NCBI GenBank assembly: GCA_030533415.1
Contig: JAUNJE010000007.1
Span: 17,870 to 81,869 of the forward strand
Origin: Eubacteriales bacterium
Lineage (GTDB): Bacteria > Bacillota > Clostridia > Oscillospirales > Oscillospiraceae
Length of the DNA stretch: 64,000 nt
Direction: 5' to 3'
Of the stretch, positions 1 through 64,000 are shown piece after piece. The notes beneath the pieces were generated by a model. It searched no databases. It was not told where the DNA came from and saw only the letters and a list, made by a program, of their open reading frames with translations. Both the position numbers and the translations under genes were made by a program. The stretch's first letter is position 1, and every line of letters starts with the position of its first letter.

Positions 1-1857
1 CGCATGATGCTGGACCCGCGGATTCGCTCTGGAGGGATGGTGCTGGCCTATGGCGGCAGCGGATTCCTGCTCAGCGCGGCCAGCCTCATGAATTTTCCCC
101 AGCCTCTGGCAATGGGACTGATCTGCACGGTGTCGGGCTGGCGGGCGGTCATTATGACCCTGGGAGCGATGGTGGGGTATCCCACCTTCTGGGGTCAAGC
201 GGGAAATCAGGGGATCGTCTGGTCTGCGGCGGGTGGCTTGCTGGGACTGCTTCTGGGCGGGAAGGAGGAGGTAAAGGACCAGCCGCTGATGATCCCCGTC
301 ATCGCGGCCTTCCTGACGGCGGTGACGGGACTGGTGTTTCAGGTATTTCTGAAGGACAAAACCCCGGTGCCGATCTATTTTTTGCGCATCGTCCTGACAT
401 TTTTGACAGGGGTGCTGTTTACCCAGGCCTTTCGGTGCAGGGATGCCATTACCGACTGGCTGGTGGGAGGTGTGGCGGTCCTGGCCCTGGCCCAGGTGGC
501 GCCCATCCCCTATTTGGGGCTGGGATACATCGCGGCAGGGGTCCTGGCGGTGGGGAGCGCGTTTCCCGCAGCGGCGCTGGCAGGCCTGGGGCTGGACCTG
601 GCCCAGATTACCAAAATTCCCATGACGGCGGTGATGTGCCTGGCCTATTTTGTGCGGATGGTGCCCTTTGACAAGAAGTGGCAGCATTATGCCGCGCCGG
701 GAGCGGCCTATCTCGCGGTCATGGCGGTATGCGGCATGTGGGATTTGACACCTCTGCCGGGACTGGTTTTAGGAGGTGCTTTGGGCGCCTTTCTGCCCCC
801 CAGGCCGGAAATCGTTCACCGCCGGGGAGAAACGGGAATTGCCCAGGTCCGTTTGGAGCTGGGGGCGGAGGTGCTGGCTTCCACTCAGCAGCTGTTTATG
901 GAAATGGAGCCGCCGCCCATCGATGAGGCGGCGCTGCTGGACAAGGTCCGGGAGCGGGCCTGTGCAAACTGTTCGGCAAGGAAGGCCTGCAAGGAGCAGG
1001 AGAATCTATCCGTGGCCCTGCTCCAGAATCCGTTGGATGCCGATTGCCGCAAGGCGGGGCGGCTGATCCCGGAGCTGCGGCGTGCCCAGGAGCAGCTGCG
1101 TTATCTGAAGGCGGAGCGGGGAAGGCAGCGGGAATACCGGACGGCGCTGGTTCAGCAGTACCGTTTTCTGGGGGATTACCTGCGTGCCCTGGCGGACCGC
1201 CTGCCCCGGCGGGGGGAGCAGACGGAAATCTGCTTTCGCATCGAGGTCTCCGCCCGGTCCCGGGGAAAGGAGCGGGCCAACGGCGACAAGTGCCTGGCCT
1301 TTGCCGGGCCGGGGTGCAAATACTATGTGCTCCTGTGCGACGGTATGGGCACCGGCCTGGGTGCGGCTCAGGAGGGCCACACTGCGGCGGTGCTTCTGCG
1401 GCAGATGCTGACGGCTGGATTCCCGGCGGAGCACGGCCTGCGCACCATAAACAGCATCCTGGCCCTCCGGGGCAGTGCCGGGGCGGTGACAATGGATCTG
1501 GCGGAAATTCGCCTGGATACAGGTACGGCGGCAATTTACAAGTGGGGGGCGGCGCCCTCCTGGGTGCTGTACCGCAGCGGGGCAGAAAAAATCGGGACAG
1601 CCACCCCGCCGCCGGGGATCTCGGTAAGTGAGACCCGGGAGGCGGTGGAGAAGCTGTCCCTGCGTCGGGGGGAGGTGCTGATTTTACTCAGCGACGGCGT
1701 GGACGGAGAGGATGCCCTGCGCCTGTCTGATCTGACTCCGGACGCGCCGCCTGGGGAGTTGGCGGCGAAGATTCTGGAGAGAGGCTGTGGGAACGGAGAA
1801 GATGATGCAACGGCAGCGGTCATTCGTCTCCGCCCCACCAGCTTGGGACTATCATAG
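1..1857 (+). CDS. spoIIE: Stage II sporulation protein E (SpoIIE), PP2C-type serine phosphatase, 5' end cut by window
   Basis: The protein dephosphorylates SpoIIAA to activate sigma-F in the forespore (family knowledge). Its first roughly 265 visible residues are a run of hydrophobic helices. A cysteine cluster CANCSARKAC follows near residue 318, as in the SpoIIE regulatory region. A PP2C phosphatase domain then shows LLCDGMGTG near residue 445 and LLSDGVDGE near 562, the metal-binding aspartates. The visible 617 residues are shorter than the roughly 800 of Bacillus SpoIIE. The frame is open to base 1 and no ribosome binding site precedes the first ATG at base 4, so the true start is probably upstream. 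No sporulation partner gene follows it here. Confidence 0.9.
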   Translation, partial: RMMLDPRIRSGGMVLAYGGSGFLLSAASLMNFPQPLAMGLICTVSGWRAVIMTLGAMVGYPTFWGQAGNQGIVWSAAGGLLGLLLGGKEEVKDQPLMIPVIAAFLTAVTGLVFQVFLKDKTPVPIYFLRIVLTFLTGVLFTQAFRCRDAITDWLVGGVAVLALAQVAPIPYLGLGYIAAGVLAVGSAFPAAALAGLGLDLAQITKIPMTAVMCLAYFVRMVPFDKKWQHYAAPGAAYLAVMAVCGMWDLTPLPGLVLGGALGAFLPPRPEIVHRRGETGIAQVRLELGAEVLASTQQLFMEMEPPPIDEAALLDKVRERACANCSARKACKEQENLSVALLQNPLDADCRKAGRLIPELRRAQEQLRYLKAERGRQREYRTALVQQYRFLGDYLRALADRLPRRGEQTEICFRIEVSARSRGKERANGDKCLAFAGPGCKYYVLLCDGMGTGLGAAQEGHTAAVLLRQMLTAGFPAEHGLRTINSILALRGSAGAVTMDLAEIRLDTGTAAIYKWGAAPSWVLYRSGAEKIGTATPPPGISVSETREAVEKLSLRRGEVLILLSDGVDGEDALRLSDLTPDAPPGELAAKILERGCGNGEDDATAAVIRLRPTSLGLS

Positions 1858-1984
1858 CACGGGGGAAGTGAAAAATCTGTCGAAACACTAGATGTGGGAT
1901 GAGAAATTGGAGAAAAATCACAAGATGTAGGGGAAGTTGTAGCTTGAAGGGAGAATTTCGGTAAATTTGCGGGGGAATCACCCG

Positions 1985-2211
1985 TCAGACATGTTTTTTA
2001 TACCAGTACAGATGGTAAATCCCGAGACCAGCTAGTAGGAGGATACTGCGCAGCTGGGGAATATTGCAGGGGGTGGGTCAAAGGCTGCCCAAATGGGAAA
2101 GCTGAGGATCAGCGCAATTCCGCACAGGAAAACGATGCCCATCGTGAGGTAGCCCAGCCACCCCGAAGCTTTATTGGAAGAAAATATGCAGGAAAGTGGC
2201 AACAATAGCAG
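1985..2211 (-). pseudogene. Remnant of a small membrane protein, frameshifted
   Basis: On the minus strand two overlapping frames encode hydrophobic stretches that look like one broken membrane protein. The first, from about 2211, reads a signal-like LLLLPLSC followed by GIVFLCGIALILSF, then hits TAG. The second frame continues with LRSILLLAGLGIYHLYWYKK and stops at 1985. The frame change fits an indel in the C-rich run near 2068-2076. No ATG or ribosome binding site is visible at the 5' end, which runs into the terminator. It could be a real decayed gene or an assembly indel; the family is not recognised. Confidence 0.35.
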
Positions 2212-2250
2212 AAAATAAGTCCTGGTAGCAATTACCAGGACTTATTTTTT
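2212..2250. terminator. Bidirectional intrinsic terminator
   Basis: A perfect 16-bp inverted repeat (arms 2212-2227 and 2233-2248, core AAGTCCTGGTA, 5-nt loop GCAAT) is flanked by T-rich ends on both strands. On the minus strand it sits just downstream of tRNA-His and so ends the tRNA transcript. Confidence 0.85.
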
Positions 2251-2251
2251 A

Positions 2252-2329
2252 TGGGGTGGATAATGGGACTCGAACCCACGATCTTCAGAGCCACAATCTG
2301 ACGCCTTAGCCAACTAGGCCATATCCACC
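2252..2329 (-). tRNA. tRNA-His (GTG)
   Basis: The minus strand folds as a cloverleaf with an 8-bp acceptor GGTGGATA/TATCCACC, which includes the extra G-1 pair typical of tRNA-His. The anticodon stem TCAGA/TCTGA encloses loop TTGTGGC with anticodon GTG. The T arm is GTGGG-TTCGAGT-CCCAT. CCA is encoded at 2252-2254. It is the last of three clustered tRNAs. Confidence 0.95.
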
Positions 2330-2346
2330 ATATTTTCTTAGCTGAA

Positions 2347-2423
2347 TGGCACGCCAGGAGGGACTCGAACCCCCGACCTACTGCTTAGAAGGCAGTTGCT
2401 CTATCCAGCTGAGCTACTGGCGC
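2347..2423 (-). tRNA. tRNA-Arg (TCT)
   Basis: Cloverleaf on the minus strand: acceptor GCGCCAG pairs with CTGGCGT, and anticodon stem ACTGC/GCAGT holds loop CTTCTAA with anticodon TCT (reads AGA). The T loop is TTCGAGT. CCA is encoded at 2347-2349. It is the middle gene of the cluster. Confidence 0.95.
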
Positions 2424-2430
2424 ATTTCTA

Positions 2431-2504
2431 TGGAGCGGGTGACGGGAATCGGACCCGCGTATCCAGCTTGGAAGGCTGGTGTTCTACCATTGAACTACAC
2501 CCGC
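2431..2504 (-). tRNA. tRNA-Gly (TCC)
   Basis: Cloverleaf on the minus strand: acceptor GCGGGTG, D arm with TTCAATGGTAGAA, anticodon stem CCAGC/GCTGG around CTTCCAA with anticodon TCC (reads GGA), T loop TCCGATT, encoded CCA at 2431-2433. It is the first gene of the cluster transcribed from the promoter at 2537-2565. Confidence 0.95.
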
Positions 2505-2536
2505 GAATCCCATCTTCTGGCTGATTCAGCCATAGA

Positions 2537-2565
2537 ATTTTACCATGAAAGCGCCAATCTGTCAA
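2537..2565 (-). promoter_or_regulatory. Sigma-A promoter of the tRNA cluster
   Basis: Minus-strand -35 TTGACA (2560-2565) and -10 TAAAAT (2537-2542) are separated by 17 bp and lie about 30 bp before tRNA-Gly. The -35 overlaps the stop codon of the HAD phosphatase gene. Confidence 0.75.
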
Positions 2566-3416
2566 GCTTCTTTTTGCAGAATCTCCGGGATTTTTTCGTA
2601 AATAACCTCCGCAACGGCACCGTCGGCGCATTTGCATACATTTTCAAACTGCCCCGCAATGGTTCCGTCTGCGGGAACGTAGGCGTAATCCGTATTGTGC
2701 AGCATGGGCAGGTCGTTTTCCGCGTCGCCGATGCAGACCAGAAGCTTTCGGCCCAACCGCTGCTGCAGCTCCCGGGCGGAGCGGCCCTTGGATACGCCCT
2801 TGGCGTGGATGTCAATGATCCGGGTGGCGGCGCGGAACACCTCGCAGGCATGGCCAAAGCGGCGCCGCAGAAGCTGTTCCGCCTCATCCATCCGGCGGCG
2901 CTCTTCGGGCGTGCTGTCAAAAAGGCTGGCCACCGTCACATCCCGGATTTCTCCATAGAGGGAGAATTTCAGAAATGGCCCCAGATCGTCGCCAGGCCGG
3001 GCAAAGCCCCGGGCACACTGGTTGTGGTCGCAGAAGGCGTCCCAGCCCGGATTTTCGGTAAAGCGGTAATGGGCATCCACCCCCTGGACCTCCACCGTCA
3101 GATCAGGAAACAGATCCATGCACTCCCCTACGGTTTCCCACATGTCGAGGGGTATCTCGTGGCAGAAACTCAATTTCTGCTCTCCCAGGTCGTAAGCGGC
3201 GGAGCCGTTGTATAATAGCAGCGGAGCGTTTACCGGCACTATGTCCCGGAAAACCTTGGTCATGGGCACGCTGCGCCCCGTATTGACGGTAAACACACCG
3301 CCGTTATCCATAAAGTAGCGGATGGCCTCCAGATTTCGCTCCGGAATAGAGGAATCCGGGGCGGTCAGGGTGCGGTCAAAATCGACTGTCAGCAAAACAT
3401 CGGAAAACAGTGCCAT
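2562..3416 (-). CDS. Cof-type HAD-superfamily hydrolase
   Basis: A 284-residue cytosolic phosphatase of the HAD IIB (Cof) group, which usually hydrolyses sugar phosphates or nucleotides; the substrate cannot be read from sequence. Visible motifs are the catalytic DFDRTLT at residues 12-18, the motif II region VNTGRS, and motif IV GDAENDLPML near residue 240. The start chosen is the ATG at 3416, preceded by AAAGGA; the longer upstream frame overlaps rluD and lacks family similarity. It lies 32 bp downstream of rluD and probably ends the lspA-rluD operon. Confidence 0.85.
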   Translation of the reverse strand: MALFSDVLLTVDFDRTLTAPDSSIPERNLEAIRYFMDNGGVFTVNTGRSVPMTKVFRDIVPVNAPLLLYNGSAAYDLGEQKLSFCHEIPLDMWETVGECMDLFPDLTVEVQGVDAHYRFTENPGWDAFCDHNQCARGFARPGDDLGPFLKFSLYGEIRDVTVASLFDSTPEERRRMDEAEQLLRRRFGHACEVFRAATRIIDIHAKGVSKGRSARELQQRLGRKLLVCIGDAENDLPMLHNTDYAYVPADGTIAGQFENVCKCADGAVAEVIYEKIPEILQKEA

Positions 3417-3448
3417 GGCTGCGCGGTCCTTTCTATGCGTTGTAAATG

Positions 3449-4354
3449 TTAGTTCATGCGTTCCAGTTTCGCGATAACCTCCCGAAAGTAGGGCGGCAGC
3501 TCCGCGAACACCATAACGGGCCGCCCGTCCCGGGGATGCCGGAAGCACAGGGCGCCCGCGTGAAGGCACTGGCTGTCCTGGCCCAATTCCGGCTTTTTCC
3601 GTCCGTAAACCGTGTCGCCCAGGATCGGATGCCCAATATAGGCCATATGCACCCGGATCTGGTGGGTTCGCCCGGTTTCCAGACGGCAGCGGATATGGGT
3701 GTAGCCCCGGTAGCGCCGCACGACCTCCCAATGGGTCACGGCAGGCTTGGAATTGCGCTGGGTGACGCACATTTTCTTGCGGTCAGTGGGATGCCGCCCA
3801 ATGGGGGCGTCCACCGTGCCGCTGTCCTCCCGGAAGGAGCCGCAGACAATGGCCTCATAGGTCCTTGCCATGGTGTGGTCCTTCAGCTGGGAGGCCAGCA
3901 TGGCGTGGGCATAGTCGTTTTTCGCTACGGCCAGCAGGCCGGAGGTGTCCTTGTCGATGCGGTGGACGATGCCGGGCCGCAGTTCGCCGTTAATGCCGCT
4001 TAAGGAGTCCCCCAGGGCGTACAGCAGGCCGTTGACCAGTGTGTCGTCCTGGTGGCCTGCGGCGGGATGCACCACTAGCCCCTTGGGCTTGTTAATGACC
4101 AGCAGGTCATCGTCCTCATAGGCGATATCCAGGGCCATTTGGGTGGGCGCAATGTCCACCTCTTTTGCTTCGGGAAGGGTGTAGGCAATGCTGTCGCCCA
4201 CGCTGAGCCGGTCATTTTTTTTCGCGGGCTTGCCATTGCAGGTCACAAGCCCTTCCTCAATCAGCCGTTGGGCGGCGCTGCGGCTTAGGTTTGCCGCGCT
4301 TCGGGCCAGAAAGGCATCCAGCCGCTCCCCGGGAATATCTGCAATCAGAATCAT
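3449..4354 (-). CDS. rluD: RluD-family 23S rRNA pseudouridine synthase
   Basis: It converts uridines to pseudouridine in large-subunit rRNA (family function; exact sites not deducible). The 301 residues carry an N-terminal S4 RNA-binding domain (residues 8-60, RLDAFLAR through VGDSIAY) and the catalytic domain with HRIDKDTSGLL at 131-141, where D134 is the expected nucleophile. Its ATG overlaps the lspA stop codon by 4 bp, so the two are translationally coupled. The lspA-rluD order is common in Firmicutes. Confidence 0.92.
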   Translation of the reverse strand: MILIADIPGERLDAFLARSAANLSRSAAQRLIEEGLVTCNGKPAKKNDRLSVGDSIAYTLPEAKEVDIAPTQMALDIAYEDDDLLVINKPKGLVVHPAAGHQDDTLVNGLLYALGDSLSGINGELRPGIVHRIDKDTSGLLAVAKNDYAHAMLASQLKDHTMARTYEAIVCGSFREDSGTVDAPIGRHPTDRKKMCVTQRNSKPAVTHWEVVRRYRGYTHIRCRLETGRTHQIRVHMAYIGHPILGDTVYGRKKPELGQDSQCLHAGALCFRHPRDGRPVMVFAELPPYFREVIAKLERMN

Positions 4355-4830
4355 TTTTTTCTGCTGTCCTTCCAGAAAGCTTTGTTGAAGAAAAACAGGT
4401 GAACCATCATCAGGATGCAGCCGCAGGTGATAAAGCAGTCGGCTACGTTAAAAACGGGGAAGTCCATAAAAGTGGTCTCGATCATGTCCACCACATAGCC
4501 GTAACGCACCCGGTCCAGCATATTGCCCAGGCCGCCGCCATAAATTGCCGCGATGCACCAGCGTTCAAATTTTGTAAAGTGCATAGGTTTTTTGAAGTAT
4601 TCGAACAGAATGATACCAGTAAAAGCCACGAAAATGCACGCAAACAGCCACTGCTGTCCCTCAAACGAGGAGAAGGCCGCGCCGGTATTCTGCACATAGG
4701 TCAGCTGCAGCAGTCCGGGAAGAAAGGAAACCGGAGTGTGAAGGGCGATATAGGTGACGGTCAGATATTTGACTAGCTGATCCACAGCCACGATAAAGGC
4801 CACGAAGAGGGTATATAGCAAGAATTGCAT
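4351..4830 (-). CDS. lspA: Lipoprotein signal peptidase (signal peptidase II)
   Basis: An integral membrane aspartyl protease that removes signal peptides from prolipoproteins. The 159 residues form four hydrophobic segments. Conserved motifs are VQNTGAAFSSF (46-56), GNMLDRVRYGYVVDMIE (102-118) and FNVADCFI (127-134); D115 and D131 match the catalytic dyad. The ATG at 4830 follows AGGAGG with good spacing. It is the first gene of a minus-strand operon with rluD and the HAD hydrolase. Confidence 0.95.
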   Translation of the reverse strand: MQFLLYTLFVAFIVAVDQLVKYLTVTYIALHTPVSFLPGLLQLTYVQNTGAAFSSFEGQQWLFACIFVAFTGIILFEYFKKPMHFTKFERWCIAAIYGGGLGNMLDRVRYGYVVDMIETTFMDFPVFNVADCFITCGCILMMVHLFFFNKAFWKDSRKK

Positions 4831-4858
4831 AGAAAAATCCTCCTGTCGGTTGCGGTTT

Positions 4859-4888
4859 ATTATAACATGGAGAGCGTGAAAAAGTCAA
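4859..4888 (-). promoter_or_regulatory. Promoter of the lspA-rluD-HAD operon
   Basis: Minus-strand -35 TTGACT (4883-4888), 18-bp spacer, -10 TATAAT (4859-4864), about 30 bp before the lspA ATG. Confidence 0.7.
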
Positions 4889-4932
4889 TGCGGGAGCAGG
4901 GAGTTTCGGGCTGCTGCACGAAGCGCAGAATT

Positions 4933-4963
4933 AAAAAACCCGCCCCGGGTATTCCCAGGACGG
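4933..4963 (-). terminator. Intrinsic terminator after the HPr-like gene
   Basis: Minus strand: CCGTCCTGGG pairs with CCCGGGGCGG (two G-U pairs) across a 4-nt loop, followed by GTTTTTT. It lies 18 bp after the stop of the HPr-like gene. Confidence 0.8.
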
Positions 4964-4980
4964 TGCTACAAGAGCCATAT

Positions 4981-5220
4981 TCATTCATTGACCAGAAACC
5001 GCTGGGCGGCAGCAAGGAATACTTCAAATTCAGCATCGCCGCACTCTGTGGAGACGGTCAGCGGATTGGACAGATTCAAGCAGAACATTTCCATGAAGCT
5101 TTTACCGTTGACGCGGTGGTGGCTGTCCTCCACTGAAATGGTGAAGGCCATAGTGGTAGCCAAGCCTACAAAGTCCTGAACGTCCCGAACCGATCGAAGG
5201 CGTATCCGAAATTCCCGCAT
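4981..5220 (-). CDS. HPr-like protein lacking the active-site histidine
   Basis: A 79-residue protein with the fold signature of the PTS phosphocarrier HPr: an N-terminal strand REFRIRLRS and a GKSFMEMFCLNLSNPL segment that aligns with the Ser46 region of HPr. The residue-15 catalytic His (GLHARPA motif) is absent; the corresponding stretch is VGLATTM. It therefore cannot be a classical phosphocarrier and may be regulatory like Crh (inference). The ATG at 5220 lies about 100 bp downstream of a clear promoter, and a longer frame upstream lacks support. It forms a single-gene unit with its own terminator. Confidence 0.7.
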   Translation of the reverse strand: MREFRIRLRSVRDVQDFVGLATTMAFTISVEDSHHRVNGKSFMEMFCLNLSNPLTVSTECGDAEFEVFLAAAQRFLVNE

Positions 5221-5238
5221 AAAAGTCCCCCCGGAAGC

Positions 5239-5267
5239 TGTACAAAAATATTTTTTTCGTGTATAAT
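5239..5267 (+). promoter_or_regulatory. Candidate promoter for mtaB
   Basis: TGTACA (5239-5244, 4 of 6 matches to -35), 17-bp spacer, TATAAT (5262-5267). It would give a leader of about 130 nt before mtaB and lies inside the leader of the divergent HPr-like gene. Confidence 0.5.
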
Positions 5268-5319
5268 GGGGAGAACAACTCAGGATCTCCGACGCATCCG
5301 CAAAACTCAGATGTAGAAT

Positions 5320-5347
5320 ATTATAGCAGTTTTTTGTGAAAATGCAA
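5320..5347 (-). promoter_or_regulatory. Promoter of the HPr-like gene
   Basis: Minus strand TTGCAT (5342-5347), 16-bp spacer, TATAAT (5320-5325). Transcription would start about 90 bp before the HPr-like ATG. Confidence 0.6.
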
Positions 5348-5404
5348 CTGTCGGTTTGGACGATTAACACAATTTATCACTTGAATTATTGGTGGTTTTG
5401 ACAA

Positions 5405-6697
5405 ATGAAGTTTGCTTTTTATACCCTTGGCTGCAAAACAAATCAATACGAGACCCAGGCCATGGAGCGCCTGCTCCTGGACCTGGGCCATGAGATCGGG
5501 CATTTTGACGAACCCTGTGACGCCTATGTCATCAACACCTGCTCCGTCACAGCGGTGGCGGACAAGAAAAACCGCGCGGTCATCAGAAGGTGCCGCCGGG
5601 AGAATCCGGAAGCGGTCATCGGCGTCTGCGGCTGCTATTCCCAGCATGCTCCGGAAGCTGTCCGGGAACTGGGGATCGACGTCATCGGCGGCAGCGGAAA
5701 CCGGCAGGAATTTGTGGACATGCTGCTGTCCGCCGCAGAAAGCAAAGTTCACCGGGAAAGCGTGGACAATGCCCTGCGCCGCCGGGAATTTGAGATCCTG
5801 CCTCCGGGAGGGCTGGAGGAACGGACCCGTGCCATGCTGAAGGTGCAGGACGGCTGCGTGAATTTCTGCACTTACTGCATCATCCCCTATACCCGCGGCC
5901 CTATCCGCTCCGCGCCCCTGGAGCTGGCCGTGGAGCAGGCGGGGGAATTGGCCGCCCGGGGCTACCGGGAGATCGTACTGACGGGCATTGAGATCGCCAG
6001 CTGGGGCGCCGACCTTCCCGGCAAGCCGGGGCTTGTGCTGCTGGTGGAGGAAATTTGCAGAGCCGTTCCGAATCTGCGGGTACGGCTGGGGTCTTTGGAG
6101 CCGCGGATCGTCACGGAGGAATTTTGCGGCCGGCTGGCGGCGCTGCCCAATTTGTGCCCCCAATTCCACCTGAGCATGCAGTCCGGCTGCGACACGGTCC
6201 TGCAGCGGATGAAGCGCAGGTATGACACCGCCCGGTATTATGAAAGTGTGCGCCTTTTGAACGCTTATTTTCCGGGCTGTGCCGTCACCACGGATATGAT
6301 CGTGGCGTTCCCCGGCGAGACGGAGGAGGAGTTTGCCGAAAGCCTGGCTTTTATCCGCAAGTGCGCTTTCGCGGACATGCACATTTTCCCCTACTCCCGC
6401 CGCCCCGGCACCCCGGCGGACAAAATGCCGGGCCAGCTGGGCAACGCCACCAAGGAACAGCGCAGCCGGAGTGCCATCGCCGTGGCGGAGGAAATGAGCA
6501 GGGCCTACCGGGAAAAGCTTATCGGCACGGGGTTGAGCGTCCTGTTCGAGGACGCAGAGGACGGTTTCTTCACGGGTCATGCCCCCAATTATGTGAAGGT
6601 CTACGCCCCGGGAGAAAACCTGCACAACCAGATACGCAATGTGCTTGTCACGGAAATTTACAGGGACGGTGTGAAAGGCGAAATACAACCGCTGTAA
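5405..6697 (+). CDS. mtaB: tRNA t6A37 methylthiotransferase MtaB
   Basis: A radical-SAM enzyme that adds a methylthio group to t6A at position 37 of ANN-decoding tRNAs. The 430 residues show the UPF0004 domain with cysteines in TLGCKTNQYE, NTCSVT and GVCGCYSQ, then the radical SAM cluster motif CVNFCTYC (C151, C155, C158) and a C-terminal TRAM-like region. MtaB depends on t6A, whose synthesis genes tsaE and tsaB lie at 26.9-28.1 kb. The ATG at 5405 has only a weak GGTGG upstream, so the start is slightly uncertain. Confidence 0.93.
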   Translation: MKFAFYTLGCKTNQYETQAMERLLLDLGHEIGHFDEPCDAYVINTCSVTAVADKKNRAVIRRCRRENPEAVIGVCGCYSQHAPEAVRELGIDVIGGSGNRQEFVDMLLSAAESKVHRESVDNALRRREFEILPPGGLEERTRAMLKVQDGCVNFCTYCIIPYTRGPIRSAPLELAVEQAGELAARGYREIVLTGIEIASWGADLPGKPGLVLLVEEICRAVPNLRVRLGSLEPRIVTEEFCGRLAALPNLCPQFHLSMQSGCDTVLQRMKRRYDTARYYESVRLLNAYFPGCAVTTDMIVAFPGETEEEFAESLAFIRKCAFADMHIFPYSRRPGTPADKMPGQLGNATKEQRSRSAIAVAEEMSRAYREKLIGTGLSVLFEDAEDGFFTGHAPNYVKVYAPGENLHNQIRNVLVTEIYRDGVKGEIQPL

Positions 6698-6737
6698 CGG
6701 TACGGATAAAAACCAGGGAGGCTTCCCAGGTGGTTTC

Positions 6738-6766
6738 TTGCAATGCCTGCTTTCCCATGATATACT
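6738..6766 (+). promoter_or_regulatory. Promoter of queH
   Basis: TTGCAA (6738-6743), 17-bp spacer, TATACT (6761-6766), 100 bp before the queH ATG. Confidence 0.6.
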
Positions 6767-6866
6767 ATTGCCGTTCAGAGGAGGGGCGGTCCACGGCGTC
6801 CGAATAAAAGGTAGGAACCTTTCACTCCTTACGTATCACTCTCAACATTTACTCAGGAGGTTTCCC

Positions 6867-7412
6867 ATGAAAACCCTGCTCCATATCTGCTGCGCGCCCT
6901 GTGCCAACCGTCCCATTGAGATTCTCCGCACCGACGGCTTCGAGGTCACGGGCTTCTGGTATAACCCCAATATCCATCCCTTTACCGAGTACCGCGCCCG
7001 GCGCAACTGCCTGCGGGATTACGCCGCGGAGATCGAACTGCCCATCATTGAGCGCAATGACTACGGCCTGCGGCCCTTTGTCCGGGCGGTGGCCGATGAC
7101 ATTTCCAACCGGTGCGTCAAGTGCTACGAAATGCGCCTGTATGAGGCGGCCCGGCAGGCGGCGGAGGGAGGCTTTGACAGCTTTACCTCGTCCCTGTTCA
7201 TCAGCCCCTATCAGAAGCACGAGCTGATGCGGGAGGTGGCGGAACGGGCGGCCCTGGAATACGGTGTGGCCTTCCTGTACCGGGACTTCCGCCCGTATTT
7301 CAAAGAGGGACAGGCCTTTGCCCGGGAGCATGGGTTCTATATGCAGAAATACTGCGGCTGTGTATTTTCTGAGGAAGAACGGTATTTGAAGGCGAAAAAA
7401 ATCATCCCGTAG
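6867..7412 (+). CDS. queH: Epoxyqueuosine reductase QueH
   Basis: QueH (formerly DUF208) carries out the last step of queuosine formation in tRNA, replacing QueG in many anaerobes. The 181 residues contain the family cysteines: HICCAPC at 6-12, RCVKCYEMRL near 90 and YCGCVFSEEER near 165, which bind an iron-sulfur cluster and an adjacent metal in characterised members. The start at 6867 follows CAGGAGG with 7-nt spacing. A longer frame extends upstream but crosses the promoter. No other queuosine genes are nearby, which fits a salvage lifestyle (inference). Confidence 0.9.
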   Translation: MKTLLHICCAPCANRPIEILRTDGFEVTGFWYNPNIHPFTEYRARRNCLRDYAAEIELPIIERNDYGLRPFVRAVADDISNRCVKCYEMRLYEAARQAAEGGFDSFTSSLFISPYQKHELMREVAERAALEYGVAFLYRDFRPYFKEGQAFAREHGFYMQKYCGCVFSEEERYLKAKKIIP

Positions 7413-7443
7413 GGGCAGTGACTCTACGGCAGTTGGAGGAATT

Positions 7444-8574
7444 ATGTCAACTTACGAATTTTCTGTGCCCTGCCTGTTTGGCCTGGAGGGCATTGCGGGG
7501 GAGGAACTGCGCCGCCTGGAACTGGAAAATGTCCGGGTGGAGAATGGCCGGGTGCTGTTCTCCGGGGACACCAGGGCCATGGCGAAGGCCAACATCTGCC
7601 TGCGCACAGGCGAGCGTGTGCTGATCGTCCTGGCGGATTTTCCTGCCAGGACCTTCGAGGAGCTGTTCCAGGGGGTTTACCGCGCCAACCTGGAGGACTT
7701 TATCCCCAAAGACGGCGCGTTCCCGGTGAAGGGCCACTGCCTGAACAGCCAGCTTATGTCCGTCCCGGACTGCCAGGCCATTGTCAAGAAGGCAGCGTCC
7801 AAGCGGCTGGGGGAAATCTACGGCGTCTCCTGGCTTCCGGAAAATGGGGCAAAGTACCAGCTGCAATTTTCCATTATGAATGACCGGGTGCAGCTGTATC
7901 TGGATACCTCCGGGCCGGGGCTGCACAAGCGGGGCTACCGTGCTGTCGGCAATGACGCGCCCCTGCGGGAGACGCTGGCCGCCGCCATGGTGGTTTTGAC
8001 CCGTTACCGGGGCCGGGAATATGTGTGGGATCCCTTCTGCGGCTCCGGCACCATTCCCATTGAGGCCGCCCTCATCGCCCGGAACAAGGCCCCCGGCATG
8101 TACCGCCGCTTTGCGGGAGAGGCGTTTGCCTGGGTGGACCCCAAGGTGTGGGGGGAGGTCCGCACCGAAGCAAAGGACAGAGAATTCAAGGGAGATTACC
8201 GGATTCACGGCTCCGATAACGACCCGAAATGCGTATCCCTGTCCATGGACAATGCCCGGAAAGCCGGCGTGGGGGACATCATCAAATTTCAGGACGGGGA
8301 CGCCACCAAGATGAGCCTGCCCACGGACAGCGGCATCCTGATCTGCAACCCGCCCTACGGCCAGCGGATGCTGGAGCAGCAGAGCGCCCAGCGCCTTTAT
8401 GCGGCCCTGGGACGGCATCTGAAGTATGCGGACGGCTGGAAGAAGTATATCATCACTTCAGAGCCGGAATTTGAGCACTACTTTGGAAAGCGTGCCACGA
8501 AAAAGCGCAAGTTGTATAACGGCATGATCAAGTGTGACTATTATATGTATACCGATACGGGAAGAAAGCGGTAA
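7444..8574 (+). CDS. THUMP-domain class I RNA methyltransferase (RlmL/YpsC-like)
   Basis: Likely a SAM-dependent N2-guanine methyltransferase acting on 23S rRNA (family inference). The 376 residues comprise an N-terminal ferredoxin-like/THUMP region (about 1-155), then a Rossmann methyltransferase domain with the SAM motif VWDPFCGSGTIPIEAA near residue 197 and the catalytic NPPYGQRM near 300. The length matches the short Firmicutes YpsC type, without the second methyltransferase domain of E. coli RlmL. The ATG is preceded by GGAGGA. It lies 31 bp after queH and probably shares its transcript. Confidence 0.88.
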   Translation: MSTYEFSVPCLFGLEGIAGEELRRLELENVRVENGRVLFSGDTRAMAKANICLRTGERVLIVLADFPARTFEELFQGVYRANLEDFIPKDGAFPVKGHCLNSQLMSVPDCQAIVKKAASKRLGEIYGVSWLPENGAKYQLQFSIMNDRVQLYLDTSGPGLHKRGYRAVGNDAPLRETLAAAMVVLTRYRGREYVWDPFCGSGTIPIEAALIARNKAPGMYRRFAGEAFAWVDPKVWGEVRTEAKDREFKGDYRIHGSDNDPKCVSLSMDNARKAGVGDIIKFQDGDATKMSLPTDSGILICNPPYGQRMLEQQSAQRLYAALGRHLKYADGWKKYIITSEPEFEHYFGKRATKKRKLYNGMIKCDYYMYTDTGRKR

Positions 8575-8632
8575 GAAGCGCGGCGTGTGAGGGCGGTCCG
8601 CCCTTTATGCGGCGCAGGAATGGGAGGATTCT

Positions 8633-9661
8633 ATGAAGCATCTGTTCATCATCAATCCCGCGGCGGGCAGCAGGGACCGCACCGCAATGTATTCCGCCGC
8701 CATCCATGAGGCCTGCCGCAGCCGGGGACTGAATTACCGCATCGAGGTGTCCCAGGCGCCCGGGGAGTGCAGGCGCCTGGCCGGGGAAGCGGCCCGGACC
8801 GGGGAAGCTGTCAGAATCTATGCCTGCGGCGGCGACGGGACCCTGAACGAGGTGGCGGCCGGCGCGGCGGGCTGGGAGAATGCGGCGGTTTCCGTCCTGT
8901 CCGGTGGCAGCGGCAATGATTTTGTCAAGATTTTCAGTGACCCCAAGGCGTTCTATGACCTTGAAAGGCTTTTGGACGCGGAGGAAGCTGTCTTTGACCT
9001 GATCCGCTGCAATGATGACATTGCGGTAAATGTTTGCTCCGTGGGCCTGGATGCCCGCATCGGCACCGATGTGGCCCGCTATAAGCGTCTGCCCCTGCTC
9101 AGCGGCTTTCGGGCCTATGTGGCCTCTACCCTGGTCAATGTGGTGAGGGAGATCTCGGAGCATTACATCGTGGAAGTAAACGGGGAGCGGATTGACGGGG
9201 AACAGACCTTTATCTGCGTCTGCAACGGACGGTTTTACGGCGGCGGCTTCAATCCCGTGCCCGAAGCCGATCCCGCCGACGGAAAGCTGGATGTGCTGCT
9301 GGTGAAAAAGGTGGACAGGATGCAGATTCCCGCCATCATTGGCAAGTACAAAAACGGCCGCTACAGAGAGCTGCCCCAGCTTGTCCGCCATTTCCGGACG
9401 GATTCTCTGCGTATTCTCTGCGACAAGCCCAACGCCATCAACCTGGACGGGGAACTGCGAAGGGCGAACAGCATGGAAATATCGGTGGCGAAGGAAAAAA
9501 TCCGGTTTTTCTACCCCAGGGGATTGGACTGGAAGCCTGCGGGATCACTGCGCGCAAAGGAGAACGCGGTTGACGGTTATTCCTCTTTCTGCACCCAGAG
9601 CAGCATGTTGTTTTCAAATCTGGCGGTCAGCCGGCCCGTATCCTTCAGCCAGGCAAGATAG
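8633..9661 (+). CDS. Diacylglycerol/lipid kinase family protein (YegS/BmrU-like)
   Basis: A member of the DAGK-catalytic family that phosphorylates diacylglycerol or related lipids at the membrane surface. The 342 residues include the nucleotide-binding GGDGTLNE at 66-73 and GGSGNDF near 97, plus the C-terminal YegS fold with FYGGGFNPVP. Its ATG follows GGGAGG. The last 28 residues or so are encoded antisense to the 3' end of the convergent MBL gene and do not look like family sequence, so the stop may have been extended by mutation. Substrate unknown. Confidence 0.85.
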   Translation: MKHLFIINPAAGSRDRTAMYSAAIHEACRSRGLNYRIEVSQAPGECRRLAGEAARTGEAVRIYACGGDGTLNEVAAGAAGWENAAVSVLSGGSGNDFVKIFSDPKAFYDLERLLDAEEAVFDLIRCNDDIAVNVCSVGLDARIGTDVARYKRLPLLSGFRAYVASTLVNVVREISEHYIVEVNGERIDGEQTFICVCNGRFYGGGFNPVPEADPADGKLDVLLVKKVDRMQIPAIIGKYKNGRYRELPQLVRHFRTDSLRILCDKPNAINLDGELRRANSMEISVAKEKIRFFYPRGLDWKPAGSLRAKENAVDGYSSFCTQSSMLFSNLAVSRPVSFSQAR

Positions 9662-10461
9662 GAGCGGACTGTGCTGCCAACCAGAACGTACTGTTCAAAG
9701 TTCATGGTAAGGTTGTACTCCGAAAACAGCCTCTGCAGGAGCGCTTCGAAGCACAGAGGTTCCGCGCAGAAAGAAACGATGGTCTGTGCGATTTCCCACA
9801 CGGTGTCAATATTGTACTGTGCCAATTCCCGGATATCCTCCGTGGCCGCCGCATGGGCCGGAACGAACATTTTTGCCTTCAGGGCCTTTACCATTTCCAG
9901 CGTTTTCAGATAGGCGGCAATGTCGTAGGCAAAGCTGATTCGGTACTTATCCAGTGTTTCCCGGCTGGACAGGCAGTCGGCCAGGTAGACCACATCGTCC
10001 GGTGTCCGGAAGCCCACCATATCAAAGAAATGACCCGGCAGGGGAATGATTTCAAAGCCCTTCGGCAAAACCTCTTTTGTCAGGTACTCCGCATTGCTTT
10101 CCTGTGCCAGCAGAAATTTGTGCCGAAGCTCCCGGCAGGGATACCCGCCGTACAGAAACGACGGCTCCAAAATGGGGTGCCGGGTAAAGCCGCAGTCTAT
10201 GCCCGGCGCGTAAATTTTGCAGCCGGTTTGCGCCTGCAAATATTTGTTGCCGCCGATGTGGTCAGCGTTGGAATGGGTGTTGTAAATTGCCGTCAGCGCC
10301 CACCCGTTTGTGTCCAGAATCTGGCGGATTTTCCGCCCGGCGTCCTTGTCGTTGCCACTGTCGATCAGACAGACTTCTGTGTCGTTCAAACGGACCAAGC
10401 CGATTTTCGCGGGACTTTGGATGTAGTAGCTGTTGTCCGAAACCTGTACCAATTCATACAT
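9577..10461 (-). CDS. MBL-fold metallohydrolase
   Basis: A 294-residue metallo-beta-lactamase-fold hydrolase. The metal motif reads THSNADHIGG, an HxNxDH variant in which the second histidine of HxHxDH is asparagine; further ligands are in PLPGHFFDM and the DCLSS region. The C-terminal third (after about residue 205) is a helical region ending in a WLKDTGR stretch that may be a small winged-helix. The ATG at 10461 follows AAGGAGG. Substrate not deducible. Its 3' end overlaps the convergent lipid-kinase gene by 85 bp. Confidence 0.82.
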   Translation of the reverse strand: MYELVQVSDNSYYIQSPAKIGLVRLNDTEVCLIDSGNDKDAGRKIRQILDTNGWALTAIYNTHSNADHIGGNKYLQAQTGCKIYAPGIDCGFTRHPILEPSFLYGGYPCRELRHKFLLAQESNAEYLTKEVLPKGFEIIPLPGHFFDMVGFRTPDDVVYLADCLSSRETLDKYRISFAYDIAAYLKTLEMVKALKAKMFVPAHAAATEDIRELAQYNIDTVWEIAQTIVSFCAEPLCFEALLQRLFSEYNLTMNFEQYVLVGSTVRSYLAWLKDTGRLTARFENNMLLWVQKEE

Positions 10462-10599
10462 TGTGTATTCCCTCCTTAAGGGTAAAAGATCATATTATAG
10501 ACGGTGTATTGGATGCCAAAGGGGCCGCGGTAGGTGTGGAGAATGTCGGCCCGAAAGCGAACGGCATAGCATTCCTCCTTTATGTTTTATATTGTTTAT

Positions 10600-10807
10600 G
10601 CGAATCAAGAGTTAAATTGTTTGGAAAAAGCGGGAAAACACACCAGCTGTCATCCTGAGCGAGCGGAGCGAGTCGAAGGATCTTGGCACTTAAGTTATGT
10701 ACCAAGAAAAAGCAAATGCGAAGATCCTTCGACTCCGCCGCCTTTGGCGGCGACCCTCAGGATGACAGCCGTTCAGAATGCTTTCACTGTTTCAACTCTT
10801 GATTCAC
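10600..10807. mobile_element. 208-bp MITE-like element, copy A
   Basis: A non-coding 208-bp element with terminal inverted repeats (GCGAATCAAGAGTT at the left, complement of GTGAATCAAGAGTT at the right). It is bordered by 9-bp near-identical direct repeats, ATTGTTTAT (10591-10599) and ATTGTTTGT (10808-10816), read as a target-site duplication. The inside is a long imperfect palindrome (TCATCCTGAG ... CTCAGGATGA; GAAGGATCTT ... AAGATCCTTC). A second copy of equal length at 46349-46556 differs at about 7 positions. It carries no transposase, so it would need one in trans. Confidence 0.85.
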
Positions 10808-10862
10808 ATTGTTTGTTCATCTATTTATATATGGGAAAAACTATGCTTTTTCAGGTTTTAAT

Positions 10863-10913
10863 GAAAAACAGGCGACGTTTACGGGGTCATGTTCCGATCC
10901 TGTAAGCGCCGCC
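10863..10913 (-). terminator. Terminator after the GH25 gene
   Basis: Minus strand GGCGGCGCTTAC pairs imperfectly with GTAAACGTCGCC across a 19-nt loop, followed by TGTTTTTC. It begins 7 bp after the muramidase stop. Confidence 0.6.
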
Positions 10914-10919
10914 ATATTG

Positions 10920-11918
10920 CTAATCAGGCATATAAACATCCAAATCCACGTCGCCGCTGATTCCGGGGACACGGCCTTTGTCCGAATACTGCCACATTTC
11001 CACCTTCCAGGGGTATGTCATCCGGTCCTGGTACAGGGCCAGCCAGAAGGGGGCGCCCTCCAGCTCACTCAGGTAGTACAGATTTTCCGATTGGTGCCAG
11101 TTGAAATAGACCATGGGCTGGTAGCCCTTCTCCTCCATCGCCTGGCAGAAGTGCAGCTGGATATCCGTCAGGGTCCTGGCGTCCATGCCTGCGGTGCGGG
11201 CGTCGGAGGTGGGGATCTCCCAGTCCAGGATGATGGGCATGTCCAGATAGAATTCCCCCAGGATTTCCAGCATAAACGCGATCTCCTCATCGGCCTCCTG
11301 GATGTTCAGTGCCTGGGAGAAGAAGTAGGCGCCCACCTTCAGGCCCGCTTCCCTGGCGCCGTTCAGATTCCGCTTGGCATAGTCATCCTCCACCAGCTTT
11401 CCGCTGCCATAGCCCCGGTAGCCCAGGCGGATGATGGCGAACTCTACGCCGGAGGTCGCCACGGTCTTCCAGTCTATGCTGCCCTGATAGGCGGAAACGT
11501 CAATGCCGGGCGAGCTGTCCAGGTTTTGCAGCAGGAGGAAATTGTTGCGGTTGTACTGAAAGTCATAACGGTTGTAGGGATTGCGGTCTGGCGGGATGGT
11601 GGGATTCTCCGGCTCCGTTTCGGGTACGGTAGGTTCCAGAATGGTTTCCGGCACGGCCTCGGTGTTTTGGATGGAATTGTGCCTTTGGGCCAGCAGCTCC
11701 GGGTCCTCGTCCGGGTTAAAGTAGGGGATGCACAGCACCACTGTGCACAGCAGCAGCGCCGCAGACAAAATGGCAATCAGCCCCATAACCAGCTCCGGGC
11801 GCACCCGTTTGGGCGGGACAGGGGATTTCGGGGGTTCCGGATAGACTTCGTCCAGTATTGCGGTAGCGGCTTCCGATTCCTCCGGAGCCAGCTCGCCGCG
11901 TTCAGCTGTGGTATCCAC
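10920..11918 (-). CDS. Membrane-anchored GH25 muramidase
   Basis: A peptidoglycan hydrolase of glycoside hydrolase family 25. From the GTG at 11918 (preceded by AAAGGAGG) it has 332 residues: an acidic cytosolic tail, one transmembrane helix at about 44-66, a proline/glutamate-rich linker (70-135) and the GH25 barrel from 138. PGIDVSAYQGSIDW (D140) and ILDWEI (D232, E234) carry the expected catalytic residues, and WQYSDKG closes the domain. The type II anchor places the enzyme outside the cell. An ATG further upstream would bypass the strong ribosome site and cross the promoter. Confidence 0.9.
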   Translation of the reverse strand: MDTTAERGELAPEESEAATAILDEVYPEPPKSPVPPKRVRPELVMGLIAILSAALLLCTVVLCIPYFNPDEDPELLAQRHNSIQNTEAVPETILEPTVPETEPENPTIPPDRNPYNRYDFQYNRNNFLLLQNLDSSPGIDVSAYQGSIDWKTVATSGVEFAIIRLGYRGYGSGKLVEDDYAKRNLNGAREAGLKVGAYFFSQALNIQEADEEIAFMLEILGEFYLDMPIILDWEIPTSDARTAGMDARTLTDIQLHFCQAMEEKGYQPMVYFNWHQSENLYYLSELEGAPFWLALYQDRMTYPWKVEMWQYSDKGRVPGISGDVDLDVYMPD

Positions 11919-11954
11919 TGCCTCGCCTCCTTTGAAAAGATGTACTTTCGACAC

Positions 11955-11983
11955 AGTATAACATATTTTGTGCCGATAGCCAA
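11955..11983 (-). promoter_or_regulatory. Promoter of the GH25 gene
   Basis: Minus strand TTGGCT (11978-11983), 17-bp spacer, TATACT (11955-11960), about 40 bp before the GTG start. Confidence 0.6.
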
Positions 11984-12050
11984 GGGAAAACTGCTGGAAA
12001 TTTCTGCTTAATGAAATCTTAAACAATCCGTTAACTTTGCCCCGGGGCAG

Positions 12051-12078
12051 TTGCATTCGGCGTTTTTTGCAATATAAT
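12051..12078 (+). promoter_or_regulatory. Promoter of the zinc-ribbon membrane protein at 12115
   Basis: TTGCAT (12051-12056), 16-bp spacer, TATAAT (12073-12078), 36 bp before the ATG. Confidence 0.7.
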
Positions 12079-12114
12079 ATAGAAAAGCATATCTCTACGC
12101 AAAGGTGATTTTCT

Positions 12115-12528
12115 ATGAATGGAATCAGCGGATGGTTTCAGCGGTTTTTCTCAAAATTGTCGGCGGGGCTTCGCACCTTCATGGCGGGGCGCTATGGCAC
12201 GGACCGGCTGAATATGGTGATTCTGGGCGCGGGACTGATTGCGAGCCTGCTTTCGGTGTGGTGCCAGTCTGCGAAGCTGAATATGGTTTTCTTTGTCCTC
12301 AGCTATGGCCTGATGATCTGGGCGATTTTCCGCAGCCTGTCCCGGAATACCTATAAGCGCTATCAGGAGAACCGGAAGTTCCTTCAATTCTTCGGCCGGC
12401 TGAAGGACCGGCAGCACCGTTACTTTGACTGCCCCAAGTGCCGCCAGATGGTGCGGGTCCCCAGGGGCAAGGGGAAGATTGCCATTACCTGCCCAAGGTG
12501 TAAAGAGAAGTTTGTCAGAAAAACCTGA
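12115..12528 (+). CDS. Small membrane protein with C-terminal zinc ribbon
   Basis: Function unknown. The 137 residues have two predicted transmembrane helices (about 34-52 and 56-75, MVILGAGLIASLLSVW and MVFFVLSYGLMIWAIF), a short basic linker RNTYKRYQENRKF, and a C-terminal zinc ribbon with CPKCRQMVRVPRG and CPRCKEKFVRK. The ribbon resembles those of MJ0042/zinc-ribbon domains. The ATG follows AAAGGTGAT. It has its own promoter and terminator, so it is monocistronic. The gene at 12950-14065 also joins a zinc ribbon to a membrane helix but shows no sequence similarity to it. Confidence 0.75.
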   Translation: MNGISGWFQRFFSKLSAGLRTFMAGRYGTDRLNMVILGAGLIASLLSVWCQSAKLNMVFFVLSYGLMIWAIFRSLSRNTYKRYQENRKFLQFFGRLKDRQHRYFDCPKCRQMVRVPRGKGKIAITCPRCKEKFVRKT

Positions 12529-12534
12529 TTTATA

Positions 12535-12565
12535 TGTGCCGTTCCGAAAGAACGGCACATTTTTT
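12535..12565 (+). terminator. Intrinsic terminator
   Basis: TGTGCCGTTC pairs with GAACGGCACA around loop CGAAA, followed by six T. It ends the 12115 transcript and overlaps the stop codon of the convergent yegP-like gene. Confidence 0.9.
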
Positions 12566-12932
12566 ACGGCTTTTGGATTTCCGCTTCGGAAGCGTTCTTT
12601 TTTACGCTTTCAATGCCGCCGAGACAGCCGGCCTTGGCGGTATAGCTTTCGGAAGCGGCGATGATTTCCCCGTTGCGGGCCCTCAGGCGAAAGCGGAACG
12701 CGCCGCTCTTGTCCTGGTACAGCTCAAATTTGGGATGGGGCAAGGCGCGAAACCCCGGCTGGGTCTGATCCTCAATCCCGGCCCTGAGGGCGTTTCTGCG
12801 GACGCTTTCAATGCCTTTGCGGCAGGCCGCCGCGGTGCGGTAGACCTCGGAGGTCAGGATGGCCTGCCCGTTGGCAGCCAATAGGTCGAATTTGATGCCG
12901 GAATCCACGGCGCGAATGACAAATTTTCCCAT
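12564..12932 (-). CDS. YegP family protein (DUF1508 tandem repeat)
   Basis: A 122-residue protein built of two copies of the DUF1508 unit. The first (about 2-55) reads GKFVIRAVDSGIKFDLLAANG...CRKGIESVRRNA, and the second (about 66-115) KFELYQDKSGAFRFRLRARNG...CLGGIESVKKNA. This matches the UPF0339/YegP layout. The molecular role of the family is not established. The start at 12932 lies 17 bp after the stop of the upstream zinc-ribbon gene, so the two are probably cotranscribed. Confidence 0.88.
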   Translation of the reverse strand: MGKFVIRAVDSGIKFDLLAANGQAILTSEVYRTAAACRKGIESVRRNALRAGIEDQTQPGFRALPHPKFELYQDKSGAFRFRLRARNGEIIAASESYTAKAGCLGGIESVKKNASEAEIQKP

Positions 12933-12949
12933 AACAATGTCCCGGCCGC

Positions 12950-14065
12950 TTATTGCGGGATTTCTCCGCCCAGGGGAAGGGCAAGGGGGCCGGTTTGGAG
13001 GAACAAATCATATTCGTTATGCTCAGAGAATTCCAGCTGGAGCGTCAATTCCGTGATGTCCTCCCAGGACAGAAGCTCCAGCTCTTCCAGGCCGTACAGG
13101 TACATGCTGCTTACGGCCCGGGTATGGGGCGGCAAGGCGCACCACAGGCTCAGCATGACACGCTGGCCATTGACCTGGCATTCGGTGGTGTAATAATTCA
13201 GATATTGCTCCGTGTTGTTCTCCAGGAAAAACTGCAGGGTCCCATCCGTGAGGGTATCCGGGGCATATTCGCTGGGGACATAGCCCCGGTAGACCACCCG
13301 GATGCCGTCCTGCTGGAACAGCGGGACGCCGCTGTCATCAACGGGCTGGGAAAGTTCCCCGGTGGTGCACAGCGGGAGGAAATCCGTCTCCGCCAAAGTT
13401 TCATAGCTCTCGGAATCGTAAACCGCCAGCGCTAGGGAAAGCGTCTGAACGGTTTCAATTCCGGCATTGTCGAGGTCGTCCTGGTCCAGACGGAGCCAGC
13501 ACTGGGCGGTGTGCCCCTGCTGGACCCGGCAGTACAGCAGAGAATCCCGCAGAACGTAGCCGTTGACGATCATGTCCCGGGAGGAGAGGGTAAAATCCCT
13601 GTCCGTACCGTTTTGCACCACCACGCGGATGCCTTCCCCGTATTCCTGGCCATCCTGCCAATCCGCGATGACTAGGATGCCGCCGGCGTCATACAGAACT
13701 GTGCCGCCGGTGGGGAGGGCAGGCTCGGTCTGGGTCTCAGGGGCAAAGCCGGAAAACACACGTTCCGCCCTGGAAACCAGGAGGAACAACCCGTTGAGGG
13801 CCGCCAGCAGCACCACGATGATCACCAGCGGAATGACGACGGCGGCTGCCTTCCGGCGGACAGGCGGCTTCCGGGTCTTTTTGTCACAGTCAAAGGGGTC
13901 CTTGCGCGGAACTGGCTTCCGGGCAGGCGCCTTGATCACCAGCGGCTCCCCTTCGTGGGTGTGAAGTCCGTGGGCGATCTCCTCGGTGAAGTTTTCATAT
14001 AAGCAGTTGCTGCACCGCTTTCCGTTGTAGCGCTTGCCGCAGCTGGGACAATAGGCCCTTGCCAT
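12950..14065 (-). CDS. Zinc-ribbon, single-pass membrane protein of unknown function
   Basis: The 371-residue product starts with a zinc ribbon, CPSCGKRYNGKRCSNC (residues 5-20), then a basic linker and one transmembrane helix (about 74-95, AAVVIPLVIIVVLLAALNG). The remaining 270 residues should lie outside the cell. They look like two immunoglobulin-like or DUF4352-like beta domains (repeated strands such as VVVQNGTDRDFTL and FFLENNTEQYLNYY); this is inference from pattern only. The ATG at 14065 follows AAGGGAGGG; a further upstream ATG lacks a site. Promoter at 14091-14120; yegP-like gene follows. Confidence 0.7.
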   Translation of the reverse strand: MARAYCPSCGKRYNGKRCSNCLYENFTEEIAHGLHTHEGEPLVIKAPARKPVPRKDPFDCDKKTRKPPVRRKAAAVVIPLVIIVVLLAALNGLFLLVSRAERVFSGFAPETQTEPALPTGGTVLYDAGGILVIADWQDGQEYGEGIRVVVQNGTDRDFTLSSRDMIVNGYVLRDSLLYCRVQQGHTAQCWLRLDQDDLDNAGIETVQTLSLALAVYDSESYETLAETDFLPLCTTGELSQPVDDSGVPLFQQDGIRVVYRGYVPSEYAPDTLTDGTLQFFLENNTEQYLNYYTTECQVNGQRVMLSLWCALPPHTRAVSSMYLYGLEELELLSWEDITELTLQLEFSEHNEYDLFLQTGPLALPLGGEIPQ

Positions 14066-14090
14066 CGCGATCCCTCCCTTTCTCTGTATC

Positions 14091-14120
14091 ATTATAGCAA
14101 TTTTGATAGGAGGCTGTCAA
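14091..14120 (-). promoter_or_regulatory. Strong promoter of the zinc-ribbon/yegP operon
   Basis: Minus strand consensus TTGACA (14115-14120), 18-bp spacer, consensus TATAAT (14091-14096), 25 bp before the ATG. Confidence 0.8.
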
Positions 14121-14180
14121 TTGTACTTTGGCGGGATTTGGGAAAAGATTACCGCCCGGCGGGAAGCCGGACGGTGAAAA

Positions 14181-14834
14181 TCAGCTGACTTTGGTTACAA
14201 TTTTGGGAACCCTTGCGATCAGCAGGGCGGCAATGGCGGTGAGGATGATTTCCGGTACCATATACATACCGTTGTAGACGATGGAGTATACCCAGCCCAG
14301 AAGGGAGGGGGACAGGGATTCCACCAGTCTGGCGCCCCAGGCGGGGAAGCCGTCCTGGGTGAAGAACCATTCGGCCCAGCCGGAGAACAGAATATAACCG
14401 GAAAGAATGTGGGCCAGATACCGGGCGCCCAGGGCCACAAGAGAGCCGCACAGCAGGGAAACACCGGGATTTTTGATCTTATCTCGGAAAATGCCGCCCA
14501 GACCCAGAAGCGTGAAGGCCAGAATGTAATCCAGCAGGCACATGATGATGGCATTGAAGATCATGGTGCCATCGCCGAAATAGCCCGGCTGGAAGGCAGC
14601 GGCCACCGTCTTGGCGCCGATGACCATTTCGATCAGGGCGTAGCACAGGCCGGAGACGATTCCCCACTTTGTTCCGTGCCGGTAGGAGATCAGTACCACA
14701 GGGAGCATGCTCACCAGAGTTACCTGACCGCCGAAGGGCATTTCGGGGATGAAGCTCTTGGACACGAGCTCCAGGACGATGGCCATGGCAAGCAGCATGG
14801 CGCTTTCCGTCAGACGCTTGGTTTTGATTTGCAT
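14181..14834 (-). CDS. thiT: Thiamine ECF transporter substrate-binding protein ThiT
   Basis: ThiT is the membrane S component that binds thiamine and works with an ECF energising module (EcfA, EcfA', EcfT), which is not in this window. The 217 residues form six hydrophobic helices; AMLLAMAIVLE, the GGQVTLVSMLPVVLISYRHG segment and a Trp/Tyr-rich C-terminal half (GWAEWFF, GWVYSIVYNGMYMVPE) match the YuaJ/ThiT family. The identification is backed independently by the TPP riboswitch upstream. The ATG at 14834 follows GGGAGGT, which lies just after the riboswitch terminator. Confidence 0.93.
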   Translation of the reverse strand: MQIKTKRLTESAMLLAMAIVLELVSKSFIPEMPFGGQVTLVSMLPVVLISYRHGTKWGIVSGLCYALIEMVIGAKTVAAAFQPGYFGDGTMIFNAIIMCLLDYILAFTLLGLGGIFRDKIKNPGVSLLCGSLVALGARYLAHILSGYILFSGWAEWFFTQDGFPAWGARLVESLSPSLLGWVYSIVYNGMYMVPEIILTAIAALLIARVPKIVTKVS

Positions 14835-14849
14835 AGGAAGATACCTCCC

Positions 14850-14896
14850 AAAATAAAAAGTACCGCATTGCAATCCGTCCAGGTGCAATGCGATAC
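14850..14896 (-). terminator. Regulated terminator of the TPP riboswitch
   Basis: Minus strand GTATCGCATTGCA pairs over 13 bp with TGCAATGCGGTAC across an 11-nt loop, followed by TTTTTATTTT. It sits between the aptamer and the thiT ribosome site, as expected for control by premature termination. Confidence 0.88.
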
Positions 14897-14907
14897 CGGG
14901 TATCCCA

Positions 14908-15010
14908 TATGTGCATCTTTCCCTACGACGGTACTAACCGTATCAGGTTCACGGGTCAGAGCCACAAAGCCCAATCTCAGCCGGATGCGTCCGGCCCCCC
15001 GAAGACTTAT
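14908..15010 (-). promoter_or_regulatory. TPP riboswitch aptamer (THI element)
   Basis: On the minus strand the conserved THI blocks occur in order: CTTCGGGGGG, GGCTGAGA, GACCCGTGAACCTGAT and GTAGGGAAAGAT. Binding of thiamine pyrophosphate would favour the terminator at 14850-14896 and lower thiT expression. Confidence 0.95.
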
Positions 15011-15030
15011 TTGCTGCGCGATCTGAGATT

Positions 15031-15058
15031 ATTATAGCGAAAGCGGGAGAAATGTCAA
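15031..15058 (-). promoter_or_regulatory. Promoter of the TPP riboswitch-thiT transcript
   Basis: Minus strand TTGACA (15053-15058), 16-bp spacer, TATAAT (15031-15036), directly upstream of the aptamer. Confidence 0.82.
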
Positions 15059-15087
15059 GCATTTCCCCCGCAAATAGATGTAAAAAG

Positions 15088-15429
15088 TTACGCCATTTCC
15101 AATGCCAGCTGCCTGCCGCCCAGGATATGGAAGTGCAGGTGCGGCACGGTCTGCCCCGCATCGGCGCCGCAGTTGCTGACCACGCGGTAGCCGCCGTCCA
15201 GGTTTTCAGCCTTGGCGATTTCGGGAATGACTTCAAAAATGTGGGCGACCACGGCGCTGTTTTCCGGGGTGACGCCGTTGCAGCCGGCAATATGGGCCTT
15301 GGGGATTACCAGAATGTGGGTGGGTGCCTGGGGGGCAATGTCCCGGAAGGCGTAGACGGTTTCGTCCTCGTAAACCTTGGCGGAGGGGATTTCCCCGGCG
15401 ATAATTTTGCAGAATAAGCAGTCAGACAT
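15088..15429 (-). CDS. HIT-family nucleotide-binding protein (HinT-like)
   Basis: A 113-residue histidine-triad protein; HinT relatives hydrolyse AMP-lysine and similar nucleotide phosphoramidates. The catalytic triad motif HLHFHILGG sits near residue 97, and the N terminus CLFCKIIAGEIPSAKVYED is typical, with CLFC possibly binding zinc. The ATG at 15429 follows GGGAGGAAA. It lies 38 bp downstream of the small export-protein gene and probably shares its transcript. Confidence 0.92.
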   Translation of the reverse strand: MSDCLFCKIIAGEIPSAKVYEDETVYAFRDIAPQAPTHILVIPKAHIAGCNGVTPENSAVVAHIFEVIPEIAKAENLDGGYRVVSNCGADAGQTVPHLHFHILGGRQLALEMA

Positions 15430-15467
15430 ATGTGTTTCCTCCCGATGAATCAAAGGTTTGGAATTGT

Positions 15468-15941
15468 TTACAGGCCGAATACATGTACGCCCGTCATGCT
15501 GACAGCGCCCATGATGATGCCTGCGATAAGCACACCCAGGCAGACGGCGGCGGTGGTGGATTTCAGCCCCATGTCCAGGAAGGATGCCGCCAGGGTGCCG
15601 GTCCAGGCCCCGGTACCGGGAATGGGGATGCCCACAAAGAGCATCAGTGCCACAAACAGGCCCCCCTGGCCTGCCTTGGCCTTCAGCTTCTGCCCGCCTC
15701 TTTCTCCCTTTTCCAGGCAATGAGTGAAAAATCTGCCGATGTATTTTTTTGTGCTGCCCCAGATCAGCACTTCCCGGGCAAAAAGGTAGATGATGGGCAC
15801 CGGCAGCATGTTGCCGATCACGCACACGATCAGCGCTGAGAAATAATCCAGTCCTAAGCCCACCGCGAAGGGAACGCCCGCCCGCAGCTCGATCAGGGGG
15901 ACCATGGAAATCAGGAAGCAAAGCAGATATCTTTTTAACAT
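15468..15941 (-). CDS. Small multidrug-export family membrane protein (COG2426)
   Basis: A 157-residue integral membrane protein of the Sm_multidrug_ex family. It has hydrophobic helices at about 5-25, 33-55, 94-115 and 125-150 and conserved PLIELRAGVPFAVGLGL (15-31) and GIPIPGTGAWTG (about 105-116) motifs. Despite the family name, transport has not been firmly shown. The start is the ATG at 15941, preceded by TTGGAGAG; an ATG 18 bp upstream lacks a site. It is followed by the HIT gene. Confidence 0.85.
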   Translation of the reverse strand: MLKRYLLCFLISMVPLIELRAGVPFAVGLGLDYFSALIVCVIGNMLPVPIIYLFAREVLIWGSTKKYIGRFFTHCLEKGERGGQKLKAKAGQGGLFVALMLFVGIPIPGTGAWTGTLAASFLDMGLKSTTAAVCLGVLIAGIIMGAVSMTGVHVFGL

Positions 15942-15968
15942 GGTTCTCTCCAAAAACAATTTTTATTC

Positions 15969-15997
15969 ATTATAACATAGAATAACCTGCTTTGCAA
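15969..15997 (-). promoter_or_regulatory. Promoter of the export protein-HIT operon
   Basis: Minus strand TTGCAA (15992-15997), 17-bp spacer, TATAAT (15969-15974). Confidence 0.65.
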
Positions 15998-16043
15998 CGA
16001 AAAATGCGATTTATTCCTTAATTTTTGGTTAAGGCTTGGGGCC

Positions 16044-17375
16044 TCACCATTTCCCCTTCAGCGCGTCCATGGCATCGTCAATGCTCTTGACCCGCTTTAC
16101 CTTGGGATTCCGAATCAGCTGCCCCCGGGCGCAGACCATGGAAAGGGCGCGCAGGTTTTCAAAATCCTCCAGGGGATTTTTCCCGGAGACGATCAGGTCC
16201 GCGCATTTTCCCGGTTCGATGGTGCCCGTCACGTCCCCAAGGCCCAGAATCTGCGCGTTGACCTTCGTCGCCGTATGGAGGGCAAAATCCGGGGTAACAC
16301 CGCAGAATTTTACGAAATACCCCAGCTCCCGCCACATGTCATAGGGCGTGGTGAAGGGACAGCCCACATCCGTGCCGAGACCCACGGGAATGCCGTTTTC
16401 CAGGCAGGCCCTGGCGCATTCGGCGATGCCGTTGAATACGATGGTGCCGTTGTGCCTGCCCAGTTCCCCCAGGCCGGTGTCCGCCGGGTCCATAAACACA
16501 TAGGGCATTGCCGGGGACAATGTGCAGATATCTGCCGCACCCCGCTCCCGGAACAGGCGGAGCATCTCGGCATCCGGCTTCGCGCCGTGCTCGATGGTAT
16601 CCACGCCGTTTTCCAGGGCCACTTTTACACCCTCCGGGCTTTCCGTGTGGGCGGCGACCCGGAACCCCAGGGCATGGGCCTCCCGGCAGGCGGCGTTTAC
16701 AAGCTCCGGGGGCATTTTGAGCACGCCGGGTTCTCCCGTTTCCGAGGCATCCAGAACGCCGCCGGTGATCATCAGCTTGATCAGGTCCGGCTTTGTCTGC
16801 GCGATCTCCCGGACATCCCGTGCGGCGTCCTCCGGGGTGACGGCCTCTGTGGCCAGCAGGCCGGCCATGTGGCCGCCGGGAACAGAGATGGCCGTATTCG
16901 CCACCAGCATACGTGGACCGGTGACCTTGCCGGATAAGATCCGGTCCCGGATCTTCGCGTCGGCATCCAGAATACCGCCTACGGTCCGCACCGTGGTGAC
17001 GCCGGAGCCGACTGTGTCCCTGGCGACGCCCTTCATAATAGCACCAATCAGCGCGTCGGAAAAGGGCAGGCTCGTTAGCAGCCGTTTCAGCGCTTTGTTA
17101 TCGGTCTGCTTCGCTTCTTTTCCGGGCTTGGGCTTGCGGACGGGCATGGCCGGTACGAAATGGGCATGCAGGTTGATCAGACCGGGCATCAGGTATTTCC
17201 CGTCCAGGTCGATTACGGTATACCCGGTGGTATCCGGGCATTCGCCGGTGTAGACGCCGGTGATGGTATCCCCTTCCACAAAAACGGCGGAGCGGCCTTT
17301 TACCGGCATCCTTTGGTTTTCGTCCAGGTTTCCATCCAGGAGGTTCGCATTCAGGAAAACATATTTCATATCCAT
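16044..17375 (-). CDS. Amidohydrolase-superfamily metal-dependent hydrolase
   Basis: A 443-residue cytosolic enzyme of the imidazolonepropionase-like (COG1228) amidohydrolases. The metal motif HAH is at residues 70-72 in GLINLHAHF; later ligands lie in VAAHTESPEG and DTIEHG, and GLGTDVG holds the catalytic aspartate. Related clostridial proteins are often annotated as prolidases or aryldialkylphosphatases, but the substrate cannot be told from sequence. Two ATGs (17375 and 17369) lie behind AACGGGGA; the first is used. It has its own consensus promoter and stands alone. Confidence 0.85.
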   Translation of the reverse strand: MDMKYVFLNANLLDGNLDENQRMPVKGRSAVFVEGDTITGVYTGECPDTTGYTVIDLDGKYLMPGLINLHAHFVPAMPVRKPKPGKEAKQTDNKALKRLLTSLPFSDALIGAIMKGVARDTVGSGVTTVRTVGGILDADAKIRDRILSGKVTGPRMLVANTAISVPGGHMAGLLATEAVTPEDAARDVREIAQTKPDLIKLMITGGVLDASETGEPGVLKMPPELVNAACREAHALGFRVAAHTESPEGVKVALENGVDTIEHGAKPDAEMLRLFRERGAADICTLSPAMPYVFMDPADTGLGELGRHNGTIVFNGIAECARACLENGIPVGLGTDVGCPFTTPYDMWRELGYFVKFCGVTPDFALHTATKVNAQILGLGDVTGTIEPGKCADLIVSGKNPLEDFENLRALSMVCARGQLIRNPKVKRVKSIDDAMDALKGKW

Positions 17376-17403
17376 TCCCCGTTTCTTTCAGGATCGCACC
17401 ATC

Positions 17404-17432
17404 ATTATATATCCGGCGGGAAGGGTTGTCAA
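17404..17432 (-). promoter_or_regulatory. Promoter of the amidohydrolase gene
   Basis: Minus strand TTGACA (17427-17432), 17-bp spacer, TATAAT (17404-17409), both consensus. Confidence 0.82.
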
Positions 17433-17529
17433 TATCGGCACTTTTTGGGCCAATCCCTGCCATCTTTTTGAACGAGGCTTTAATTTTTCTTGAATTCTAC
17501 CGGAAAGGCTGGAAGTTTTCCGCTTGTTG

Positions 17530-17538
17530 TGCTATAAT
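17530..17538 (+). promoter_or_regulatory. Extended -10 promoter of the U32 gene
   Basis: TGCTATAAT gives an extended -10 (TGn-TATAAT, hexamer 17533-17538). The -35 region at 17 bp (TGGAAG) is poor, consistent with extended -10 use. Confidence 0.55.
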
Positions 17539-17603
17539 GCGCACAAGTATAAACTGAGAGAGTGTACCCAACGATACAGACAAGTTGGAATGGAGAGAGA
17601 ACT

Positions 17604-19685
17604 ATGCTGGAACTATTGGCGCCCGCCGGCTCTATGGAGGCCCTGCGCGCGGCGGTGCAGAATGGAGCCAACGCCGTCTACTTAGGCTGCGGCAGCTTCA
17701 ACGCCCGGCAGAGCGCGAAAAATTTTACTCCCCAGACCCTGGTGGAGGCAATTAAATACTGCCATATCCGGGGTGTCCAGGTGCATCTGACCGTAAACAC
17801 CCTGGTTTCTGACCGGGAGATGAAGGAAGTGGCGGAGCTGATCCGCCATGCCGCTTTGAACAATGTGGATGCCTTTATCGTCCAGGACCTGGGCGTGGTG
17901 CAGCTTTGCCGCCAGATCGCGCCCCATGTTCCCATCCACGGCTCCACCCAGATGACCGTCCACTCTCTGCCCGGCGTCCAGCTGTGCGCCGCCATGGGCC
18001 TGAAGCGGGTGGTCTTAAGCCGGGAGCTGAGCCGGGAGGAGATTCGGTATATCTGCGCCAATTCCCCCATTGAGATTGAGGTTTTCGGCCATGGCGCGCT
18101 GTGCATGTGCTATTCCGGCCAGTGCTATATGTCCGCCATGATCGGCGGCCGCTCCGGAAACCGGGGCCGCTGCGCCCAGCCCTGCCGCCAGAGCTACGGC
18201 TATACCCATTGGGAGGAGAAATATCCCCTGAGCTTAAAGGACAACTGCCTGATCGCCTACCTCCAGGAACTGCAGGAGATGGGCGTGACTTCCCTGAAGC
18301 TGGAGGGCCGTATGAAGCGGCCGGAATATGTGGCCACCGTCACCGCCGTTTACCGCAAGGCCCTGGACGAGGGCACCGTGACGAAGCCCATGGTGGAGGC
18401 GCTTTACAACGCCTTCAACCGCCAGGGCTTCACGGACGGTTACTATACAAACCGTGTAGATAAAAAAATGTTCGGCGTCCGCCAGGAGACCAAAGAGGAC
18501 GCCCAGTTCCTCCAGGCGGCACGGCAGTCCTATGAGGCGGGGGAGACCCAGCTGGTGGACTTGGCTTTCCGGGCGGTGGTGTCCGTGGACGGAAGCTCGC
18601 TGACGGTATTTGACCCGGAGGGGCGGATGTGCCGGGTGGAAGGCCCCATGCCGGAGCTGGCGCGGAACGTGCCCCTGACCGGGGCGGCCCTGGCCCAGCG
18701 GGTGGCGAAAACCGGAGGCACCCCCTACCGCTGTGCGGAGGTACGCACCCATGTGGACCCCGGCCTGACCATTTCCGCCGCTGCCGTCAACGCCATGCGC
18801 CGGGATGTTCTGAACCAGCTGACGGCCCTGCGGGCCCGGCGGGAGGAGCGGCCGGTGCGCAAGCCGAAGGCTGTGCCGGAATACAAGGGGGCAAGCGGCC
18901 TGCCCGGACTGACCATCCAGGTCACCAGCCGGGAGCAGCTGACCCCGGAGCTTCTGAATCTGGAAACCGCCATGCTGTATGTCCCCATGCACATTCTGCT
19001 GGGAGACGCGGCCATGACCCAGCGCCTGGTGCAGCGGGGGCGGCTGGCGGTGGTACTGCCCCGGATCGCCCACGACGGCGAGCTGCCCAAGATCAACGTG
19101 GGACTGACGACCCTGCGGAACTGGGGCGTAAAGGATGCACTGGTGGGCAATATCGGCCTGCTGATGCCCGTCCGGGATGCGGGAATGCGCATTCACGGGG
19201 ATTTTGGCCTGAATATCTACAATTCCAGCTCCATGAACGTGCTGCGCTCTCTGGAGCTGACGTCCGCCACGGTCAGCTTTGAGATGACCCTGCCCCAGAT
19301 CCGGGACATGAGCAAGGCGGTGAATGCCGAGCTGATCGCCTATGGCCGCCTGCCGCTGATGATCACCGAGCACTGCCTGATCTGCAACCGCACCGGCGAA
19401 TGCACCTGCCATATGCGCAGCACCAAGCTCACCGACAAAACCGGCGCGGAATTCCCCATTATCCGGGACGGCGACAGCTGCAGAAGCGTCCTGCTCAACG
19501 GCAAGAAGCTCAGCTGGCTGGACCGCCAGGACGACCTGGCCAAGCTGGGCCTTTGGGCGGTGCGGTTGTATTTCACCACGGAAAACAGCAGGGAAGTGAA
19601 CCGGGTGCTGGATGACTACCTGAACCCCGAGCCCTTCGATCCCGGCGCCTGCACCCGGGGGCTGTACCTGCGTGGCGTGGAATAA
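17604..19685 (+). CDS. U32 family protein (RlhA/TrhP-type RNA hydroxylation)
   Basis: Members of peptidase family U32 such as TrhP and RlhA act with prephenate to hydroxylate tRNA or 23S rRNA; this one is probably such an enzyme rather than a true peptidase. The 693 residues begin LELLAPAGSMEALRAAVQNGANAVY and carry the U32 signature EVFGHGALCMCYSGQCYMS near 158-176, followed by GRCAQPCR. A C-terminal DUF3656-like half extends to the end and holds a second cysteine group CLICNRTGECTCHM. The length fits the long RlhA-type. Start at 17604 behind GGAGAGAG. Confidence 0.85.
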   Translation: MLELLAPAGSMEALRAAVQNGANAVYLGCGSFNARQSAKNFTPQTLVEAIKYCHIRGVQVHLTVNTLVSDREMKEVAELIRHAALNNVDAFIVQDLGVVQLCRQIAPHVPIHGSTQMTVHSLPGVQLCAAMGLKRVVLSRELSREEIRYICANSPIEIEVFGHGALCMCYSGQCYMSAMIGGRSGNRGRCAQPCRQSYGYTHWEEKYPLSLKDNCLIAYLQELQEMGVTSLKLEGRMKRPEYVATVTAVYRKALDEGTVTKPMVEALYNAFNRQGFTDGYYTNRVDKKMFGVRQETKEDAQFLQAARQSYEAGETQLVDLAFRAVVSVDGSSLTVFDPEGRMCRVEGPMPELARNVPLTGAALAQRVAKTGGTPYRCAEVRTHVDPGLTISAAAVNAMRRDVLNQLTALRARREERPVRKPKAVPEYKGASGLPGLTIQVTSREQLTPELLNLETAMLYVPMHILLGDAAMTQRLVQRGRLAVVLPRIAHDGELPKINVGLTTLRNWGVKDALVGNIGLLMPVRDAGMRIHGDFGLNIYNSSSMNVLRSLELTSATVSFEMTLPQIRDMSKAVNAELIAYGRLPLMITEHCLICNRTGECTCHMRSTKLTDKTGAEFPIIRDGDSCRSVLLNGKKLSWLDRQDDLAKLGLWAVRLYFTTENSREVNRVLDDYLNPEPFDPGACTRGLYLRGVE

Positions 19686-19772
19686 CGCGGAAAATTTCAA
19701 GTATTTTGACGGTAATTTGCAGGAAGGCAAACCCTACAAACGAATTTTGCATTTACGAAAGGGACAACCACT

Positions 19773-20348
19773 ATGCAGCTGATTCTAGCCTCCGCCTCTC
19801 CCAGGCGTAAGGAGTTACTGGGCCTGTTCGGCCTTCCCTTTGTGGTTCGGGCGGCGGACATTGACGAAACCATGGATCCGGAAAACGCCCCCTATGACGA
19901 GGTGGCCCGGGTCAGCCGGAGAAAGGCCCTGGCCGTGCAGAGGACGGAGGATGATGTGGTCATTGCCGCGGATACCATTGTGGTCTGCGAAGGAAAAATC
20001 CTGGGCAAGCCCCACGACGCGGCGGAGGCCAAGGCCATGCTGGCCCTGCTTTCCGGCCGGGACCATCAGGTCATGACGGGCTGTACCGTCCTCCGGGGGG
20101 AAACGGGCAAAACCGTGACGGAGGTCACGGACCTGCATTTCAGACCCCTGAGCGAAAAGGAAATCGATAGATATGTCGCCAGCGGCGAGCCGATGGACAA
20201 GGCCGGAGCCTACGGCATCCAGGGCGGCGCGGCGCTGTTCTGCCAGAGAATGGTGGGCGACTATTATAATGTAATGGGACTTCCCGTGTGCCGGCTGGGG
20301 CAGATGCTCCGGGAGGTGGCGCCGGAAGTGATGGAGGAAACGCTATGA
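19773..20348 (+). CDS. maf: Maf family nucleotide pyrophosphatase
   Basis: Maf proteins hydrolyse non-canonical or canonical nucleoside triphosphates (dTTP/UTP group) to monophosphates and are linked to septum formation. The 191 residues begin LILASASPRRKELLGL, the signature P-loop-like segment, and include the catalytic region VVIAADTIVV and the SGRDHQVMTG motif. It is the first gene of maf-mreC-mreD-PBP2, a classic cell-shape order. Its TGA overlaps the mreC ATG (ATGA at 20345). Confidence 0.93.
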   Translation: MQLILASASPRRKELLGLFGLPFVVRAADIDETMDPENAPYDEVARVSRRKALAVQRTEDDVVIAADTIVVCEGKILGKPHDAAEAKAMLALLSGRDHQVMTGCTVLRGETGKTVTEVTDLHFRPLSEKEIDRYVASGEPMDKAGAYGIQGGAALFCQRMVGDYYNVMGLPVCRLGQMLREVAPEVMEETL

Positions 20349-21265
20349 GAAACTTGTTCACGACCCGGGTAAAGGTGATTTTGGTGGTCGCGGCGCTGCT
20401 GACGGCAGGACTTGCCATCCTCAGCGGCATTACCAACACCACCATCCCTGACCTGCTGGTGCAGGGCGCCCTGGCTCCCTTCCGGGCGGCGGGCACCGCG
20501 CTGACGTCCACGGCGGAGAAATATTACAGCTATATGTTCCGCTATGAGGCGCTGGAAGCGGAAAACGAGGTGCTGGAGCAAAGAATCGCGGAAATGGAGG
20601 ACGTGGCCCGTCAGGCCGACTCCGTTTCCCGTGAAAACGAGCGCCTGCGGGAAGCGCTTGGGTTCAAGGCCACCCATGAGGACTACAAGATGGTGGATGC
20701 CTATATCATCGGCTGGAGTTCCACCGACTGGGAGAACACCTTCACCATCAACCGGGGCACCAATGCCGGCATCCAGGCGAATATGTGTGTCGTCACCGCC
20801 AACGGCGAGGTGGTGGGCCTGGTGACGGCGGTGGGCGTCAACTATGCCGAGGTCACCACCGTGCTGGACTCCACCCTGGAGATTTCCGGCACCATTTCCA
20901 CCTCCGGCTATAACGGAATGGTCAAGGGCGGCTATATCAGCGGCAATGACACCCTGCTGCAGATGAACTATCTGCCCTCCGCCGCCATCATCCGCAACAA
21001 TGACCAGGTGGTCACCTCCGGCTCCACGGTGTACCCCCGGGGCCTGATCATGGGCTATGTGGTGGACGCCGGCTTTGAGGATACCGGCGTTGCCAAGTAT
21101 GCCCTGCTGGACCCGGCTGCGGAAATCAACTCTCTGGAGCAGGTTTTCATCATAACGGAATACACCACGGAGATCGAAACCACCACCACGGATACTGCCG
21201 CTGCGCCTACGGAAGCCCCCACGGAGGCACCCACCCAGGCCACGGCGGAAGAGCCAGTGGGATGA
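20345..21265 (+). CDS. mreC: Rod shape-determining protein MreC
   Basis: MreC is the bitopic scaffold of the elongasome that activates the PBP2-RodA synthase. The 306 residues contain an N-terminal transmembrane helix (about 9-27), a coiled coil (about 58-100, LEAENEVLEQRIAEMEDV) and the beta-domain (NRGTNAGIQANM onward). A low-complexity Thr/Ala/Pro/Glu tail of about 30 residues (TEAPTEAPTQAT) ends the protein. The start is the ATG that overlaps the maf stop, preceded by GGAGGAAA. Confidence 0.93.
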   Translation: MRNLFTTRVKVILVVAALLTAGLAILSGITNTTIPDLLVQGALAPFRAAGTALTSTAEKYYSYMFRYEALEAENEVLEQRIAEMEDVARQADSVSRENERLREALGFKATHEDYKMVDAYIIGWSSTDWENTFTINRGTNAGIQANMCVVTANGEVVGLVTAVGVNYAEVTTVLDSTLEISGTISTSGYNGMVKGGYISGNDTLLQMNYLPSAAIIRNNDQVVTSGSTVYPRGLIMGYVVDAGFEDTGVAKYALLDPAAEINSLEQVFIITEYTTEIETTTTDTAAAPTEAPTEAPTQATAEEPVG

Positions 21266-21867
21266 GGCGCGCCATGGCTAAGAAGAGAAGAAAAAAATAT
21301 TCGGAGTTTAAGCCGGACGCCAAACGGGCCACCCTGTTCAAGACCCTGCGGCTGACCATTCAGCAGCGGCAGCGCCTGCTGAAATGGGGGCTGTACTGCC
21401 TGACCATTGTGCTGGCCGTTGTTGTTCAGGACGTTATCATGAGCCGGGTCAGCTTCTTTGGTGCCACGACGGAACTGGCAGTCTGCGTGATTCTGCTGAT
21501 TACCGTCATAGAGGGCACTGAGGTGGGCAGCATATTCGTGCTCATCGCGTCCACGCTGTATTACTTCACGGGAACCGCGCCGGGAGCCTATTCCATCGGA
21601 TTGCTGACCTTTCTTGGGGTGGCGGTGGATTTGTTCCGGCAGATGTATTGGAACCGGAGCAGAAGCTCCATCGTGCTGTGTGCGGGATTGGCACAGATGG
21701 GCTATGAGCTGGGCCTTTACGCTGTGGGCCTGTTTTTGGGCCTGACCCGGTGGGACCGGGTGGGCGTGTTCGCGCTGACCGGTGTCATCAATATTATCGT
21801 GATGATCCCGCTTTATTCCCTGATCTATAAGATCGGCCTGATAGGAGGAAACACATGGAAAGAATAA
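21262..21867 (+). CDS. mreD: Rod shape-determining protein MreD
   Basis: A 201-residue polytopic membrane partner of MreC. After a basic cytosolic N terminus (KKRRKKYSEFK) there are about five hydrophobic helices, including LTIVLAVVVQDVIMSRV and LAVCVILLITVIEGTEVG. The first ATG overlaps the mreC stop by 4 bp; a second ATG 12 bp later has a GAGG before it and is an alternative start. The 3' end overlaps the PBP2 gene by 13 bp, indicating tight coupling. Confidence 0.88.
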   Translation: MRRAMAKKRRKKYSEFKPDAKRATLFKTLRLTIQQRQRLLKWGLYCLTIVLAVVVQDVIMSRVSFFGATTELAVCVILLITVIEGTEVGSIFVLIASTLYYFTGTAPGAYSIGLLTFLGVAVDLFRQMYWNRSRSSIVLCAGLAQMGYELGLYAVGLFLGLTRWDRVGVFALTGVINIIVMIPLYSLIYKIGLIGGNTWKE

Positions 21868-24050
21868 GCCGGTTTCGGGCCATTCTGCTTTTGGTATTTT
21901 TTGGATTTATTCTGATGTTTTTTGCGGGCAGGTTGTTTGTTCTGCAGATCATCGAAACCAACGGCAACACCGATAACGCCCAGACCTATGGTACCGTTAC
22001 GACCGTCCGTGCCGCCCGGGGGGATATCCTGGACCGCAACGGCAATGTGCTGGTGGGTAACCGCGCATCCTATGACCTGGTGTTCAACCATTACGTCATC
22101 AAGTCCTACGAAGGCACCAACGAGGCGCTGCTTCGCCTGGTACAGAAGTGCAGGGAGCTGGGCATTGAATACAACGACCATTTCCCCGTTACCCAAAGCC
22201 GCCCCTTTACCTACACCCTGACGGAGTTCAACACTTCCTGGCAGACCTATTTCCAGTCGTTCATGGTGGACCGCGGCCTGGATTCCGACATCAGCGCGCC
22301 GCTGCTGATGGAGAAGATGCGTTCGCGTTATAAGATCCCCGAGGAATGGTCTGACGAGGATGCCCGGGCCGTCATTGGCATCCGCTACGAATTCGACCTT
22401 CGCGGCATCCCCCCTTACCTGCCAACCTATACCTTCCTGGAGGACGTGTCCGACGAGAACCTGTCCGCCCTGCTGGAGCTGAACATCCCCGGCCTGATGG
22501 TGGAATCCTCCACCGTCCGGGAATACCATACCAAGTACGCCGCCCATATTCTGGGCTACCTTGGCGCCATGGACACGTCCGAATGGGCAGAGTATCAGAA
22601 AGCAGGCTACTCCATGGATGCCCAGGTGGGAAAATCCGGCTTCGAGCTGGCCTTTGAGGATTACCTCCACGGCATCGACGGCCTGCGCTATGACGAAGTT
22701 TCCAAGGACGGCGCCATCACCAAGCAGTATTACGTCACAGAGAAGGACGACGACGGAAATTCCGTCCTCAGAGAGCCGGTTGCCGGCAACAACGTGGAGA
22801 CGACCATTGATATCAAGCTCCAGGAGGTCGCCGAGCAGGCCCTGGAGGCAACCATGAAAAAGCTCACTGACCCTGAGCAGAATACATCAACGACGGGCGA
22901 CGCACTGGATGCGGAAGGTGCGGCGGTGGTTGTCATGGATCCCAAGACCGGCGATATTCTGGCCTGCGCCAGTTACCCTACCTATGACCTGTCCACGATG
23001 TATGAAGACTGGGCGGAAATCAACGCTGATCCCCTGAAGCCCCTGTTCAACCGGGCCTTCGGCGCCACCTATGCCCCCGGCTCCACCTATAAGATGTGTA
23101 CCCTGATCGCCGCCATGGAAAATGTGTATACCAACAATACGGAAAAATTGGGGCAGCCGATTCTGGCTTATGGGGAAACGATTGAGGACAAGGGCCTTTA
23201 CACCGAGCATGAGGGCTTCTCTCCCGCCTGCTTGTTCTGGACGACCAACCATGCCACCCACGGCACCATTGACGCGACCTTGGCTCTGGCCTACTCCTGC
23301 AACTACTTCTTCTATGCCCTTGGCGACCGCATGACGGAGCAAATGGTGGACGATACTGCCGCGGCCCTGGGCCTTGGCGAACCAACCGGCATTGAGCTGA
23401 TCGAGCACACCGGCTACCGCAATAACTCCGAGCGGAAACGGGAAGTCTACGGTTCCGGCATTGATGGTAACTTCGCAGCAGGCGACCGTATTCTGGGCGC
23501 CATCGGCCAGGGCGAAAACCGCTTCTCCCCCTTGCAGCTGGCGGTTTATGCTTCCACTTTGGCCAACAAGGGCACCCGCATGAAGGCTACCTTCCTCAGC
23601 CGTGTGGTTTCGTCTGATTACCGCACCTTGGTTTTTGAAAACGAGCCCCAGGTTGTCAACCAGTTAGAGATGTCCCCCCAGACCATCGAGACGTATTTTA
23701 CCGGAATGCGGAAGGTCGTCACCGAGGCTGGCGGCACGGCGCAGAAGTATTTCGGCGGCTTTGCCGACCAGATTGCCGACGAGGACGGCGTTTGGCCCCT
23801 GAAGAATGAGGTCACCGTTTACGCCAAGACCGGTACTGCCCAGCATGCCTCCGGCGGCTCTGACCACGGCGCGTTTATCTGCTTCTCCCACAGAGTGGAG
23901 GACACGGAGCCGGATCTGGTGGTCGCGATTTTCGGTGAGAAAGTGGGCCACGGCAACTGGCTGCCGCCTATTGCGGAAAAGATTTTGCAGACCTACTACG
24001 AAATGGAAGCGGCCACCGAAATGACCGCCTTTGAAAACCAGATTGGATAA
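21855..24050 (+). CDS. mrdA: Class B penicillin-binding protein 2 (elongasome transpeptidase)
   Basis: A monofunctional DD-transpeptidase that cross-links peptidoglycan during elongation. The 731 residues show an N-terminal membrane anchor (about 8-32), the PBP dimerisation domain with ARGDILDRNGN near 54, and the transpeptidase domain. The active-site motifs are STYK (S410), SCN (480-482) and KTGTAQ (658-663). The longer, roughly 220-residue N-terminal module is common in clostridial PBP2. The partner RodA is not in the window. The ATG follows AGGAGG. Confidence 0.92.
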   Translation: MERISRFRAILLLVFFGFILMFFAGRLFVLQIIETNGNTDNAQTYGTVTTVRAARGDILDRNGNVLVGNRASYDLVFNHYVIKSYEGTNEALLRLVQKCRELGIEYNDHFPVTQSRPFTYTLTEFNTSWQTYFQSFMVDRGLDSDISAPLLMEKMRSRYKIPEEWSDEDARAVIGIRYEFDLRGIPPYLPTYTFLEDVSDENLSALLELNIPGLMVESSTVREYHTKYAAHILGYLGAMDTSEWAEYQKAGYSMDAQVGKSGFELAFEDYLHGIDGLRYDEVSKDGAITKQYYVTEKDDDGNSVLREPVAGNNVETTIDIKLQEVAEQALEATMKKLTDPEQNTSTTGDALDAEGAAVVVMDPKTGDILACASYPTYDLSTMYEDWAEINADPLKPLFNRAFGATYAPGSTYKMCTLIAAMENVYTNNTEKLGQPILAYGETIEDKGLYTEHEGFSPACLFWTTNHATHGTIDATLALAYSCNYFFYALGDRMTEQMVDDTAAALGLGEPTGIELIEHTGYRNNSERKREVYGSGIDGNFAAGDRILGAIGQGENRFSPLQLAVYASTLANKGTRMKATFLSRVVSSDYRTLVFENEPQVVNQLEMSPQTIETYFTGMRKVVTEAGGTAQKYFGGFADQIADEDGVWPLKNEVTVYAKTGTAQHASGGSDHGAFICFSHRVEDTEPDLVVAIFGEKVGHGNWLPPIAEKILQTYYEMEAATEMTAFENQIG

Positions 24051-24057
24051 TGACGTA

Positions 24058-24087
24058 AGGACGCAGCCGCTAGGCTGCGTCCTTTTT
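24058..24087 (+). terminator. Terminator of the mre operon
   Basis: AGGACGCAGCC pairs with GGCTGCGTCCT around GCTA, followed by a T run, 8 bp after the PBP2 stop. Confidence 0.92.
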
Positions 24088-24109
24088 GGTGGTCCCCAGG
24101 GAGGAGGGA

Positions 24110-24802
24110 CTATTTGACCGCTCCTTCCTTTTTGGGAAAGCTGGTATATACCTGCCCCGGCCGGATGGACACATTGTGGACCTTTGCCAGCTCCGATACG
24201 GTAACGATCTCAAAATCCTCCTCCAGCAATGTGTCCACAATGTCCAGCGCTGCCCGGACGGAGCTGGCTGTCATATCGTGCAGCAGCACGATGTCCCCGT
24301 CCTTAATGTTTTTCAGGACTGCTTTTTCGATGGCGGCGGTGTCGTGGGTGGCCCAGTCCCTGGGGTCCACCGACCAGTTGAGGATGGCAAGCTGCCTCGC
24401 CTCGGCTACCTGGCGGACTCCGTCACTGCAGCAGCCCCCGGGTGGGCGGAGGAATACAGGTGTGCAGCCCTCGGGCAGCAGGGCCTGGGTGTCCACGATC
24501 TCGGCGGCAATGGTGCGGCGGCTCATTTCCTTCATGTTGTTATGGGAGTAGCCGTGGTAGCCGATTTCATGCCCTTCATCGAAGATGCGCTGGGTGATAT
24601 CCGGGTAGTCCTTGATCCGGTAACCGCACAGCAGAAATGTGGCCTTTACGCCCCGGTCGTACAGTCCGTCCAAAAGCTGGCGGGTGTATTTTCCCGAGGG
24701 GCCGTCATCGAAGGTCAAGGCCACATATTTGGTTCCCTCCGCGGCCCGGACGGGCAGGACGAGAAAGGTGGCGGACAGGAGAAGCGCCAGAATTCGCCGC
24801 AT
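24110..24802 (-). CDS. Secreted polysaccharide deacetylase (CE4, PdaA/NodB-like)
   Basis: A 230-residue exported carbohydrate esterase family 4 protein. An N-terminal signal peptide (RRILALLLSATFLVLPVRA, cleavage near 20) precedes the NodB domain. Motifs are TFDDGPSGKY (metal-binding and catalytic Asp pair), HGYSHNN (HxxxH metal ligands), LRPPGG, SVDPRDW and LLHDM. These are the five CE4 motifs in order, so activity is expected, probably on peptidoglycan. The ATG at 24802 is preceded by AAGGAAG. It is convergent with the mre operon and shares the intergenic gap with its terminator. Confidence 0.9.
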   Translation of the reverse strand: MRRILALLLSATFLVLPVRAAEGTKYVALTFDDGPSGKYTRQLLDGLYDRGVKATFLLCGYRIKDYPDITQRIFDEGHEIGYHGYSHNNMKEMSRRTIAAEIVDTQALLPEGCTPVFLRPPGGCCSDGVRQVAEARQLAILNWSVDPRDWATHDTAAIEKAVLKNIKDGDIVLLHDMTASSVRAALDIVDTLLEEDFEIVTVSELAKVHNVSIRPGQVYTSFPKKEGAVK

Positions 24803-24912
24803 GAAAGTCACTTCCTTTTGATGAGTTGGGAGTTAGGAATTAGAAGCTAGGAGTGAAAAATCAGCCGTGGGGGCGGCTGCCTTTTGAATCGGCTCCTAAC
24901 TGCATAAACCAT

Positions 24913-24941
24913 TTGACGGATTGAAAAAAATAGGGTATACT
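24913..24941 (+). promoter_or_regulatory. Promoter of the rlmA-prfA-tsa operon
   Basis: TTGACG (24913-24918), 17-bp spacer, TATACT (24936-24941). Initiation would fall near 24948, which argues that the ATG at 24962 is the real start of the next gene. Confidence 0.75.
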
Positions 24942-24961
24942 AAAAAATGGAGTGTTACGAT

Positions 24962-25756
24962 ATGAACTTGACATGCCCTGTTTGCGGAATGAAACTGAAT
25001 AGGCTGGAGATGCGTTATGCCTGTGCCCGGAATCACAGCTTTGATATCGCGCGGCAGGGCTATGTGAATCTGTTGACCGTGGAGCAGAAGCATTCCCGTC
25101 ATCCCGGAGACACCCGGGAGCAGGTGCTCGCCCGCCGGGAATTCCTGGAAGCAGGGTACTATGCCCCCATTGCCCAGACACTGGCCGATACGGCAAGGGG
25201 CTTGTCCGGGGAGCTGCTGGACGTGGGCTGCGGGGAAGGCTATTACGCTTCCCGCCTGGGAGATGCCCTGCACATGAGCGTGACCGGGATGGATATTTCC
25301 AAGGAAGCCGTTCGCTGTGCCGCCGCGAAATACAAGGGGAGCCAGTGGCTCTGTGCCACCGCCGCCCGGATCCCTGTGGAGGATGGCGGCGCGGATCTGC
25401 TCACCAGCCTGTTCGCCCTGACGCTGCCCGGAGAATTTCACCGTGTGCTGAAGGAAAACGGCTTCTTTTTCCAGGTTTTGGCGGCGCAGGACCATCTGTT
25501 GGGGCTGAAAACCATCATTTACGACCAGCTGATCGGTAAGGAAAAGGATACGGCGCCTGAGCTGCCCGGGTTTGAACGGGTGAAATCCATTCCCATCCGG
25601 TTTTCCTTTACCGTGGAGGGACGCCAGGTGCGGAACCTGCTTTCCATGACGCCCCATGTCTACCGCATCGGAAAAGAGGGCGCGGAGCGGCTAAGCCGGA
25701 CGGAGCGCCTGACGGATACGGCCAGCTGCGTTTTGAATGTCTTTCGGCGTCTTTAA
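24962..25756 (+). CDS. 23S rRNA guanine-N1 methyltransferase (RlmA family)
   Basis: RlmA-type enzymes methylate G745 or G748 of 23S rRNA; the Gram-positive form can affect macrolide or tylosin sensitivity. The 264 residues start with a zinc-binding motif CPVCGMKL...CARNHSFD, then QGYVNLL, and a SAM-binding LLDVGCGEGYY near 82. The start at 24962 has GGAGTG 8 bp upstream. An ATG at 24947 would lie at the predicted transcript start and is less likely. prfA begins 76 bp further on. Confidence 0.85.
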   Translation: MNLTCPVCGMKLNRLEMRYACARNHSFDIARQGYVNLLTVEQKHSRHPGDTREQVLARREFLEAGYYAPIAQTLADTARGLSGELLDVGCGEGYYASRLGDALHMSVTGMDISKEAVRCAAAKYKGSQWLCATAARIPVEDGGADLLTSLFALTLPGEFHRVLKENGFFFQVLAAQDHLLGLKTIIYDQLIGKEKDTAPELPGFERVKSIPIRFSFTVEGRQVRNLLSMTPHVYRIGKEGAERLSRTERLTDTASCVLNVFRRL

Positions 25757-25832
25757 CATGCCCTTTGAAAAAGGGAACTATGTCTGGAAAAATGTCGAAA
25801 AAAACCGTTTATTTTCAATTCGGGAGCAAGTT

Positions 25833-26891
25833 ATGCGGAATCAATTACAGGCAATTTGCGATAAATACGAGGAGCTTTGCGCCAAATCCGAACAGCCGGA
25901 TTTCTACGCCGATCCCCAAAAGGCGGCGAAGCTGCTGCGGGAAAAAAATGAGCTGGAACCCATCGTGGAATGCTGCCGCCAGTACCGCCGGGCGGAAGCG
26001 GATATGGCCGAGGCCCAGGAGCTGATGGCCGATCCCGAAATGAAGGACCTGTGCCAGGAGACCTATGCCCAGGCCAAGGCGCAGAAGGAAGCGCTGCAGG
26101 AAAAGCTTCGGATTTTGCTGCTGCCCAAGGACCCCAACGACGAAAAAAGTGTCATTGTGGAAATTCGGGGCGGCGTCGGCGGCGAGGAAAGCGCCCTGTT
26201 TGCCCACAGCCTGTTTCGCATGTACGCCATGTACGCCGCGAAGATGGGCTGGAGCGTTGAGCTGATGAACTACAATGAGACGGAACTTGGCGGCGTGAAG
26301 GAAGCGGATTTTGTCATTCAGGGCCGGGGCGCCTATTCCCGGATGAAATATGAATCCGGTGTCCACCGGGTCCAGCGGGTTCCGGAAACCGAGTCCGGGG
26401 GCCGTGTCCACACCTCCACCGCCACGGTGGCGGTGCTGCCGGAAATGGAAGAGGTGGACGTGCAGATCAATCCCGCAGACATTGAAATGCAGGTCTACCG
26501 GGCCAGCGGCGCCGGTGGCCAGCACGTCAACAAAACCTCCTCCGCGGTCCGGCTGATCCACAAGCCCACGGGCCTTGTGGCCGCCTGCCAGGAGGAGCGC
26601 AGCCAGGTGCAGAACCGGGAAAAGTGCATGCGGATGCTGGCAAGCAAGCTCTACGAGATGGAACAGGAGAAAAAAGAGAGCGAAGTCACCGGCATGCGCC
26701 GCAGCCAGGTGGGCACGGGTATGCGCAACGAGCGTATCCGCACCTACAATTTCCCCCAGGGCCGGGTCACCGACCACCGGGTGAATCTGACGCTGTACCG
26801 TATCGACGCCATCATGGATGGCGATTTGGACGAAATCATCAACGCCCTGGCCACTGCCGACCAGGCGGAAAAGCTGAAAAATGCCCAATAA
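25833..26891 (+). CDS. prfA: Peptide chain release factor 1
   Basis: RF1 recognises UAA and UAG and triggers peptide release. The 352 residues end with the coiled coil and superdomain typical of RF1; the catalytic GGQ is at 228-230 in GAGGQHVNKTSSAVR, and the C-terminal RNERIRTYNFPQGRVTDHR is characteristic. The ATG at 25833 lies behind CGGGAG and begins RNQLQAICDKYEEL, as family members do; a longer frame upstream overlaps rlmA. Partner PrmC, which methylates the GGQ glutamine, is not present here. Confidence 0.95.
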   Translation: MRNQLQAICDKYEELCAKSEQPDFYADPQKAAKLLREKNELEPIVECCRQYRRAEADMAEAQELMADPEMKDLCQETYAQAKAQKEALQEKLRILLLPKDPNDEKSVIVEIRGGVGGEESALFAHSLFRMYAMYAAKMGWSVELMNYNETELGGVKEADFVIQGRGAYSRMKYESGVHRVQRVPETESGGRVHTSTATVAVLPEMEEVDVQINPADIEMQVYRASGAGGQHVNKTSSAVRLIHKPTGLVAACQEERSQVQNREKCMRMLASKLYEMEQEKKESEVTGMRRSQVGTGMRNERIRTYNFPQGRVTDHRVNLTLYRIDAIMDGDLDEIINALATADQAEKLKNAQ

Positions 26892-26925
26892 ATCCCATGC
26901 GTGATATTCCATATGAGGACATAGT

Positions 26926-27363
26926 ATGACATTTTTAACCAATTCCCCCAGTGAGACAGAGTCCATTGGTGCGGCCCTTGGAAAAATAGTGCCTCCCGGT
27001 ACCATCCTGGCCTACCGGGGCGGCCTGGGGGCGGGGAAAACCGCCTTTACCCGGGGCCTTGCCCGGGGCTTGGGCTGCTCCGACATGGTCACCAGCCCCA
27101 CTTATACCATCGTCAATGAATATTTGACCGGGCGGCTGCCCCTGTTTCATTTTGATATGTACCGCCTGGCCTCTTCCGATGACCTGTGGGACATCGGCTG
27201 GGAGGACTACCTGGAGCGGGGCGGCGTCTGCGCGGTGGAGTGGAGCGAGAACGTGGCGGACGCCATGGAGGACGCGGTTTTTGTGACCATTGAAAAGCTG
27301 GACGCGGACGCCCGGCGCATCACTGTCGAAGGAGGGGACTTCCTTGCTGATCTTGGCCTTTGA
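26926..27363 (+). CDS. tsaE: tRNA t6A biosynthesis ATPase TsaE
   Basis: TsaE is the ATPase of the bacterial t6A complex with TsaB and TsaD. The 145 residues carry a Walker A motif GGLGAGKT at 32-39, SPTYTIVNEY near 62 and HFDMYRL near 78, all family hallmarks. It is followed by tsaB, which overlaps it by 20 bp. tsaD and tsaC are not in the window. MtaB at 5.4 kb uses the t6A product. Confidence 0.94.
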   Translation: MTFLTNSPSETESIGAALGKIVPPGTILAYRGGLGAGKTAFTRGLARGLGCSDMVTSPTYTIVNEYLTGRLPLFHFDMYRLASSDDLWDIGWEDYLERGGVCAVEWSENVADAMEDAVFVTIEKLDADARRITVEGGDFLADLGL

Positions 27364-28051
27364 AACCAGCGCCAAGGCCGCCTCCGTGGCGCTGCTGGAG
27401 GATGGAAGGCTTTTGGGGGAAAGCTACCAGAATACGGGGCTGACCCACAGCCAGACCCTTCTTGTCATGGCGGAGGACCTGCTGAAGCAATGCGGCAAAA
27501 CCGTTGGGGACATTACCGCCGTTGCCGTGGCGGAAGGCCCCGGCTCCTTCACCGGTGTGCGCATCGGTGTGGCGGCGGCAAAGGGCTTCGCCTGGGGCGG
27601 GGAGCTTCCCTGCTACGGCGTGTCCACATTGGAGGCAATGGCGGAGAGCCTGGGGATCTATCAGGGCTACGTTTGTCCCTGTATGGATGCCCGGCGGAGC
27701 CAGGTGTACAATTCTTTGTTTTATGTAAACCAAGGCAATATTCAGCGCCTCCGGGAGGACCGGGCCATTGCCCTGGCCGACCTGGCCGGGGAACTGAAGG
27801 AACTGACGGAGCCTGTTTTCCTGGTGGGCGACGGCAGCGCGCTGGCCTTTCGGACCCTTTCTGTCCAGATTCCCAAGCTGGTGCTGCCCCCGGAGCACCG
27901 CATGCACCAGCGCGCCGCCGGCGTTGCCATTCTGGCGGCCAAGAAAATTGCCGCGGGAGAACCGGGAGACGGCAATGCCCTGACCCCCAACTACCTGCGG
28001 CTGAGCCAGGCGGAGCGGGAAAGAATGGAAAAATTGAAAATGGAAAAATAG
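27344..28051 (+). CDS. tsaB: tRNA t6A biosynthesis protein TsaB
   Basis: TsaB is the ASKHA-fold scaffold partner of TsaD. From a TTG start at 27344, preceded by GAAGGAGGGG, the product has 235 residues beginning LILAFETSAKAASVAL; the family motifs THSQTLLVM and AEGPGSFTGVRIG follow. An ATG at 27290 would add 18 residues without family similarity and has no comparable ribosome site, so TTG is preferred. Overlap of 20 bp with tsaE indicates coupling. The C-terminal NYLRLSQAER is typical. Confidence 0.92.
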   Translation: MLILAFETSAKAASVALLEDGRLLGESYQNTGLTHSQTLLVMAEDLLKQCGKTVGDITAVAVAEGPGSFTGVRIGVAAAKGFAWGGELPCYGVSTLEAMAESLGIYQGYVCPCMDARRSQVYNSLFYVNQGNIQRLREDRAIALADLAGELKELTEPVFLVGDGSALAFRTLSVQIPKLVLPPEHRMHQRAAGVAILAAKKIAAGEPGDGNALTPNYLRLSQAERERMEKLKMEK

Positions 28052-28107
28052 CCCCATTTTCGATTAAATATAGTCTTGTCTAAATTTATGAAGGAGAGAA
28101 ATAGAAT

Positions 28108-28737
28108 ATGGCAACTGTACACGTACTCGATCATCCCCTCATTCAGCACAAGCTGGCCATTCTGCGCAGCAAGGAGACCCCCGTCAAGGAATTCCGGGAG
28201 CTTGTAGGCGAAATCGCCGGCCTGATGTGCTATGAGGCGACCCGGAGCCTGCCCACCGAGGAGGTCACCGTGGAGACCCCTGTGGCTACTGCCCAATGCC
28301 GTATGCTTTCCGGCAAGAAGCTGGCCATTGTCCCCGTTTTGCGCGCGGGCCTGGGAATGGTGGACAATATGGTAGCGCTGATTCCCTCTGCCAAAATCGG
28401 CCATATCGGCCTGTACCGGGATCCCGAAACCCACAAACCCGTGGAATACTACTGCAAGCTGCCTGATGACATTGAAAGCCGCGTGGTTTTCGTAGTGGAT
28501 CCCATGCTGGCCACCGGTGGCAGTGCCGTGGCCGCTATCGATTTTCTGAAGCAGCACGGCTGCAAGAACATCATCATGATGAACATTATCGGCTGTCCCG
28601 AGGGCATTCAGGCGGTGCAGAAGGTCCACCCCGATGTGGAAATATATCTGGCAGCTCTGGATGAAAAGCTGAACGAGCACGCCTACATTGTCCCCGGACT
28701 GGGCGATGCCGGCGACCGGATCTTCGGTACGAAGTAA
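28108..28737 (+). CDS. upp: Uracil phosphoribosyltransferase
   Basis: It converts uracil and PRPP to UMP in pyrimidine salvage. The 209 residues match the standard family length. Visible motifs are the N-terminal [26 protein letters not shown] near 77, and the PRPP loop [11 protein letters not shown] near 131, plus the C-terminal [13 protein letters not shown] that binds uracil. The ATG lies behind GAAGGAGAG and 56 bp after tsaB; it may be cotranscribed. A long hairpin follows. Confidence 0.96.
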
Positions 28738-28752
28738 TATGAGATTCAATAC

Positions 28753-28786
28753 CATTGGGTTATTTTGAAAATAAAATAACCCAATG
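28753..28786. terminator. Long perfect hairpin after upp
   Basis: A 14-bp perfect inverted repeat (CATTGGGTTATTTT and its complement) with a 6-nt loop begins 15 bp after the upp stop. There is no U tract after it on either strand, so it may be a processing or stability element rather than an efficient terminator. Confidence 0.5.
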
Positions 28787-28826
28787 ACGTCTCATAGGAT
28801 TCTCCTATGAAATAGGTTCCCGCATG

Positions 28827-28856
28827 GAAGCCCCCAGCCGTAAGGCTGGGGGCTTC
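28827..28856 (-). terminator. G+C-rich hairpin after the DUF6440 gene
   Basis: GAAGCCCCCAGCC pairs with GGCTGGGGGCTTC around a 4-nt loop, 7 bp past the DUF6440 stop on the minus strand. It lacks a clear U tract. Confidence 0.55.
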
Positions 28857-28862
28857 GCTGGA

Positions 28863-29054
28863 TTACGCGTCATATTTGGAAACCGTGGTGACAACAGGCG
28901 TGCCGTCCCGGTTCAGCAGAACGGTCAAGCCGCCGGAATACCCGCTGGCATGGAACAGGTAATTGATCCCCGTCTGCTTATCCACCCAGATCTCGGTCAC
29001 GTTTATCGTACCTTGGGAGTATGTTTTCACAAAACGGTCTTCTGTTTTTGCCAT
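28863..29054 (-). CDS. DUF6440 family protein
   Basis: A 63-residue soluble protein. The pattern EIWVDKQTGINYLFHASGY followed by GGLTVLLNRDGTPV matches the clostridial DUF6440 family, one of unknown function whose members are around this size. Its start lies 2 bp past the SPFH stop, so it is the third gene of the NfeD-SPFH operon. That position suggests a link to membrane-domain proteins, but the sequence offers no mechanism. Confidence 0.8.
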   Translation of the reverse strand: MAKTEDRFVKTYSQGTINVTEIWVDKQTGINYLFHASGYSGGLTVLLNRDGTPVVTTVSKYDA

Positions 29055-29056
29055 GA

Positions 29057-29974
29057 TTATTCCTTCACACTTTCCACAATGCCGTTGACCATGCCCACCA
29101 AGCCCTGCATCTGGCTGGGAATGATGATCTTGGTGGCCTTGCCGTCGGCGATCTTCTGCATGGCCTCAATGGACTTCAGCTTCAGCACAGAGTCGTTGGG
29201 GGCCTTTTCGTTCAGCAGCGCCAGGGAGTCGGCCATGGCCTTCTGCACGGCCAGGATGGCCTGGGCTTCGCCGTCGGCCCGCAGGATGGCGGACTGCTTT
29301 TCGGCCTCCGCCCGGAGAATGGCGGCCTGCTTCTCGGCGTCAGCCCGCAAAATAGCGGATTCCTTTTCGCCTTCAGCGATCAGAATGGCGGACTTCTTCT
29401 GGCCCTCGGCCTGGATAATGGCCTGCCGGCGTTCCCGCTCGGCCTTCATCTGCTTCTCCATGGAGTTCTGGATGTCAGAAGGAGGCAGGATGTTCTTCAG
29501 CTCCACACGGTTGACCTTGATGCCCCAGGGGTCCGTGGCCTCGTCCAGGATGGCACGCATCTTGGTATTGATGACATCGCGGCTGGTCAGGGTCTGATCC
29601 AGCTCCAGATCGCCAATGATGTTACGCAGGGTAGTCGCGGTCAGGGTCTCCATGGCCATCATGGGCTGCTCCACACCGTAGCAGTACAGCTTGGGGTCGG
29701 TGATCTGGAAGTAGACCACGGTGTCGATCTGCATGGTGACATTGTCCTTGGTAATGACGGGCTGGGGAGGATAGTCCAGAACCTGCTCCTTCATGCTGAC
29801 CCGGCGTGCAATGCGGTCAATGAAGGGCACCTTAAAATGCAGGCCCACGCCCCAGACCTGATGGAACGCACCCAGCCGCTCAATGACATAAGCCCGGGAC
29901 TGCTGGACAACGGAGATGTTGGAAATGACGATAATAAACGCAATGATAATAACAGCTAAAATGACAAAACCCAT
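29057..29974 (-). CDS. SPFH/stomatin-like membrane protein (QmcA-type)
   Basis: A flotillin/stomatin relative thought to organise membrane microdomains. The 305 residues have an N-terminal transmembrane helix (about 2-24, FVILAVIIIAFIIVISNISVV), the SPFH/Band 7 domain (about 25-190), and an alanine/glutamate-rich coiled coil (about 195-255) with a repeated AILRAxAEKQ unit. The order NfeD then SPFH is a known conserved pairing, usually interpreted as NfeD processing or capping the SPFH ring. The ATG follows GGAGG. Confidence 0.93.
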   Translation of the reverse strand: MGFVILAVIIIAFIIVISNISVVQQSRAYVIERLGAFHQVWGVGLHFKVPFIDRIARRVSMKEQVLDYPPQPVITKDNVTMQIDTVVYFQITDPKLYCYGVEQPMMAMETLTATTLRNIIGDLELDQTLTSRDVINTKMRAILDEATDPWGIKVNRVELKNILPPSDIQNSMEKQMKAERERRQAIIQAEGQKKSAILIAEGEKESAILRADAEKQAAILRAEAEKQSAILRADGEAQAILAVQKAMADSLALLNEKAPNDSVLKLKSIEAMQKIADGKATKIIIPSQMQGLVGMVNGIVESVKE

Positions 29975-30032
29975 ATTGATACCTCCATATCATATAATCA
30001 TGTGTTTTCCTTTGTTCTTTCCAATGGGTGTA

Positions 30033-30485
30033 TTAGACGTTGGCGTTGACCTTTGCCGGAGAAACGAAGACCTTGACGCCCTCGATGCGGTCAACCCGGA
30101 TACAGGTGCCCTCAGGGATCGGATCACCGGAAGTGCTCCGGGCGGTCCAGACCATGGCGCCCAGCTTCACCTGGCCCACAGCCTCCACATTGTCGATGGC
30201 AGCGGTGACAAGTCCGGTGGAGCCGATGACAGAATCCACGTTGGTGGCCGTTAGGTTTGGTGTCATGTACTTGCGGACCAGGGGCCACAGCAGTGCCAGC
30301 AGCACACCGGATACAAGCACAAACAGAACCGTCTGAAGCCAGACAGGCCCGCCCAGAAGGCTTATGATCATTGCGGCCAAAGCGCCCACGGCAAACCAAA
30401 TGGAAACCAGATGCACGGGACACGCAGCCTCTGCCACAAGGAACACCACCAGCAGGGCAAGCCAGGTAATTGCAGCCCAATTCAT
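30033..30485 (-). CDS. NfeD family membrane protein
   Basis: The 150 residues form about three transmembrane helices (to about residue 70) followed by a C-terminal OB-fold domain (VIGSTGLVTAAIDN...GDPIPEGTCIRVDRIEGVKVFV). This is the short NfeD type without the ClpP-like protease domain. The start at 30485 (NWAAITWLALLV) follows GGGAGG. It is the first gene of the NfeD-SPFH-DUF6440 operon and lies 58 bp before the SPFH gene. Confidence 0.92.
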   Translation of the reverse strand: MNWAAITWLALLVVFLVAEAACPVHLVSIWFAVGALAAMIISLLGGPVWLQTVLFVLVSGVLLALLWPLVRKYMTPNLTATNVDSVIGSTGLVTAAIDNVEAVGQVKLGAMVWTARSTSGDPIPEGTCIRVDRIEGVKVFVSPAKVNANV

Positions 30486-30560
30486 ATTGTTGCCTCCCTC
30501 CTTTTTTGGGGTGGGAACCGGGGATCGGTTCTCCGGCTCCCTGTGATTGGGTATGTACAT

Positions 30561-30589
30561 ATCATAGCAGAAATACGCCTGCCGGTCAA
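30561..30589 (-). promoter_or_regulatory. Promoter of the NfeD-SPFH-DUF6440 operon
   Basis: Minus strand TTGACC (30584-30589), 17-bp spacer, TATGAT (30561-30566). Confidence 0.7.
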
Positions 30590-30599
30590 TTGACGAAAC

Positions 30600-30985
30600 C
30601 TTCAAAATTGCGGATTTTTTGGATATAAACAACAAAGAAAAGCAAATTAAATTGCAAAAACAGGATAATTTTGACAGATATTTCGAAAAATCAATATTTT
30701 GTTACCGAAATCAAACTTTATAAAATTATGAAATCACTTATTATGGTCAAATGACCATTAAAAAATAGCGGAACGCACTTTGAAATTGCTCCTCTCAAAC
30801 CGGAGTATATGCGACTTTTATGGGATGAATACAACGGAATTTGTGCAATATTTTCCGAGTTCTTAAAATTTTTAGGGGGAATTTCCGTATCCTCGAAGGG
30901 GATGGAAAGGGCAAAATCTTTGCCGTTTCTTAACCCGCCTGCCGAATCCTGGCACATTCTGGGGGTGTCATTCAGGCAGAAAGGA
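30600..30985. other. AT-rich intergenic region with a short palindrome
   Basis: About 385 bp with no supportable gene. It is much richer in A+T than the flanks and holds a palindrome ATGGTCA-AA-TGACCAT at 30743-30758. The region separates the divergent NfeD operon and the two-component genes and may hold regulatory sites. Confidence 0.4.
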
Positions 30986-30994
30986 TGTTATAAT
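30986..30994 (+). promoter_or_regulatory. Extended -10 promoter of the two-component genes
   Basis: TGTTATAAT (TGn-TATAAT) lies 20 bp before the histidine kinase ATG. The -35 region is weak. Confidence 0.5.
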
Positions 30995-31014
30995 TAATCT
31001 ATGAGGTGAACGCG

Positions 31015-32085
31015 ATGAAATTACACAAGCATATGCTGACAGACGGTATTTTCATGCTCCTGACCCTGTTGGGAGCCTTTGGCGTGAATTTGCTGCTGTT
31101 GGAGCAGTTCAATACCCGGACGATGATCCCTATGATCTTCGTGCTGGGGGTCTTTCTGGTGTCCTGGCATACCCAGGGCTATTTCTGGGGAATCGCGGCG
31201 TCCCTGATCAGTGTGCTGGCGGTGAACTACGCCTTTACATACCCCTATTGGGCCTTCGACCTGATTTCCCCGGAGTGTATTTCCTCCGCCGTGGTGATGC
31301 TGATCGTCGCCATCCTGACGGGTACCCTGACCACCAAGCTCAAGCGCCAGGAGAAAATGAAGGCTGAGGCGGAAAAAGAGCGGATGCGGGGCAATCTCCT
31401 GCGGGCGGTATCCCACGACCTGCGCACGCCTCTGACCTCCATCTACGGCGCCTGTTCCGCCATGATGGAAAGCTACGACGAAATCCCCCGTGAGAAGCAC
31501 CTGAAAATGCTGGGGGACGTATGCAGCGACGCCCAATGGCTGGTGCGCATGGTGGAAAACCTGCTGTCCGTCACCCATATCGGCGAGGGAAGGGTGACGT
31601 TGTCCAAGCGGGATACGGTGCTGGAAGAGCTGATCGACGCGGTTCTTGTAAAATTTTATAAGCACTACCCGGACCAGGCGGTACAGACGGAGATCCCGGA
31701 GGAGTTTGTCAGCATCCCCATGGACGCCATGCTGATCGAGCAGGTGCTGATGAACCTGCTGGAAAACGCGGTATTCCATGCAAAGGGTATGCAGCACCTA
31801 TGGCTGCGTGTCCAGGTCAAAGGAAACCGGGCGGTCTTCCGGGTGGAGGACGACGGCTGCGGTATTCCGGTGGAGCGGATGGAGCAGCTGTTCACGGGCC
31901 GCTTAGACAGCGAAGCCCCCACGGACACCAGCCGCAGCAGCATGGGCATCGGCCTGTCCGTGTGCAGCGCCATCATCAAGGCCCACGGCGGCGAGATCCA
32001 CGCCGAAAACCGTCCGGAGGGCGGTACGGCATTCTGCTTTACCCTGGAAATGGAGGAGGAGCATCATGGGGAACAACAAATATAA
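31015..32085 (+). CDS. KdpD-like sensor histidine kinase (DUF4118 type, lacking KdpD sensor domain)
   Basis: A membrane sensor kinase of 356 residues. Four short hydrophobic helices (about 10-105) form a DUF4118/KdpD transmembrane module. The cytosolic part has the dimerisation box AVSHDLRTPLTS (H134 phosphoacceptor), the N box LLENAVFHA and G boxes DDGCGIP and SMGIGLSVC. The long cytosolic KdpD and Usp domains of the classical K+ sensor are absent. The ATG at 31015 follows GAGGTGA. The response regulator overlaps its 3' end by 20 bp. No kdpFABC genes are here, so the signal is unknown. Confidence 0.88.
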   Translation: MKLHKHMLTDGIFMLLTLLGAFGVNLLLLEQFNTRTMIPMIFVLGVFLVSWHTQGYFWGIAASLISVLAVNYAFTYPYWAFDLISPECISSAVVMLIVAILTGTLTTKLKRQEKMKAEAEKERMRGNLLRAVSHDLRTPLTSIYGACSAMMESYDEIPREKHLKMLGDVCSDAQWLVRMVENLLSVTHIGEGRVTLSKRDTVLEELIDAVLVKFYKHYPDQAVQTEIPEEFVSIPMDAMLIEQVLMNLLENAVFHAKGMQHLWLRVQVKGNRAVFRVEDDGCGIPVERMEQLFTGRLDSEAPTDTSRSSMGIGLSVCSAIIKAHGGEIHAENRPEGGTAFCFTLEMEEEHHGEQQI

Positions 32086-32767
32086 GATCCTTATTGTAGA
32101 GGATGACCACAATATTGCCAGCTTCATCCAGGCCATCCTGGAGGCCAACGGCTACCAGGTCTTGACCGCCGAACGGTGCAGGCAGGGGCTATTGGTGTTT
32201 TCGTCCCACATGCCGGACCTGGTGGTGCTGGACCTGGGTCTGCCGGATATGGACGGTGAGGAATTCATCCGCCAGGCCCGGCTGAGCAGCACTGTGCCCA
32301 TTTTGGTCCTCTCCGCCAGGACGGATGAAAGCGACAAAGTCTCTGCCCTGGATCTGGGTGCCAACGATTACATTACAAAGCCCTTCGGCACCGCGGAGCT
32401 GCTGGCCCGGGTCCGGGCCGCCCTGCGCGTCAACCGGCACAATGTCCATGCCGCGGCGCCCAGCAGTCAATTTGCCGTAGACGACCTGCTGATCGACTAC
32501 GACCGCCGCCAGGTCAGCGTGGCGGGAAGCCGCGTTCACTTGACCCAGACGGAATACAATATATTAGCGTTTCTGTCCCAGCACACAGGAAAGGTTATGA
32601 CGTATTCGGCCATCATCCGGGCCATTTGGGGCAGTATGGACGATGGTAGCATCAAAAAGCTTCAGGTAAACATGGCCAATATCCGCAAAAAGCTGGGCTG
32701 CCGCCCTGGCGACAACCGCTATGTCACCAATGAGCTGGGCGTGGGTTACCGGATGCTGGACGAATAA
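32066..32767 (+). CDS. KdpE-like response regulator (OmpR family)
   Basis: A 233-residue DNA-binding regulator partnered with the preceding kinase. The receiver domain (about 7-118) has acidic pocket EDD at 12-14, phosphoacceptor D56 in VVLDLGLPD and a KPFGTAELLARV switch region. A winged-helix domain (about 130-230) with TQTEYNILAFLSQHTGKVMT and NELGVGYRM follows. Similarity in layout is to KdpE. The start overlaps the kinase gene and follows GGAGGAGCATC. Targets unknown. Confidence 0.9.
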   Translation: MGNNKYKILIVEDDHNIASFIQAILEANGYQVLTAERCRQGLLVFSSHMPDLVVLDLGLPDMDGEEFIRQARLSSTVPILVLSARTDESDKVSALDLGANDYITKPFGTAELLARVRAALRVNRHNVHAAAPSSQFAVDDLLIDYDRRQVSVAGSRVHLTQTEYNILAFLSQHTGKVMTYSAIIRAIWGSMDDGSIKKLQVNMANIRKKLGCRPGDNRYVTNELGVGYRMLDE

Positions 32768-32965
32768 TCCCATTCCTTCCACTTGGAAAGTATGCGTCAT
32801 ACTGATATTTGGAGCGTATCTAAAAAAGCCAGAGCATTTGTATTATTTCAACAAAATCCAAATGGAAGCCAGATGAACAAATGCCCAAAAAGAAGTATTT
32901 TGTAATAATTTATAGTCTCATTTTTTGTCAATAATGTTGAATTTCCAAATGTGGTTTTCCAGTGA

Positions 32966-32994
32966 TTGACGATTTCCCGAAAAAAGGCTATACT
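32966..32994 (+). promoter_or_regulatory. Promoter of malQ
   Basis: TTGACG (32966-32971), 17-bp spacer, TATACT (32989-32994), about 100 bp before the malQ ATG. The rest of the 32768-33096 gap shows no gene. Confidence 0.7.
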
Positions 32995-33096
32995 TTATAA
33001 GATTGAGCTTTCCGAAGCCTAAGCAAATGCCCTTGGGTTTCGGCATTGGGCGTGTTGGTTTATGCCCGTAAAACAAAAACAGACAAGGAGTGTTTC

Positions 33097-34662
33097 ATGA
33101 TGAAGCGTTATGCAGGCGTACTGCTGTCCGTCACCAGCCTGCCGTCAAAATATGGCATCGGCTGCTTTGACCAGGCGGCCTATGACTTCGTGGATTGGCT
33201 GGAAAAGGCCGGACAGCGGTATTGGCAGATTCTGCCCCTGGGGGCTACGGCCCACGGCGGTTCGGATAATTCTCCCTATCAGGCCTATTCCGCCTTCGCC
33301 GGAAATCCCTACATGATCAGCCTGGAAGCCCTGATCGAAGAGGGCGTTTTGACCCGGCGGGAGTGCGGTGCGGTGGATTTTGGCACGGACCCCGCTAAAG
33401 TGGATTTTGACAAGCTCCATGAGAACCGTTACACCCTTTTGCATAAGGCCTACGAGCGCAGCCGCATCAGTGAAAACAAAGATTATCAGCGCTTCTGCGG
33501 CGAAAACGCCTGGTGGCTCAATGACTATGCCCTGTTCATGGCGCTGAAGGACTTCTTCGGCGGGGTGCCCTTCCTGCAGTGGCCCGAGGATATTCGGATG
33601 CACTGGGGCTTCGCGGTAGACTACTATAACCGGGAGCTGTACTTCGAGGTGGAATTCCAGAAATATATGCAGTTCCAGTTCGACAGGCAGTGGGCGAAAC
33701 TGAAGGCCTACGCCAACGCCAGGCATATCCGGATCGTGGGAGACATCCCCATCTATGTTTCCCCGGATGGCGCCGACGTCTGGGCGCATCCGGAGCTGTT
33801 CCAGCTGGACGGGGGCAACCGGCCCACCGCCATTGCCGGGTGCCCGCCGGATGCCTTTGCCGCCGACGGTCAGGTCTGGGGAAATCCCCTGTACCGCTGG
33901 GATTACCACCGGGCCACCGGCTACGAGTGGTGGGTCAGCCGTATGTGGCACAGCTTTAAGCTCTATGATGTGGTGCGGGTGGACCACTTCCGGGGGTTTG
34001 ACGAATATTTCTCCATCCCCCAGGGCGCTGCCACCGCCAAGGGCGGCCATTGGGAAAAGGGCCCCGGCATGGAGCTGTTCGACACCATCCGCTACCGGTT
34101 GGGAGACGTCAGCATCATTGCGGAGGATTTGGGCCTTATGACCGAGGGGGTTCGCAGGCTGGTCCGGGACAGCGGTTTTCCCAATATGAAGGTGCTGCAG
34201 TTTGCCGTCGACCCCGCCGATACCGCCGGAAGCAACGATTACTGGCCCCACAACTATAGCGCCAACTGCGTGGTCTATACCGGCACCCATGACAACGAAA
34301 CCGTGGCAGGTTGGTATGCCGGGCTGGACGGGGCCGCGAAAAAACAGATTCGGGATTACCTGTGCGACTATTACACGCCCGACACGCAGATGTATCAGGT
34401 CCTGATCAACCTGACCATGGCTTCCGTTGCCAGGGACTGCATCGTTCCCATGCAGGATTATCTGGCGCTTGGCAACGAAGCGCGGATGAACAAGCCCGGA
34501 ACCGTGGGCTTTAATTGGCGCTGGCGGTTGAAACCCGGCCAGGTCACGGACGGACTGGCGGAGGAGCTGCTGGCGCTGGCCAAGCGCACCGGCCGTGCCA
34601 ACTGGGACGCTGTCAGCAGCAAAGCGCAGAAGCAGGCCGAAGCAGCGCCTGCGGAAAAATGA
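33097..34662 (+). CDS. malQ: 4-alpha-glucanotransferase (amylomaltase, GH77)
   Basis: MalQ disproportionates maltodextrins in the cytosol. The 521 residues show the GH77 pattern: N-terminal GVLLSVTSLPSKYGIGCF, WQILPLGATAHGGSDNSPYQ, the catalytic nucleophile in VVRVDHFRGFDEYF near 312, the acid/base in IIAEDLGLM near 345, and the third acid in YTGTHDNET near 400. The length is standard. The ATG follows AAGGAGTG; the next codon is also ATG. It sits alone with its own promoter and terminator; the GH13 enzyme and ABC ATPase at the right end may belong to the same glucan/sucrose metabolism. Confidence 0.95.
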   Translation: MMKRYAGVLLSVTSLPSKYGIGCFDQAAYDFVDWLEKAGQRYWQILPLGATAHGGSDNSPYQAYSAFAGNPYMISLEALIEEGVLTRRECGAVDFGTDPAKVDFDKLHENRYTLLHKAYERSRISENKDYQRFCGENAWWLNDYALFMALKDFFGGVPFLQWPEDIRMHWGFAVDYYNRELYFEVEFQKYMQFQFDRQWAKLKAYANARHIRIVGDIPIYVSPDGADVWAHPELFQLDGGNRPTAIAGCPPDAFAADGQVWGNPLYRWDYHRATGYEWWVSRMWHSFKLYDVVRVDHFRGFDEYFSIPQGAATAKGGHWEKGPGMELFDTIRYRLGDVSIIAEDLGLMTEGVRRLVRDSGFPNMKVLQFAVDPADTAGSNDYWPHNYSANCVVYTGTHDNETVAGWYAGLDGAAKKQIRDYLCDYYTPDTQMYQVLINLTMASVARDCIVPMQDYLALGNEARMNKPGTVGFNWRWRLKPGQVTDGLAEELLALAKRTGRANWDAVSSKAQKQAEAAPAEK

Positions 34663-34667
34663 AATAC

Positions 34668-34707
34668 AAGCCCCGGCTCTGTTCACAGACACAAAGCCGG
34701 GGCTTTT
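34668..34707 (+). terminator. Terminator of malQ
   Basis: AAGCCCCGGCT pairs with AGCCGGGGCTT across a 15-nt loop and runs into TTTT. Confidence 0.85.
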
Positions 34708-34857
34708 GTGCATGCAGGAGCGCCAGGCGGGGGAAAATATGGCCGAAGGGGAGTGAAGAAAGACGTCCACTTTCGGATTTGCTCCTGTTTTCCGCCGGAT
34801 CACCGGGTGAAATGGAGAAAATTATCAAAAAATACCCGATTTTCTGATAAAACCCTC

Positions 34858-34886
34858 TTGCCAAACCACGCAAACGGTGGTATAAT
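34858..34886 (+). promoter_or_regulatory. Promoter of the rimP-nusA-infB operon
   Basis: TTGCCA (34858-34863), 17-bp spacer, consensus TATAAT (34881-34886), giving a leader of about 85 nt. Confidence 0.75.
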
Positions 34887-34913
34887 ACTACCGTAATAAG
34901 GTAGTATGTAGGT

Positions 34914-34939
34914 AAAGAGAGGCGCAAGCGCCTCTCTTT
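34914..34939 (+). terminator. Leader hairpin/attenuator of the nusA operon
   Basis: AAAGAGAGGCG pairs over 11 bp with CGCCTCTCTTT around CAAG, followed by CTTGTTAGCTTTTTT. It lies between the promoter and rimP, where it could end transcription early. Control by NusA itself is a guess by analogy with enterobacterial nusA operons. Confidence 0.65.
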
Positions 34940-34976
34940 CTTGTTAGCTTTTTTACACTTGGAAAGGAATGTTTGA

Positions 34977-35429
34977 ATGAAAGTAACCGACTTGGTCGCA
35001 AGCTTTGCAAAACCCATCGTGGAGGAACACGGCTGCGAGCTTTGGGATGTGGAATACGTCCGGGAAGGCAGTGAATATTTTCTGCGGCTGTACCTGGACA
35101 AGGAGGGCGGCGTGGACATCAACGACTGCGAGGCCATCTCCCGGGCCATTGACCCCATTCTCGACGAGAAGGACCCCATCCAGGGTTCCTACCACTTTGA
35201 AGTCTGTTCCGCCGGGCTGGAGCGGGCGTTGAAGCGCCCCAGTGATTTTCAGCGTTTTCTGGGAAGCGCCGTTACGGTAAAGCTGTACCGCCCCAGAAAC
35301 GGCCTGAAGGAGATTCCCTGCGTCCTGAAAGACTATGAGGACGGGAAAATTACCGTGGAAGCGGGAAAGGAAACCATCACATTTGAAAAATCCGAGGTCG
35401 CCCTGGTGCGGCTTCGTGTGGAATTCTGA
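34977..35429 (+). CDS. rimP: Ribosome maturation factor RimP
   Basis: RimP helps assemble the 30S subunit. The 150 residues have the N-terminal alpha/beta domain (LWDVEYVREGSEYFLRLYLD, then GGVDINDCEAISRAI) and a C-terminal SH3-like domain (ALKRPSDFQRFLGSAVTVKLY). The motif YHFEVCSAGLERALKRP fits the conserved VSSPGLDRPL region, with cysteine and alanine replacing the usual residues. The ATG follows AAAGGAA. First gene of the translation operon. Confidence 0.94.
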   Translation: MKVTDLVASFAKPIVEEHGCELWDVEYVREGSEYFLRLYLDKEGGVDINDCEAISRAIDPILDEKDPIQGSYHFEVCSAGLERALKRPSDFQRFLGSAVTVKLYRPRNGLKEIPCVLKDYEDGKITVEAGKETITFEKSEVALVRLRVEF

Positions 35430-35446
35430 TAGGAGGATATCGAAAA

Positions 35447-36595
35447 ATGGCTAGAAATACCAGAGCCAAGAAGCAGGCCGAGGCACCCAAGGTAGACATT
35501 GGTGCGGAGATTTTTGCTTCCCTGCGGGAGCTGGAAAAGCTCAAGGGCATCCCCGTTGATTACATGGTGGAACGCCTGAAGCAGGCGCTGACCAACGCAT
35601 ACCGCAAGGACCGGGAGGACCGCCGGGATGTACCTGCGGACAATGTCGTGGTGGACTTGAGCGAAAAGGGCCTGTCCATGCACATTGTCAAGACCGCTGT
35701 TGAGGAGCTGGAGGATACCGCGCTGGAAATCCACATCGATGCCGCCCGCCGCATCGACCCCAATGTCCAGGTTGGCGACACAGTTTCCATTCCTGTGGAT
35801 ATTCAGAAATTCGGCCGTATTGCCGCACAAACTGCCAAGCAGGTGGTGATCCAGGGCATCCGCGAGGCCGAGCGGGGCGTTGCCTATGAGGCCTATTCCA
35901 ATAAGGCCCAGGAGCTGCTGACCGGCACCGTTCTGCGTATTGATCCGGCGAGCGGCGACATGTTCGTCCGTATCGGCCAGGGCAATGACGCCTCCGACGC
36001 GGTGCTCCGTGCCAGCGAGCAGATCCCCGGCGAGAAGCACACGGAAGGCGACCTGATCCGGGTCTATGTGCTGGAAGTCCATAAGATGGGCCGCGGTCCC
36101 CTGGTGCATGTTTCCCGCACCCATCCCAACCTGGTGCGCCGGCTGTTCGAGCTGGAGACTCCGGAAATCGCCGAGGGCCAGGTGGAGGTCCGCAACATCG
36201 CCCGGGAAGCCGGGTCCCGCTCCAAAATGGCCGTCCGCGCCACCATGGAGGGCATCGATCCCGTGGGCGCCTGCGTCGGCCCCCGGGGCGGCCGTGTCGG
36301 CGCCGTTGTGGAAGAGCTGGGCGGTGAGAAGATCGACATCGTGGTTTGGAGTGAGGACCCCTGTGAATATGTCCGGGCCGCCCTCAGCCCCGCCGATGTC
36401 ATCTCCGTTTCCCTGATCCCCGGACAGAAGGCCTGCCGGGTCATTGTTCCCGACGACCAGCTGTCCCTGGCCATCGGCAAGGAGGGTCAGAACGCCCGGC
36501 TTGCCGCCCGCCTGACCGGCTATAAGATCGACATCAAGCCCGCCTCCCAGGCAGAGCCTGTGGAAGCTGCGGAAGAAAAGACCGAGGAAGAATGA
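35447..36595 (+). CDS. nusA: Transcription termination/antitermination factor NusA
   Basis: NusA binds RNA polymerase and nascent RNA to modulate pausing and termination. The 382 residues contain the N-terminal polymerase-binding domain (1-125), an S1 domain (about 135-205, LLTGTVLRIDPASGDMFVRIG), and tandem KH domains with DPVGACVGPRGGRVGAVVEELGG split around residue 272 and LAIGKEGQNARLAARLTGYKIDIK near 345. There are no C-terminal acidic repeats, as in other Gram-positives, only a short acidic tail. The ATG follows AGGAGG, 17 bp after rimP. Confidence 0.96.
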   Translation: MARNTRAKKQAEAPKVDIGAEIFASLRELEKLKGIPVDYMVERLKQALTNAYRKDREDRRDVPADNVVVDLSEKGLSMHIVKTAVEELEDTALEIHIDAARRIDPNVQVGDTVSIPVDIQKFGRIAAQTAKQVVIQGIREAERGVAYEAYSNKAQELLTGTVLRIDPASGDMFVRIGQGNDASDAVLRASEQIPGEKHTEGDLIRVYVLEVHKMGRGPLVHVSRTHPNLVRRLFELETPEIAEGQVEVRNIAREAGSRSKMAVRATMEGIDPVGACVGPRGGRVGAVVEELGGEKIDIVVWSEDPCEYVRAALSPADVISVSLIPGQKACRVIVPDDQLSLAIGKEGQNARLAARLTGYKIDIKPASQAEPVEAAEEKTEEE

Positions 36596-36661
36596 AGAGA
36601 CAGGATATAGGATATTCCCTATCTTATATCTTATATCTCACAATGACGTGAGGTGGTTCGT

Positions 36662-36931
36662 ATGCAGAAAAAAATCCCCCAGCGGCAGTGCATGGGCTGC
36701 CGGGAGCGCAAGGCCAAGCGGGAAATGATCCGGGTCGTCCGGGGAACCGACGGCAGTGTCAGCCTGGACTTTGGCGGCAAGGCCCCCGGCCGGGGCGCCT
36801 ATATCTGCCCAAATCCTGAATGCCTGAAAAAGGCACTTCGCTCGAAAGCGCTGGACCGCAGCCTGGAAGTGACCATCCCGGAGGAGGTTTACGGCCGGCT
36901 TGCCCGGGAAATGGAGGGCAGCCATGAATAA
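36662..36931 (+). CDS. rnpM: RNase P modulator RnpM (YlxR)
   Basis: An 89-residue nucleic-acid-binding protein of the YlxR family, reported in Bacillus to bind RNase P. It has the expected QRQCMGCRERKAKREMIRVVR start and the GRGAYICPNPECLKKAL motif, with cysteines that may bind metal. The ATG lies behind GAGGTGG. It overlaps the ylxQ-like gene by 8 bp. The position after nusA is universal in Firmicutes. Confidence 0.93.
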   Translation: MQKKIPQRQCMGCRERKAKREMIRVVRGTDGSVSLDFGGKAPGRGAYICPNPECLKKALRSKALDRSLEVTIPEEVYGRLAREMEGSHE

Positions 36932-37337
36932 AGCCCTGAATTATCTGGCGCTGGCCCGGAAGGGCGGCATGGCGGAACTGGGCGAGGAGCCTGTGGGCGC
37001 CGCCGCCCGGGCGCTGAAGGCCCACCTGATCCTGGTGGCGGCGGATGCCTCCGACCATACCTGGCGCCGGGCAAAATCCTTCGCGGCGGGGACGGACCAG
37101 CAATGTATCCGGCTGGACGCCGGTAAGGAAGAAATGGGCTTTGTCGTCGGGCGGACCAGTCTGGCCGTTGCGGCCATTACGGACCCGCGGCTGGCCCTGG
37201 CTCTGGTGGAAGCCCTGGGAAAGCCCGAGCAATATAGGCAGACGCTGGAGGTCCTCACCACCAAGGCGGAAAAAGCCAAAAAACGCCAGGCAGAAGCCAA
37301 GGCGCATTTGCGCAACGTGCGAAAGGGAAAGAAGTAA
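36924..37337 (+). CDS. L7Ae/L30e-like ribosomal protein (YlxQ)
   Basis: A 137-residue RNA-binding protein of the L7Ae/L30e/S12e family. The N terminus NYLALARKGGMAELGEEPV matches the YlxQ start LGLARRAGKLVLGEE, and the central HLILVAADASDHT is the family core. A basic, lysine/alanine-rich helical tail (residues 108-137) is longer than in Bacillus. Kink-turn RNA is the likely ligand. It overlaps rnpM and precedes infB by 105 bp. Confidence 0.88.
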   Translation: MNKALNYLALARKGGMAELGEEPVGAAARALKAHLILVAADASDHTWRRAKSFAAGTDQQCIRLDAGKEEMGFVVGRTSLAVAAITDPRLALALVEALGKPEQYRQTLEVLTTKAEKAKKRQAEAKAHLRNVRKGKK

Positions 37338-37442
37338 GTAGTTCAAAGAGTTGAAAATGGAAAGCGGAAAATGCGTCAGGTGCATCCGTTCCGCTGGCAA
37401 GTTTACACTCTCAACGATCCAGTTTTGGAGGTGCGTTTATAG

Positions 37443-39809
37443 ATGAGTTTTGTTAAATACCGCGTAAAGGAGGTCGCCGCCGATTTCGGCGTGGCCCCCA
37501 AGGAAATCTCCGAGATCATTGGCAAGTTTTATGAGAAGCCCAAGTCCAACACCCAGGTGCTTACCGATGCGGAGCTGAATGTGGTGTTCGACTACATGAC
37601 CCAGAAGAATCAGATCCAGTCCATCGAACAGGTCTTTGCCGTGAAGCCTGCCGCGCCCAAGGCAGAGCCAAAGGCGGAGCCGGCCAAGACGGCGCCCCAG
37701 CAGGCGGGCCGTCCCCAGCAGAACGGCCGTCCCCAGGGCCAGCCCAATCATAACCGTCCCCAGCAGCAGAACCAGCCCGCTCAGCCCCCCAAGGCGGAGA
37801 AGCCCAAGGAGCCGGAGCGGAAGCGGGAGCGCCGGGTGGTGGATACCTCCGCCGTTCAGGTCAATTCCGCCCGTTTTGACGACCGGGTGGACAGCCTGAT
37901 CTCCGAACGTGCCCAGAAGTTCCAGGGCGGCAAGCAGCGTATCGGCGGCAAGAAGGGCCAGCAGCAGAATAAGAAGGACAATAAATTTAAGGGCAATAAG
38001 AGCCGCAATGAGGAGCAGGAGAAGATGCGCCGCCTGCAGATGGAGGTGGCCCGGAAGGCTCCTGTCACTGTGAAGATCCCCGAGGAGATCACTGTGGGCG
38101 AGCTGGCCTCCCGGATGAAAAAAACTGCCGGAGAGGTTATCAAGTGCCTGATGAAGAACGGCGTTATGGCTGCCATCAACCAGACCATCGACTTTGACAC
38201 TGCTGAGTTTGTGGCCACCGAAATGGGCTGCAAGGTGGAAAAGGAGATCACTGTCACCATTGAGGAGCAGATCATCGACGACCATGTTGATACCGCTGAA
38301 GAGCTTCAGACCCGGGCGCCTGTGGTGGTGGTCATGGGCCATGTTGACCATGGTAAGACCTCCCTGCTGGACGCCATTCGGAAAACCTCCGTCACCGCAG
38401 GGGAAGCCGGCGGCATCACCCAGCATATCGGCGCGTATACAGTGGATGTCAACGGCAATATGGTCACCTTCCTGGATACCCCTGGCCATGCGGCCTTTAC
38501 CTCCATGCGCGCCCGGGGCGCCAAGTCCACGGATATTGCCATTCTGGTGGTGGCGGCGGACGACGGCATCATGCCCCAGACCATCGAGTCCATCAACCAC
38601 GCCAAGGCGGCCCAGGTGCCCATCATCGTTGCCATCAACAAGATGGATAAGCCCACTGCCAATCCCGATAAGATCAAGGAGCAGCTGACCAAGTACGACC
38701 TGATCCCCGAGGAATGGGGCGGCGAGACTGTCATCTGTCCCATTTCCGCCAAGACGGGCCAGGGCCTGGATGAGCTGCTGGAAATGGTCATCCTGACCGC
38801 CGAGGTCCAGGAGCTGAAGGCCAACCCCAACCGCCGGGCAAAGGGCACCGTCATTGAGGCCCGGCTGGACAAGAGCCGTGGCCCCGTGGCCACCCTGCTG
38901 GTGCAGAACGGCACCCTGAAGCAGGGTGATGTCGTGATCGCCGGCACCTCTGTGGGCCGCGTCCGTGTTATGACCAATGACAAGGGCCGCACCGTGAAAA
39001 CCGCCGGGCCCTCCGTGCCCGTGGAGATCACCGGCCTGGCCGATGTTCCCACCCCCGGCGATGAATTCAACGCCGTTACCGACGAGCGCATGGCCCGGGA
39101 GCTGGTAGAGCAGCGCCGTCAGGCCCAGAAGGACGCTCTGGCCAAGATGAACCAGAAGGTCACCCTCGACAACCTGTTCGCCAAGATGCAGGAAGGCGAG
39201 ATGAAGGAGCTGGCGCTGATCGTCAAGGCGGATGTCCAAGGCTCCGCCGAGGCCGTCAAGGCATCCTTGGAGAAGATCTCCAACGAGGAGGTCCGTGTCC
39301 GGGTCATCCACGCCGCTGTCGGCGCCATCAACGAAAGCGACATTCTGCTGGCTTCCACCTCCGGCGCCATCATCGTGGGCTTCAACGTCCGTCCTGATGC
39401 CGCCGCAGCGGCCAGCGGCCAGCGGGCCAATGTGGATATGCGCTTCTACCGGGTCATTTACGACGCCATCGACGAGATCGAAGCGGCTATGAAGGGTATG
39501 CTGGCGCCCAAGTATGAGGAAGTGGTCATCGGCCACGCGGAAGTGCGCATGACCTACAAGGTTTCCGCCATCGGCACCATTGCCGGCTGCATGGTCAAGG
39601 ACGGCAAGGTCACCCGGGATGCCCAGGTCCGGATTTTGCGGGACAATATTGTCATCCATGAGGGCGAGATCGGCTCCCTGCAGCGCTTCAAGGATGCGGT
39701 CAAGGAAGTGAGCGCAGGCTATGAGTGCGGCATGAGTGTCGTCAAGTATAACGACATCAAGGAAGGCGACATTTTTGAATGCTTCGTCATGCAGGAAGTG
39801 AAACGGTAA
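37443..39809 (+). CDS. infB: Translation initiation factor IF-2
   Basis: IF-2 brings fMet-tRNA to the ribosome. The 788 residues have a short N-terminal IF2N helix domain (1-45), a Pro/Gln/Lys-rich linker (60-200) with repeats such as [12 protein letters not shown], a second IF2N domain near 213-265, and the G domain with [13 protein letters not shown] and NKMD. Domains II, III and the fMet-binding C domain follow to the end ([11 protein letters not shown]). The ATG follows GGAGGTG. A G+C-rich hairpin follows the stop. Confidence 0.96.
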
Positions 39810-39816
39810 TCCAAGT

Positions 39817-39849
39817 CCAGCCGCACCGCATACGCGGCGCGGCTGGTTT
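39817..39849 (+). terminator. Weak terminator or processing hairpin after infB
   Basis: CCAGCCGCACCGC pairs with GCGGCGCGGCTGG, with one central mismatch, around ATAC; it is followed by only three T. It may lower expression of downstream genes relative to infB. Confidence 0.5.
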
Positions 39850-39898
39850 GCGGAAGCGGGAAAGACTTCCTGCGGGAACATAGAAGGAGAGGCAGATT

Positions 39899-41434
39899 AT
39901 GGAGCATTTTGTGGATGAAAATGTGGTAATGCGGTTTTACCTGGAGCGGATGAATGCCGGCCAGATTCCCTTTTTAAGAGGTAAGGAGCAGACACAGCGG
40001 CAGATTTCGGAAATGATCGGGCAGCTGCTTGCCGCCCGGCGGATGAATGAGCGGATTGTTGTGGTCAAAAAATTGTGGAAGGTTCTGTTTGAAGCGGCCA
40101 TGTCCTCTCTGGACCGGGACAAGCAGGGCTATGACCGGATATTCTCCTATTTTGACGAATATGTGGAATTCGAGGAATTAATTTTTGCCTCCGATTCCTT
40201 TTACCGGGACCATACGCTTCACTGCCTGTGGGTATACTTCTTGGGGGAGTATGTGGCCCATAAGGAGAGTTTCTCCGTTTTGTTCCAGAGCGAAAAAGAG
40301 GAGTCCGCGTTTCTGCAGTCCATGGGTGAGATCATGCCCGCGCTCCTTGGTCCGGACACGGAGAGCGGGCAGAAAATGGCGCAGGCCTGTGCGGGCATCC
40401 GGGGTGTGGCGGAGAATGCCGACGCCATACGCTGTATCGCGGCGCTGACCCATGATCTGGGCTATCCGCTGAAAAAGATCGAAAAGATCAACAAAAGCAT
40501 CCGCAGGATACTGCCCTATTATTCTGTGGAATCCTTTGGCGATTTCCACTTCGGTTACGGGAATTTGAATCAGCCGTTTATTGACACCTTTTTTAAGATA
40601 CTCAGTACGGAACTGAATGTGACCATAAGCGTGGAGGATGACAGAACGGAGAAGGTCGTCCGGAAGCTGTTCGAAGTAAAGGACGGCAACCTTATCGCCA
40701 TCAACGCCGAACATCTGGACCGCCTGACGGAAGAGGAAGTGCAGCTGCTGAAAAAGAATGTCCAGCTGAAAAACATATGGTTCTCGCCGGTCAATGCCCA
40801 GATACGCACGTACAATGACTTTGAAAGTTACCAGCACGGCATTATGAGTGCGTTCCTGCTGATGAAAAATTTAAGGGCCTTCCAAAATCTGAGGATGGAA
40901 ATAAAAGAACCCACTGCCAATGTGGACAAGGAGGGTTATGTAAACTATGTCAGCAAAGCCGCAATCCTTTCATCCATTACGCTGCATACCAGCGACGCCT
41001 TCAAGATTCGGCGGATCGACAGGTGTTCCTTCCTGACCTTTATCGACGAGCTGGAGGAGTTTTCCCGGATATCCCGGGCCAGCCAGAGCCGGGAATATGT
41101 GGAAGAATTCTGTACCTCCGAGCTGTATATGGACGGCGGCTGGTTCTGCGTGGATTTTGCGTTCCACAATGAGAAGCTGGACAGCCTGGACCCGGCAAAA
41201 GCCTTCCGGGGCCGATGCAAGCGGTTCCTTTCCCTGTTCGATATTCCGAAGCTGGACGAAAGGCTGAAAATCCGCCTGCGCTGCATCGGCGATCTGCCCT
41301 GGAACCATTCTGTTTACCAGCTGGAAATCGCCAAAAACCATGCGAAAATCCTGGTGGATGGGATAGAGCAGGAGATTCCTGCCTTCCTGAAGTCCACCCA
41401 ATTCTATACCAGCCAGGAATATGCACAAATGTGA
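39899..41434 (+). CDS. HD-like domain protein of unknown function inside the infB-rbfA interval
   Basis: No close family is recognised. The 511-residue soluble protein has an order of residues that fits a divergent HD phosphohydrolase: H105/H108 in YRDHTLHCLW, H185-D186 in ALTHDLGYP, H313 in SYQHGIMSAF, H363 in ITLHTSD and D384 in FIDELEEFSR. The region from 240-300 is an insert, and 400-511 is a mixed C-terminal domain. The LTHDLGYP and IDELEEF segments are the strongest parts of the match. It starts behind AAGGAGAG, 90 bp after infB, and ends 46 bp before rbfA, on the same strand. Substrate unknown; cytosolic. Confidence 0.6.
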   Translation: MEHFVDENVVMRFYLERMNAGQIPFLRGKEQTQRQISEMIGQLLAARRMNERIVVVKKLWKVLFEAAMSSLDRDKQGYDRIFSYFDEYVEFEELIFASDSFYRDHTLHCLWVYFLGEYVAHKESFSVLFQSEKEESAFLQSMGEIMPALLGPDTESGQKMAQACAGIRGVAENADAIRCIAALTHDLGYPLKKIEKINKSIRRILPYYSVESFGDFHFGYGNLNQPFIDTFFKILSTELNVTISVEDDRTEKVVRKLFEVKDGNLIAINAEHLDRLTEEEVQLLKKNVQLKNIWFSPVNAQIRTYNDFESYQHGIMSAFLLMKNLRAFQNLRMEIKEPTANVDKEGYVNYVSKAAILSSITLHTSDAFKIRRIDRCSFLTFIDELEEFSRISRASQSREYVEEFCTSELYMDGGWFCVDFAFHNEKLDSLDPAKAFRGRCKRFLSLFDIPKLDERLKIRLRCIGDLPWNHSVYQLEIAKNHAKILVDGIEQEIPAFLKSTQFYTSQEYAQM

Positions 41435-41480
41435 CCGGCGCTGGCCGTGTCAACCTATCCCAAAACAGGAGGCTTTTAGT

Positions 41481-41849
41481 ATGGCATCCAATCGAATCCC
41501 CATTATCAATGAAGAAATCCAGAAGGAATTGTCCGCCCTGCTGCGCACCGTCAAGGACCCCCGTGTGCAGGACGTGATGATCTCCATTACCCGGGTGGAA
41601 ACCACCCCGGACCTACGCTACGCCAAGGTCTATGTCAGCTTCCTCCAGGAGGAAAAGGCCAAGGAGGCCATGGCGGGGCTGAAATCCGCCGCGGGATTCC
41701 TGCGCCGCCAGCTGGGCGGCAACCTGCGCCTGCGCTACAGCCCGGAAATCGTCTGGACCTTGGACGACTCCATTACCTACGGCGCGAAAATGCTGAAGCT
41801 CATCAATTCCCTTGAGGTAAAGCACGATGAAGATACTGACGAGGAATGA
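41481..41849 (+). CDS. rbfA: Ribosome-binding factor A
   Basis: RbfA is a KH-fold 30S assembly factor. The 122 residues include the family segments NRIPIINEEIQKELSALL, DPRVQDVMISITRVETTPDLRYAKVYVS (split around T28-S60) and FLRRQLGGNLRLRYSPEI, with an acidic tail. The ATG follows AGGAGG. Its last 23 bp overlap the nrnA-like gene. Confidence 0.94.
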   Translation: MASNRIPIINEEIQKELSALLRTVKDPRVQDVMISITRVETTPDLRYAKVYVSFLQEEKAKEAMAGLKSAAGFLRRQLGGNLRLRYSPEIVWTLDDSITYGAKMLKLINSLEVKHDEDTDEE

Positions 41850-42792
41850 AACGGCCCGGTTCCTGCTGGAGCATGACCATTTTTGCATCCTGACCCACCG
41901 CCGTCCCGACGGCGACACCATCGGCTCCGCCGCCGCCCTGTGTCTGGGGCTGCGTCAGCTGGGCAAAACAGCCCATGTGCTCCGCAATGAAGAGGTATCT
42001 TCACGGTTTCAGTGGCTCCACGAGGGGCTGACCAAGGAGGAAGCGGAGGAAGCGGACACGATTGTTTCTACGGATGTGGCGTCTCCCGGAATGCTCCCTA
42101 ACGGATTTTCCCATCTGCTGGGCAAAATTTCCCTGCGCATTGACCATCACGGCTCCGCCACCTCCTTTACCGATCTGGAGCTGGTGGACCCGGCCAGCGC
42201 CTCCTGCGCGGAGGTGGTCTGGGATGTGCTGGCGCTGATGGGCGTCAAGGCTGACCGCCCCATCGCCGAAGCGGCCTATGTGGGCCTGTCCACGGATACG
42301 GGATGCTTCCGATATGCCAATACCACCGCCCACACCTTTGCCGTGGCGGCGGAATGCGTCCGGGCGGGAGCCAGGACCTATGAACTGAATCAGGAATTGT
42401 TTGAGACCAATACCCTGGGGCGGCTGAAAATGCAGGCGTGGATCGTGGACCATATGCGGCTGCTGCAAAACGGGGAAATGGCGGTGTGTGCCATTCCCCG
42501 CGGCATGGAAACGGAAATCGGCGTCACCGAGGACGATATGGACAATATCTCCTCCTTCCCCCGGTCTGTGGCGGGGGTCTGCATGGCGGCCACCCTGCGG
42601 GAGACTGCCGACGGTGACGTGAAAATTTCCGTCCGGGCGGTGCCCGGCTTTGACGCCACCAAGGTCGCCGTAAAATTTGGCGGCGGCGGACATAAGGGCG
42701 CCGCAGGCGCGTCCTTGAAACGGCCTCTGGCCGAAGCGGCCCAAGTGGTGGAAAAGGCGATGCTGGAAGAATACGCAAACGCAAAATGCTGA
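41827..42792 (+). CDS. nrnA: DHH-family nanoRNase/pAp phosphatase (NrnA)
   Basis: NrnA degrades short oligoribonucleotides and dephosphorylates pAp. The 321 residues have the DHH domain with THRRPDGDTIGSA near 24-36, IVSTDVAS, RIDHHGSA near 103 and the C-terminal DHHA1 domain ending KFGGGGHKGAAGASL, which binds substrate. It overlaps rbfA and precedes truB by 63 bp, the common order rbfA-nrnA-truB-ribF in Firmicutes. Confidence 0.93.
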   Translation: MKILTRNETARFLLEHDHFCILTHRRPDGDTIGSAAALCLGLRQLGKTAHVLRNEEVSSRFQWLHEGLTKEEAEEADTIVSTDVASPGMLPNGFSHLLGKISLRIDHHGSATSFTDLELVDPASASCAEVVWDVLALMGVKADRPIAEAAYVGLSTDTGCFRYANTTAHTFAVAAECVRAGARTYELNQELFETNTLGRLKMQAWIVDHMRLLQNGEMAVCAIPRGMETEIGVTEDDMDNISSFPRSVAGVCMAATLRETADGDVKISVRAVPGFDATKVAVKFGGGGHKGAAGASLKRPLAEAAQVVEKAMLEEYANAKC

Positions 42793-42855
42793 ACGCATGG
42801 CGCAAAAAGCAGTACGGCCATTTGAAGGGCTGCCACCGAAGGAAATTGGGACACT

Positions 42856-43716
42856 ATGAATGGAATTGTAATTGTTGACAAGCCCCAGGACTGGACCAGC
42901 CAGGACGTCACCGCCCGGCTGCGCCGGGTGTTCAATACCCGACGGATCGGCCACGGCGGTACGCTGGACCCCATGGCCACCGGCGTGCTGCCGGTATTCG
43001 TGGGACGGGCCACCCGGGGCGTGGAATTTTTTGAGCATGCGGAAAAAACCTATGAGACGGTGCTCCGCCTTGGACTGACCACCGACACCGAGGATATTAC
43101 GGGCCGGGTGCTCACGGAGCAGCCCTGGAATGTCACCCGGGAGCAGGTGGAAGCCGTTCTGGAAACCTTCCGGGGGCAGATCATGCAGGTTCCGCCCATG
43201 TACTCTGCGTTGAAGGTCAACGGGCAGAAGCTCTGTGACCTGGCCCGGAAAGGGAAAGAGGTGGAACGCCGGCCCCGTCCCGTCACCATCCATGAGCTGG
43301 TTTTTCTGGGGCTTGTGTCAGAGGGCATCCGTTTGCGGGTGCGCTGCTCCAAGGGTACTTATATCCGCACCCTTTGCAAAGACATCGGCCAAGCCTTGGG
43401 CTGCGGCGGCTGCATGGCCTCCCTCCGGCGGGTAACGGCGGGGGAATATACCATTGAAGAGGCCGTCCCCCTTCAGAAGCTGCTGGATGCGCAGGAACCG
43501 GGGGACTATTTGCGCGGGGTGGACACCATGTTCCGCAATTACCCCGCCGTGACCCTCACCGCCAATCAGGAAAAACGCTGCCGCAACGGGAATTCCTTTT
43601 CCGTCAACCTTGCGGACGGCACCTACCGCGCCTATGGCCGGGATGGGGAATTTTTAATGCTGGCAAAGACGGAAAGCGGCGTTATGTCAACTGTAAAGAG
43701 CTTCTTTGACGTATAG
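42856..43716 (+). CDS. truB: tRNA pseudouridine-55 synthase
   Basis: TruB makes pseudouridine 55 in the T loop of tRNAs. The 286 residues contain GIVIVDKPQDWTSQDVT, the catalytic GHGGTLDPMATGVLPV (D38), and the thumb-loop and C-terminal motifs YIRTLCKDIGQALG and the PUA-like tail. Standard length. The upstream sequence GAAGGAAATTGG gives a modest ribosome site. Confidence 0.95.
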   Translation: MNGIVIVDKPQDWTSQDVTARLRRVFNTRRIGHGGTLDPMATGVLPVFVGRATRGVEFFEHAEKTYETVLRLGLTTDTEDITGRVLTEQPWNVTREQVEAVLETFRGQIMQVPPMYSALKVNGQKLCDLARKGKEVERRPRPVTIHELVFLGLVSEGIRLRVRCSKGTYIRTLCKDIGQALGCGGCMASLRRVTAGEYTIEEAVPLQKLLDAQEPGDYLRGVDTMFRNYPAVTLTANQEKRCRNGNSFSVNLADGTYRAYGRDGEFLMLAKTESGVMSTVKSFFDV

Positions 43717-43808
43717 AGAAGCGCTGTTATATTGTGGAGCGGCTGTTTCCCCCCACAGAATGACATCAACGCCTAACGTCTCACTCTATAAAGCAACTTG
43801 GTGAACCT

Positions 43809-44717
43809 ATGAACAAGACAATTTATGCCCTGGGATTTTTCGACGGGGTGCACATCGGCCATAGAGCCTTGCTTTCCGCCTGCCGCCGCCTGGCGGCGGA
43901 GCATGGCTGCGCGGCCGGGGTGGTGACCTTTGCCTCCCACCCGGATACCCTGGTGCTGGGAAATACCCCCAGGCTGATCATAACGCTGCAGGACCGGGAA
44001 TGGCTTCTGCGGGAGAAATTTCATATGGATGTTGTGGAAACCCTGCCCTTTGACGCCCGGATGCGGGCCATGCCCTGGCGGGATTTCCTGGAAATGCTGA
44101 TGGATGGCCATGACGCCGCCGGTTTTGTCTGCGGCGAGGATTTCCGCTTTGGCCGGATGGGCCAGGGAAACGCGCCGCTGCTGGCCGGATTCTGTGCCGG
44201 AAGGGGGTTACCCTGCGCTGTTATCCCGGAGCAGGCCATCGGCGGCATCCGGGTGTCCAGCACTTATATCCGCAGGCAGATCGAGACGGGGGATATGGCC
44301 ACAGCGGTGAAATTCCTGGGGCATCCCCATATTTTAAGCGGACAGGTCATCCATGGCCACCGGCTGGGCCGCAGGCTGGGCATTCCGACGGCAAACCTTC
44401 GGCTGGCCGATGGGCTGGCGGTGCCGAAATTCGGAGTCTACGCCTGCCGCGCCCTGGTGGAAGGGAAGACCTATCCCGCTGTCACCAACATTGGGACCCG
44501 TCCCACTGTGGATGGACAGGATATTACCGTAGAGCCTTGGATCCTGGACTATGCGGGAGATCTCTATGGCAAAAAAATTATTCTGGAGCTGTATCAGTTT
44601 CTCCGGCCCGAGCGGAAATTCCCCTCGCTGGAGGCGCTGAAGGAGGAGATTCACCGCAACGCGGAGCAGACCCGCGCTTTGACGGAGCGGCTGCCCGAGG
44701 GCTGGGGATTCAAATAA
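43809..44717 (+). CDS. ribF: Bifunctional riboflavin kinase/FAD synthetase
   Basis: It converts riboflavin to FMN and then FAD. The 302 residues contain the N-terminal FMN adenylyltransferase domain (GFFDGVHIGHRALL, GEDFRFGRMGQG, ISSTYIRR-like VSSTYIRRQIE) and the C-terminal kinase domain (GHRLGRRLGIPTANL, YPAVTNIGTRPTV). The ATG lacks a strong Shine-Dalgarno; only a weak GGTGAACC precedes it. It is the last gene of the translation operon. Confidence 0.95.
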   Translation: MNKTIYALGFFDGVHIGHRALLSACRRLAAEHGCAAGVVTFASHPDTLVLGNTPRLIITLQDREWLLREKFHMDVVETLPFDARMRAMPWRDFLEMLMDGHDAAGFVCGEDFRFGRMGQGNAPLLAGFCAGRGLPCAVIPEQAIGGIRVSSTYIRRQIETGDMATAVKFLGHPHILSGQVIHGHRLGRRLGIPTANLRLADGLAVPKFGVYACRALVEGKTYPAVTNIGTRPTVDGQDITVEPWILDYAGDLYGKKIILELYQFLRPERKFPSLEALKEEIHRNAEQTRALTERLPEGWGFK

Positions 44718-44735
44718 CGTTTACATTCTGCCCTC

Positions 44736-44764
44736 TTGTGTTATGGGAAAATTTGCGGTATAAT
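44736..44764 (+). promoter_or_regulatory. Promoter of the capA-like gene
   Basis: TTGTGT (44736-44741), 17-bp spacer, TATAAT (44759-44764), about 100 bp before the ATG. Confidence 0.65.
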
Positions 44765-44862
44765 AACCGCAAAGTGACGGTTATACCGAAAATCCCACAT
44801 CCGCCTGCCCTTCGAAGGGGCCGGAAGCTGGGGAACAAAAAGATCGGTTAGGAGGGAACACC

Positions 44863-46197
44863 ATGCCGCTTCATGACGATGAAATGGATAAACGCCGTGA
44901 AAAACGGGAAGCCCTGCGCAAAAAGCGGGAGGCGGAAGCCAAACGCATGAAGCGGATGCTGATTCTGGCGGCGGTTGTGCTGGTGCTGTGCGGCGCAGGG
45001 ATTTTTGCGCTGGTTTGGAAGTCGGGCGGCCTGGACGCCGGCGGGGAAAGCAGCAAACCGGTACAATCGGTCCGGGAGACTGAACCGCCGAAGGAAACGG
45101 TCAAGGCCACCTCCCCGCTTCAGCAGAGCACCACGCAGGTCATCCATATCAACGCTGCGGGAGACCTGAATGTTACCGACACCGTGGTCAAATCCGGCCT
45201 GGCCGTCAGCGGCTATGACTACAGCGCGGCCTTTAAGGACGTGGCGGCGGTTTTGGCCGATGCGGACCTGACGGTGATGAATTTTGAGGGCAACGTCTGC
45301 GGGGAGCCTTACGGCACGGAGACCACCTCCGCCCCCGCTGACCTTCTGCGGGACCTGCGCAATGCCGGTGTGGACCTGCTGCAGGTGGCCAATTCCTGCT
45401 CCATCAACAACGGCCTTAATGGCCTGAACGCCACCTTGCAGGCCATTCGCGCTGCGGGGATCGAGCCGCTGGGCGCCTACAGCTCCGCCAATGAATACCG
45501 CACCTCCAAGGGCTATACCATTACAGAGGTCCAGGGTGTCAAGGTGGCCTTTGTGGCCTTCACCAAGGGCCTGGGGGGCAGGGGCATGCCGGCAGGCAAT
45601 GAGGACCTGGTAAACCTGCTCTATACCGACTATGCCAGCACCTACCAGAAAATAGACACAGAGCGCATTGAGACCATCTTAAAAAACGTGGAAGCGGAGC
45701 GGCCGGACATCACCGTCGCCATGCTCCACTGGGGCAGTGAATATAACGACGATATCAGCAAGACCCAGGGGAGTATCGTCTCACTGATGCAGAAGCGGGG
45801 GGTGGACATCATCATCGGCACCCATCCCCATACCGTCCAGCCCATTGTCTATGACCAAGCTGCGGGCACTCTGGTGGCCTATTCCCTTGGGGATTTCTTC
45901 GGCGATGCGGAACGGGGTGGTACCAATTATTCCATCATTCTGAACATTGAGATTACCAAGGATTCCGCTGCCGGTACGACCAAAGTAACGGGCTACAGCT
46001 ATACCCCCATCTATACCGTCAAGTCGGGAGAATCCGCAGGCGATTACGCCTACAGCCGGGTTGTGCGGATTGAAAAGGCCCTGGAAGCGTATAACTGCAA
46101 CTTCCTGGATAAGGTAACATCGACCTGCAAGGCCAGTATGGAAAAGGCCCTGACGCGTATTGAAGAGCGTCTGGTTATGCCGAAGGACGAGGATTAA
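44863..46197 (+). CDS. CapA-family protein, membrane-anchored
   Basis: The CapA/PgsA family is a calcineurin-like metallophosphatase fold linked to poly-gamma-glutamate capsule anchoring, but many members stand alone with unknown roles. The 444 residues have a highly basic cytosolic N terminus (KRREKREALRKKREAEAKR), one transmembrane helix (about 29-47), a linker, and the PGA_cap domain (from about 92) with AGDLNVTDTVV, TVMNFEGNVCG, LQVANSCSINNG, MLHWGSEYND and IIGTHPHTVQPIV. Start behind TAGGAGGG. No capB or capC nearby. Confidence 0.88.
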   Translation: MPLHDDEMDKRREKREALRKKREAEAKRMKRMLILAAVVLVLCGAGIFALVWKSGGLDAGGESSKPVQSVRETEPPKETVKATSPLQQSTTQVIHINAAGDLNVTDTVVKSGLAVSGYDYSAAFKDVAAVLADADLTVMNFEGNVCGEPYGTETTSAPADLLRDLRNAGVDLLQVANSCSINNGLNGLNATLQAIRAAGIEPLGAYSSANEYRTSKGYTITEVQGVKVAFVAFTKGLGGRGMPAGNEDLVNLLYTDYASTYQKIDTERIETILKNVEAERPDITVAMLHWGSEYNDDISKTQGSIVSLMQKRGVDIIIGTHPHTVQPIVYDQAAGTLVAYSLGDFFGDAERGGTNYSIILNIEITKDSAAGTTKVTGYSYTPIYTVKSGESAGDYAYSRVVRIEKALEAYNCNFLDKVTSTCKASMEKALTRIEERLVMPKDED

Positions 46198-46248
46198 TAC
46201 GATTCCTGGATGAAACCGCGCCGGCATATTCCTGGAAGCGTAAGCGTG

Positions 46249-46280
46249 ACCGGGTCAGGCCCATTGCCTGACCCGGTTTT
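46249..46280 (+). terminator. Terminator of the capA-like gene
   Basis: ACCGGGTCAGGC pairs over 12 bp with GCCTGACCCGGT around CCATT, followed by TTT. Confidence 0.85.
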
Positions 46281-46305
46281 ACGGCTTCGGGAGCTGGGAT
46301 TTTTC

Positions 46306-46334
46306 TTGCTATTTCCCCTGGATAGGGCTATAAT
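46306..46334 (+). promoter_or_regulatory. Promoter of the asparaginase gene, upstream of MITE copy B
   Basis: TTGCTA (46306-46311), 17-bp spacer, TATAAT (46329-46334). The MITE begins 15 bp after the -10, so the transcript would start at or just before the element and read through it. Confidence 0.65.
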
Positions 46335-46348
46335 AAATAATATACAAT

Positions 46349-46556
46349 GCGAATCAAGAGTTGAATTGTTTGGAAAGAACGGGAAAACACACCAGTTGTC
46401 ATCCTGAGCGGGCGGAGCGAGTCGAAGGATCTTGGCACTTAAGTTATGTACCAAGAAAAAGCAAATGCGAAGATCCTTCGACTCCGCCGCCTTTGGCGGC
46501 GACCCTCAGGATGACAGCCGTTCAGAATGCTTTCGCTGTTTCAACTATTGATTCAC
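46349..46556. mobile_element. 208-bp MITE-like element, copy B
   Basis: Same length and about 97% identity to copy A at 10600-10807. It is bordered by a perfect 9-bp direct repeat ATATACAAT (46340-46348 and 46557-46565), a clear target-site duplication. The terminal inverted repeats are GCGAATCAAGAGTT at the left and, at the right, the complement of GTGAATCAATAGTT. It lies between a promoter and the asparaginase start codon and would fold into a large RNA hairpin in the leader. Confidence 0.88.
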
Positions 46557-46628
46557 ATATACAATCTTTGCATTCCAAAGCAGGTTTTTATTGAATACCT
46601 GTATCACACATTACCGGAGGAACCCTCC

Positions 46629-47624
46629 ATGAGTCAAAAGAAACAGATTTTACTTCTAACCACCGGCGGCACCATTGCTTCCGTTCCCGGAGGGGAAGGG
46701 CTGGAGCCACACCGCTCCGACGTTATGGAGCGGGAGTTGGAGCAGCTCAGGACCTATTACGATATTACCGTCCGGGACGTGATGTGCCTGGATTCCTCCA
46801 ACATCCGTCCGGAGGAGTGGCAGCTCATTGCCCGGCGGGTTTTTGAGGACCGGACCGGATTTGACGGCATCGTGATCTCCCACGGCACCGATACCATGGC
46901 CTATACCGCCTCCGCCGTGACCTATATGCTTCCCTCCATTGATGTGCCGGTGGTGTTCACCGGGTCCCAGCTGCCGCTGGCGGACATGCTGTCCGACGGC
47001 CCGGACAACCTTCGTACCGCCTTCGCCATGGCGGCATCGGGACACCCGGGGGTGTTCCTGGCCTTTGACCGGAAGGTGATGCTGGGCTGCCGTGCCGTGA
47101 AGGTGCGGGCCTCCGGCTTCTCCGCTTTTGAAAGCGTCAATGCCCGTTATGCCGCCCGGGTCAGCAACCGGGGGCTGGTGGTGGATACCAGTGTCCTGCC
47201 AAAGCAAACGGGGCCGGCAAGGCTGCTGCCGGAGCTGAGCAAAAACGTGTTTCTGCTGAAGCTGACCCCAGGGCTGAATCCTGCGGTTTTTGACATGCTG
47301 GCAGCCATGGGCTACAGGGGCATCGTGGTGGAGGCCTTCGGCCTGGGCGGTGTCAACGTGCTGCACAAGGGCCTGCGGGGCATTCACCGGGCGGTGGAGG
47401 ACGGCATCAGCGTGGTCATCACCACACAGTGCCTTTATGACAGTGCCAACCTGGAGGTTTACCAGGTGGGAAATAAGCTGCTGGAGCTTGGGGTCATCCA
47501 GGGCCGGGATATGACCTCCGAGGCCGCCATGACCAAGCTCATGTGGGCCATCGGCCAGGGTATGCCGCCGGAGGAAATCGCCCGGCTGTTTGAAAAAAAC
47601 CTGGCGGGAGAGGTTACCGCCTGA
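46629..47624 (+). CDS. L-asparaginase (type I-like)
   Basis: It hydrolyses asparagine to aspartate and ammonia. The 331 residues show the two catalytic threonine motifs TTGGTIAS at 11-18 and SHGTDTMAYTAS near 85, and the pattern GSQLPLADMLSDGPDNLRTA. There is no signal peptide, so it is cytosolic. The ATG at 46629 follows CCGGAGGAA. Its leader contains MITE copy B. The pyrophosphatase gene starts 15 bp after its stop and is likely cotranscribed. Confidence 0.92.
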   Translation: MSQKKQILLLTTGGTIASVPGGEGLEPHRSDVMERELEQLRTYYDITVRDVMCLDSSNIRPEEWQLIARRVFEDRTGFDGIVISHGTDTMAYTASAVTYMLPSIDVPVVFTGSQLPLADMLSDGPDNLRTAFAMAASGHPGVFLAFDRKVMLGCRAVKVRASGFSAFESVNARYAARVSNRGLVVDTSVLPKQTGPARLLPELSKNVFLLKLTPGLNPAVFDMLAAMGYRGIVVEAFGLGGVNVLHKGLRGIHRAVEDGISVVITTQCLYDSANLEVYQVGNKLLELGVIQGRDMTSEAAMTKLMWAIGQGMPPEEIARLFEKNLAGEVTA

Positions 47625-47639
47625 CCATAGGAGGGTTTT

Positions 47640-49253
47640 ATGGATCCCATTTATGTTACCGGACACCGGAATCCCGATACGGATTCCATCGTGGCGGCCA
47701 TTGCCTATACTGCGCTGCGCAATGCCTGCGGTGAACGGGAATATGAGGCCGCCTGCTTAGGCCAGGTTTCCGAGGAGACCCGGATCGTGCTGGACCGCTT
47801 CGGCTTCCAGCCGCCCAAACGCATTACGGACCTGTATAACCAGGTGCGGGACCTGGACTTTGACACGCCGCCCATTCTGAGCACCGGCGTTACCGTGGGC
47901 CGGGCCTGGGATGAATTGCAGGAGTGCCCGGCCATTGCTGCCGTTCCCGTGGCGCGGGAGGACGGCACGCTTTACGGGATTCTGTCCCGGACAGACATAG
48001 CCAATTACAATATGTCCCGGATTACTTCAGGGATATTGGAAGAGGTGCCGCTGTTTAACGTTTTGTCCGTGCTGGAGGGAAAAATCCTCAATGATGCCGG
48101 AGAAAATACGGATACCGTGGCCGGGGAGGTCACCATTGCCCTGCCCCAGAGCCGGGAAAACCTGCTGTTTCAGAAGCGGGAAAGCATTGTCCTGTGCGGC
48201 CACCAGCCGGATATGATCCGCCGGGCGCTGGAAATGAATGTGAGCTGTCTGGTGCTGTGCCAGACGGAGATCTCCGAGGAGCTTCGGAGGCTGCCCACTG
48301 AGACTTGTATCATCGGCACTCCCTTTGACGCTTACCGGGCGGCCCGGCTGATTTTCCAGTCCACGCCGGTGGGCCGTATCTGCAATACCCAGGGAATGGT
48401 CTGTTTCCATTTGGATGAGCGGGTGGACGATGTCCGGGAAGTGGTGCTGAAATACCGCCATCCCAGCTATCCCATTCTGGACGCAAATGAGAAGGTTGTG
48501 GGCATCCTGACCCGCTACCATCTGCTGCGCCCCCGCAGAAAGCGGGTGGTGCTGGTAGACCACAACGAGGCGTCCCAGTCCGTTCCCGGGTTGGAGGAAG
48601 CGGAGCTTTTGGAGATCATCGACCATCACCGCCTGGCGGATATCCAGACCAGCAACCCCATTTATGTCCGCAATGAGCCGGTGGGGTCCACCAACACGAT
48701 CATTGCCAGCATGTTTCAGGACCGGGGTCTGATGCCCTCGGCAAACCTGGCGGGTATGATGGCGGCGGCCATTTTGTCCGACACCGTCATGTTCAAATCC
48801 CCCACCTGCACGCCCCGGGATATCCGCACTGCGGAGCGGATGGCGCGGATCGCCAATGTTTCCCTAGAAGAGCTGGGGAAGGCCATTTTCTCTGCGGCTG
48901 TGGACAATAAGACTGCGGAAGAGGTCCTGTTCACGGATTATAAGGAATTCCATATCGCGGGACATGGATTCGCGGTTTCCCAGCTGACCTGTGTGGACAG
49001 CTCCGGCGTGCTGAACCGGAAGGAGGAATTCCTCGCCCTGATGCGCAAGAGCGCCAAGGAGAAGGGCTTCGACCTGATGGTGCTGATGCTCACGGATGTA
49101 CTGATGGAGGGAACCCAGATCCTCTATGTGGGGGACGATGATGCCATTCGCCAGGCCTTCAATGTCACCCCCAAGGACAATACCGCCTTCCTGCCCAAGG
49201 TCATGAGCCGGAAAAAGCAGGTCATTCCCATGCTGTCCGACCTGTGGGGATAA
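47640..49253 (+). CDS. ppaC: Manganese-dependent inorganic pyrophosphatase with CBS and DRTGG domains (family II)
   Basis: It hydrolyses pyrophosphate. The 537 residues are far longer than the 310 of plain family II enzymes because a regulatory insert of about 230 residues (two CBS domains flanking a DRTGG domain, about 70-300) splits the DHH domain. Catalytic motifs are GHRNPDTDSI at 8-17, VDHNEASQSV, IDHHRLAD and the DHHA2 domain with SRKKQVIPML. In characterised enzymes CBS domains bind AMP/ADP, and DRTGG-bearing forms also bind diadenosine polyphosphates. The ATG follows AGGAGGG. Confidence 0.94.
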   Translation: MDPIYVTGHRNPDTDSIVAAIAYTALRNACGEREYEAACLGQVSEETRIVLDRFGFQPPKRITDLYNQVRDLDFDTPPILSTGVTVGRAWDELQECPAIAAVPVAREDGTLYGILSRTDIANYNMSRITSGILEEVPLFNVLSVLEGKILNDAGENTDTVAGEVTIALPQSRENLLFQKRESIVLCGHQPDMIRRALEMNVSCLVLCQTEISEELRRLPTETCIIGTPFDAYRAARLIFQSTPVGRICNTQGMVCFHLDERVDDVREVVLKYRHPSYPILDANEKVVGILTRYHLLRPRRKRVVLVDHNEASQSVPGLEEAELLEIIDHHRLADIQTSNPIYVRNEPVGSTNTIIASMFQDRGLMPSANLAGMMAAAILSDTVMFKSPTCTPRDIRTAERMARIANVSLEELGKAIFSAAVDNKTAEEVLFTDYKEFHIAGHGFAVSQLTCVDSSGVLNRKEEFLALMRKSAKEKGFDLMVLMLTDVLMEGTQILYVGDDDAIRQAFNVTPKDNTAFLPKVMSRKKQVIPMLSDLWG

Positions 49254-49266
49254 CCGCATAAAATAT

Positions 49267-49295
49267 TTGGAAAAAATCAAAATCTATGTTATGAT
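49267..49295 (+). promoter_or_regulatory. Promoter of holB-ricT
   Basis: TTGGAA (49267-49272), 17-bp spacer, TATGAT (49290-49295), 18 bp before the holB ATG. Confidence 0.6.
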
Positions 49296-49312
49296 AAAAG
49301 ATAGGGGGAAAT

Positions 49313-50266
49313 ATGGGCTTTGAATCCTTGCTCGGAAACGGGCAGCTGAAAAAGAACCTGGCGGAAAGCCTGGCAAAAGGGCATATTTCCCACTTTTACC
49401 TGATCTCCGGGCCGGAGGGTTCCGGCAAGCATACCTTGGCCAAGCTGCTGGCAGCAGCGGTTTTGTGCCAGGGCAGCCGTAAGCCCTGCGGCACCTGCAC
49501 CCCTTGCCGCAAGGTCATGGACGGGAACCATCCGGATTTTATCACGGTGGATGACCCGGACAAGAAAACCGTTACCGTGGATTTGATCCGTCAGGCGAGG
49601 GCTGATATCTATGTGCAGCCCAACGAGTCGGAGTATAAGATCTACCTGTTTCCCCGGGCCCAGGACATGGGCCTGCCGGGGCAGAATGCCCTGCTGAAGG
49701 TTCTGGAAGAGCCGCCGAAATACGGCATTTTTCTCCTGTTGACGGACAATCCGGACAAGCTGCTGCCAACAGTCCGTTCCAGGTGCACGGAATTAAAAAT
49801 GCAGGCCCTGCCGGAGGACATTCTGCGAAAGCAGCTGGCATTGGATTTCCCCCAGGCCCAGCAGGATGACCTGACAGCGGCCATCCAAAGAAGCGGCGGC
49901 TTCCTGGGCCAGGCCCGGGAGCTGTTAAAAAGCGGCAGCCAGCTGCCGCCCCAGACTGAGGGCTTCATCAAGGCCTTCGCCAATAAGGATACCCTGGGCC
50001 TGATGCAGACCCTGGTGCCCATGGAAAAATGGAAGCGGGATGCCCTCAGTGAGATCTTAAGCAGCTGGCTGGAACTGGTGGAAAGCGCCCTGGCCAGCCG
50101 GAGCGGCGTCCGGGCGGTTTCCCCCCATGCAAGGCTTTTGGCCCAGATGCGCACGGGGGCGGAACTGCATGACGCGGTACTGAGCCTGAAAAAAGCGGTT
50201 GCCTATACCCAGGGCAACGTATCTCCCGCTGCCGTGTGCGGCTACCTGGAATGGGCGCTGCGTTGA
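49313..50266 (+). CDS. holB: DNA polymerase III subunit delta'
   Basis: A clamp-loader subunit. The 317 residues contain a Walker A-like GPEGSGKHTLAK near 37, a four-cysteine zinc module CQGSRKPCGTCTPC near 58, and the AAA+ motifs KVLEEPPKYGIFLLLTDNPDKLLPTVRSRC (split around 125-155) with the SRC sensor. Start behind TAGGGGGA. It is followed by ricT at 76 bp, the usual Firmicutes order (tmk-yaaQ-yaaR-holB-yaaT), though tmk and yaaQR are missing here. Confidence 0.93.
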   Translation: MGFESLLGNGQLKKNLAESLAKGHISHFYLISGPEGSGKHTLAKLLAAAVLCQGSRKPCGTCTPCRKVMDGNHPDFITVDDPDKKTVTVDLIRQARADIYVQPNESEYKIYLFPRAQDMGLPGQNALLKVLEEPPKYGIFLLLTDNPDKLLPTVRSRCTELKMQALPEDILRKQLALDFPQAQQDDLTAAIQRSGGFLGQARELLKSGSQLPPQTEGFIKAFANKDTLGLMQTLVPMEKWKRDALSEILSSWLELVESALASRSGVRAVSPHARLLAQMRTGAELHDAVLSLKKAVAYTQGNVSPAAVCGYLEWALR

Positions 50267-50342
50267 CACATTAGCATAAGATGTTTTTACCCGTTTGCAC
50301 AGCCGACGCCATGACGGACGAACAGAATTAAGGAGCAAGCCA

Positions 50343-51569
50343 ATGGAAGAAGAAATCAAAACTCTGCCGGAAACCCCGCCGGAAGCACCCGTTGAGGTGG
50401 TGGACATCCAGTTCCGCCCCGGGCAGAAAATCTACTTTTTTGACCCCGATGGGGCCGCCTATGTCCCCGGGGATCATGTCATCATCGATACGGCCCGGGG
50501 TGCCGAATACGGCACCTGTGCCGGTGGAAACCACCGGATTGCCCCCAGGGAGGTGGTGGCTCCCCTGCGGAAGGTTTTGCGCAAGGCCACTGCCCAGGAT
50601 GAGAAGATCGTGGCCGAAAACCGGGCCAAGGAGAAGCGGGCCTACGAGGTCTGCATGCAGAAGATCGCGGACCATGGCCTGGATATGCAGCTGGTGTCTG
50701 CGGAGGTGGCCTTTGACGGCAGCAAGATCCTGTTTTATTTCACCGCTGATGAGCGGGTGGACTTCCGGGAACTGGTGAAAAATCTGGCATCGGTTTTTCA
50801 CACCCGCATCGAGCTGCGCCAGATCGGCGTCCGGGACAAGGCCAAGATGGTTGGCGGCCTGGGCATTTGCGGACGGCCCTTCTGCTGCGCCAGCTTCCTG
50901 GAGGATTTCCAGCCCGTGTCCATCAAGATGGCCAAGACCCAGAACCTGTCCCTGAATCCCACCAAGATTTCGGGCACCTGCGGACGGCTGATGTGCTGCC
51001 TGAAATATGAGCAGGATGCCTATGAGGACTTGATCCGCACCAGTCCCAAGCTGGAATCCTTCGTGGACACCCCCGAAGGCCGGGGGACGGTTGTGGAGGT
51101 GGATTTGCTTCGCCAGCGGGTGAAGGTGCGGATGGAGGAGAATCCCGATACGGTTTCCGTCTTCGCCAATACGGACATCGCCGTGCTGCGCAGCGGCAAA
51201 GCCAAGAAAAATGACCCACCCATTCCCGCTGATCTTGCGCCCATTTCCGGCAGCGGCAAACGGCTGCCCAGGGAGCCGGAGGAAGAGAAGCCTGTATTGG
51301 AGCCCATCCGTTTCCGTTACAGCACGGAGAGCGTCGTGGACGAGCCGGAGGAAAGCGCGGAGGAGCCAGCTGAAAGCCGTCCCCGGTCCCGCCGCCGCAA
51401 AACCGGCATCGACGGACAAACTCCGCCCAGGCAGGAAAAGCCAAAAAAGGAGCCTAAGGAAACTAAGGAGCCTAAGAATACAGAAGGAGAGGGCATACCG
51501 GCGAAATCCTACCGGCGCCGTTCAAACAACCGCCGCCGTAAGCCCCAGAAGCCCGGCGGGCAGGCATAA
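50343..51569 (+). CDS. ricT: RicT (YaaT), PSP1-domain iron-sulfur regulator
   Basis: RicT works with RicA and RicF in RNA processing by RNase Y and in the phosphorelay in Bacillus. The 408 residues contain the PSP1 domain, with GKILFYFTADERVDFRELVK-like sequence and the conserved cysteine motifs CGRPFCCASFL and CGRLMCCLKYE, which ligate Fe-S clusters in B. subtilis. A C-terminal extension of about 130 residues is Glu/Pro/Lys/Arg-rich and ends very basic (YRRRSNNRRRK), probably disordered and RNA-binding (inference). Start at 50343 behind AAGGAGC. Confidence 0.92.
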   Translation: MEEEIKTLPETPPEAPVEVVDIQFRPGQKIYFFDPDGAAYVPGDHVIIDTARGAEYGTCAGGNHRIAPREVVAPLRKVLRKATAQDEKIVAENRAKEKRAYEVCMQKIADHGLDMQLVSAEVAFDGSKILFYFTADERVDFRELVKNLASVFHTRIELRQIGVRDKAKMVGGLGICGRPFCCASFLEDFQPVSIKMAKTQNLSLNPTKISGTCGRLMCCLKYEQDAYEDLIRTSPKLESFVDTPEGRGTVVEVDLLRQRVKVRMEENPDTVSVFANTDIAVLRSGKAKKNDPPIPADLAPISGSGKRLPREPEEEKPVLEPIRFRYSTESVVDEPEESAEEPAESRPRSRRRKTGIDGQTPPRQEKPKKEPKETKEPKNTEGEGIPAKSYRRRSNNRRRKPQKPGGQA

Positions 51570-51592
51570 CCCGGAGCATAAGGAGCGGTCTT

Positions 51593-53626
51593 ATGAGGCT
51601 GAAAGATAAAATCGGAAAGCTCGGTCTGCCCAGCTGGCTGTTTCTTCCCCTGCTGGTTGCGTATAATGAGCTGATATTGCACATGTGGGTCACGCAGACG
51701 TTTCAGGTGGGACGCCTGTTGGCCGTGCTGGCCTTCGCGATGGGTTTTGGCTGCATTTTGGGCTTGCTCACGGCGCTTCTCCCGTCGGAAAGAGCCTCCA
51801 AGTGGACGGCGGTGGGCCTGGCCGCAGTGGTGGCGGTGGTCTGCCTGATGGAATATTTTCTTTTGGATGCCTATAAGACGTTTATGCCCCCCATTACCAT
51901 TATCAGCGGCGCCGGCGGTGTGGCCGGAGAATATTTGGATGTTGTATTGTCCCTGCTGGGCCGGAACCTGTGGCGTATTGGCCTGATGCTGCTGCCGGTT
52001 TTGCTGTATGCCCTGTTCTGCCATTCCGGAAAAGCCGGCTGGAAGCTGCGGGGAATACTGGCAGGAGCCGCTGCCGTGCTGTATTTGCTGGGGATTGGTT
52101 CGGTGAAGGGCCTGACCAGGGATGCCAGCCGGTTTGGTGCATCTTACGATTTTGACAGCGCTGTGCGCTGCTTCGGATTGAATATGGCGCTGACATTGGA
52201 GACCACTCACGGCTCCGCCGGGGAAAAGACACCCACTTTTTCGACGGAATCCGTACAGTCTGCCCAGCCTTCAGAGCCAGCACAGTCCTTAGAACAGGCC
52301 CATGAGGCACCGGAAGCAACAGAGCCTGCGGTTTGCTATGGGGAACACATATTGGAAGGTGTGGATTTTGCCGCAATGGCGCAGTCTACCCGGGATCCCT
52401 CTGTTGCGGCCATTTACGGCTATTTGGATGCGAAAACGCCCGCCAAACAGAATGCCTATACCGGCATGTTTGCGGGGAAAAATTTGATTCTGATCACCGC
52501 CGAGGCCTTTACCTCCGAGGTAATTGACCCGGAGCGGACGCCGACGCTTTACCGCCTTGCCAACGAGGGCATCCGCTTTACAGATTACTACCAGCCCGCC
52601 TGGGGGGCCAGCACCACCTCCGGGGAATTTTCCAATCTCATCGGCCTTGTTCCCACCAACGGCGGTATGTGCATGAAAGAAACCATCCAGCAGGATCTGT
52701 TTCTGACCATGGGCCACCAGCTGCAAGGCTTGGGCTATTACTCCGTGGCTTACCACAACCATAACAAGGACTTTTACGACCGGGATAAGACCCACACACA
52801 TCTGGGATATGACCAATTCTTGGCCCAATACGGCGGCCTGGAGGGCATCACGCCGGTCTGGCCGGAAAGCGATTTGGAAATGATGGATATTACTGTTCCC
52901 CAGTACATCGGCCACCAGCCCTTCAGCGTTTATTATATGACCGTCAGTGGGCACTGCATGTATTCTCAGAATTCCAACGCTATGGCCAAGAAGAACTATG
53001 ACAAGGTGGCGGATATGGACTGCTCCGAGGCGGTAAAGTGCTATTACGCCGCCCAGTTGGAGCTGGAAGCCGCCCTGGAATCGCTGGTGCGGCAGTTAGA
53101 GGAGGCGGGCATCGCCGATGATACCGTCATCGTTCTGTCCTCGGACCATTATCCCTATGGGTTGGAGCGAAGCGGCACCTGGCAGAATACCTCGGATTAC
53201 CTGAGGGAGCTTTATGGAGTGCGTAAGTATGATAATTTCATCCGGGACCACAATACACTGATTCTGTGGAGCGGCTGCCTTGAGGATATGGATATCACTG
53301 TGGACGCGCCGGTATATAGCCTGGACATCCTGCCTACCCTCTCCAATCTGTTCGGGGTTGAATATGATTCCCGCCTGCTGGTAGGACGGGATGTGTTCTC
53401 GGAGGAAGAAGCCCTGGTGCTGTGGCCGGATTACAGCTGGAAAACGGAGAAGGGTACATATAACGCCCAAACCGGCGTTTTTACCCCTGCAGGGGATGCG
53501 GAAGTGGATGAAGCGTATTTGAAGCACATAGATTCTTTGGTAGCCGATAAAATTATGTATTCTCGCGCTGTGCTGGATACGGACTTTTTTAACGACCTGG
53601 CGAAGAAGCTGGGCAGGGAAAAATAA
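51593..53626 (+). CDS. LTA synthase-family sulfatase (membrane phosphoglycerol transferase-like)
   Basis: Relatives polymerise glycerol phosphate on lipoteichoic acid outside the cell. The 677 residues have five N-terminal transmembrane helices (to about residue 200), a Ser/Glu/Pro/Ala linker (about 205-245), and an extracellular sulfatase-type domain. Expected metal and nucleophile motifs are LILITAEAF, a catalytic threonine in WGASTTSGEFSNL, and VIVLSSDHYPYG. Whether it makes LTA or another phosphoglycerol polymer cannot be told. Start behind AAGGAGCG, 23 bp after ricT. A terminator follows. Confidence 0.88.
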   Translation: MRLKDKIGKLGLPSWLFLPLLVAYNELILHMWVTQTFQVGRLLAVLAFAMGFGCILGLLTALLPSERASKWTAVGLAAVVAVVCLMEYFLLDAYKTFMPPITIISGAGGVAGEYLDVVLSLLGRNLWRIGLMLLPVLLYALFCHSGKAGWKLRGILAGAAAVLYLLGIGSVKGLTRDASRFGASYDFDSAVRCFGLNMALTLETTHGSAGEKTPTFSTESVQSAQPSEPAQSLEQAHEAPEATEPAVCYGEHILEGVDFAAMAQSTRDPSVAAIYGYLDAKTPAKQNAYTGMFAGKNLILITAEAFTSEVIDPERTPTLYRLANEGIRFTDYYQPAWGASTTSGEFSNLIGLVPTNGGMCMKETIQQDLFLTMGHQLQGLGYYSVAYHNHNKDFYDRDKTHTHLGYDQFLAQYGGLEGITPVWPESDLEMMDITVPQYIGHQPFSVYYMTVSGHCMYSQNSNAMAKKNYDKVADMDCSEAVKCYYAAQLELEAALESLVRQLEEAGIADDTVIVLSSDHYPYGLERSGTWQNTSDYLRELYGVRKYDNFIRDHNTLILWSGCLEDMDITVDAPVYSLDILPTLSNLFGVEYDSRLLVGRDVFSEEEALVLWPDYSWKTEKGTYNAQTGVFTPAGDAEVDEAYLKHIDSLVADKIMYSRAVLDTDFFNDLAKKLGREK

Positions 53627-53641
53627 CGCACAATTAAAGAA

Positions 53642-53711
53642 GCCGGGGAAACTTCGGCGCCGGGCGGGCCTGTGGGGCCTGTCCGGTGACGGGGTTCCCC
53701 GGCGCTTTTTT
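53642..53711 (+). terminator. Terminator of the LTA synthase-like gene
   Basis: GCCGGGGAA (53642-53650) pairs with TTCCCCGGC (53695-53703), enclosing a G+C-rich structured loop, followed by GC and six T. Confidence 0.75.
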
Positions 53712-53760
53712 GGAATGGCAGGAAATTCCATAAAATGGACGCGGAATTTTCCTGATACGC

Positions 53761-53794
53761 TTTCTTATAAAAATAAAATATTTTTATAAAGAAA
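53761..53794. repeat. AT-rich inverted repeat
   Basis: TTTCTTATAAAAAT and ATTTTTATAAAGAAA form a nearly perfect hairpin around a 5-nt spacer in an otherwise gene-free gap between two terminators. Function unknown. Confidence 0.5.
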
Positions 53795-53830
53795 TCGTAT
53801 GAGAATCCGTATCAAGTCCGCGAAAAAGAG

Positions 53831-53858
53831 AAACCTGAGCGGAAATGTGCTCAGGTTT
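53831..53858 (-). terminator. Terminator of the XRE regulator gene
   Basis: Minus strand AAACCTGAGC pairs with GCTCAGGTTT around an 8-nt loop, followed by CTCTTTTT. It begins at the stop codon. Confidence 0.8.
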
Positions 53859-54058
53859 TACCGGTTTACCTTGGGGTTGTCTGTGCGGCCCAGCAAATAG
53901 TCGATGGAAACGTCAAAATAATCCGCAATGGCGATCAGCGCGCCATAGCTTGCCTCCCTTGCGCCGGTTTCGTACTGGCTGATGGTATTTTGGCCCATAT
54001 TCAATTCCATGCCGAGAAATACCTGGGACATGTGGCGGCGTTCCCGGAGTTCCTTCAA
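53858..54058 (-). CDS. XRE-family helix-turn-helix regulator
   Basis: A small repressor-type protein. The helix-turn-helix spans LKELRERRHMSQVFLGMELNMG..TISQYETG, and the end DYFDVSIDYLLGRTDNP is the usual XRE C terminus. The start is uncertain. A TTG at 54058 gives 66 residues with the family start KELRERRHMSQ. The in-frame ATG at 54115 would add 19 unusual residues and lies inside the operator palindrome. GGGGGG near 54075 could serve a rarer ATT start at 54067. It is divergent from the gene at 54146. Confidence 0.8.
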   Translation of the reverse strand: MKELRERRHMSQVFLGMELNMGQNTISQYETGAREASYGALIAIADYFDVSIDYLLGRTDNPKVNR

Positions 54059-54080
54059 TCTTAAAATAGCGCATCCCCCC

Positions 54081-54109
54081 TTGACACAACCATACCAAAA
54101 TGCTATATT
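54081..54109 (+). promoter_or_regulatory. Promoter of the DUF6809-like gene
   Basis: TTGACA (54081-54086), 17-bp spacer, TATATT (54104-54109). It lies within the divergent gap next to the palindrome at 54115-54131. Confidence 0.8.
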
Positions 54110-54114
54110 TGTCA

Positions 54115-54131
54115 TATCTCGTTATGAGATA
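54115..54131. promoter_or_regulatory. Candidate operator for the XRE regulator
   Basis: Perfect palindrome TATCTC-GTTAT-GAGATA, starting 6 bp after the -10 and so covering the expected transcription start. A bound repressor would block the promoter at 54081-54109. Assignment to the adjacent XRE protein is inference from position. Confidence 0.6.
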
Positions 54132-54145
54132 AAGGAGGGATCTGT

Positions 54146-54442
54146 ATGTACGATTGCGCACAGAAACTGGCGGAATATATCCGTTCCCACCCCTTGAGAA
54201 CCGATGGGACCACGGCACTGGACATGCTTTATACATCTTATATTGCCCATTCCGCCATTGACAGTCAAGCCATGGCATGTAAATTCCGGCAGTTGGAACA
54301 GCGGCTTTCGGCGCTTCCGCCGGAGCAGGAGAACGGAATTTTTCAGACATTCTGCGAGGTTTATGCGGAAAACGAGAAAAACGCCTTTTGTGAGGGCCTT
54401 CGCTTTGGATTTCAACTGGCGAAGGAATTGGCGGGAGAATAA
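54146..54442 (+). CDS. Small DUF6809-like protein
   Basis: A 98-residue, mostly helical soluble protein. The C-terminal half (QLEQRLSALPPEQENGIFQTFCEVY, then FCEGLRFGFQLAKEL) resembles clostridial DUF6809 proteins, whose role is unknown and which are often seen next to XRE regulators. The ATG at 54146 follows AAAGGAGGGA. The gene is divergent from an XRE gene and likely under its control. Confidence 0.65.
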   Translation: MYDCAQKLAEYIRSHPLRTDGTTALDMLYTSYIAHSAIDSQAMACKFRQLEQRLSALPPEQENGIFQTFCEVYAENEKNAFCEGLRFGFQLAKELAGE

Positions 54443-54594
54443 TACTGATATTCCATTAAAAAGTTTCATTCGCGGGAAAGGAACTTTTTAATAGGGCGGG
54501 CCCTGCGGCAAAAAGCGCAGCGGGAAACAGATTCTATTTTTCATCCCCGGATACTATAATGGATCAAGACGATCCGCGAACCAGGAGGATGAAA

Positions 54595-55692
54595 ATGGAA
54601 GCATTGATCCAAACCCTATGCGCTGTCACCATAGCGCAGTTTGTCATGTGGTGCATTGGCGGCGTGCTGATCTACCTTGCCATCGCAAAGAATATGGAAC
54701 CGGCCCTTTTGTTGCCCATGGGCTTCGGCGCGATCCTGGTAAACCTTCCGGATTCCGGAGCCGCTGCTGTCATTGGGCATCTGTTTGAGCTTGGAATCAG
54801 CCGGTATGAGGTGTTTCCGCTGCTGCTGTTTATCGGCATCGGGGCCATGATCGATTTTCAGCCCCTGCTGTGCAGCCCCAGGCTGATGCTTTTCGGTGCG
54901 GCCGCCCAGTTCGGGATTTTCTTCACCCTGGGTTTGGCATCGCTGCTGGGATTTGCGCTGAAGGATGCTGCGTCTATTGCCATCATTGGGGCGGCGGACG
55001 GACCGACATCCATCTTTGTGGCGCAGGTGCTGAAATCCAATCATACTGCCGCCATTATGGTCGCGGCTTATTCCTATATGGCCCTGGTGCCTATGGTTCA
55101 GCCGCCCATTATCCGGCTGTGTACCACCAGGGCCGAGCGCAAAATCCGGATGCAGTATAAGAGCCGGTCCGTGTCCAGACTGACGAAAATCCTGTTCCCC
55201 ATAGGGGTCACCGTCATTGTGGGCCTGGTGGCACCGGATGCCGTGGCGTTGATCGGGTTTTTGATGTTCGGCAATCTGATCCGGGAGTGCGGTGTTTTGA
55301 ATTCCCTGTCTGACACGGCGCAAAATGTTCTGGCCAATCTCATCACCATCCTGCTGGGACTGACCATTGCGTCCCGGATGTCCGCAGAGGAATTCCTCCG
55401 GGTGGAAACCCTGCTGATCATGGGCCTGGGTCTGGTGGCCTTTGCGGCGGATACCTTTGGCGGCATCATGCTTGCGAAGTTCATGAACCTGTTTCTGAAA
55501 GAGAAAATCAATCCGATGATCGGTGCGGCGGGAATTTCCGCATTCCCCATGTCGGCCCGGGTGGTGCACAAGCTGGGACTGGAGGAGGACAACCAGAATT
55601 TTCTGCTGATGCACGCCGTTGGGGTCAATGTTTCCGGACAGATTGCGTCCGTAATTGCGGGAGGGCTGATTTTGGCTTTGGTAGGAGGGTAA
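54595..55692 (+). CDS. Sodium-translocating decarboxylase beta subunit (OadB/GcdB-type)
   Basis: The beta subunit is the membrane part that couples carboxybiotin decarboxylation to Na+ export. The 365 residues have many hydrophobic helices and the family hallmark GAADGPTSIF near 132, where the Asp is essential in OadB, plus an inverted half ending GAAGISAFPMSARVVHKLG and NFLLMHAVGVNVSGQIAS. The ATG at 54595 follows AGGAGG; earlier ATGs at 54559 and 54589 lack sites. It is followed after 4 bp by a tiny gamma-like gene. No alpha or biotin-carrier subunit is in the window. Confidence 0.92.
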   Translation: MEALIQTLCAVTIAQFVMWCIGGVLIYLAIAKNMEPALLLPMGFGAILVNLPDSGAAAVIGHLFELGISRYEVFPLLLFIGIGAMIDFQPLLCSPRLMLFGAAAQFGIFFTLGLASLLGFALKDAASIAIIGAADGPTSIFVAQVLKSNHTAAIMVAAYSYMALVPMVQPPIIRLCTTRAERKIRMQYKSRSVSRLTKILFPIGVTVIVGLVAPDAVALIGFLMFGNLIRECGVLNSLSDTAQNVLANLITILLGLTIASRMSAEEFLRVETLLIMGLGLVAFAADTFGGIMLAKFMNLFLKEKINPMIGAAGISAFPMSARVVHKLGLEEDNQNFLLMHAVGVNVSGQIASVIAGGLILALVGG

Positions 55693-55696
55693 CGGG

Positions 55697-55828
55697 ATGG
55701 AACTGCGGTTGGATTATTTCATGGAGGCTCTGCCCGTCATGGGCACCGGATTACTGGGGATTTTTGCCGTTACGGGGGTGATTATTGGAGCGGTGAGCCT
55801 GCTAAACTATTTGACTGCCAAAAGGTGA
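55697..55828 (+). CDS. Putative mini gamma subunit (OadG-like) of the sodium pump
   Basis: A 43-residue protein with a single transmembrane helix (MGTGLLGIFAVTGVIIGAVSLLNYL), starting ELRLDYFMEALPV. Size, one N-terminal helix and position right after an OadB gene match the OadG family, although the cytosolic zinc-binding/histidine tail of full OadG (about 80 residues) is missing. The ATG follows GGAGGGTAACGGG, with a 4-bp gap from the oadB stop, so it is translationally linked. Alternatively it is an unrelated small membrane peptide. Confidence 0.7.
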   Translation: MELRLDYFMEALPVMGTGLLGIFAVTGVIIGAVSLLNYLTAKR

Positions 55829-55876
55829 TGGGCCTCCGGTACAGAAGAGGATCAGGGACTGTTTCTTAGTTATATC

Positions 55877-55910
55877 TTTGCCCCCGGCGTATTTACGAAC
55901 CGGGGGCAAA
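55877..55910 (+). terminator. Hairpin after the oadB-oadG pair
   Basis: TTTGCCCCCGG pairs with CCGGGGGCAAA over 11 bp across a 12-nt loop. No U tract follows; the next promoter overlaps it. Confidence 0.55.
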
Positions 55911-55920
55911 GAATTATAAT
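55892..55920 (+). promoter_or_regulatory. Promoter of the ArsB/NhaD-type permease gene
   Basis: TTTACG (55892-55897, in the hairpin loop), 17-bp spacer, TATAAT (55915-55920), 40 bp before the ATG. Confidence 0.6.
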
Positions 55921-55959
55921 AAGTTTTGCAATATTTTCGCCAAGGAAAGGAAGAAACCC

Positions 55960-57240
55960 ATGCTGCCTGCGCTTATTCTCTTTGCCGTGACCTATGTACT
56001 GATGCTGACACTCGACAAGTACCGCCCCTACATTGCCCTGGCCTCCGGCCTGATTTTTATTATCACCGGTATGCTGCCCCTGGGGGATGTGATCCCGTCC
56101 CTGGACTTTAATGTGCTGCTGATGATCGGCGGTACCATGGGGCTGGTGCAGCTGTTCATCGACAGCCGGATGCCCGAGCGCATGGCCGATATGATTATGG
56201 ACAAGGTTCCCAATATCCAGTGGGCCGCCGTATCCTTAAGCCTGTTTGCAGGCGTCATTTCCGCTTTTGTAGACAATGTCGCCACCGTGCTGATGGTTGC
56301 CCCTGTTGCCATTGAAATCTGCAAAAAGCTGAAAACCAACCCGGTGCCCTTCATCATTTCCATTGCGGTTTCCTCCAACCTTCAGGGCGCCGCGACCCTG
56401 GTGGGCGATACCACGGCCATCATGCTGGGTTCCTCCCTGGACATGACCTTCATGGACTTTTTCTGGTATCTGGACAAGCCCTCCATTTTCTTCGCCGTGG
56501 AGCTGGGGGCCGTCCTGTCCGCCTGCATTGTTTATTATATTTTCCGCAAGGAAAAAGGCGCCATTCCCAAAACCGGCCAGATGACCGAGGTGACGGACTA
56601 TGTGCCCACCTGGCTGCTGTTCGGCGCCATCGGGCTGCTGATCTGCGCTTCCTTCGCCCCTGACAGCTGGAACCTGCCTGCGGAAATCAACGGCATCATC
56701 TGCTGTAGCCTGCTGGTGGTTGGCCTGATTTACAACTATGCCCGCAACCAGAACCTGGATGCCATTGCCGGCCCCATTAAGGCCATTGACTATGAAACCC
56801 TGGGCCTGCTGGTGGGATTGTTCCTGATGATCGGCGGCATCTCCAACATGGGCGTCATCGATGCCATGGCCATGCTGCTGGCCCGTTTGGGCGGCGGGAA
56901 TATGTTTGTGATGTATACCATCATTGTCTGGGCTTCCGTGGCGGTTTCCGCGTTCATCGACAACATTCCCTATGTTGCCACCATGATTCCCGTGCTGGCG
57001 GGACTGGCCGCCGAAATGGGCTGCGACCCTACGCCCCTGTATTTTGGCCTGCTGTCCGGCGCTACCCTGGGCGGCAATATCACCCCCATCGGTGCCTCCG
57101 CCAACATCACCGCCATCGGCATCCTGCGCAAGGAAGGACATGAGGTTTCCAACTCCGACTTCTTCCGGATCGGGATTCCCTTCACCCTTGCGGCCATTAT
57201 CCCGGCCTATATTTACATTTGGCTGGTGTACGGCCTTTGA
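55960..57240 (+). CDS. ArsB/NhaD/SLC13-superfamily ion permease
   Basis: An integral membrane transporter of the ion transporter superfamily. The 426 residues form about 11 hydrophobic helices with two inverted repeats, each bearing a similar motif: VISAFVDNVATVLMVAPVA near 95 and VSAFIDNIPYVATMIPVL near 330. A GGNITPIGASANI motif near 368 matches the SNxT-like substrate site of NhaD/SLC13 members. Substrate could be Na+/H+, anions or dicarboxylates; not decidable. Start behind AAAGGAAG. It follows a sodium pump pair, which fits a Na+ economy (inference). Confidence 0.85.
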   Translation: MLPALILFAVTYVLMLTLDKYRPYIALASGLIFIITGMLPLGDVIPSLDFNVLLMIGGTMGLVQLFIDSRMPERMADMIMDKVPNIQWAAVSLSLFAGVISAFVDNVATVLMVAPVAIEICKKLKTNPVPFIISIAVSSNLQGAATLVGDTTAIMLGSSLDMTFMDFFWYLDKPSIFFAVELGAVLSACIVYYIFRKEKGAIPKTGQMTEVTDYVPTWLLFGAIGLLICASFAPDSWNLPAEINGIICCSLLVVGLIYNYARNQNLDAIAGPIKAIDYETLGLLVGLFLMIGGISNMGVIDAMAMLLARLGGGNMFVMYTIIVWASVAVSAFIDNIPYVATMIPVLAGLAAEMGCDPTPLYFGLLSGATLGGNITPIGASANITAIGILRKEGHEVSNSDFFRIGIPFTLAAIIPAYIYIWLVYGL

Positions 57241-57392
57241 TGCAATGCGCCGGAAAGGGGCGGCTGCGCTTCGAAATATATCCATAAAATCCGCCGTTTT
57301 CCGGCATGACAGCGGATACTGATTCTCAATCAAGACTGTTTCGCATGAGTTCCGGCAAATCCCTGCACCAGTTCAGAGTTTTCCAAGATAAG

Positions 57393-57421
57393 GGGCCTCC
57401 CGTGAAAAACACGGGAGGCCC
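57393..57421. terminator. Hairpin, left copy of a flanking direct repeat
   Basis: GGGCCTCCCGTG pairs over 12 bp with CACGGGAGGCCC around AAAAA. The same sequence recurs at 57685-57713 in the same orientation. The U tract is missing, so termination is uncertain. Confidence 0.6.
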
Positions 57422-57684
57422 TCAGGGTGTCGAAAAAGTAAGTTCAAACGTAGAAGTTTACCAATTTGCACTGCACCAAAGCCTCCCTTGTGCAAAGGGA
57501 GGTGGGGCGGCGTAAGCCGCCTCGGAGGGATTGTGCAGTGGAATGTTACGAATTTGCATTAGACTTCGGCGAAAAGGAAACATTTTACCGCGTCAATCCC
57601 TCAGTCACGCTGCTCGCGTGACAGCTCCCTTTGCACAAGGGAGCCTTGGGCGCTCCCGCGCCAGAGGGTTTATCAACAGTCTGG
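57422..57684. repeat. Dispersed palindromic repeat island
   Basis: About 260 bp without a gene, made of nested palindromes: CCTCCCTTGTGCAAAGGGAGG, GCGGCGTAAGCCGC, GTCACGCTGCTCGCGTGAC and CTCCCTTTGCACAAGGGAG. The left part (about 57467-57545) also forms a larger stem by pairing CACTGCAC with GTGCAGTG. Motifs like CTCCCTTGTGCAAAGGGAG are, from memory, common as dispersed repeats in gut Oscillospiraceae; I could not verify this. The island is bracketed by the two hairpin copies. Confidence 0.65.
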
Positions 57685-57713
57685 GGGCCTCCCGTGAAAA
57701 ACACGGAAGGCCC
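57685..57713. terminator. Hairpin, right copy of the flanking direct repeat
   Basis: GGGCCTCCCGTG pairs with CACGGAAGGCCC around AAAAA, one base different from the left copy. On the minus strand it lies 6 bp past the EamA stop and may end that transcript, although a U tract is lacking. Confidence 0.6.
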
Positions 57714-57718
57714 TTTGG

Positions 57719-58132
57719 TTATAGAATCATGAAAAGCGTTCCCAATGTGATCAGCAGCGCGCCCACACCGGATTTCCAGGTGAATTTTTCGTGCAGGAAC
57801 ACGAATGCCAATATCAGCGTAATGACCACGCTGAGCTTGTCCACCGGCACCACCTTGGATGCTTCTCCCAGCTGCAGTGCCCGGTAATAGCACAGCCAGG
57901 ATGCCCCGGTGGCCAGTCCCGACAGGATCAGAAACAGCCAGCTTCTGCGGCTAATGGTAGAAATACCGTTCTGGGCATCCGTCAGGAACACCATGCCCCA
58001 GGCCAATACCAGTACCACCCCGGTGCGGATGGCGGTAGCCAGATGGGAGTTGACACCGTCAATGCCCAGTTTGGCAAGGATCGATGTCAGCGCGGCGAAA
58101 ACCGCTGAACCCAGTGCCAACAATAACCACAT
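57719..58132 (-). CDS. Single-domain EamA/DMT transporter
   Basis: A 137-residue membrane protein equal to one half of a usual EamA drug/metabolite transporter. It has about five helices: WLLLALGSAVFAALTSILAKLG, a second from TGVVLVLAWGMVF, WLFLILSGLATGASWLCYYRAL, VVITLILAFVFLHEKF and GALLITLGTLFMIL. Such half-size members act as dimers. Substrate unknown. The ATG follows CAGGAGGG. It is 18 bp downstream of the PsiE-like gene and forms an operon with it. Confidence 0.85.
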   Translation of the reverse strand: MWLLLALGSAVFAALTSILAKLGIDGVNSHLATAIRTGVVLVLAWGMVFLTDAQNGISTISRRSWLFLILSGLATGASWLCYYRALQLGEASKVVPVDKLSVVITLILAFVFLHEKFTWKSGVGALLITLGTLFMIL

Positions 58133-58150
58133 AAATTGCCCTCCTGAGAA

Positions 58151-58606
58151 TTATTCCACTTCCACCATTTCTTCCTGCAGTTCACTGCGGCGGATCAGGA
58201 AACGGCGGATGGCGAACAGGCCCGCGATACAGGCGATGCAGGCAAGGTTGCTCCAGGGATCGTCGTGGCTCAGAATGACATGGCGGGTGATTGCCACGGT
58301 CAGGACCTCCAAAATATTTGCGGGGGTGGTGTCAATCAGCATCCGCACAAATTCCAGACCCACCACAATAGTCAGCAGATTGTGCAGGACATGCTCCACA
58401 TCGGAAAAATACCCGTCCTGGGTGAACATGTGGTAAATCTCCAGTCCCAGGGCCGCAACCAGCACGATCACGGTCAGTGCCGCGATGCACAGCTCCAGCA
58501 TGTGCAGGATCCTGCGGAACAGGCGTTCCACCCTGTGGTCATGGGCTTCCAGCTTTTTCTCGGTGATGTGGTTTCTTTCACCGGTGGAATGGGGGGTGCT
58601 GTTCAC
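58151..58606 (-). CDS. PsiE-like inner membrane protein
   Basis: A 151-residue protein with four hydrophobic helices (about 36-55, 70-92, 103-112 and 119-133). The segment LLTIVVGLEFVRMLIDTTPANILEVLTVAITRHVIL (within 72-112) resembles the phosphate-starvation-inducible PsiE family, whose function is not known. The start is GTG at 58606 behind TAGGAGG. The N-terminal 30 residues are charged and cytosolic. It precedes the EamA gene in a two-gene operon. Confidence 0.6.
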   Translation of the reverse strand: MNSTPHSTGERNHITEKKLEAHDHRVERLFRRILHMLELCIAALTVIVLVAALGLEIYHMFTQDGYFSDVEHVLHNLLTIVVGLEFVRMLIDTTPANILEVLTVAITRHVILSHDDPWSNLACIACIAGLFAIRRFLIRRSELQEEMVEVE

Positions 58607-58689
58607 GGCAATTCCTCCTAAGCTTTGATACGTTCATTATACACGACAGTTCCGGAAAAGAAAAGGGATTTTTACCGGATTTTTACCCT

Positions 58690-61224
58690 TTATTTACGGA
58701 AATGGGCCTGCATTTCCTGCCGGGCCGATTCCACCTCTTCCCGCAGCTCCCTTGCGGACATCCGCAGAACGCCGCTGCGGAAGGAGGACAGCTGCACCAG
58801 GCTGTCAGAGGAGGCCACCCGGACGGCATAGTTGCTGCCGATCTCATAGGCCAGGGCCTCGATATAGGCGTCTGCGGTCTGCCCTTCTTTGGTAAACACC
58901 ACCTGGATATTGTGGAATTGGCTCTTTTCTCCCGGATTCCCCTTCTGCTTATAGCCGTCAAATACCACCACCAGCCGGTATTTGGTAAAGCCCGCATAGC
59001 TGGACAGGATATCGCATAGCTGCCGCCGGGCCGCGTCCAGGTCCTCTTTTGCCTGGGCCGCCAAGTCCTCCCAGGCAAAAATCATGTTATAGCCGTCCAC
59101 GATGATATATTTTTGCTTAGGCGCCCGGATGGGAACTTCCTCCGTGGCCGGACGGTTGGCAGCGGGACGGTAGAGAGGGCGGCGAATGGGACCAAACTCC
59201 CGCTCCATGATTTTTTCCAGCTCCTTGTCATCCACCCGGATGTTGCGGGTGAGGATCTGGGGGGCTTTTTCCTCCTTCAGGCCGCTTTCCAGGTGCATGT
59301 AATCCTTCACCTGCTGCCATTTCACGGTGAAGCCGGCACCATGGGCGCAGAAAACGGAGTCGGGGGTGTTGTCCAGGTCGGCTTCGGGATCGTAACCGGT
59401 TTCCGCCAGCACTGCCTCCGTATTGTGGCAGGGGGCGTAGCCGTGAAGAGACAGCTGCAGCCTGCCCCGTCCCTGGGTATAGGCCGCCAGGGTATCCGCA
59501 TAATCTTTTACCTCTGACGCGGGGACAAGGCCCTTTAAGGTTGAAAGGTTACCGGCGGCCTCCGGGGCGTCGAATTCGCCGCCCATGGCCCGGATGTCGG
59601 TGATGGCCCTTCCGATCTGCTCTGTGGGCATGGTCAGGGCAAAGCCGTACCAGGGCTCCAGCAGGATGGACTTTGCCTGCATCAGGCCCTGGCGAACGGC
59701 CCGGTAGGTGGCCTGCCGGAAGTCTCCGCCCTCCGTGTGCTTTAAGTGGGCTTTTCCCACCAAAAGCGTGATTTTCATGTCCGTAATGGGCGCACCGGTG
59801 AGCACGCCCCGGTGAATCTTTTCTTCCAGATGGGTCAGGATCAGGCGCTGGTAGTTTCCATCCAGCACATCCGTGGAGCAGGCGGTGCCGAATACCAGTC
59901 CGCTTCCCCGGGGCAGCGGCTCCAAAAGCAGGTGAACCTCGGCATAGTGGCGCAGAGGCTCAAAATGTCCCACGCCCTCTACGGTGTTTTCAATGGTTTC
60001 CTTATAAAAAATCCGGCGGTCGTCCAGCGTGATATCCAGGCCAAAGCGCTGCTGAACCAGGCTGCGAAAAATTTCCAGCTGGACTCGGCCCATAATCTGG
60101 ACGTGAATTTGTCCGTTTTCCCACAGCAAATGGAGTTGGGGGTCTTCCTCCTCCAACTGGCGCAGCTTTGGCAGGACCAGGGATGGGTCGCTGCCCTTGG
60201 GCAGATTTACCCGGTAGGTCATGACAGGTTCCAGGGCATAGGGCTGCCCTGCCGGCTCTGCCCCCAGGGCCTGTCCCGCGAAGGTCCCGGTCAGGCCCGT
60301 GACCGCCGCTGTTTCCCCTGGAAGAATTTCCTCCCGAAGGGTGAATTTTTCGGCGGAATAGCGGCGAAGCTGGACTGCCTTTTCTTCTAGCTGCTCACCA
60401 TTTGAGTTTACATAACACAAGGGAGCGCGGACTTTCAGGCTTCCGCCCGTGACCTTCAGCCAGGTAAGACGGTTGCCCTGGGGATCCCGGGAGATTTTGT
60501 AGACCCGGGCCGCAAATGCTTCCGGGTATTCCCTGACCGGGGCATAGTGGTCCAAAACCTCCAAAAGCCTGTCTACACCGTCCAGTTTCAGGCCGGAACC
60601 AAAGCAGCAGGGGAACAGCTTCCGCTTGGAAACCAATCCCCGGAGGTTCCCTTCCGTGACGGTGCCGCTTTCCAGATAATTTTCCAGCAGCGCCTCATCG
60701 CACAGGGCGGCGTTTTCCGCGACGGAGGCGAAATCCGCGCCAAAGTCCACGCAGGCGGGAGACAGCTGCTCCTGCAGCTGGGCCAGCAGCTTCCCCTTCT
60801 CCGTTCCGGGCAAGTCCATTTTGTTGATAAACAGAAATACCGGAACATGATAACGCTCCAGCAGCCGCCATAGGGTCAGAGTATGGGCCTGGACCCCGTC
60901 GGTGCCGCTGATGACCAGCACGGCGCAGTCCAAAATGGGCATCGTCCGTTCGGCTTCGGTGGAAAAATCCACATGCCCGGGGGTATCCACCAGGGTGATT
61001 TCCCTGCTGGCGGTTTTCAAAAGGGCCTGCTTGGAAAAAATCGTAATGCCCCTGGCCCGCTCCAGGGCATGGGTATCGAGATAGGCGTCCTTGTGATCCA
61101 CCCGTCCCAGGGTGCGGCGCGCGCCGGAGCAATAGAGCAGGGCTTCGCTTAAGGTGGTTTTGCCCGCGTCAACATGGGCCAATAGAGCAATACTACATGG
61201 CGCTTTTTTCGGTTCATTACTCAT
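58690..61224 (-). CDS. TetM/EF-G-like translational GTPase fused to a YacP/Rae1-type NYN nuclease domain
   Basis: An 844-residue two-part protein. Residues 1 to about 640 are a translational GTPase of the ribosomal-protection (TetM/TetO) branch: AHVDAGKT at 16-23, RGITI at 58-62, DTPGH at 80-84 and NKMD at 134-137, then domains II-V. The domain IV tip region reads KHTEGGDFRQATYRA and lacks the TetM loop that displaces tetracycline. Residues 704-844 form an NYN/PIN-like domain of the YacP type, with acidic motifs IIVDGYNMIF, VVVFDGYK, QTADAYIEAL and VASSDSLVQ. In Bacillus, YacP is Rae1, an A-site mRNA endonuclease. The fusion suggests a GTPase that delivers or positions a nuclease on the ribosome (inference). 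It probably does not confer tetracycline resistance. Confidence 0.9.
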   Translation of the reverse strand: MSNEPKKAPCSIALLAHVDAGKTTLSEALLYCSGARRTLGRVDHKDAYLDTHALERARGITIFSKQALLKTASREITLVDTPGHVDFSTEAERTMPILDCAVLVISGTDGVQAHTLTLWRLLERYHVPVFLFINKMDLPGTEKGKLLAQLQEQLSPACVDFGADFASVAENAALCDEALLENYLESGTVTEGNLRGLVSKRKLFPCCFGSGLKLDGVDRLLEVLDHYAPVREYPEAFAARVYKISRDPQGNRLTWLKVTGGSLKVRAPLCYVNSNGEQLEEKAVQLRRYSAEKFTLREEILPGETAAVTGLTGTFAGQALGAEPAGQPYALEPVMTYRVNLPKGSDPSLVLPKLRQLEEEDPQLHLLWENGQIHVQIMGRVQLEIFRSLVQQRFGLDITLDDRRIFYKETIENTVEGVGHFEPLRHYAEVHLLLEPLPRGSGLVFGTACSTDVLDGNYQRLILTHLEEKIHRGVLTGAPITDMKITLLVGKAHLKHTEGGDFRQATYRAVRQGLMQAKSILLEPWYGFALTMPTEQIGRAITDIRAMGGEFDAPEAAGNLSTLKGLVPASEVKDYADTLAAYTQGRGRLQLSLHGYAPCHNTEAVLAETGYDPEADLDNTPDSVFCAHGAGFTVKWQQVKDYMHLESGLKEEKAPQILTRNIRVDDKELEKIMEREFGPIRRPLYRPAANRPATEEVPIRAPKQKYIIVDGYNMIFAWEDLAAQAKEDLDAARRQLCDILSSYAGFTKYRLVVVFDGYKQKGNPGEKSQFHNIQVVFTKEGQTADAYIEALAYEIGSNYAVRVASSDSLVQLSSFRSGVLRMSARELREEVESARQEMQAHFRK

Positions 61225-61352
61225 AACAACATGGCCCCCTGACCTGTTTCGTAAGGGTATTATAGCAGGTCAAGGGGCTTTCGTCGATAGAATTTATGGA
61301 ATTTGGAATAAAATGTAGTCCTGGCGCAGGGAGATGCGATCACATCAGCTTC

Positions 61353-63176
61353 TTAGCACGCCAGCCATCGGAAACCATATCCGGTCAAGTCAATATTACG
61401 CAAATCTTCTGCGCCTCCAAATATCAGATTCAAGACTTGTCCTTCACCCAAATTACAGGTGACCGGCTTTTCTGAGAAATTAAACAGCAGCAGTAATTCT
61501 TCCCCATTGTACTTCCGGGAAATGCCCAGGACGGAGTCACAGCCAGTATCCAGAACAGTCACTATGGCGTCTGAGCGGAAGGCAGGGTGTTCTGTGCGGA
61601 TAGTTTCCAGCTTGCGCAGGAACGAAAAGGCTTTTCCCTGTACTGTAGAAATATCCGTCCGTAGCGCCGCTTTCTCCCAGTCGAAATTACCTCGATGCAG
61701 ATAGCGGCTGTCATCCATTTTATCCGGATCTGCTTTATAAGAATTGTCGTTAAACTGGGCAACCTCATCACCGCTATACAGAACCGGGATGCCGCTCTGG
61801 CTGAACATCCAGGCGTGGAGCATCCAGAAACAAAGCAGGGATTGATCCATCAGTGCATCCTCTTTTGTTTCTGCTGCTTTTTCCAGACCTGTCAGAGATG
61901 CTGTGGTTCCGCAGAGGCGGGCATCCCCCAGCCTGGGATCATCGTTATACAATTCGCCTTTTGACCAGCTGCCGGGGAGCTTTCCTGTGAACCAGTCGTT
62001 CAGGTATTTTTTGTGGGCTACTTCCGTGATGCTGAACTGTTCCAGCCAGGGATAATCCAGACCCCAGCCGATGTCATCGTGACAGCGCAGATAGTTCTGG
62101 AACAGACAGGTTTCCGGCAGCGCCGTGACCTGCTCCATCTGCCGTTTTAGCAGTCTGACATCTCTTGTGGCAACGGTGTGCCAGGTGGTGCACATGGTGG
62201 TAACGTTATAGAGCATATCGCACTCAGGTTTCGCCACAGTGCCAAAGTAGGGAGCCACCTTCTTGGGTTCCATGACTACCTCACCCAGCAGCAGGACACT
62301 GGGACAGACGATCTGGACAGCCAAATGCATCATGCGAACCAGCGTGTGCACCTTGGGCAGGTTCCGACAGTCGGTACCCAGCTCCTTCCAGATGTAGGGC
62401 ACAGCATCCAGCCGGATCACATCCATACCCTGATTGGCAAGGTACAGCAGATTTTCCACCATGTCATTGAATACCATGGGATTGGCATAGTTTAAGTCCC
62501 ACTGGAAGGGATAGAAGGAGGTCATAACAATCTGACCATCCTCCAGTTTGGTAAAGTTGCCAGGAGCCGTGGTGGGAAAAACCTGAGGCACAGTCTTTTC
62601 AAATTCATTTGGAATATCCCAATTATCATAGAAAAAATAACGGCTTCTGGCCACCGGATCCCCGGCTCGGGCAGCCTTTGCCCATGCGTGTTCCTCGCTG
62701 GTGTGGTTCAACACAAAGTCCAGGCACAGCACCATCCCTTTTTCATGGCAGGCATCTGCCAGCTCAGCGAGATCTTCCATGGTTCCGAGATCGGGACGGA
62801 CCTTGCGGAAATCGGATACGGCATAACCGCCGTCAGACTTGCCTTTGGGGGAATCCAACAGAGGCATCAGGTGTAAATAGTTGATGCCGCATTCCGTAAG
62901 ATAGGATAGCTTCTCCTGCACACCCTTCAACGTTCCACCGAAGTTGGCTGGGTACATCATCATGCCCAGCAGCTTATTGGAGCGATACCAGTCCGGCTCC
63001 GCCAGACGTTTTTCATCGATAGCCCGCAGGGCATCCTTCCGAGCATTCCACTGTGTCTCCAGCATCTGAACAAAGTAATCAAATGCTTCCATATCATTAT
63101 GGTAAAGCTCACAATATAGCCATTTCAGTTCATCATAGCAATTATCCAGACGAGCAGTAAAAACAGAATTCTCCAT
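61353..63176 (-). CDS. Amylosucrase-like GH13 alpha-glucanotransferase/hydrolase
   Basis: A 607-residue cytosolic GH13 enzyme. The helical N-terminal domain (1-65), the MMYPANFGGTLKGVQEKLSYL start of the barrel, DFVLNHTSEEH, the nucleophile in VIRLDAVPY (D257), acid/base in LLLGEVVM (E299) and RCHDDIGWGL (D367) match GH13 subfamily 4 (amylosucrase, sucrose hydrolase). A C-terminal beta domain ends the protein. Substrate is likely sucrose, but sucrose hydrolase and related activities cannot be separated by eye. Start at 63176 behind GAGGAAGG. It lies downstream of a sugar ABC ATPase, separated by a terminator. Confidence 0.88.
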   Translation of the reverse strand: MENSVFTARLDNCYDELKWLYCELYHNDMEAFDYFVQMLETQWNARKDALRAIDEKRLAEPDWYRSNKLLGMMMYPANFGGTLKGVQEKLSYLTECGINYLHLMPLLDSPKGKSDGGYAVSDFRKVRPDLGTMEDLAELADACHEKGMVLCLDFVLNHTSEEHAWAKAARAGDPVARSRYFFYDNWDIPNEFEKTVPQVFPTTAPGNFTKLEDGQIVMTSFYPFQWDLNYANPMVFNDMVENLLYLANQGMDVIRLDAVPYIWKELGTDCRNLPKVHTLVRMMHLAVQIVCPSVLLLGEVVMEPKKVAPYFGTVAKPECDMLYNVTTMCTTWHTVATRDVRLLKRQMEQVTALPETCLFQNYLRCHDDIGWGLDYPWLEQFSITEVAHKKYLNDWFTGKLPGSWSKGELYNDDPRLGDARLCGTTASLTGLEKAAETKEDALMDQSLLCFWMLHAWMFSQSGIPVLYSGDEVAQFNDNSYKADPDKMDDSRYLHRGNFDWEKAALRTDISTVQGKAFSFLRKLETIRTEHPAFRSDAIVTVLDTGCDSVLGISRKYNGEELLLLFNFSEKPVTCNLGEGQVLNLIFGGAEDLRNIDLTGYGFRWLAC

Positions 63177-63201
63177 GGCAACTACCTTCCTCTCTCTTTG
63201 G

Positions 63202-63230
63202 AAAAAGGGCCGGATGATCCGACCCTTTTT
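63202..63230 (-). terminator. Terminator between the ABC ATPase and GH13 genes
   Basis: AAAAAGGG-C-CGGAT pairs with ATCCG-A-CCCTTTTT, with one internal mismatch and a single-base loop; T runs follow on both strands. It lies 13 bp past the ATPase stop on the minus strand. Confidence 0.8.
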
Positions 63231-63242
63231 TATTTTTCAAAA

Positions 63243-64000
63243 TCAGGCTTCCAGGTTGATGCCGGTCTCCTTGTTGAACAGGTGGCAGACATGACCAGGG
63301 AAGGTGAAGTTGACAGTGGAGCCGTTGGACAGAGCGGCGACTTCTGCGCCGGTCATGTTCATGGTGGAGACCACCAGAACCACATCGCGGCCCATGGAGG
63401 TGACGTGCAGGTGGACGGAGGAGCCCATCATTTCGGACACATCGACCTTGCCCTCGATGCCGGTGCCCAGCTCGATGTGCTCAGGACGGACGCCCAGAAC
63501 CACATCCTGCTCGGGGACGTTGTTCTTGGCCAGGGCAGCCTGCTTCTCCTCGGACAGGGTCACAGTGATCTTGTCCAGCTGGACAGCGTACTTGCCGTCG
63601 ACCTTAACCAGCTTGGCGTTGTCGAACATGTTCATCTGAGGGGTGCCGATGAAGGTGGCGACGAACAGGTTGTAGGGATGGTTGAAGACCTCCTGAGGGG
63701 TACCGATCTGCTGGATGAAGCCGTCCTTCATAATGACGATCCGGTCGCCCAGGGTCATAGCCTCAGTCTGGTCATGGGTAACATAGATGAAGGTGGTGTT
63801 GATGCGCTCACGCAGCTTGATGATCTCAGCACGCATCTGGTTACGGAGCTTGGCGTCCAGGTTGGACAGGGGCTCGTCCATCAGCATGACCTGAGGAGCA
63901 CGAACGATAGCACGACCGATGGCAACACGCTGACGCTGACCGCCAGACAGAGCCTTGGGCTTACGGCCCAGGTACTGGGTGATGTCCAGGATCTCAGCGG
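63243..64000 (-). CDS. Carbohydrate ABC transporter ATPase (MsmK/UgpC/MalK type), 5' part cut by window
   Basis: The visible 252 codons cover the C-terminal two thirds of an ATPase that energises sugar uptake. The frame stays open to the window edge and contains the signature LSGGQRQRVAIGRAIVR, Walker B VMLMDEPLSNLDAKLR, the H-loop FIYVTHDQTEAMTLGD and the regulatory TOBE/OB domain (DVVLGVRPEHIELG onward). Walker A lies beyond the window. MsmK-type ATPases often serve several importers. Neighbouring GH13 enzyme suggests sucrose or glucan use. Confidence 0.94.
   Translation of the reverse strand, partial: AEILDITQYLGRKPKALSGGQRQRVAIGRAIVRAPQVMLMDEPLSNLDAKLRNQMRAEIIKLRERINTTFIYVTHDQTEAMTLGDRIVIMKDGFIQQIGTPQEVFNHPYNLFVATFIGTPQMNMFDNAKLVKVDGKYAVQLDKITVTLSEEKQAALAKNNVPEQDVVLGVRPEHIELGTGIEGKVDVSEMMGSSVHLHVTSMGRDVVLVVSTMNMTGAEVAALSNGSTVNFTFPGHVCHLFNKETGINLEA

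Follow-up and report, generated by a model that had tools for sequence, protein, structure and literature searches.

EF-G and TetM enter the ribosomal A site, the same site that is targeted by Rae1, while RelE-type nucleases are the products of toxin genes, with a different fold and no GTPase. According to the accessible portions of the reports, Rae1 attacks A-site mRNA in a translation-dependent manner (PMC12320835, PMC10100781), and mRNA is cut in this site by RelE-type nucleases as well (PMC12320835), the kind of cleavage that is predicted below for the protein described here. The closest described architecture is that of Atkinson 2015, in which, as far as the available part of the text goes, Tet proteins of ten Clostridiales species were found to have acquired a YacP-like NYN domain, and RNase activity together with antibiotic resistance was suggested (PMC4342817). 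The present protein, likewise clostridial, has a YacP-like NYN domain after a Tet-like GTPase, and it agrees with those fusions, as they appear in that part of the text, in both domains, their order and the bacterial group (PMC4342817). The architecture itself is already known, having been in print since 2015. The first-pass annotation knew of no experimental study of such a fusion, and no experiment on a GTPase-NYN fusion was found in literature searches that had the main Rae1 papers outside their reach; with the architecture in print, the fusion is less novel than it had been rated (Atkinson 2015, PMC4342817, in its accessible part). As far as these searches reach, the spread of the fusion, the near-exclusion of a separate yacP gene, the loss of the Rae1 tail, a linker motif and a distinct domain IV tip are additions of this study.

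Gene Organization and Surroundings

Within the whole stretch of DNA analysed (64,000 nucleotides, hereafter the window), positions 58690-61224 (-) form a single uninterrupted ORF of 844 codons plus stop, with the ATG at 61224 and the stop codon ending at 58690. The 844-aa protein begins with an EF-G/Tet-type translational GTPase (residues 1-602), to which a clade-specific C-terminal block (603-650) is added; a linker then leads to the NYN nuclease domain of YacP/Rae1 type (707-841). The source genome (88% complete) has this fusion as its sole YacP match and also encodes a separate EF-G-like protein.

A promoter-like site (TCGACG-17-TATAAT, the second hexamer being preceded by TG) lies at 61259-61287 (-); it is a consensus match only, and four sites of that type occur in the region against 2.4 expected. 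Leader control was looked for in the gap of 128 bases up to the upstream gene, and no terminator-like site was present there. A tiny ORF (ATG TTG TTA TGA, 61221-61232, -) directly precedes the fusion gene, and the overlap of its stop with the ATG at 61224 reflects either translational coupling or chance. By profile matches, the neighbors on the same strand (-) are an EamA-domain protein of 137 aa (57719-58132), a PsiE-like protein (58151-58606) and an alpha-amylase-family enzyme (61353-63176). Elsewhere in the window, a TPP riboswitch was found at 14903-15011 (-; 72.2 bits). A survey of the neighbors of 120 fused loci, covering ORFs of at least 100 aa and up to four per side, gave no conserved gene partner; the commonest family, ATP-binding transporter-like, was near 15 of them at scattered positions. 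There was no PADLOC match to a defence system.

The GTPase Part and Tetracycline Resistance

The GTPase part (59419-61224, -) shares the domain plan and G motifs of EF-G, and alignment showed the motifs to be intact (G1 AHVDAGKT, G3 DTPGH including its histidine, G4 NKMD). Pfam placed GTP_EFTU at residues 11-229 (3.1e-49), EFG_IV at 405-518 (2.8e-19) and EFG_C at 521-602 (5.3e-17). Domains II and III were matched under the Pfam cut-offs (19.8 and 23.1 bits vs. 27), yet the TetM and TetO PDB chains align across residues 11-597/599, in agreement with the full translational GTPase described in the first-pass annotation. The best solved relatives of this part were EF-G, TetM and TetO, and TetM, TetO and TetW, which are likewise GTPases with EF-G-like domains, showed about 27-29% identity across residues 11-598. 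H84 and the P-loop lysine were kept in 44 of the 44 fused rows of the GTPase tree, and T23 and R58 in 43 each; in a 73-row alignment of named fusions (A3), which took in 72 of the 80 named loci, H84 and K495 were conserved in at least 90% of rows, not in all.

The two loops at the tip of domain IV were strongly conserved within the group. G417, G419, H420, E422, P423, L424, H426 and Y427 of loop I (residues 416-430; 59935-59979, -) occurred in all 64 fused and unfused tree rows, as did K495, H496, T497, G499, G500 and D501 of loop III (residues 490-503, GKAHLKHTEGGDFR; 59716-59757, -), where H493 was kept in 63. Loop III reads AHLKHTEGGD in the fusion and YYSPVSTPAD in tet(M), tet(W) and tet(O), so the Tet-type loop III is absent in the alignment with these three genes, as had been read from the letters of the gene, and the EF-G-type loop III is not in the fusion either. 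Judged from these alignments, the domain IV tip is a third type, neither Tet(M/W/O) nor EF-G. The C-terminal block (residues 603-650; 59275-59418, -) was common to fused and unfused members and without equivalent in the aligned Tet and EF-G rows; a Pfam search with it gave no family at a useful E-value. Two variants of the GTPase were also seen, namely a 1153-aa fusion with about 300 extra N-terminal residues, in which the GTPase match starts at residue 309 (L075, 3482-6943), and one genome (G154) with two copies of the unfused GTPase (L235, L236).

Kinship with the Tet proteins, and the suggestion already in print in the accessible part of Atkinson 2015 (PMC4342817), raise the question of whether the protein is a resistance factor against tetracycline or another ribosome inhibitor to which an RNase has been added. 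With the NCBIfam model for Tet ribosomal protection (NF012153), the fusion scored 378.3 bits against a cut-off of 775, while the tet(M) control reached 872.6; within the source genome, the same model gave 374.9 for the fusion and 372.1 for the EF-G-like protein, so the fusion does no better than the cell's own EF-G-like protein. The EF-G model TIGR00484 gave 261.7 bits against a cut-off of 659.4. By NCBI's family threshold, the fusion is not a tetracycline-resistance gene, and an automatic label of that kind would mislead, as had been cautioned. The fusion differs from TetM, TetO and TetW in the domain IV tip and the C-terminal block as well as in lying far under the resistance family cut-off; it fell outside the Tet(M/W/O) clade in two trees, within a clade of its own, and a YacP match was present in 28 of 36 same-genus relatives, as for a core gene. 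Identity as a resistance gene is unsupported by family score, tip loops and tree, and we regard a drug-resistance factor with an added RNase as very improbable. For annotation, this means that counts of tetracycline resistance should leave out this gene, which is chromosomal and common in gut Clostridia.

The NYN Domain and the Linker

The nuclease domain (residues 704-844; 58693-59115, -) was recognized as NYN_YacP (PF05991) at residues 707-841 (2.3e-44, 151.7 bits vs. a cut-off of 24.6), and residues 707-844 align with the solved B. subtilis YacP (5mq8, 5mq9; 1.4e-23). D710, D756, D785 and D807 correspond to D7, D53, D81 and D104 of the YacP chain, numbered by hand from the alignment, and the two proteins thus share both the domain and the four aspartates, which we take to be catalytic. 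The in-frame YacP-type domain with its acidic residues, as first proposed, was therefore borne out, and the retention of these residues extended to 120 of 120 fusions and to 20 of 20 stand-alone proteins.

In B. subtilis, Rae1 is encoded beside yacO/rlmB as a small protein on its own, in contrast to the NYN domain of the fusion, which is tethered to a GTPase and lies elsewhere in the genome; the C-terminal EKLRR tail of Rae1 is also missing from the fusion. In all 20 stand-alone YacP proteins, 41-46 residues follow the position of residue 829, whereas 44 of the 120 fusions have at most 20 there; the window protein has 15 and lacks the LEKLRR-type motif. This C-terminal motif was present in 15 of 20 stand-alone proteins and 6 of 120 fusions, and a looser pattern in 17 of 20 and 18 of 120, although independent losses of the tail are fewer than these counts suggest because kin share losses. 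The last arginine of EKLRR is R166 of B. subtilis YacP (chain numbering of 5mq9), and in the available part of the report R166P of Rae1 is a suppressor of efp, grouped among loss-of-function alleles (PMC6613710). From these comparisons, the Rae1 tail may be a docking element whose role would have been taken over by the GTPase in the fusions.

The linker was 51-141 residues long across the 120 fusions (median 71) and has 55 residues in the window protein. It carries a short motif around ELxxIFERTYG, found by pattern search at residues 666-682 (DKELEKIMEREFGPIRR; 59179-59229, -), which a strict pattern detected in 67 of the 120 fusions and a loose one in 80; the strict pattern occurred in none of 20 unfused GTPases and none of 20 stand-alone nucleases.

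Intactness and Spread of the Fusion

A single ORF contained both parts at all 40 loci retrieved from other genomes and, in named genomes, at 79 of the best 80 of 588 related stretches. Frame length was the basis on which the 40 fused loci, like 20 stand-alone ones, were selected; the 40 had their NYN in a long frame and hence show the content of that frame. Given both counts, the join is not a sequencing accident; a frameshift or an assembly artefact is unsupported, and a division into two genes by a frameshift, which had been named as a possible refutation, was not found. Among these best 80 loci, the fusion occurred in Intestinimonas butyriciproducens, Ruminococcus flavefaciens FD-1, a Butyrivibrio, Fusibacter sp. 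3D3 and Anaerovorax odorimutans, and the nearest named relative among the best 80 of 588 was an Oscillospiraceae assembly with 68% identity (L135). One Monoglobus record bears the product name 'translation factor GTPase family protein'.

In the 28 same-genus relatives with a YacP match, 26 matches lay in a frame of at least 843 aa; of the two exceptions, one was on a short contig (G014) and one was interrupted (G023). The eight relatives without a YacP match were 53-87% complete and also had no GTPase match at 1e-60. At class level, 293 genomes, many of them assemblies and the source genome included, were searched separately with the nuclease and the GTPase. By the frames given by the search, the fusion was present in 103 (99 by frame length and four interrupted by contig ends or frameshifts but scored fused), an unfused GTPase together with YacP in 15, an unfused GTPase without a YacP match in 6, YacP without this GTPase in 75, and neither in 94. 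These counts include 43 of the 193 YacP genomes for which no frame with a YacP match was listed, of which 14 and the source genome were scored fused since their GTPase frame exceeded 800 aa, and 28 were scored as having a separate YacP with the frame not seen (27 if G347, assigned to unfused GTPase plus YacP, is kept apart). In G228 and some others the two parts gave unequal frame lengths, and G175 was moved by hand to the group without the GTPase because its GTPase is on the tet-like branch. Set against the ten species given in the accessible part of Atkinson 2015 (PMC4342817), the fusion thus occurs in 103 of the 293 genomes of the class and forms a single clade separate from Tet(M/W/O). In a draw from the phylum, the GTPase was matched at 1e-150 in 35 of 398 genomes.

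An origin as a phage gene was considered and rejected, as none of 49 viral-contig loci matches the NYN domain; in the closest, two of them at 48% and a third at 41%, the match is confined to residues 13-646 and 11-644, and a few loci are contig-end fragments. Fusions were also seen in two unverified 'Bacteriophage sp.' scaffolds from human faeces (MT835563.1, 5397-7958, L337; MT835514.1, 15291-17795); the one that was opened carries no annotation, and both are probably bacterial DNA. Two plasmid records covered at least 80% of the fusion protein, one of them a 518-kb Monoglobus record.

Phylogeny

The larger GTPase tree contained 34 of the 40 fused loci (six same-genus near copies were omitted), nine of the 80 named loci and the window protein, and these 44 fused rows came out as a single clade with SH-aLRT support of 100, next to 20 unfused proteins. 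The 64 fused and unfused rows together stood apart from Tet(M/W/O) and tet-like proteins, so of the TetM-likeness first proposed, the alignment with the TetM chain stands, but TetM is only a cousin. In a smaller bootstrap tree, made from 36 of the 80 rows of the larger one, support was 100/99 for the fused clade and 100/100 for fused plus unfused. The unity of the unfused group was weak (74; 77/52), and the fusions may therefore have arisen within it; the position of the whole clade, nearer to Tet or to EF-G, differed between the two midpoint-rooted trees. Four further loci (L249, L253, L254, L255) made up an unfused tet-like branch, in which L249 and L253 have an H..H[ST]...D loop III resembling that of the fusion clade; L249 scored 606.4 bits, below the resistance cut-off.

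In the NYN tree (70 of 140 rows), the fused domains grouped together, with one stand-alone NYN among them (L107, 4787-5308; genome G245). This genome has an unfused GTPase on another contig (L240, 4487-6436), which looks like a fusion that came apart, and the NYN being separate again shows that the fusion is not indispensable.

Fate of the Separate yacP Gene

A separate YacP accompanied the fusion in 1 of 103 fused genomes, compared with 90 of 190 non-fused genomes (Fisher 2e-20), which agrees with the expectation that fused genomes would lack a separate yacP (102 of 103). The one genome keeping both (G309) has the gene as rlmB-yacP-sigH, and the second YacP matches in G166, G215 and G244, of about 21 bits, were under the family cut-off. 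Among non-fused genomes, those with the unfused GTPase had YacP in 15 of 21 cases and the remainder in 75 of 169 (p 0.02, odds ratio 3.1); as genomes are kin, both Fisher p values are guides only.

At 20 stand-alone loci, an rlmB-like gene preceded yacP in 17 and a sigH-like gene followed it in 19, the names of these neighbors, and of an RNase-III-like one, being assigned from sequence. The neighborhood of yacO/rae1 in B. subtilis, as given in the available parts of two reports, supports the gene names (PMC6613710, PMC8266666). The surroundings of rlmB were checked in 14 fused genomes and one unfused genome (G245). Six of the fused ones (G076, G229, G321, G333, G145, G316) have a sigH-like gene 86-592 bases after rlmB and no NYN match in the interval; in seven others, including the source genome, and in G245, the 1.5 kb examined beside rlmB contained neither sigH nor NYN. 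The best explanation is that the fusion has taken the place of a separate yacP/rae1 gene in these bacteria.

The rlmB-like and RNase-III-like genes adjoining stand-alone yacP (names assigned from sequence) could also point to maturation or degradation of rRNA or tRNA, with the GTPase bringing the nuclease to ribosomal particles. Such a role would fit an older proposal for NYN domains cited in the available text of Atkinson 2015 (PMC4342817). However, the B. subtilis Rae1 studies, in their accessible parts, report mRNA cleavage on translating ribosomes (PMC10100781, PMC12320835, PMC6613710), and both proteins are missing from 94 of the 293 class genomes, which would be odd for a maturation enzyme without a substitute. 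We consider this role improbable.

Discussion

Considering these comparisons, we think it probable that the protein is a GTPase-delivered ribosome endonuclease, carrying out Rae1-type mRNA cleavage on ribosomes with an open A site. In the model proposed, the EF-G-like GTPase would bind a paused or stalled ribosome whose A site is open, and domain IV would extend to the decoding center through its own tip. Domain IV and the NYN domain cannot share the A site at once, so the simplest scheme is one in which they act in turn: binding, GTP hydrolysis, movement and cutting. Upon hydrolysis the GTPase would leave or rearrange, and the NYN domain on its tether of about 50-140 residues would then act like Rae1, cutting mRNA within the A site or beside it. 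The ribosome would thereby be committed to rescue (e.g., by tmRNA) and the transcript to decay. The binding to ribosomes, the cleavage with its position, the control by GTP and stalling as the trigger are what we infer.

A fuller version, which we put forward tentatively, is that a distinct GTPase branch, neither EF-G nor Tet, might recognize a particular stalled state through its own domain IV tip, with GTP hydrolysis timing the tethered Rae1 nuclease. The protein would thus be an A-site mRNA endonuclease gated by GTP, which took the place of free Rae1 in much of the Clostridia, with the GTPase assuming the docking role of the Rae1 tail. For the GTPase-delivered endonuclease as such speak the retained GTPase and NYN residues, the near-exclusion of a separate YacP, the link between unfused GTPase and YacP among non-fused genomes, the rlmB-sigH arrangement without NYN, the loss of the tail and the described action of Rae1 in the A site. 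Counting against it are the 6 of 21 unfused-GTPase genomes without a YacP match, G309 keeping both genes, the split in G245 and the tail motif found loosely in 18 of 120 fusions.

Some of the same observations suit a different view, in which one chain does two jobs: the GTPase would resolve a particular stall or remove a ligand, the NYN domain would cut mRNA independently as an ordinary Rae1, and the fusion would only keep equal amounts of them near the ribosome. The GTPase evidently has a use without the nuclease, as in the six genomes lacking a YacP match, while 15 of 21 encode both as separate genes; G245 has a fused-clade NYN as a separate gene with an unfused GTPase elsewhere, and the linker varies from 51 to 141 residues. 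The six genomes and the separated parts in G245 leave room for independent action. Against it, one fused clade has kept the join over many families, the linker motif is conserved in 67 of 120 fusions, and the tail motif was lost only in the fused group, which suggests that the NYN domain depends on the GTPase. We therefore give independent action of the two parts a rather low probability.

For the GTPase-delivered nuclease, the wider interest lies in how nucleases coupled to translation, Rae1 among them, locate the ribosomes on which they should act. The fusion would provide a one-protein system for testing joint action on the ribosome. Its being kept across many Clostridia, with the free nuclease gene absent, is genetic evidence that the GTPase and the nuclease act on the same ribosome.
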